Source: a virus. Taken from it: DNA of 20,327 nt. Positions 1 through 20,327 of the stretch are shown here, one piece after another; position 1 is the first letter of the stretch, and the number at the start of each line of letters is the position of its first letter. Position numbers and translations under genes: made by a program. The stretch is from positions 1-20,327 of IMG/VR virus record IMGVR_UViG_3300008120_000857, one strand, 5' to 3'. A model generated the notes under the pieces. It had not been told where the DNA came from. It saw only the letters and a program-made list of their open reading frames with translations, and ran no database searches.

Positions 1-334
1 TTTACACTATCATCCGGAAAAGAGGTCGAGGAGAGCCTGCCGCTGACAGCGGAATTTTTTTTTCCCGGGAGTTGAGTATCGTCAAATCTATAAAAGAGAG
101 GTTTTCGAACTTACTTACCATGGCGGTGGAGGCTTTTCATGGTCTGAAGTCATGGATATGCCGGTCAACGAACGCCGTCTCAATATCAGGTTTATCAACG
201 AGCATCTAGAAAAGCTCCAAGAAATACAGAACGAGCGCCAGACCGTTACTGCCGATAAACCTTTGATTTCTAAGCCAGATATCAAATCTAAGGTAGAACC
301 TCCTACTTATGTCTCGAAGGTAAAAAAGAGGTAA
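1..334 (+). CDS. Tail-assembly chaperone / T4 gp26-like baseplate protein, 5'-partial, in two frames
   Basis: Two frames join here. From base 1 one frame reads a peptide ending LPLTAEFFFPGS and stops at 73-75. The frame one base on is open from 47 and reads through VEYRQIYKREVFELTYHGGGGFSW and MDMPVNERRLN to the stop at 332-334. The joined peptide (LPLTxxFFFPG, then YHGGGGFSWxxVxxMPxxxRR) resembles the C-terminal half of T4 gp26-type baseplate or tail-chaperone proteins; this match is from memory. The frames meet at a run of nine T (55-63); with eight T they would fuse. The gene lies directly upstream of the tape measure gene, where tail chaperones with programmed frameshifts are usually found. 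An ATG at 152 is internal to the conserved part and is unlikely to be the true start. Either an indel error or real recoding could explain the break. The gene starts before the window. Confidence 0.5.
55..63 (+). other. T9 homopolymer at the frame junction
   Basis: Nine consecutive T are followed by CCCGGG. This is where the upstream frame of the chaperone-like gene must pass into the downstream frame (+1, or equivalently -2). A homopolymer is both a classic slippery site and a classic site of sequencing length error. Confidence 0.5.
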
Positions 335-347
335 ATAGCTATTTATT
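332..347 (+). promoter_or_regulatory. AT-rich palindrome containing TATTTATT
   Basis: Bases 332-345 form a perfect 14-base palindrome, TAAATAGCTATTTA, which includes the stop codon of the chaperone-like gene. It continues into TATTTATT (340-347), 16 bases before the tape measure ATG. The same octamer occurs in three other gaps between genes (10986, 16183, 18392). The role is unknown; a promoter, processing site or protein-binding site is possible. Confidence 0.3.
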
Positions 348-363
348 TAGAGAATAGTACAGT

Positions 364-1917
364 ATGGCCGATAGAATGACAAAAAAAGAAAGAGAAGAGC
401 AAGAAGCTCTTGCTAGGAGCCAGGTAGGTGCAATAAGGGAAGAAGATCTTAGCCTTATGAACCAGTATCTTGCTATGTCTTTGAAGATTAGAAAGGCTAA
501 GCAAGAAGAGTTAGGATTACAAAAAGAAATCAAAGAATTAGGGAGAAAGGCCGTTATTGATGCAAACAAGTACAGTAAGGTTACTACAGAGGTTAAGAAG
601 TTAGAAGAAGAATTAGCAGAAAGAAAAAAAGCTAATTCTACTACAGCAAATAAAAACCTAATTAAACAGATCGAAAGAGAATTGGGTGCTGAAAGAAAGA
701 AGCAAGCAGCTCTTCAACGTACCGCAGGCGGACAGTTAAGAGCTATGGAAATGGAGGCAAAGAAAAAGAAAGATGCTCTTATTACTGAAAAGAAGTTGAT
801 TGCAGACATAAATAAAGAAAGAGGAGTTGGCGGTAGACTTGCAAATCTCTTTAGAACAAAAGAAGAAAGACAGCGACAAATCGATATTGCTCGAGCTAGA
901 GCAGGCGGAGGAGCAAATATACCGCCTGGTGGAGGCGGAACCACAGCAGGCGCAGCAGGCGCAGGCGGAGGCGGTGGAGGTAAAGGCGCAGCAGCCGGAA
1001 TATTAGGGGTACTGGGAATAGCTGGACTCGTAGCTGGTATTAAAGCAGGGTTAGATAAGTTATCTGCCCCTTTTAAAGCTATAGGAGGATTAATAAAGAG
1101 TAGTGTTGCAGCTCCATTAGCTCACAGCAAAATCCCTATCATAGGAGGTCTACTTGGTGGATTAGTCGGTATACTTAAAGGGGTTGTTGATCTAGTATTA
1201 GGTATCGATCAAGGATTAACTAATTTTGCCCGTAATGTAGGTATCTCAAAAGATAGAGCTAAAGGAGTAAAAGAAGAGTTTAGAGCTATAGCTAAGGCTA
1301 GCGATAATATAGTAGTTAACGAGACTAGATTGATGGAGTCTCAAGCTGAACTCACAAAAGCACTCGGTGTCAGAAGTCAGTTTACTAGCAGTATTCTCGA
1401 GAATAATATCAAGCTAAAAGAGATTGCAGGCCTTGAACTAGAAACGAGAAAAGCTATAGCACAAACTAGTGTTACGACGGGCAGAAACGCTGAAAAGCTT
1501 ACAAAGAGTATTTTAGCTCAATCCAAAGCATTTGAATTCGAGACTGGTGTTGCATTTGAATTCAGAGAGGTACTGACTCAAGCCAGTAAACAAGCCGGCG
1601 TTCTTGGACTGACCTTTACAAAATACCCTGAAAAGCTTGCTAAGTCTTTGATGATAACTAAAGCAATGGGCTACGAGATGAAACAGCTCGACGGAATCGC
1701 TAGTAGTTTCCTAGACTTTGAAGGTAGTATTAGTAAAGAGATGGAAGCTCAAGTATTAACCGGCAAGGAGCTTAATCTTACTAGAGCTCGTGAAGCAGCT
1801 CTTAATAACGATCTCGTAACTCTTGCAAAAGATTGTTACCGGGCTTATAAACAGATTAGCTGGAGCCGTTCAAATGATAGGGGATATTGTAGCAAGTATA
1901 TTGGATCTCATAGGTAA
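364..1917 (+). CDS. Tail tape measure protein, N-terminal part
   Basis: This encodes the rod-like protein that fixes tail length and is later ejected. Residues 1-180 are highly charged (K, E, R) and predicted coiled coil. Residues 181-207 are a glycine-rich linker. Hydrophobic, glycine-rich stretches follow at about 208-229 and 256-281, typical of tape measure membrane-active segments. Around residues 457-490 it carries the motif LTGKELNLTRAREAALNND, which I recall from tape measure proteins of related phages. The ATG at 364 follows the upstream gene by 29 bases. The last ~30 residues after TLAKD are low-complexity out-of-frame sequence with many K, R, S and C, unlike the rest, and end at 1917. 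The natural continuation appears in the next frame (see the following entry). Fused, the product would be about 630 residues. Function is inferred from architecture and position after the chaperone. Confidence 0.75.
   Translation: MADRMTKKEREEQEALARSQVGAIREEDLSLMNQYLAMSLKIRKAKQEELGLQKEIKELGRKAVIDANKYSKVTTEVKKLEEELAERKKANSTTANKNLIKQIERELGAERKKQAALQRTAGGQLRAMEMEAKKKKDALITEKKLIADINKERGVGGRLANLFRTKEERQRQIDIARARAGGGANIPPGGGGTTAGAAGAGGGGGGKGAAAGILGVLGIAGLVAGIKAGLDKLSAPFKAIGGLIKSSVAAPLAHSKIPIIGGLLGGLVGILKGVVDLVLGIDQGLTNFARNVGISKDRAKGVKEEFRAIAKASDNIVVNETRLMESQAELTKALGVRSQFTSSILENNIKLKEIAGLELETRKAIAQTSVTTGRNAEKLTKSILAQSKAFEFETGVAFEFREVLTQASKQAGVLGLTFTKYPEKLAKSLMITKAMGYEMKQLDGIASSFLDFEGSISKEMEAQVLTGKELNLTRAREAALNNDLVTLAKDCYRAYKQISWSRSNDRGYCSKYIGSHR
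899..990 (+). repeat. GC-rich glycine-codon repeat inside the tape measure gene
   Basis: Imperfect GCAGGCGGAGG-like units recur (for example at 901 and 961), encoding the Gly/Ala linker. It is much richer in G than the surrounding sequence, with several closely spaced GG pairs. It is most simply explained as coding for a flexible linker. Confidence 0.4.
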
Positions 1918-2257
1918 CGTAGCCGGGTTCTTTGGCGGTAATGCAAATAAGTTCAAAGGTCTTGCAAGCTCTGTAAGAGCAGGTACTGCAGGATTTGCAG
2001 GAGGATTGAGAGGCGCTGCCAACACCATAGGCGGAATGAACTTTGGCGAAGCTGCTCCTTCTATCGGTACAACTGTAGAGCAAGGTACTAAACAACAAAA
2101 TGTAAACGTAGGCGGTGCTACTAAAGTAACAGGAAAAGAAACAGGTAGTGTAAATGGAACTCGTAATACAGGGGACGTTTATTTAGACGGTCAGAAAGTA
2201 GGTTACATTATACTAGGAAATAATGCTAACCAGTTATACGGACTAGATAAAGCATAA
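1823..2257 (+). CDS. Tail tape measure protein, C-terminal part (frame-shifted)
   Basis: This frame is open from 1820. It begins with a hydrophobic helix (GLINRLAGAVQMIGDIVASI), then LDLIGNVAGFFGG, a Gly/Ala-rich middle, and ends in a GDVYLDGQKVGYIILGN module. A VYLDGxKVG segment near the C-terminus is something I know from phage tape measure proteins. No good start codon exists: TTG at 1823 is the only nearby option and there is no leader, so this is a continuation of the preceding gene rather than an independent gene. Removing one base from the AAAA at 1827-1830 would fuse the frames as TLAK-IVTGL. A larger internal deletion is also possible, because the motif upstream normally sits in mid-protein. 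The next gene starts three bases after the stop. Confidence 0.65.
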   Translation: MQKIVTGLINRLAGAVQMIGDIVASILDLIGNVAGFFGGNANKFKGLASSVRAGTAGFAGGLRGAANTIGGMNFGEAAPSIGTTVEQGTKQQNVNVGGATKVTGKETGSVNGTRNTGDVYLDGQKVGYIILGNNANQLYGLDKA

Positions 2258-2260
2258 AAT

Positions 2261-2491
2261 ATGGACTTACTAGATCAAATCGAGCAATCCCAGCTAAGCA
2301 AACAAGGCAGAACAAATCCTTCGGGTATTTTTGAAGGAGTGCCTTCTAATGTTACTGCAACAATAAGAGGCGGGTCTGTACCTAGAGCATCATCTATAGT
2401 TCCAGTATCTGAAAACCCAATTGATGTTACGTATGGTGCAAAACCTCAACCAACTTATTTAGATTTTATTAAATCAAGCACAGGACGTTAA
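2261..2491 (+). CDS. Small protein of the tail gene block, unknown function
   Basis: The 76-residue protein starts with ATG three bases after the tape measure stop and ends one base before the next ATG, so it is translated from a tightly packed tail operon. It begins with a short charged amphipathic segment (MDLLDQIEQSQLSKQGR), is then rich in S, P, V and G, and ends with PTYLDFIKSSTGR. There is no signal peptide, membrane segment or cysteine. I do not recognise a family. The position suggests a small tail or baseplate component or an assembly factor; that is inference only. Confidence 0.6.
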   Translation: MDLLDQIEQSQLSKQGRTNPSGIFEGVPSNVTATIRGGSVPRASSIVPVSENPIDVTYGAKPQPTYLDFIKSSTGR

Positions 2492-2492
2492 C

Positions 2493-4442
2493 ATGCCTCT
2501 AATTAATTTCAGAACAGATTTAACTAGTCTTCGCTTTGGCGGAGATAGACCTGGTGGCGGCAGTAGTAATCAACCCTACATGCAATTCCCTATCGACAAC
2601 GAACAGGCACCGTCAGGAATTAGAGGTTATTATGAAATTAATAGAACTGCTTTAGACTTTCCTGTACGTGGAGGTGCGATAACTCAATTACTAACTGCCG
2701 GTTCTAGTATTGTATCGGCAACCTTAGATAGAGAGAGAATACAAAAGTTTTTCAAAGATGCCCCTAGAGGGACTGCTTTTATCGAAAAACAGCTCGGATT
2801 ACAACTTACAAATCCGAGAATACAGGTACCTAATGCACTGACTTTCGCAGGTCCAAGCCTAGGTAATACTTTTTTACCCGTAACCAACGTATATAATCCC
2901 CTTAATACTCTCGCCCAGGTACAATTTCAGGGTACAGGAGCACATTTTAACAGGCATGGTGTTGGTCCTACCATTTACGAGAGACCGCAACAGACTTACG
3001 CCTACATTGTAGGTGCACCTCAAAATAATACGCAAGCAACAAATAGACTTTCGATATTAAGAGCTTTAAAGCTTATTGGGTCTACCGACTTTATTACTAA
3101 TCCTGATATAGTAGGAGGTACAGGAATTGATCCTACGCTAGTAGATAGGTTGGGAATATCTCCTGTACAGAATCAGTTATTCAATTATTTAGGAGGGCCT
3201 GGTTCCGTATACGGGATCGGTTTTACTAGAATATCTAGATATACTGATACCAATATAACTAAGATAAGTGAGACAAGACCTGACCCTAAATTTACTGTTG
3301 AAGGTAAACCTGGAGTAGCTTATTCTACTATTGCATTAACATACCAGCAGATTGCTAGTCAAGGTACTGATACGCGTACACCTATCGATCAACCGATTAG
3401 AGATTTTAGAAATTTATTACCTGCTGGAACTCCAAGATCTAACTACAGCGATTTGAATATTGCAAACCCTTTTAACGGTACTGGCGGTTTAGGTATAGGT
3501 AATCCAGGAGCGGCTAGAGTAAGAGCTAGATACATTGACACTACTAATAACGGACAAGATTCGTTAAATATGCTAAACCTTTTAGCAAAAGGAGTAGAGA
3601 ATCCTAATCAGTTTTTTTATAATCCTTACCAGAAGGACCCGTGGGAGGTTGCAGGCAATGAATCAAAGGATATAATCAAGTTTGCTTTCGAGTGCATAGA
3701 TAACGATAATTTAAACTTTTCTACAGCACTTATTTTTAGAGCTTTCTTAGAGGGTCAAATTTCCGATAGTAATAGCGCAGAATATAATACTTTTAAGTAT
3801 TTAGGTAGAGGGGAGACTTTTAGGACCTATCAAGGATTTGATAGAACGATTGGATTCACATTCAAGGCTTTTGTTCAAAGCAGGCAAGAAATGTTACCAA
3901 TGTACACTAAGATAAATCAATTAATATCACAGGTATATCCAGACTATTCTCCCAATTATAATTTAATGCGGGGTAATGTTGTAAAATTAACTATCGGTGA
4001 TTATCTTTATAGAATGCCTGGTTTCCTTGAAAACGTAAACGTAACTATTGATAACAATACTACCCCATGGGAAATATTACTAAATCAATTCGGTGCCGAA
4101 GATGATGTAAGACAGCTTCCACACATGGTAACAATACAGTGTTCATTCAAACCAATAATGGACATACTACCTAGAAAGGTTAATAAAGAAAATCCTTTTG
4201 TGCCGTTGATTGCAAATAAAGATCGTTTCATTGATCCAACTGCAACAACACCTGCAGATAGACGAACTCTCGTTTCTACAAATAATTCGAATTCTACTGG
4301 TCTTGCTACAGGTGTACAGAATGCTAACCAGGGACAGACAACACCCCTTCCCGCCTCACAAGTTCAACCTAGGAGAGGCGGTTTAGGCGGCTTAGGTGTA
4401 GAAGATTTCAATCTAAGTAACTCAGTATTAATTGGAGGATAA
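2493..4442 (+). CDS. Tail tube / baseplate structural protein (possibly gp48/gp54-like)
   Basis: The 649-residue protein follows the small tail gene by one base; its stop TAA shares a base with the next ATG (TAATG), indicating translational coupling. The N-terminal ~60 residues are rich in G, R and D; the middle contains long N/T/G-rich segments typical of virion proteins. The C-terminal third (about residues 440-580) holds RTIGFTFKAFVQSRQEMLPM, INQLISQVYPDYSP and LTIGDYLYRMPGFLENVNVT. This looks like the beta-sandwich and helix layout of tail-tube-like proteins such as T4 gp19, gp48 and gp54. That assignment is from pattern memory and is tentative. The final ~60 residues are N/T/Q-rich and probably disordered. 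The location between tape measure and gp53-like genes fits a tube initiator or baseplate role. Confidence 0.6.
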   Translation: MPLINFRTDLTSLRFGGDRPGGGSSNQPYMQFPIDNEQAPSGIRGYYEINRTALDFPVRGGAITQLLTAGSSIVSATLDRERIQKFFKDAPRGTAFIEKQLGLQLTNPRIQVPNALTFAGPSLGNTFLPVTNVYNPLNTLAQVQFQGTGAHFNRHGVGPTIYERPQQTYAYIVGAPQNNTQATNRLSILRALKLIGSTDFITNPDIVGGTGIDPTLVDRLGISPVQNQLFNYLGGPGSVYGIGFTRISRYTDTNITKISETRPDPKFTVEGKPGVAYSTIALTYQQIASQGTDTRTPIDQPIRDFRNLLPAGTPRSNYSDLNIANPFNGTGGLGIGNPGAARVRARYIDTTNNGQDSLNMLNLLAKGVENPNQFFYNPYQKDPWEVAGNESKDIIKFAFECIDNDNLNFSTALIFRAFLEGQISDSNSAEYNTFKYLGRGETFRTYQGFDRTIGFTFKAFVQSRQEMLPMYTKINQLISQVYPDYSPNYNLMRGNVVKLTIGDYLYRMPGFLENVNVTIDNNTTPWEILLNQFGAEDDVRQLPHMVTIQCSFKPIMDILPRKVNKENPFVPLIANKDRFIDPTATTPADRRTLVSTNNSNSTGLATGVQNANQGQTTPLPASQVQPRRGGLGGLGVEDFNLSNSVLIGG

Positions 4443-4750
4443 TGCAATCGAGATATCAAAACATACCAGTAACTAAGTTAGATGTAACCGGAAGCGCTTA
4501 CTATCAAACTAACGTATATCCGACAATACAGCCAACCGATAGTGATTACTATGTTATTACAACTGTAAACGACAGGCTAGACTTAATTGCTTTTGACTTT
4601 TATCAAGATTCAAGTCTTTGGTGGATCATTGCTTCCGCAAATGCATTACCAGGAGATTCAATCTACCCGCCTATAGGTGTTCAGCTGAGAATTCCTACCA
4701 ACATTCAGACCGTACTAAATAATTATAACTTAGTAAATAATGGCTATTAA
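4442..4750 (+). CDS. Baseplate wedge protein, T4 gp53-like with LysM-type fold
   Basis: The 102-residue protein contains YYVITTVNDRLDLIAFDFY, SSLWWIIASANAL and GVQLRIPTN in order. These are the elements of a LysM-like module: an opening strand, 'DRLDxIAxxxYxD', 'WWxIAxAN' and 'PGxxLxIP'. T4 gp53 and LysM-like tail proteins (gpX type) share this pattern and help close the baseplate wedges. The start overlaps the preceding stop (TAATG). A GGAGG lies at 4434-4438, but it encodes the LIGG C-terminus of the upstream protein and is only three bases from the ATG, so I do not count it as a ribosome binding site. Its end overlaps the next gene by 11 bases. Confidence 0.65.
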   Translation: MQSRYQNIPVTKLDVTGSAYYQTNVYPTIQPTDSDYYVITTVNDRLDLIAFDFYQDSSLWWIIASANALPGDSIYPPIGVQLRIPTNIQTVLNNYNLVNNGY

Positions 4751-6119
4751 GTTATCAAATGTTATTGGTGCCCCGTTTAGTGACGACGTACTAAGACAGA
4801 TAGCAATCAGAGCACGTCGTAATAGTACTTTAAGTAGGTCTGGGGAAGATGTTTTATTTCTAGCCAATAAAACAGCATGGGCACGTCTTACTTCGTCTGT
4901 TAATATAGTTACCTTGACAGAGAATGACAGAACTTCTTTTTTCTCTAGATTGAATCTAAGTCCTGGTGAATATCCTACCCCTGATTCATTAGCCCGAAAT
5001 TGGATACTAGAGGCAGGAACATCAATACAAAATGGTAACGGTATTACGATAAGACAAGGAATAGGAGCAAACGGAGCATACGGCCTCGGAGGTACAGACG
5101 AGTTAGGATACAGACCTATGCCCGGTTTAGTATCGGTGCAAATCGAAACTACTGGACGTTTAGGATCCCTCAGGCAAGCGACTATAAACTTTAAGGTCTG
5201 GAATATGAACCAGCTTAATATTATTGAAGCTTTATATTTCCGCCTAGGCTACTCTATGCTACTTGAGTGGGGACATACTCAATACTTCTCTAATAAGGAT
5301 TCTAACAACAACGATATTCCAGGCGGTATTTTCGTTTCAAACGGCATTTACGGAATCGATAACCCTTTCAGTTCGGGTAGAACAAAAGAAATAATTCAGC
5401 AAGATATCGCTAGAAAAGTAAGAAAGACTTCTGGAAACTACGATGGAATGCTTGGTATTGTTTCTAATTTTAACTGGTCTTTCAATCAAGAAGGAGGTTA
5501 CGACTGTAATATAAGGTTAATAGGTCTTGGAGCTATAATGGATTCATTGAGAATAAACCAAGCTTATACCTTACCGCAAGGAGAAATTAAAAAATTCAAA
5601 GAAAATCAGAGTGCATTAGAAAGGTTAGCGCAAAGTAATTTAGCAGCGCAAACTCAAGCTGAGGCAGGCGGTACTGAACAATTTAATTTAGAACCGTTAC
5701 CTAAAAATCCTGCTGAACTTTTTGCATTAGTAGCAAAGTATAAAGGTCCTCAAAACCTCACTTATCAGCAATTCATTCAAGATTATTTAGCTATAGGAAT
5801 AGATAATTTTCAGACCGGTAAATATTTTGATACGCAATATGTAATTTTTGATCAATCAAGAACTAATCAAGACTTACAAACTTTAGAAGCAGTTAATCAA
5901 AAATTTGGAGGTTTATGGGTACCAAGAGGAAACGTATACTACAATTTAAATCCTGCAACTTCTACGTCAGTAACCTTAAATGTAAAGAGTAAAAACGGGA
6001 GTTCGATTACAAGTTTCGTAGACGAGTATTTCAGACTTAATCCAAATCAATTAACAGAAGCATATAAGGAAGGAGCCGTATCGTACGAACTAACGGACAA
6101 GTACAGACCGTCCCGTTAG
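4740..6119 (+). CDS. Baseplate hub protein, N-terminal part
   Basis: This starts with ATG inside the end of the gp53-like gene (11-base overlap). About residues 127-180 contain MPGLVSVQIETTGRLGSLRQ, NMNQLNIIEALYFRLGYSML and LEWGHTQYF, a block I have seen in large hub or tail proteins of uncultured Bacteroidota phages. The frame ends at 6117-6119 after SYELTDKYRPSR. The neighbouring frame is open from 6068 and, from about 6092, reads TNGQVQTVPLDSILISTEAS straight into the next long frame, so the stop looks artificial. One base added near 6093 (for example GG to GGG) would restore a single 1,403-residue protein ending at 8950. No programmed -1 slippery heptamer is evident. The likely role is the central baseplate hub or spike carrier. 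Confidence 0.65.
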   Translation: MAIKLSNVIGAPFSDDVLRQIAIRARRNSTLSRSGEDVLFLANKTAWARLTSSVNIVTLTENDRTSFFSRLNLSPGEYPTPDSLARNWILEAGTSIQNGNGITIRQGIGANGAYGLGGTDELGYRPMPGLVSVQIETTGRLGSLRQATINFKVWNMNQLNIIEALYFRLGYSMLLEWGHTQYFSNKDSNNNDIPGGIFVSNGIYGIDNPFSSGRTKEIIQQDIARKVRKTSGNYDGMLGIVSNFNWSFNQEGGYDCNIRLIGLGAIMDSLRINQAYTLPQGEIKKFKENQSALERLAQSNLAAQTQAEAGGTEQFNLEPLPKNPAELFALVAKYKGPQNLTYQQFIQDYLAIGIDNFQTGKYFDTQYVIFDQSRTNQDLQTLEAVNQKFGGLWVPRGNVYYNLNPATSTSVTLNVKSKNGSSITSFVDEYFRLNPNQLTEAYKEGAVSYELTDKYRPSR

Positions 6120-6151
6120 ACAGTATTCTCATCAGTACTGAAGCATCTCGT

Positions 6152-8950
6152 GTGGGCGGTAATGATAAAGTAGAAAACCAAGGAGATTTAATACTAAGAT
6201 ACAGTATTAGATTAGGTGCTCCTGCAAATAGAGACAAAGAAATTTATTTTAATTTACAAGGCGTAGTTGATAGCCCGGACGTAAATCGTCCGGTAACTAG
6301 AAAAATCGCAATCGAAGCCTTAGATAAATGGATAACCAGTGACGGTACAGCTACAGTATCAGAAGTTGAAGCCCCAGAAAGCGAGTTAGTGACGATAAAA
6401 GGTAGTTTTCAAACACCAGTAACAGTACAAAATACTACTAAAATAATCAACTGGTACTTTGAAACTAATAACCCCGGGTTTATATTATCTTCTGCTGAAG
6501 CTCAAACACCTCAGCCTGTTATCACCCAGGTTACACAAGAGGCTAACACAGGTGATAATAACGGACAGCTAAATCAACCTGACACTCAACAGATCGATTC
6601 TGCAGAGAGTTTTCAATCTGCACTGCACGCTATGTTAGCGATTGTACAAGTAGAAAGCCAGATTGAAGCAAAGAATGAATCGTTAAATAAACCTGTAATT
6701 CGAGTAGATATTACAAAAATAACTAACGACTTTTATAAAGGAGGTATTTTTGAAAAAGTACTTCTCACTACACAGAGTAATCAGATACAGAGTAATCAAT
6801 TTGATATAACTCAGTACGCACTAAGAGGCTTCAATAGCGATTTTATCGCATACCCTGATGATAAGATCAATAACGGAACATCAGCTCAATCAACAATAGC
6901 CGCAAATGTTCCTGTTGTAAATTTTGCAGATCTCTGTAAAGCTTATGTTGTAAGATATCCGAAAGTTCGTCCCGACGGGTCACTTGATACCGTCCATATT
7001 CCGGTGTATATAACGTTTGGATATTTGCTCGCGTTCCTCAACAATATGTGCCTTATTTACGATTCAAAGCAAAAGACTGATTCCTTGCAGGAGTCGGTAG
7101 GCACTGAAAAACGTCCTTATGTTTACTTAGATTTTAATCCTGAAACTAATTTCTGTTTGAGCTCACCTCAGCAGCTAACTGTGGATCCTTACACTTGTTT
7201 AATTCCCTTTAATTCTACAAGTACCGAGTATAGAGAACTTTTTGCAGAAGGAATAAAGACTGATAATTTTTTTAATCCAGAGAATCAAAACCGGGTTAGT
7301 GCTGCATTAAATAATTTTGGTTTATCTTATAAGTCAATCACCAACGTTTATCAAGGAAAGATAATGAATGTTCTCTTGAATATTGATTATTTATTAGGGC
7401 TAATTAAACAGTATGCAGGTGCAGATAAAGAACATGCTGTTAATTTACAGCCGTTTTTAGAAAGAATAACTGTAGATATAAACAAGTCTCTTGGTAATAT
7501 AAACTCATTAAGGGTCGCTTATAGAGACGATGCAAATACGATACAGATAATCGATGATCAGTGGGTACCTAATTTAGACGAAGAGAAATCACTAATAGAT
7601 AGACCTAAATATCTAGATAGTCTAAACCAATCAAAAGATCCGATTTTATCCGGACAGCTGCCAGTGTTCGAAGCCCCGAGTCTCGGATTAGATCAACCAA
7701 ACGGAACTTTTAGTATAGCTAGAGAATTTCAATTTAAAACTACACTGTCTACTAAACTAGCAAGTACTATTGCTATTTCTGCTCAAGCTGCTACCGGTTC
7801 TGTAAACGCTACAGACCATTCTTCTTACAGTTGGCTTAATAAAAATTATCAAGACAGGTATAAACCTTACGTACAGGATCCTCCAAACAAGAACAAAGGT
7901 ACAAATAGTAACACAGCCGGAAACGTAGGTAATGTTAACGAGACATCTAACGATCAAAAAGCAGCAGATACTTTTAACACCCATGTGGCGAGTATATATT
8001 CAAATCTTCAATTAACTGAAGAGAGGATCGATATGGCCAAGAATTACTACATAGAGAGAATGTCAAAAGTAAAGTCTACGAGTAGTACAACTACAGCAGC
8101 CCCTTTCATCCCAGCCGATCTAGAAATAACTATCGACGGTATCAGCGGTATAATAATGACTAATGCGTTTACCATCCCCGAAAGTAGATTACCATTGTCG
8201 TTAAGAGCGGAAGACGGGTATACAAAGGTGGGTTTTATTATAACCGGGTTATCACATACTGTCGAAAATAATCAGTGGCTGACTAGGATTAAGGGGCAAA
8301 TGATAAAACTAAGAGAGGATTCACTATTAAGAAATCGAATATTTACTTTCAATAGAAATCAGAGCGAATTTGCACCCCCAGCCGGTACAGCTGCATCTAC
8401 TACTATCACAAATACACCTTGGAGTGCTGCATTTATTAGTTACGTCATGCGCCAGGCCGGAGTGTCATTTCCTTCGAATGCAAGTCATGCTGGATATGCG
8501 CAATCGTTGAGAACTAATAGCAGGGGATTCGAGATCTTAGATCCTGCTAGAACACAAGTTAAGGTAGGGGATATAGTAGTAAAGAATAGAAGAAATACTC
8601 AAGGAGTTTCAAATACCTTAACTTTCAACACTAATCCCTGGGACGGAGCAACTCACGGTGATATTGTAGTAAGTGTAAATAATAATATTATAGCAGCTAT
8701 AGGAGGCAACGTAAGTAGTACGGTATTCAAATCTAACATTCCCTTAACGAACGGACTATTAGCCACAGGTACAAGTGCTGCTCCAAACTTTTTCGTTATT
8801 TTGAGACCTCCTGCTAGCTTCGTACAGGCAATAGTAGATGTAGCTAATAGAGAGTACGAATTATGGACATCGCAAAGATGGGTTGAGTCGACAGTTGCTG
8901 CGATTCCAACTTTGCGGCTTTACTACAATACTGTTAATATATTCATATAA
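6152..8950 (+). CDS. Baseplate hub protein, C-terminal part with DUF2272-like hydrolase domain
   Basis: The GTG at 6152 lies within sequence that reads sensibly upstream in the same frame (VPLDSILISTEASR), so this is a continuation of the preceding frame, not a separate gene. It is a long virion-type region rich in N, T and Q. About residues 650-730 (ADLEITIDGISGIIMTNAFT, LSHTVENNQWLTRIKGQM) resemble the gp27/gpD-type hub domain. From about residue 750, PWSAAFISYVMRQAGVSFP, SHAGY, KVGDIVV, THGDIVV and IGGNVSSTV match DUF2272, a family predicted to be NlpC/P60-like peptidoglycan hydrolases. A wall-degrading domain on the hub parallels T4 gp5. This domain has no cysteine, unlike the usual thiol-peptidase fold (see findings). 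It ends two bases before the next gene. Confidence 0.65.
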   Translation: MGGNDKVENQGDLILRYSIRLGAPANRDKEIYFNLQGVVDSPDVNRPVTRKIAIEALDKWITSDGTATVSEVEAPESELVTIKGSFQTPVTVQNTTKIINWYFETNNPGFILSSAEAQTPQPVITQVTQEANTGDNNGQLNQPDTQQIDSAESFQSALHAMLAIVQVESQIEAKNESLNKPVIRVDITKITNDFYKGGIFEKVLLTTQSNQIQSNQFDITQYALRGFNSDFIAYPDDKINNGTSAQSTIAANVPVVNFADLCKAYVVRYPKVRPDGSLDTVHIPVYITFGYLLAFLNNMCLIYDSKQKTDSLQESVGTEKRPYVYLDFNPETNFCLSSPQQLTVDPYTCLIPFNSTSTEYRELFAEGIKTDNFFNPENQNRVSAALNNFGLSYKSITNVYQGKIMNVLLNIDYLLGLIKQYAGADKEHAVNLQPFLERITVDINKSLGNINSLRVAYRDDANTIQIIDDQWVPNLDEEKSLIDRPKYLDSLNQSKDPILSGQLPVFEAPSLGLDQPNGTFSIAREFQFKTTLSTKLASTIAISAQAATGSVNATDHSSYSWLNKNYQDRYKPYVQDPPNKNKGTNSNTAGNVGNVNETSNDQKAADTFNTHVASIYSNLQLTEERIDMAKNYYIERMSKVKSTSSTTTAAPFIPADLEITIDGISGIIMTNAFTIPESRLPLSLRAEDGYTKVGFIITGLSHTVENNQWLTRIKGQMIKLREDSLLRNRIFTFNRNQSEFAPPAGTAASTTITNTPWSAAFISYVMRQAGVSFPSNASHAGYAQSLRTNSRGFEILDPARTQVKVGDIVVKNRRNTQGVSNTLTFNTNPWDGATHGDIVVSVNNNIIAAIGGNVSSTVFKSNIPLTNGLLATGTSAAPNFFVILRPPASFVQAIVDVANREYELWTSQRWVESTVAAIPTLRLYYNTVNIFI

Positions 8951-8952
8951 GT

Positions 8953-9621
8953 ATGGCATTGAGATACTATCCATCAGCAGCTATAAACGAGAATAAGTAC
9001 ACTTCTGGTAATGAATACTTATTGCCTGATAAAAAACCCTACACCGGAAGATACTATACAATTTATGACGGAAGCTCGTTTACCGGAGTCAACCCTGTAT
9101 TAGGCACAAACATCCCTTTAACTCCTGTAGTAGAAAGAGAGTCTACAGATGCTTCCTTATTAATTTCAGGACGCCCCCTGTTACCCGGGCAAGTCCCTAG
9201 TATAGTTGAACCTTACGCGTTATCAAGAGTACAAAACAGCCAAGGAGGAAGATTAAGGCTAACAGAGTTAGTCCCCTTCTTCCCTTCTCCGACAGAAGAA
9301 GATTATGCTAGAGGTTACTTCACTAGATACTTTGCAAAAACTGTCAGTGGACCGGGGTATGTATTTGAAATATCAAAAATAGATTGGACTAAGATCCAGA
9401 ATGGAGATATCGAAGTGGAAAATATTTTGGGCTATGAGAGTATAGATATGCTATGGCAACTAACAGGTCCTTTAAACGATACGAGAATTTCTCAATATCA
9501 GATTAAAGGCGGTGTAGCAACTACTAACAAACGTGTCACAGAAAGTAAAAGTAGAGTGTTTACGGGATTGCTAGAATTTATCGGAGGCGATTATATTAAG
9601 TTTGCAAGGATCACTCCTTAG
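8953..9621 (+). CDS. Structural-block protein of unknown function
   Basis: The 222-residue protein starts with ATG two bases after the hub gene stop, so it is co-translated with the tail block. It is rich in Y, P, T and S and has no signal peptide, membrane helix or cysteine. Recognisable stretches include LLPDKKPYTGRYYTIYDGS, SPTEEDYARGYFTRYFAKT and LGYESIDMLWQLTGPLNDT; the middle one is the kind of sequence seen in small virion proteins. I do not recognise a named family. It is the last gene of the structural block before a 55-base gap and the replication genes, so a baseplate or neck component is the best guess. Confidence 0.6.
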   Translation: MALRYYPSAAINENKYTSGNEYLLPDKKPYTGRYYTIYDGSSFTGVNPVLGTNIPLTPVVERESTDASLLISGRPLLPGQVPSIVEPYALSRVQNSQGGRLRLTELVPFFPSPTEEDYARGYFTRYFAKTVSGPGYVFEISKIDWTKIQNGDIEVENILGYESIDMLWQLTGPLNDTRISQYQIKGGVATTNKRVTESKSRVFTGLLEFIGGDYIKFARITP

Positions 9622-9662
9622 AGTTGGTTGAACCTGTAGAATGTCTTATTTTAAATAAAGGT

Positions 9663-9670
9663 TATAAATA
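9663..9670 (+). promoter_or_regulatory. TATAAATA box, T4-late-promoter-like
   Basis: The octamer is identical to the T4 late promoter -10 consensus and lies in the 55-base gap between the tail block and the polymerase gene. It ends only six bases before the polymerase ATG, which would imply a nearly leaderless transcript. Late promoters also normally serve virion genes, not a polymerase. A short AT-rich sequence can produce this match by chance. Confidence 0.2.
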
Positions 9671-9676
9671 AATGTT

Positions 9677-10972
9677 ATGTATTACATAGTTGAGACTAAA
9701 GAACAGCTTGCAAAGTTACCTAAAACGGATAAATGCTTTGTTGATTTAGTTGCACTTTCCGAAGAATCACATCCTCTTCTTACTGTCCCTTCCGCACTCT
9801 ATTACAACGACTTCGAAAAAGGGTATATTATACCAATTAATCACTCAGAAGGATTTTCTCTAAGTCTAGACGATATACAGAATTTTCTGTTTGAGATCGA
9901 CAAAGTTTACCTGCTAGATAAAAAATGGCATTCCTACTTTCTCTATTTGCCGCAAGCCGTAGACCTATACTTCAATATTCTAGATAAAGATGGAGAAATC
10001 AAAGATATTCAATGCTACACACCTGTTCATCTAGACTTCTATAATAAGTTCAAGTACTCAGAAGAAGTAAATACTCTAATACCAATATCTAAGCATTACG
10101 AAAAGTGTGAATGTATGTTTAACGCGGTAAAAGACTATGCCGGAAGGGAAAGTAATGTAGAATGGCAAAATGAGTATATAAAAGCGTATAAATGGGTAGA
10201 AGAACAGGGTCTGACTGTAAATGAAAGGGTTTTCGATAAGTTTTTTGAGCCTACATGGAAGGCTAGATCTGTGAAAGATAACCGAATCTACACAAGCTAT
10301 AACCTTTACAACATAACCTCTAGGCCTACCAATGCATTTAATGGAATTAACTTTTTAGCCTTCAATAAAGAGAACGGATCTAAGACGGCTTTTGTACCTC
10401 AAAACGATGTTCTTGTAGAGTTTGATTTTGATGGGTACCATTTGAGATTGATTGCAAATATGTTAAACGTATCCCTACCTTCTGATGAATCTATTCACGT
10501 TATTTTAGGTAGACAGTATTTTGGAAAGGAAGAATTAAGTTCGGAAGAATATCAAGAATCTAAAAAAATAACTTTCCGGCAGCTCTACAACGGGATTGAA
10601 GAAAAATATAAGCATATAGAATTATTTGATAAGGTTAACTGGCTACTCGAGGCAGGATGGGCTGAATATAAAAGGAAAGGCTTTCTTGAATTACCAAACA
10701 AGCGAAAAATAAAGATAGAAAACGCCAATCCGCAGAAGCTTTTTAATTACTATGTTCAATGTCTAGAGACCGTAAACAATGTAAAAAAGTTAATTGATTT
10801 ACGCGAGTTATTTAAAGGGAAAAAGAGTAAAGTCATCCTGGTAGTATACGATTCAATTCTTATTGATTATTCAACTGAAGACGGAAAAGGATTTTTAAAG
10901 CAGATCAAAGATGTTTTGGAAAAGGACAGATATAGGGTGAAAGCACAAAAAGGCGATAACTACAACTTTTAG
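9677..10972 (+). CDS. Compact, divergent family A DNA polymerase
   Basis: The 431-residue protein carries the family A polymerase motifs in order. Residues 214-229 (TSRPTNAFNGINF) match the TGRLSSxxPNLQNIP region, with R216 as the conserved arginine. Motif A is VEFDFDGYHLR with catalytic D250. Motif B (O helix) is KKITFRQLYNG with K296, F300 and Y304 at the expected four-residue spacing. Motif C is VYDSILIDYS with D392. The N-terminal ~130 residues (FVDLVALSEES...GYIIPINHS) look like a decayed DnaQ-type 3'-5' exonuclease without the DxE pair, so proofreading is probably absent. The E of the usual DYSQIEL motif is H255, and the H-D-E of motif C is Y-D-S. It is much shorter than T7 (704 residues) or E. 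coli Pol I. The likely role is phage genome replication, as the first gene of the replication block. Confidence 0.75.
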   Translation: MYYIVETKEQLAKLPKTDKCFVDLVALSEESHPLLTVPSALYYNDFEKGYIIPINHSEGFSLSLDDIQNFLFEIDKVYLLDKKWHSYFLYLPQAVDLYFNILDKDGEIKDIQCYTPVHLDFYNKFKYSEEVNTLIPISKHYEKCECMFNAVKDYAGRESNVEWQNEYIKAYKWVEEQGLTVNERVFDKFFEPTWKARSVKDNRIYTSYNLYNITSRPTNAFNGINFLAFNKENGSKTAFVPQNDVLVEFDFDGYHLRLIANMLNVSLPSDESIHVILGRQYFGKEELSSEEYQESKKITFRQLYNGIEEKYKHIELFDKVNWLLEAGWAEYKRKGFLELPNKRKIKIENANPQKLFNYYVQCLETVNNVKKLIDLRELFKGKKSKVILVVYDSILIDYSTEDGKGFLKQIKDVLEKDRYRVKAQKGDNYNF

Positions 10973-10985
10973 AAGAAATTATAGA

Positions 10986-10993
10986 TATTTATT
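10986..10993 (+). promoter_or_regulatory. TATTTATT motif abutting a start codon
   Basis: The octamer occupies the gap between the polymerase gene and the next gene and ends immediately before its ATG. It is one of four copies found in gaps of this window. The zero spacing argues against a conventional upstream promoter and fits an mRNA-level element, or chance, better. Confidence 0.25.
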
Positions 10994-11413
10994 ATGGCAT
11001 ACATTGAACTAACGCAAGACCAATTGAAGAATAAGTTATTTTGCACATTTTCTCCTAAAGACCGGCTGGATGACACCCTTAACTTGATACAGGGGGAATA
11101 CTCTATCATGTACGGTAAGATTTTTGTGTTAGAGTCAATCGATTCAGAAGAGCTTCTCTGTACTTATAATATTGAGATTGAAGGTAGTACTACAAGAGTA
11201 TTACCGAATACCATCCTACTACATAGAAAAAAAGAGACAAACACTCTTTACACTATTAATAGCCTTAATCTGCTTATTAAAACACTTAATGAAGGAGTTC
11301 TCGATACTTCCTTCCGGATTAATTGGCACGATTACAAGAACACAGTCCTCCTCTCGCAAGGAGATGAGCTTAAGAAGCTTTCCACAAAAATTCACAAAAT
11401 AGTCAACATATAA
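10994..11413 (+). CDS. Conserved-looking phage protein of unknown function
   Basis: The 139-residue protein sits between the polymerase and the gp32-like gene. It starts with ATG directly after TATTTATT, with no Shine-Dalgarno sequence. It is acidic to neutral, with alternating beta-strand-like segments (KIFVLESIDSEELLCTYNI, TRVLPNTILLHRKK) followed by a helical region (TLYTINSLNLLIKTLNEG) and INWHDYKNTVLL. It has two cysteines (C42-like in 'FCTF' and 'LLCTY') but no metal-binding pattern. I recognise no catalytic motif and no named family. Its place among replication genes suggests an accessory role in DNA metabolism; this is inference. Confidence 0.6.
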   Translation: MAYIELTQDQLKNKLFCTFSPKDRLDDTLNLIQGEYSIMYGKIFVLESIDSEELLCTYNIEIEGSTTRVLPNTILLHRKKETNTLYTINSLNLLIKTLNEGVLDTSFRINWHDYKNTVLLSQGDELKKLSTKIHKIVNI

Positions 11414-11482
11414 GTTGATAATTTGTAAATTACTCCTTACATTCTTTTATTAACGTAATTTTTAAACTAAAAACTATAAGTT
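11414..11482 (+). promoter_or_regulatory. Leader of the gp32-like gene with two shared motifs
   Basis: This 69-base gap contains TAATTTGT at 11419-11426 and TTTAAACTA at 11461-11469, both also present in the same order in the leader of the ribonucleotide reductase gene. TAATTTG is close to the Bacteroidota -7 element (TAnnTTTG) but one base short, and I find no TTTG at the expected -33 distance. It also has TTATTAACGT at 11447-11456, repeated at 18395-18404. No hairpin or Shine-Dalgarno sequence is evident. A promoter for a highly expressed SSB gene is plausible. Confidence 0.35.
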
Positions 11483-12289
11483 ATGGGTATGGATTTAGGC
11501 GCAATCAAGTCTAAACTAAGTGCCTTGCAAAGCCAAAAGCAAGGCGGTCAAAAGAGAGATATGTCTCTCATTCTCTGGAAACCTACAGTAGGTAAGCATT
11601 CTGTGCGTATTGTACCTGCGTTGTGGGACAAGGCAAATCCTTTTAAGGAGATTTTAGTTCACTACGGTATCGGTAACCGTACTATGATTTCTCTCGTTAA
11701 TTTCGGGGAGAAAGATCCAATCGTTGAGTTCGCCAAGCAGCTTGCATCAAGCGGGGACAAGGAAAATTGGATGATGTCTCGTAAGCTCGAACCAAAAATG
11801 CGCGTTTTCACACCTGTGATTGTTCGCGGGGAAGAAGAGAAGGGTGTTCGCCTTTGGGAATTCGGTAAGCAGATTTACGCTGAACTTTTAAGTCTTGCTG
11901 ATGATCCGGATATCGGAGATTATACCGATGTTATTCAGGGTCGCGATATCACTATCGAAACTACTGGACCTGAAACTAACGGTACTTCCTTTAATCAATC
12001 CAAGGTACGTGTTCGTACCAAAACTACTCCTTTGTCCGAAGATGCAGCCGAGGTACAAAAGTGGTTAAATAATCAACCAGATGTATTTTCTATCTTTAAG
12101 AAGTACCCTTACGACGAAATGAAAGAAGCACTTCTTGGCTGGTTGAATCCAGAAGAGACTACTGACGAGCCTGCTCCTGCTACACCTAAACAAGAAGCTG
12201 CACCAGTTGAAAAGCCTGCTTCTCTTTCCCTAAATACTCCGAAGGCTAAACCAAGCATTGACGAGGAATTTGATGACCTATTTAAGTAA
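11483..12289 (+). CDS. Single-stranded DNA-binding protein, T4 gp32-like
   Basis: The 268-residue protein has gp32 architecture. A basic N-terminal arm (IKSKLSALQSQKQGGQKR) is followed by an OB-fold-like core with LWKPTVGKHSVRIVP, then VRLWEFGKQIYAELLSLADD and GRDITIET. After a P/A/E-rich linker it ends in an acidic tail, SIDEEFDDLFK. In gp32 the arm drives cooperative binding and the acidic tail contacts replication and recombination partners. It stands directly before the recombinase, as expected for a partner of UvsX and the helicase. Unlike T4 gp32 it has no cysteine at all, so the zinc ribbon (His-Cys3 in T4) is missing. ATG at 11483 is chosen because it directly precedes the basic arm; a second ATG two codons on is also possible. 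Confidence 0.85.
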   Translation: MGMDLGAIKSKLSALQSQKQGGQKRDMSLILWKPTVGKHSVRIVPALWDKANPFKEILVHYGIGNRTMISLVNFGEKDPIVEFAKQLASSGDKENWMMSRKLEPKMRVFTPVIVRGEEEKGVRLWEFGKQIYAELLSLADDPDIGDYTDVIQGRDITIETTGPETNGTSFNQSKVRVRTKTTPLSEDAAEVQKWLNNQPDVFSIFKKYPYDEMKEALLGWLNPEETTDEPAPATPKQEAAPVEKPASLSLNTPKAKPSIDEEFDDLFK

Positions 12290-12296
12290 TTAATTT

Positions 12297-13373
12297 ATGG
12301 CTAAACTAGCTAAAGCCTCGTTAAACGAAAGTGTAGCGGGAGCTGTCAAGGGTACTTTTAACTTAGAGAAGTTTATTCAATCAAAAAACCTCTCAAGTAC
12401 TTCGATAAAAATGAAAGAGCAGACTTGGATTCCTTTATCTAAGGCCTTTCAAGATTGCCTATCTATTCCAGGCATTCCAGTAGGACATATCACGCTACTT
12501 CGCGGACATTCTGATACCGGTAAGACTACTGCTCTCCTCGAGGCTGCAGTTAGCGCACAGAAGATCGGTTTTTTACCTGTATTCATTATTACTGAGATGA
12601 AGTGGAATTGGGAACACGCCAAGCAAATGGGACTCGTGTTCGAAGAAGTACCTAACGAAGAAGGCGAGGTTGCTGACTACAAAGGATTTTTTATCTATGT
12701 AGATAGAGAAAGACTTAATACTATTGAGGATGTAGCAGCATTTATCGCCGATCTTCTCGACGAACAGAAAAAAGGTAATCTTCCCTACAACCTATTATTC
12801 CTTTGGGATTCTGTAGGATCTATTCCTTGCCGTCTATCTGTTGAGTCAAACAAGAACAATAACGAGTGGAACGCAGGCGCAATGTCTCAACAGTTTGGTA
12901 ACTTTATCAACCAGAAGATTGTTTTGTCCCGTAAGCAAAGTCAACCTTATACTAATACTATGCTTGCTGTAAATAAAATCTGGGTAGCTAAAGCAGAGAA
13001 CATTATGGCCCAGCCTAAGATGAAGAACAAGGGCGGTGATACTATGTACTTCGATGCTTCCTTAATTATTACTTTCGGAAATGTAACTAATTCCGGAACT
13101 AATAAGATTAAAGCAACTAAGAATGGAAAGGATGTAGAGTTTGCAAAGCGTACTAAGGTTAGCTGCGATAAGAATCACGTTAACGATGTTACATCGACCG
13201 GACGGGTTATTATGACTGCACACGGGTTTATCGATGATACTAAGCAAGCAATCGATGCTTATAAGAAACAATACTCTAAAGACTGGTTAAAAACTCTCGG
13301 CTCAGTCGATTTTGATGTAGTAATTGAAACCGATGAAGACAACAAAGATGTATTTGATCCTACCGAGGAATAG
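12297..13373 (+). CDS. uvsX: UvsX/RecA-like recombinase
   Basis: The 358-residue protein is a RecA-family ATPase that forms filaments on ssDNA and carries out strand exchange in recombination-dependent replication. Walker A is GHSDTGKT at residues 70-77 with K76. Walker B is LLFLWDS with D171. An NTMLAVNKIWVAKAENIMAQ segment matches the region before the L2 loop, and GGDTMYFDASLIITFG matches the conserved strand of RecA/UvsX proteins. The length is slightly shorter than T4 UvsX (about 390). The C-terminus is acidic (ETDEDNKDVFDPTEE), as in RecA proteins where it moderates DNA binding. It starts seven bases after the SSB stop, so the two are probably co-expressed. The RecA family is certain; the phage UvsX subtype is inferred from context. 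Confidence 0.85.
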   Translation: MAKLAKASLNESVAGAVKGTFNLEKFIQSKNLSSTSIKMKEQTWIPLSKAFQDCLSIPGIPVGHITLLRGHSDTGKTTALLEAAVSAQKIGFLPVFIITEMKWNWEHAKQMGLVFEEVPNEEGEVADYKGFFIYVDRERLNTIEDVAAFIADLLDEQKKGNLPYNLLFLWDSVGSIPCRLSVESNKNNNEWNAGAMSQQFGNFINQKIVLSRKQSQPYTNTMLAVNKIWVAKAENIMAQPKMKNKGGDTMYFDASLIITFGNVTNSGTNKIKATKNGKDVEFAKRTKVSCDKNHVNDVTSTGRVIMTAHGFIDDTKQAIDAYKKQYSKDWLKTLGSVDFDVVIETDEDNKDVFDPTEE

Positions 13374-13388
13374 TATATCTTTAAGAGT

Positions 13389-13826
13389 ATGACGAGAATT
13401 AACATAGGTATTCCACCTAAGGAGTTAACTAATAAGCATTTAATTGCTGAACATAGAGAGTTAAAGCGCATACCAAACGTTGTAGCAAAGGGTAAATATA
13501 ATCTCAAGAGCGTTCCTCAAGAGTTTACCCTGGGTAAAGGTCATGTATCATTTTTTTACGACAAGCTAGGATATTTAAAAGAGAGATACATTGACCTCTA
13601 CAACGAATGTATATTTAGGGGATTTCAAGTACAGAGTTATTTAGCGTCATGGGACGGTGTACCGCAAGAGTTAATGAATAGTTATACTCCAACAGATAAG
13701 GATATTTGTATAATCCGTGAAAGGATAGCTGAAAGATTGGCTAATCCGATTGCAAAACAAAAAAAGAATGGATTACAGAAAGATGTTCGAGCAGATGGAG
13801 AAACAAGAGCCGGTAGACTTACATAA
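13389..13826 (+). CDS. denV: DenV-like pyrimidine dimer DNA glycosylase (endonuclease V)
   Basis: The 145-residue protein is close in size to T4 DenV (138) and matches it over most of its length: MTRIN at the N-terminus, HLIAEHRELKR, then FTLGKGHVSFFYDKLGYLKE and RYIDLYNECIFRGF. It repairs UV-induced cyclobutane pyrimidine dimers by base excision and strand cleavage. The residues known to matter are present: Thr2, whose amino group attacks the sugar once Met is removed, Glu24 (T4 Glu23), and Arg23 and Arg27 (T4 Arg22 and Arg26). The Met-Thr start is therefore decided by the mechanism. The C-terminal ~35 residues do not resemble T4 and overlap the following exonuclease gene. It belongs to the recombination and repair block. 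Confidence 0.92.
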   Translation: MTRINIGIPPKELTNKHLIAEHRELKRIPNVVAKGKYNLKSVPQEFTLGKGHVSFFYDKLGYLKERYIDLYNECIFRGFQVQSYLASWDGVPQELMNSYTPTDKDICIIRERIAERLANPIAKQKKNGLQKDVRADGETRAGRLT

Positions 13827-14784
13827 GAATAGTAGAGTTTTAATTGTCGATTCGCTAAATACCTTCTTACGCAGTTTTACAGCAATTAGTCACATAAATC
13901 CAAGCGGGGCGCACATTGGAGGTCTAGGCGGCTTTCTTAAATCTATAGGAGCAGCTATAAGACAGTTACAGCCTACTAGGGTTATTCTAGTCTTTGACGG
14001 CCAAGGAGGATCTACAAATAAAAGATACCTCTACCCCGAGTATAAAGCAAATCGGCATATAACTAAAATCTCAAACTGGGATGCATTCGACAACCAAGAA
14101 GAAGAATCTGAATCAATAACTGCACAAATTGTACGTCTAGTTGATTATCTCAAGTGTCTCCCTGTTGATTTAGTTATTATAGATAAAATAGAAGCCGACG
14201 ACGTTATAGGGTATCTTGCAGGGCAATTTACCGAGAAGGTATTTGTATTATCAACCGATCAAGACTATTTACAGCTTGTTAACGACAACGTTTTCGTTTT
14301 TTCTCCAATCAAGAAAATCATTTACGATCCCGCAACAGTTATCGAGGAGTACGGAATACCTGCCCATAATTTTCTAACCCATAAAGTTATAGTAGGTGAT
14401 AAGGGAGATAACGTACCTGGTGTTAGAGGTATTGCAGCTAAAACCTTAATCAAATTATTTCCTGCTATTACGTCGAGTGAGGAATTTACTTTAGAGAAAC
14501 TACTAAATGAATGCGTAGGGAAGGATAAAAAGTATGCCGATGTTTATAATTTTCGCAATCAGTTAGAGATCAATAGGAAATTAATGGATATTCAAAATCC
14601 AAACATTCCTGAAACGGATAAAGAGGTATTAAATCATATTATAGCCAATCACAATAACGAGTTTAATCCTGAGAGCTTCGTTAAGCTATACAACGAAGAC
14701 CAGTTAGGTAAGACAATGCCAAGTCCACATTTATGGTTGAGTGAAATATTTTCAAAATTAGCTAAGTTCGAGTTGAAAAAATAA
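13768..14784 (+). CDS. 5'-3' exonuclease / T4 RNase H-like flap nuclease
   Basis: This is a FEN-family nuclease that removes RNA primers and flaps from lagging-strand fragments. The conserved acidic residues appear in order: RVLIVDSLNTF, VILVFDGQGGSTNKR, KIEADDVIGYLA, VLSTDQDYLQL and then the helix-hairpin-helix segment VGDKGDNVPGVRGIAAKTLI. The IIYDPATVIEEYGI segment is also typical of the family. The frame extends back to a TTG at 13750, but the ATG at 13768 is the better start; ATG at 13783 also fits. The start lies inside the denV gene, an overlap of 59 bases. The product is about 338 residues (T4 RNase H has 305). It ends 22 bases before the helicase gene. Confidence 0.87.
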   Translation: MDYRKMFEQMEKQEPVDLHKNSRVLIVDSLNTFLRSFTAISHINPSGAHIGGLGGFLKSIGAAIRQLQPTRVILVFDGQGGSTNKRYLYPEYKANRHITKISNWDAFDNQEEESESITAQIVRLVDYLKCLPVDLVIIDKIEADDVIGYLAGQFTEKVFVLSTDQDYLQLVNDNVFVFSPIKKIIYDPATVIEEYGIPAHNFLTHKVIVGDKGDNVPGVRGIAAKTLIKLFPAITSSEEFTLEKLLNECVGKDKKYADVYNFRNQLEINRKLMDIQNPNIPETDKEVLNHIIANHNNEFNPESFVKLYNEDQLGKTMPSPHLWLSEIFSKLAKFELKK

Positions 14785-14806
14785 AGAAAGGTTCTTATAT
14801 TATCAT

Positions 14807-16180
14807 ATGGGAGTATTAAATCAGTTACAGCAGTATGGAGTAAGCTTTCAAATAAAAGTTTTATCAAGCCTACTTAAGCATAGAGAATTTTTACAAAGTA
14901 TTTATGATATACTAGAAGAAGATTACTTTGATAATCCAGCACATAAATGGATTGTTGAAGAGATACTGAAGTACCACTACAAATACCATACTACACCTAC
15001 CCTCGACGTACTCCAAGTAGAGGTGAAGAAAATTGAAAACGAGGTATTAAAAGTATCGGTAATTGAGCAGTTAAAAGAAGCCTATAAAGCATCTAACGAA
15101 GATAGAGACTTTGTTGAGCAGGAGTTTTCTAACTTCTGTAAAAATCAGCAATTAAAGAAAGCGTTACTATCTTCTGTCGAGCTACTTGAAAAAGGTCAGT
15201 ACGATGATATTCGTTACCTAATTGATACTGCACTAAAAGCAGGCCAAGATAAAAATATCGGTCACGAGTATGAAAAGGATGCCGAGACTCGTTATAGAAT
15301 GGAAGAAAGAGCTCCACAGCCTACACCTTGGGAACATATTAACGAACTACTGCAAGGAGGTTTAGGTTCAGGTGATTTAGGTATTATCTTCGGGAATCCA
15401 GGCGGCGGTAAGAGCTGGATGCTCGTTGCATTAGGTGCAATGATTGTATCAGGCGGCGGTACTGTAGCTCATTACACCCTTGAACTATCAGAAACGTATA
15501 TGGGTAAGAGATACGATTCTATTTTTACCGGTATTAGAATTCAAGATCTAGGTAAGCATAGAAAAGAGGTAGATGAAGCAGTGAGTAAATTACCTGGTAA
15601 GCTTATTATCAAAGAATTTTCAATGGGTAAAGCATCTATATCAACTATTGAGAGTCATATACAGAAGATTACCGATCTCGGACATAGACCAGATCTTATT
15701 ATTATCGACTATGTTGATCTTCTTAAATCTAAGAGAAAATCTATTGACAGAAAAGATGAGATAGATGATATTTATGTCTCCACCAAGGCCCTGGCCCGTG
15801 ATCTCAAGATACCAATTTGGACTGTATCACAGGTAAATAGAGCAGGTGCAAAGGACGATGTTATCGAAGGAGATAAAGCAGCCGGATCTTACAATAAGAT
15901 TATGATTGCTGACTTTGCGATGTCGTTGTCTAGAAAGAGGTTAGATAAAGTTAACGGTACTGGTAGAGCACATATTATGAAAAACCGTTATGGCGGTGAT
16001 GGTATGACTTACCCTGTGAAAATCAATACCGAAAACGGTAATATTGAAATAACAGCACGCGAAATGGGTGAGGATGAATTCGTTCAAGAAGGAGCTCCGA
16101 TACCCGGAAAGCCGGTAACTGGTTTCAGTGCAGAAGAGAAAAATTTTCTACAACAAAGGTTTTTTGAATTAGGGAAATAA
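14807..16180 (+). CDS. Replicative DNA helicase, gp41/DnaB-like
   Basis: The 457-residue protein is a hexameric RecA-fold helicase that unwinds the fork 5' to 3' on the lagging strand. Residues 1-150 are helical and match the DnaB N-terminal domain (FQIKVLSSLLKHREFL, LEEDYFDNPAHKWIVEEI). Walker A is GNPGGGKSW at residues 196-204 with K202. Next is YTLELSETYMGKR (motif 2), then LIIIDYVDLLKS with D301 (Walker B) and IPIWTVSQVNRAG. The C-terminal AGSYNKIMIADFAMSLSRKR and MKNRYGGDG correspond to the arginine-finger region. No primase gene is seen in this window. The start ATG follows a TTATATTATC leader without a Shine-Dalgarno sequence. Confidence 0.88.
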   Translation: MGVLNQLQQYGVSFQIKVLSSLLKHREFLQSIYDILEEDYFDNPAHKWIVEEILKYHYKYHTTPTLDVLQVEVKKIENEVLKVSVIEQLKEAYKASNEDRDFVEQEFSNFCKNQQLKKALLSSVELLEKGQYDDIRYLIDTALKAGQDKNIGHEYEKDAETRYRMEERAPQPTPWEHINELLQGGLGSGDLGIIFGNPGGGKSWMLVALGAMIVSGGGTVAHYTLELSETYMGKRYDSIFTGIRIQDLGKHRKEVDEAVSKLPGKLIIKEFSMGKASISTIESHIQKITDLGHRPDLIIIDYVDLLKSKRKSIDRKDEIDDIYVSTKALARDLKIPIWTVSQVNRAGAKDDVIEGDKAAGSYNKIMIADFAMSLSRKRLDKVNGTGRAHIMKNRYGGDGMTYPVKINTENGNIEITAREMGEDEFVQEGAPIPGKPVTGFSAEEKNFLQQRFFELGK

Positions 16181-16182
16181 GC

Positions 16183-16190
16183 TATTTATT
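16183..16190 (+). promoter_or_regulatory. TATTTATT motif after the helicase gene
   Basis: The octamer sits in the gap between the helicase stop and the next ATG, 19 bases upstream of it. The surrounding AAATAAGCTATTTATT is nearly palindromic and resembles the perfect palindrome at 332-345, which also has AGC before TATTTATT. Confidence 0.28.
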
Positions 16191-16209
16191 ACTACAAAAG
16201 TTATCAGAT

Positions 16210-16428
16210 ATGAGCATAGCGGAATTATACGTCGAAAAAAGAACTCCATTTGCACCTCCGGTGAATCAATCTACTTACGAGCAGTTCGTATTTAATATGG
16301 AGAGCAATGGTACTAACGACCTAGTTGAAAGAGACATGGTTGACCCTACTTTCCGCCCCCCGCAAGCTTCAGATAGCTATCTAGCCCAAAAATTCCAAAG
16401 CGGGCTAAATTCGAATTTAAGCCAGTAA
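16210..16428 (+). CDS. Small protein of unknown function between helicase and reductase
   Basis: The 72-residue protein starts with ATG 29 bases after the helicase stop. It has a short basic segment (VEKRTPF), an aromatic stretch (TYEQFVFNM) and a polar C-terminus rich in S, N and Q. It lacks cysteine, a signal peptide and membrane segments. I recognise no family. Codon use and A/T-rich leader match its neighbours, and the proline-rich PFAPPVNQ and FRPPQASD pieces suggest a mostly disordered peptide that might bind a partner. Coding status rests on an uninterrupted frame with a well-placed ATG in a densely coding region. Confidence 0.5.
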   Translation: MSIAELYVEKRTPFAPPVNQSTYEQFVFNMESNGTNDLVERDMVDPTFRPPQASDSYLAQKFQSGLNSNLSQ

Positions 16429-16514
16429 TTGAGTAATTTGTTATGATCTCAACGGCATCGTAAGATCGCCGAACAAAAAACCTATCTTTAAACTATTAAA
16501 AAACATTAAGAGAC
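16429..16514 (+). promoter_or_regulatory. Leader of the ribonucleotide reductase gene
   Basis: At 86 bases this is the longest non-coding gap of the window. It holds TAATTTGT at 16434-16441, a stem-loop at 16453-16471, an A-rich stretch, and TTTAAACTA at 16487-16495, 28 bases before the ATG. The first and last motifs recur in the same order in the SSB leader. No B12 riboswitch is visible; the gap is too short for one. No Shine-Dalgarno sequence precedes the ATG. Confidence 0.35.
16453..16471 (+). promoter_or_regulatory. Stem-loop with GUAA tetraloop in the reductase leader
   Basis: CGGC-ATC pairs with GAT-(C)-GCCG around the loop GTAA (16460-16463), leaving one bulged C at 16467. The loop fits the stable GNRA type and is closed by a C-G pair. 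It is followed by AACAAAAAACC rather than a run of T, so it is not a standard terminator on the + strand. It could protect the mRNA 5' end or bind a regulator. Confidence 0.4.
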
Positions 16515-18371
16515 ATGGACATCTCCCAGAGCATCCTAAGTGATATTACAGTGTATATGAAATACGCAAAATTCAACCCAGACTTAAATAGAAGAGAATC
16601 TTGGGATGAGTTAGTTGATAGAAATAAAGAAATGCACATAAAGAAATTCCCTCATTTAAAAGATGAGATTGAGGATGCTTATACGTTTGTCTATGATAAA
16701 AAAGCTTTACCTTCTATGCGTTCTATGCAGTTTGCCGGTAAGCCCATTGAGATTAGTCCTAACCGTATATATAATTGCGCTTACTTACCTATAGACGATT
16801 GGAGAGCTTTCGGTGAGACTATGTTCTTGTTACTTGGAGGAACTGGGGTAGGTTATTCAGTGCAGAAACACCACGTTGATCAATTACCTGAAATCAGAAA
16901 ACCTGATCCAAAGAAAAATCGTCGTTTTCTCATCGGGGATAGTATTGAAGGATGGGCCGATGCGGTAAAGGTACTCGTACGCTCTTATTTTGAAGGAGGA
17001 TCCACTCCAGTATTTGATTTTTCAGATATTCGTCCTAAAGGTGCTCAACTAATTACTTCAGGCGGTAAAGCACCCGGCCCCCAGCCCCTTAAGGAGTGTT
17101 TACTAAAGATTCAAGGAGTATTAGATAGTAAGGAAAACAACGATAAATTAAAACCAATTGAGGTTCACGACATTGTATGTCATATTGCAGATGCAGTATT
17201 AACCGGAGGTATTCGTAGGGCTGCTTTAATTAGCCTATTTAGCGCCGATGACGAAGATATGATTGCTGCTAAGTCGGGTCCATGGTGGGAACGTAATCCT
17301 CAAAGAGGTAGAGCTAATAACTCTGCCGTTCTACTTCGCAGCAAGGCAACAGAGGAGTTCTTTATGAATCTCTGGGAGAAAATTAAAGCATCAGGTGCAG
17401 GCGAACCAGGTATCTATTTCAATAATGATAAAGACTGGGGAACTAATCCATGCTGTGAAATCGCATTACGTCCTTATCAGTTCTGTAACCTGTGCGAGGT
17501 AAACGTATCAGACGTTGACGATCAAGAAGACTTAAATCAAAGAGTTAAGGCAGCTACATTTATCGGTACCTTGCAAGCATCGTATACCAACTTCCACTAC
17601 CTACGCCCTGTATGGCAACGTACTACCGAAAAGGATGCCTTAATCGGCGTGGGTATGACAGGTATCGGATCAGGTGCAGCTCAAAAACTAGATCTCAAGC
17701 AAGCAGCCCAAATTGTGAAGGAGGAGAATGAAAGAGTAGCTAAGCTAATCGGTATTAATCCTGCAGCAAGATGTACTACTATTAAACCATCTGGTACTTC
17801 ATCTCTGACTTTAGGTACATCAAGCGGTATTCATGCATGGCATAACGATTATTACATCCGCAGAATCCGGGTAGGTAAGAACGAAGCAATCTATACTCAT
17901 TTATCGATTCATCATCCTGAACTTGTTGAAGACGAATACTTCCGTCCACACGATACTGCTGTTATTTCAGTACCGCAGAAAGCACCAGAAGGATCTATTT
18001 TACGTCACGAATCTGCTTTACAGCTTCTAGAAAGAGTGAAGTTCTTTTATCAGAATTGGATCAAACCTGGACATAGAACAGGTCAAAACACTCACAATAT
18101 ATCAGCTACAGTTTCTATTAAAGATGCAGAATGGGAAGAAGTAGGTAAGTGGATGTGGGAAAATCGTAAGTTCTACAACGGACTTTCTGTACTTCCTTTT
18201 TCAGAACACACCTATAAACAAGCTCCTTTTGAGGATTGTACTGAAGAGCAATATGAAGAACTCATGAAAAGTCTTACTAATGTAGACCTCTCACAAGTAG
18301 TTGAATTTGTTGATAGTACGAATTTAATGGGAGAAGTAGCTTGTGCTGGTGGAGCTTGCGAAGTAGTTTAG
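16515..18371 (+). CDS. nrdJ: Class II (adenosylcobalamin-dependent) ribonucleoside-triphosphate reductase, monomeric
   Basis: The 618-residue enzyme reduces ribonucleotides to deoxyribonucleotides with a B12-derived radical, in the cytosol and without oxygen dependence. The full cysteine set of the Lactobacillus leichmannii enzyme can be placed. C88 in NRIYNCAYLP corresponds to C119. C313 in NPCCE corresponds to the thiyl C408, with N311 and E315 as N406 and E410. C324 corresponds to C419, exactly eleven residues later. The C-terminal pair C610 and C615 (CAGGAC) corresponds to C731 and C736. Also visible are FLLLGGTGVGYSVQ, LTGGIRRAALIS and KPSGTSSLTLGTSSGIH. It is shorter than the Lactobacillus enzyme (739), as is usual for phage forms. 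The ATG follows an AT-rich leader with a stem-loop. Confidence 0.93.
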   Translation: MDISQSILSDITVYMKYAKFNPDLNRRESWDELVDRNKEMHIKKFPHLKDEIEDAYTFVYDKKALPSMRSMQFAGKPIEISPNRIYNCAYLPIDDWRAFGETMFLLLGGTGVGYSVQKHHVDQLPEIRKPDPKKNRRFLIGDSIEGWADAVKVLVRSYFEGGSTPVFDFSDIRPKGAQLITSGGKAPGPQPLKECLLKIQGVLDSKENNDKLKPIEVHDIVCHIADAVLTGGIRRAALISLFSADDEDMIAAKSGPWWERNPQRGRANNSAVLLRSKATEEFFMNLWEKIKASGAGEPGIYFNNDKDWGTNPCCEIALRPYQFCNLCEVNVSDVDDQEDLNQRVKAATFIGTLQASYTNFHYLRPVWQRTTEKDALIGVGMTGIGSGAAQKLDLKQAAQIVKEENERVAKLIGINPAARCTTIKPSGTSSLTLGTSSGIHAWHNDYYIRRIRVGKNEAIYTHLSIHHPELVEDEYFRPHDTAVISVPQKAPEGSILRHESALQLLERVKFFYQNWIKPGHRTGQNTHNISATVSIKDAEWEEVGKWMWENRKFYNGLSVLPFSEHTYKQAPFEDCTEEQYEELMKSLTNVDLSQVVEFVDSTNLMGEVACAGGACEVV

Positions 18372-18391
18372 TTGCTTTCCATAGTTGCTGA

Positions 18392-18399
18392 TATTTATT
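18392..18399 (+). promoter_or_regulatory. TATTTATT motif before a small gene
   Basis: Fourth copy of the octamer found in gaps of this window. It is three bases upstream of the GTG start at 18403 and part of a longer element, TTATTAACGT (18395-18404), that recurs at 11447-11456 before the SSB gene. Confidence 0.25.
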
Positions 18400-18402
18400 A
18401 AC

Positions 18403-18693
18403 GTGAATTTACTAGATTTATTCCGGAAAAGTAGATTAAGGACTCCTACCGCAAACGGTAACAGGCCGTCCACTACTTATGAAGATAGTGTTGTAAAAGC
18501 TCGCAATGTACGATTTCCTCCAAATATATCTCCAGGAGCGAATTTTGATCAATATGTGAGATATGAAGAGACAGGTGCCGTACCAGGATCGCCAGCTCCG
18601 GTTCAAGTAACGTATTACATGGTTGCAGAGAATGATGATTTTCTAATAACTGAAAACGATAATAATTTAATAATTGATCAAGAAATTGTTTAA
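18403..18693 (+). CDS. Small protein upstream of the tail fibre, unknown function
   Basis: The frame is open from a TTG at 18385, but the GTG at 18403 gives the more natural start MNLLDLFRKSRLR, so the product is about 96 residues. It has a basic amphipathic N-terminus, a middle segment YEDSVVKARNVRFPPNISPG, and an acidic C-terminus rich in D, N and E (MVAENDDFLITENDNNLIID). The repeated 'NDxFLITENDNNLIID' pattern looks like a short beta-hairpin element. It lies four bases before the tail fibre ATG and is probably co-translated with it, which suggests a fibre-associated or attachment protein. I recognise no family. Confidence 0.5.
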   Translation: MNLLDLFRKSRLRTPTANGNRPSTTYEDSVVKARNVRFPPNISPGANFDQYVRYEETGAVPGSPAPVQVTYYMVAENDDFLITENDNNLIIDQEIV

Positions 18694-18697
18694 TTAA

Positions 18698-19504
18698 ATG
18701 GCAAACGTAAAAATATCCCAACTCCCTGCAGTCACTTCCGTAACCGGAACTGATGTATTTCCTGTAGTAGCAACCACTACAACCTCTAAATTAACTATTA
18801 CAGGACTTGCAAATTCACTATCGCAAGTTACTTCCTCTATCAGTTCATCAGTAGCAGTATCTGCTTCTTATGCATTAAGCAGTTCATTCGCATTATCTGC
18901 ATCTTGGGCGCCAGGTGCAGCTGCAGTAGTACTTGCAGTTTCAAGCAGTGGTTCTTCAATATATTCTGTAAATCCCGGTACATCTAATTTCGGATTAACA
19001 GAAAGTATTTTCTTAGGTACTAATGCCGGCGGCGGATCGCCTACTGCCAATTACTCTGTCTTTATAGGAAACGAAGCCGGTTCCGGATCGACAGATGGAG
19101 CTGCTTCAAATTTTATCGGATCTAGTGCAGGTAAACAAGCAACTAATATTAATAGCACTGTAGCAATCGGAATTGCAGCAGGACAGCAATCTAACTTAGC
19201 TAATGAATCTGTATACATTGGATCCTATGCAGGATATCAGACAACAGGAAATAGCTATAGTACGCTTATAGGTAAGTATGCCGGACAAAACTCAAGCGCA
19301 GATTATTCAAACTTTTTAGGATATCAAGCCGGCGAATCTACTGCTGCTAACTATTCTAACTTTTTAGGTATAAACGCCGGACAAGTAGCAACTAACGCTA
19401 TTAACTCTAACTTCTTAGGCGAGAACGCTGGTCAAAGTGCAACTAATGCTAACAATTCTAACTTCCTGGGTCGGTGCAGGTCAAAACGCCAACGGGGCAT
19501 TTAA
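18698..19504 (+). CDS. Tail fibre protein, N-terminal part
   Basis: This starts MANVKISQLPAVTSVTGTDV, an opening I associate with tail fibres and receptor-binding proteins of Bacteroidota phages. Next comes a short repeat (SASYALSSSFALSASWAPG, about residues 54-72), then a long array of 17-residue units of the form SNFLGxxAGxxATNAxN starting at 19004. These suggest a trimeric beta-helix or beta-roll shaft. The frame ends at 19504 after FLGRCRSKRQRGI, where the last ten residues break the repeat; the repeat continues in another frame. The intact protein would have about 508 residues, running to 20222. It is likely the host-recognition fibre of the virion. Confidence 0.75.
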   Translation: MANVKISQLPAVTSVTGTDVFPVVATTTTSKLTITGLANSLSQVTSSISSSVAVSASYALSSSFALSASWAPGAAAVVLAVSSSGSSIYSVNPGTSNFGLTESIFLGTNAGGGSPTANYSVFIGNEAGSGSTDGAASNFIGSSAGKQATNINSTVAIGIAAGQQSNLANESVYIGSYAGYQTTGNSYSTLIGKYAGQNSSADYSNFLGYQAGESTAANYSNFLGINAGQVATNAINSNFLGENAGQSATNANNSNFLGRCRSKRQRGI

Positions 19505-19907
19505 TTCTAACTTCTTAGGAGAAGGAGCAGGAAAGTTAGCAACTAGTGCAGGCAATTCTAACTTTTTAGGAGAGTTTGCTGGCGAAACTGCAACAAATGC
19601 TAAAAATTCAAACTTCATAGGTACCTATGCCGGCTACCAAGCAACTAATGCTAGTAGCTCTAACTTCATAGGTGAACTAGCCGGATGGCAGGCTAATCTA
19701 TCTCACCAATCTAATTTTATCGGTACGACAGCTGGATATGGAGCAAACAATGCTAGCGGTTCTAACTTTATCGGAAACCAAACAGGACAGAATGCCGATA
19801 ATGCATTTTATGCTAACTTCATTGGATTTAAAGCCGGATACTATGCTACAAATGCTAAGCATTCGAACTTTATAGGTACTGAAGCAGGATCTCCATCTTC
19901 AGCATAT
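19004..19907 (+). repeat. 51-base tandem repeats encoding 17-residue beta-structure units
   Basis: Eighteen units begin at 19004, 19055, 19106, 19157, 19208, 19259, 19307, 19355, 19406, 19457, 19506, 19557, 19608, 19659, 19710, 19761, 19812 and 19863. Steps are 51 bases except 48 (19259 and 19307 units) and 49 (19457 unit). Each unit encodes [ST]xF[IL]Gxx[AT]G followed by a variable polar stretch, often ATNAxN. The last unit is short. The pattern resembles YadA-type head repeats, suggesting a trimeric shaft. Confidence 0.85.
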
Positions 19908-20222
19908 TCAACATTTATCGGTTTCCAAGGATCTTATTCTGATGTAAATAGCGCAGTATTCGCAGGAGCAATGACTACTGCAAGAGTAGGTATTAATAAA
20001 GTAAGTCCTGTTTATACTCTAGACGTAAGCGGTAGTGGTAACTATGCAAACGGATTAACAGTAACCGGCTCGTTCATGGTAACTGGAAGCTTTGTAGTAC
20101 CTGCCGAAGCGACCGCTAATCCTGCAACAGGTAGTATGTATGTAAATGCCGCCGCAAACCAGTTGTGGGTATTTACAGGAAATAGTGCAACCGGATGGGT
20201 AACCGCAAGCCTAGGTATCTAA
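19437..20222 (+). CDS. Tail fibre protein, C-terminal part (frame-shifted)
   Basis: The meaningful part of this frame begins near 19472 (GAGQNANGAFNSNFLGEGAG) and continues the 17-residue repeats in exact phase to about 19907. The upstream GTG at 19437 is only an in-frame start by chance. After the repeats come MTTARVGINKVSPVYTLDVS, a VGI...SP...LDVSG-type module, then GLTVTGSFMVTGSFVV, and the end GSMYVNAAANQLWVFTGNSA plus TGWVTASLGI. No peptidase S74 chaperone domain is present. The fibre tip therefore looks simple, with a short C-terminal trimerisation cap. The gene ends in a TAA directly followed by a run of nine A; the next gene begins 16 bases on. Confidence 0.75.
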   Translation: MQLMLTILTSWVGAGQNANGAFNSNFLGEGAGKLATSAGNSNFLGEFAGETATNAKNSNFIGTYAGYQATNASSSNFIGELAGWQANLSHQSNFIGTTAGYGANNASGSNFIGNQTGQNADNAFYANFIGFKAGYYATNAKHSNFIGTEAGSPSSAYSTFIGFQGSYSDVNSAVFAGAMTTARVGINKVSPVYTLDVSGSGNYANGLTVTGSFMVTGSFVVPAEATANPATGSMYVNAAANQLWVFTGNSATGWVTASLGI

Positions 20223-20238
20223 AAAAAAACAAACGGTT

Positions 20239-20327
20239 TTGAAAAAGAAGTATAAAGAAGGTATACACTACTATACAGAAGGAGAAAGAGTCGTATTCAC
20301 GGCTCTTTTTCATTTAGAGAGAGGTCA
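20239..20327 (+). CDS. DUF5522-like small protein, 3'-partial
   Basis: From TTG at 20239 the frame reads 29 codons (YKEGIHYYTEGERVVFTALF, then HLERG) to the window end. This matches the start of DUF5522 as I know it: EGxDYYxxxxGxxVFTxxYHLxRG, then a CC...CxxC-type cysteine cluster that would lie just beyond the window. The family occurs mainly in Bacteroidota and its function is unknown. TTG is the only start available in the short gap, so the start is less certain; a non-AUG start is plausible. It follows the tail fibre by 16 bases. A terminator-like hairpin lies within it (see next entry), so an untranslated trailer is the alternative. Confidence 0.6.
   Translation, partial: MKKKYKEGIHYYTEGERVVFTALFHLERG
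20285..20310 (+). terminator. Hairpin with T run, possible rho-independent terminator
   Basis: AAAGAGTCG (20285-20293) pairs with CGGCTCTTT (20300-20308) around the loop TATTCA, with one T-G wobble, and is followed by further T (TTTTTC in total). This is a normal terminator shape and lies about 65 bases after the tail fibre stop. It also lies inside the DUF5522-like reading frame, so both readings overlap. It could end late transcripts, or be a coincidence of codons. Confidence 0.4.

Follow-up and report, generated by a model that had tools for sequence, protein, structure and literature searches.

The divPolA1 proteins, divergent family A DNA polymerases, were named in 14 phages, Flavobacterium phage immuto among them (PMC11348598, Virol J 2024). 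They were described as having an inactivated exonuclease, a truncated thumb and a conserved palm, with replication genes conserved downstream, in phages that additionally encode a regular polymerase of family A, B or C. The conserved neighbourhood was read as involvement of divPolA1 in replication itself, and the role of the regular polymerase was called 'less obvious' (PMC11348598). A literature search on the name divPolA1 returned just this paper and its preprint, and we found no biochemistry of any member.

The window analysed here is the whole stretch of 20,327 nucleotides, a 20 kb fragment of an incomplete phage genome from an uncultivated phage clade. It includes an ORF that runs from ATG to stop and codes for 431 aa, which heads a block of genes:

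9677-10972, plus strand: divPolA1, a 431-aa family A DNA polymerase with a dead DnaQ-like N-terminal domain, a truncated thumb and altered motifs A, B and C
10994-11413, plus strand: orf139, a 139-aa protein, the invariant downstream neighbour and a candidate divPolA1 partner
11483-12289, plus strand: gp32-like single-stranded DNA-binding protein, SSB (PF08804, E = 1.7e-10; phrog_1192, E = 1.1e-21)
12297-13373, plus strand: RecA/UvsX-like recombinase (phrog_97, E = 5.3e-16; PF00154 just under the cut-off)
13389-13826, plus strand: DenV-like pyrimidine-dimer DNA glycosylase (PF03013, E = 7e-13; phrog_1183, E = 3.5e-38)
13768-14784, plus strand: 5'-3' exonuclease/flap nuclease of the Pol I N-terminal nuclease family, as a separate gene (PF02739, E = 1.6e-31; phrog_107, E = 1.9e-34)
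14807-16180, plus strand: DnaB-like replicative helicase (PF03796, E = 8.6e-21; phrog_19, E = 5.7e-77)

In a tblastn search of 50,697 phage records, the window protein aligned with immuto gp001 at 36% identity over 99% (residues 1-428, E = 2e-77); the other matches were to LR756508, an uncultured 484 kb phage (35%), and Microcystis phage Mel-JY01 (29%). It also retains both catalytic Asp and has unconserved exonuclease acids, a truncated thumb and replication genes downstream. Based on the full-length homology to immuto gp001 and these shared features, we assign it to divPolA1, as a newly recognized member of a family that is already described and uncharacterized. The first-pass annotation had suggested a distinct lineage of phage family A polymerases; the lineage is distinct, but it is neither unstudied, being the divPolA1 of PMC11348598, nor standing alone, as its relatives encode a second polymerase. 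Four other IMG/VR contigs (L007-L010) encode a 100% identical protein. Searches of IMG/VR yielded 548 relatives with the window protein, at least 548 with an immuto-based alignment, a set that may overlap the first, and 109 with the Mel-JY01 protein; judged from these matches, the family has at least several hundred members there. No relatives of the LR756508 copy were found in a scan of viral contigs.

Taken as a single sequence, the window protein matches phrog_17 (DNA polymerase) at E = 3.5e-7 and Pfam DNA_pol_A at E = 7.5e-6, the latter under the cut-off, and it retrieved nothing useful from the PDB. A profile of 49 homologues placed E. coli Pol I at the top of the PDB (E = 7.5e-6), and Foldseek, given an AlphaFold (AF2) model of the window protein (pLDDT 93.7, pTM 0.91), ranked Pol I/Klenow first (E = 3.6e-17; TM by query 0.75 for 1kfd). 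The family A assignment is firm because of the family profile and the structure, the single-sequence evidence being weak. Structure prediction had been proposed as a check against Pol I, and it returned a Klenow-like palm/fingers fold; the earlier recognition of motifs A, B and C within a 431-residue family A protein is borne out by the PDB profile, the AF2/Foldseek comparison and an alignment with E. coli PolA, and the model places these motifs in the predicted palm and fingers. Because hhalign gave no significant similarity between divPolA1 and the regular PolA encoded alongside it (probability 0.3%), residues were mapped from the E. coli alignment and the profile match. The parts of the protein are as follows:

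9677-10051, plus strand: DnaQ-like (3'-5' exonuclease) remnant, residues 1-125, from AF2 secondary structure and column counts; catalytic acids absent
10052-10321, plus strand: short region replacing the thumb, residues ~126-215, from the position of R216 in the E. coli alignment; two helices only in the AF2 model
10424-10447, plus strand: motif A, D250-F-D-G-Y-H255-L-R257, from the E. coli PolA alignment; D250 and H255 invariant
10550-10588, plus strand: motif B/O-helix, Y292xxxK296xxxF300xxxY304 (R754 to Y), from the E. coli alignment, PDB profile and column counts
10847-10855, plus strand: motif C, Y391-D392-S393 (HDE to YDS), from the same three sources

The alignment to E. coli K-12 PolA equates R216 with R668, D250 with D705, H255 with E710 and H274 with H734; along the O-helix, Y292 with R754, K296 with K758, F300 with F762 and Y304 with Y766; and in the C-terminal part, N357 with N845, Q361 with Q849, Y391 with H881, D392 with D882 and S393 with E883. 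The substitutions read earlier from the sequence (SQIE to DGYH in motif A, HDE to YDS in motif C, and Tyr292 at the O-helix Arg position with K296 as the conserved Lys) are all correct by this comparison. R216, D250, H255 (one gap), Y292, K296, F300, Y304, Y391 and D392 do not vary across 217 distinct homologues, and only Ala or Ser occurs at position 393, giving a motif C of Tyr-Asp-Ala/Ser. Members that are 85–90% identical show a dN/dS of 0.04–0.05, with dS near saturation; the polymerase is under strong purifying selection, and the label 'decayed' suits its exonuclease domain but not the polymerase. Together, the invariance and the low dN/dS put the residue pattern far beyond chance. Polymerase activity is likely, given the invariant catalytic residues, the selection and the Klenow-like model. 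The changes at E710, R754, H881 and E883 affect the nucleotide-binding site, with a different substrate or much reduced activity as possible outcomes; from their fixation we infer that nucleotide selection may be unusual. We found nothing directly usable in the literature on the substituted residues, and the main text of PMC11348598 holds no discussion that we found of the altered E710/R754/H881/E883 positions.

The exonuclease domain retains its fold in the AF2 model, but, as the first-pass annotation stated, the DnaQ-like N-terminus lacks DxE: in family column counts position 23 is D, E, I or V, position 25 is hydrophobic and position 85 is mostly L, H, M or F. With these acids unconserved, proofreading is almost certainly absent. 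However, simple decay of the domain does not fit with its invariant K83. R216 is preceded by 215 residues, compared with 344 between the start of the Klenow part and R668 in E. coli PolA, a difference of ~130, and about 45 fewer residues follow it. Relative to E. coli, residues are missing from the exonuclease/thumb part, from the O1 region just past motif B, and ahead of N357. The MAFFT alignment is unreliable where it pairs the N-terminal domain with Klenow, so no counterpart of D355 is assigned.

divPolA1 heads the gene block in every locus examined. All 53 loci whose downstream sequence exceeds 7 kb have the order divPolA1, orf139, SSB, RecA, 5' nuclease, DnaB, one of them without a RecA match. 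The DenV-like glycosylase, between RecA and the 5' nuclease, occurs in a subset of loci only. orf139 lies directly downstream in 152/152 loci with enough sequence and in 66/66 Mel-JY01-like loci; searched in reverse, from orf139, divPolA1 is upstream in 54/54, and orf139 was never seen without it. In the annotated phage collection the two occur in the same 6 records. Near-duplicates are common among these loci and inflate the counts as a measure of independent cases, but groups sharing about 30% identity show the same pattern. Against the immuto-like group, orf139 is better conserved than the polymerase, with a mean identity of 56% versus 37%. orf139 has no Pfam or PHROG match, and its model (best pLDDT 84, other models 59–68) gave no significant PDB-fold match. 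As far as we found, neither the residue signature H/Y/YD[AS] nor the strict pairing with orf139, both shown here, is discussed in the main text of PMC11348598.

Elsewhere in the window, a ribonucleotide reductase with B12-dependent class II features (PF21995) is encoded at 16515-18371; at the corresponding place immuto has NrdA/NrdF annotated. A 932-aa protein with a C-terminal DUF2272 domain lies in a tail/baseplate gene region (6152-8950). A repeat protein with many SNFLG-type repeats (18698-20222) is split by a frameshift near 19440-19500, which may be an assembly error or real. A putative tape-measure-like gene (364-2257) has a frameshift near 1830, where L008 and the larger relative L064 have about 375 extra bases, with about 105 more near 1125-1129; L008 is otherwise 98–100% identical to the window over the tape-measure stretches. 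These extra bases suggest that the window is collapsed in assembly at 364-2257.

Large phages of aquatic bacteria carry divPolA1 in addition to a polymerase of normal, full size. All 15 tested divPolA1-carrying contigs of at least 80 kb, some of which are possibly close relatives of each other, encode a full PolA or PolB: PolA in all nine window-like and immuto-like IMG/VR contigs, and PolB in all six that are Mel-JY01-like or other. So do three genome-scale phage records: Mel-JY01 encodes PolB, LR756508 a family C polymerase plus PolB fragments, and immuto a regular PolA, gp199, of 777 aa with exonuclease DTE and motif C HDQ. L064, the nearest large relative of the window (83% identical protein), has a ~769-aa PolA about 25 kb downstream; no second polymerase was seen in the 20 kb window, and the position of an L064-type PolA is beyond its reach. 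The initial view of a lone polymerase is not supported, since the second, full polymerase named beforehand as a refuting finding is present in every sufficiently complete relative. On balance, divPolA1 is probably an accessory polymerase, and the genome is copied by a separate full-size one, in the window's clade a ~770-aa PolA beyond the window. Rhodothermus phage RM378 was considered as a split family A system and set aside; its annotated polymerase is of family B and it has no divPolA1 match.

The best explanation, to which we assign a probability of roughly 55%, is that divPolA1 is an accessory, distributive gap-filling/repair polymerase that works with the neighbouring 5' nuclease. It keeps the two metal-binding Asp and the O-helix Lys while thumb and proofreading are lost, and low processivity is expected from thumb loss in view of Klenow biochemistry, so it may act as a short-patch, low-processivity gap filler, extending 3' ends at Okazaki-fragment gaps, recombination intermediates and excision-repair gaps. 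The fixed gene order from divPolA1 to DnaB and the DenV-type glycosylase in the window's block supply a gap-filling context. The separately encoded Pol I-type 5' nuclease would cooperate, in a division of labour like that of a Pol I cut in two, a partnership suggested by operon linkage, which is no proof of it; RecA and SSB would work with divPolA1 in gap filling, and orf139 is a possible tether or partner replacing the thumb. Against this explanation stand the substitutions in the nucleotide-binding site and the view of PMC11348598 that divPolA1 takes part in replication itself. In a more elaborate and doubtful version, the accessory polymerase consists of two obligate subunits, divPolA1 and orf139; orf139 would serve as thumb or as SSB/RecA tether, and the fixed His/Tyr/Tyr substitutions would confer a nucleotide or sugar preference unlike that of other family A polymerases.

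Somewhat less probable still is a Pol alpha-like primer extender that lays down the first stretch of DNA at the fork with DnaB and SSB before the regular polymerase takes over. Missing proofreading and a short reach would be in keeping with an initiator, DnaB and SSB are always co-encoded, and the regular polymerase is of family A, B or C depending on the phage, both in the relatives examined here and in PMC11348598; however, the immuto primase gene (gp091, at 104 kb) is far from the block, and no primase domain was found in or near the window's divPolA1. A translesion or repair-only polymerase tolerant of damaged bases is unlikely: the absent proofreading, the altered dNTP site, and the pyrimidine-dimer glycosylase and RecA of the block would fit, but the glycosylase is found in some loci only while divPolA1 is constant in place, and O-helix F300/Y304 are canonical.

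Rather improbable is a ribonucleotide user, either an RNA polymerase or a primer maker. In Klenow, E710 is the sugar gate, and the loss of this steric gate from divPolA1, in which E710 is always His and R754 always Tyr, would admit rNTPs. An RNA polymerase role was also raised for the other variant, divPolA2 (PMC11348598). His nevertheless remains a bulky gate residue, the best fold matches are DNA polymerases, and the block is one of DNA replication. The view that a distinct phage lineage replicates with divPolA1 alone, and that nucleotide selection is unusual in this enzyme, is close to refuted: no other polymerase is visible in the 20 kb window and divPolA1 heads the replication block, but all large relatives, L064 included, have a full second polymerase, and the thumb is largely missing. 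Least credible is a catalytically dead structural subunit of the replisome, for although E710, R754 and E883 are changed, both metal-binding Asp and the O-helix K/F/Y are invariant in 217 sequences, which is unexpected for a dead enzyme.

The question raised by PMC11348598 is why a thumb-truncated, proofreading-less polymerase is kept next to a complete one, and the active-site signature, fixed in highly diverse members, and constant orf139 partner make it directly testable. Both stay constant even as the family of the main replicase changes, which suggests that the block has a core function whichever replicase is used.

Compared with E. coli Pol I (Klenow), divPolA1 keeps the fold, the motif order and R668, D705, K758, F762, Y766, N845, Q849 and D882, but it is without most of the thumb and the O1 region, its exonuclease is dead, and it has E710H, R754Y, H881Y and E883S; the 5' nuclease fused to Pol I is in the window a separate gene nearby. 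immuto gp001 and its relatives are like the window copy in size, lost exonuclease acids, truncated thumb, conserved palm, downstream replication genes and a second 'regular' polymerase (for the window copy, in its relatives), although the window copy is about 36% identical to gp001 and comes from an uncultivated phage clade. immuto gp199 and its homologues, family A proteins of the same genomes, differ from divPolA1 by their DxE (DTE), full-length thumb region and HDQ. Finally, divPolA2 of barbaviruses is likewise a second, divergent, exonuclease-less PolA beside a regular polymerase, but its N-terminal domain is described as unrelated and its gene neighbourhoods as variable (PMC11348598).
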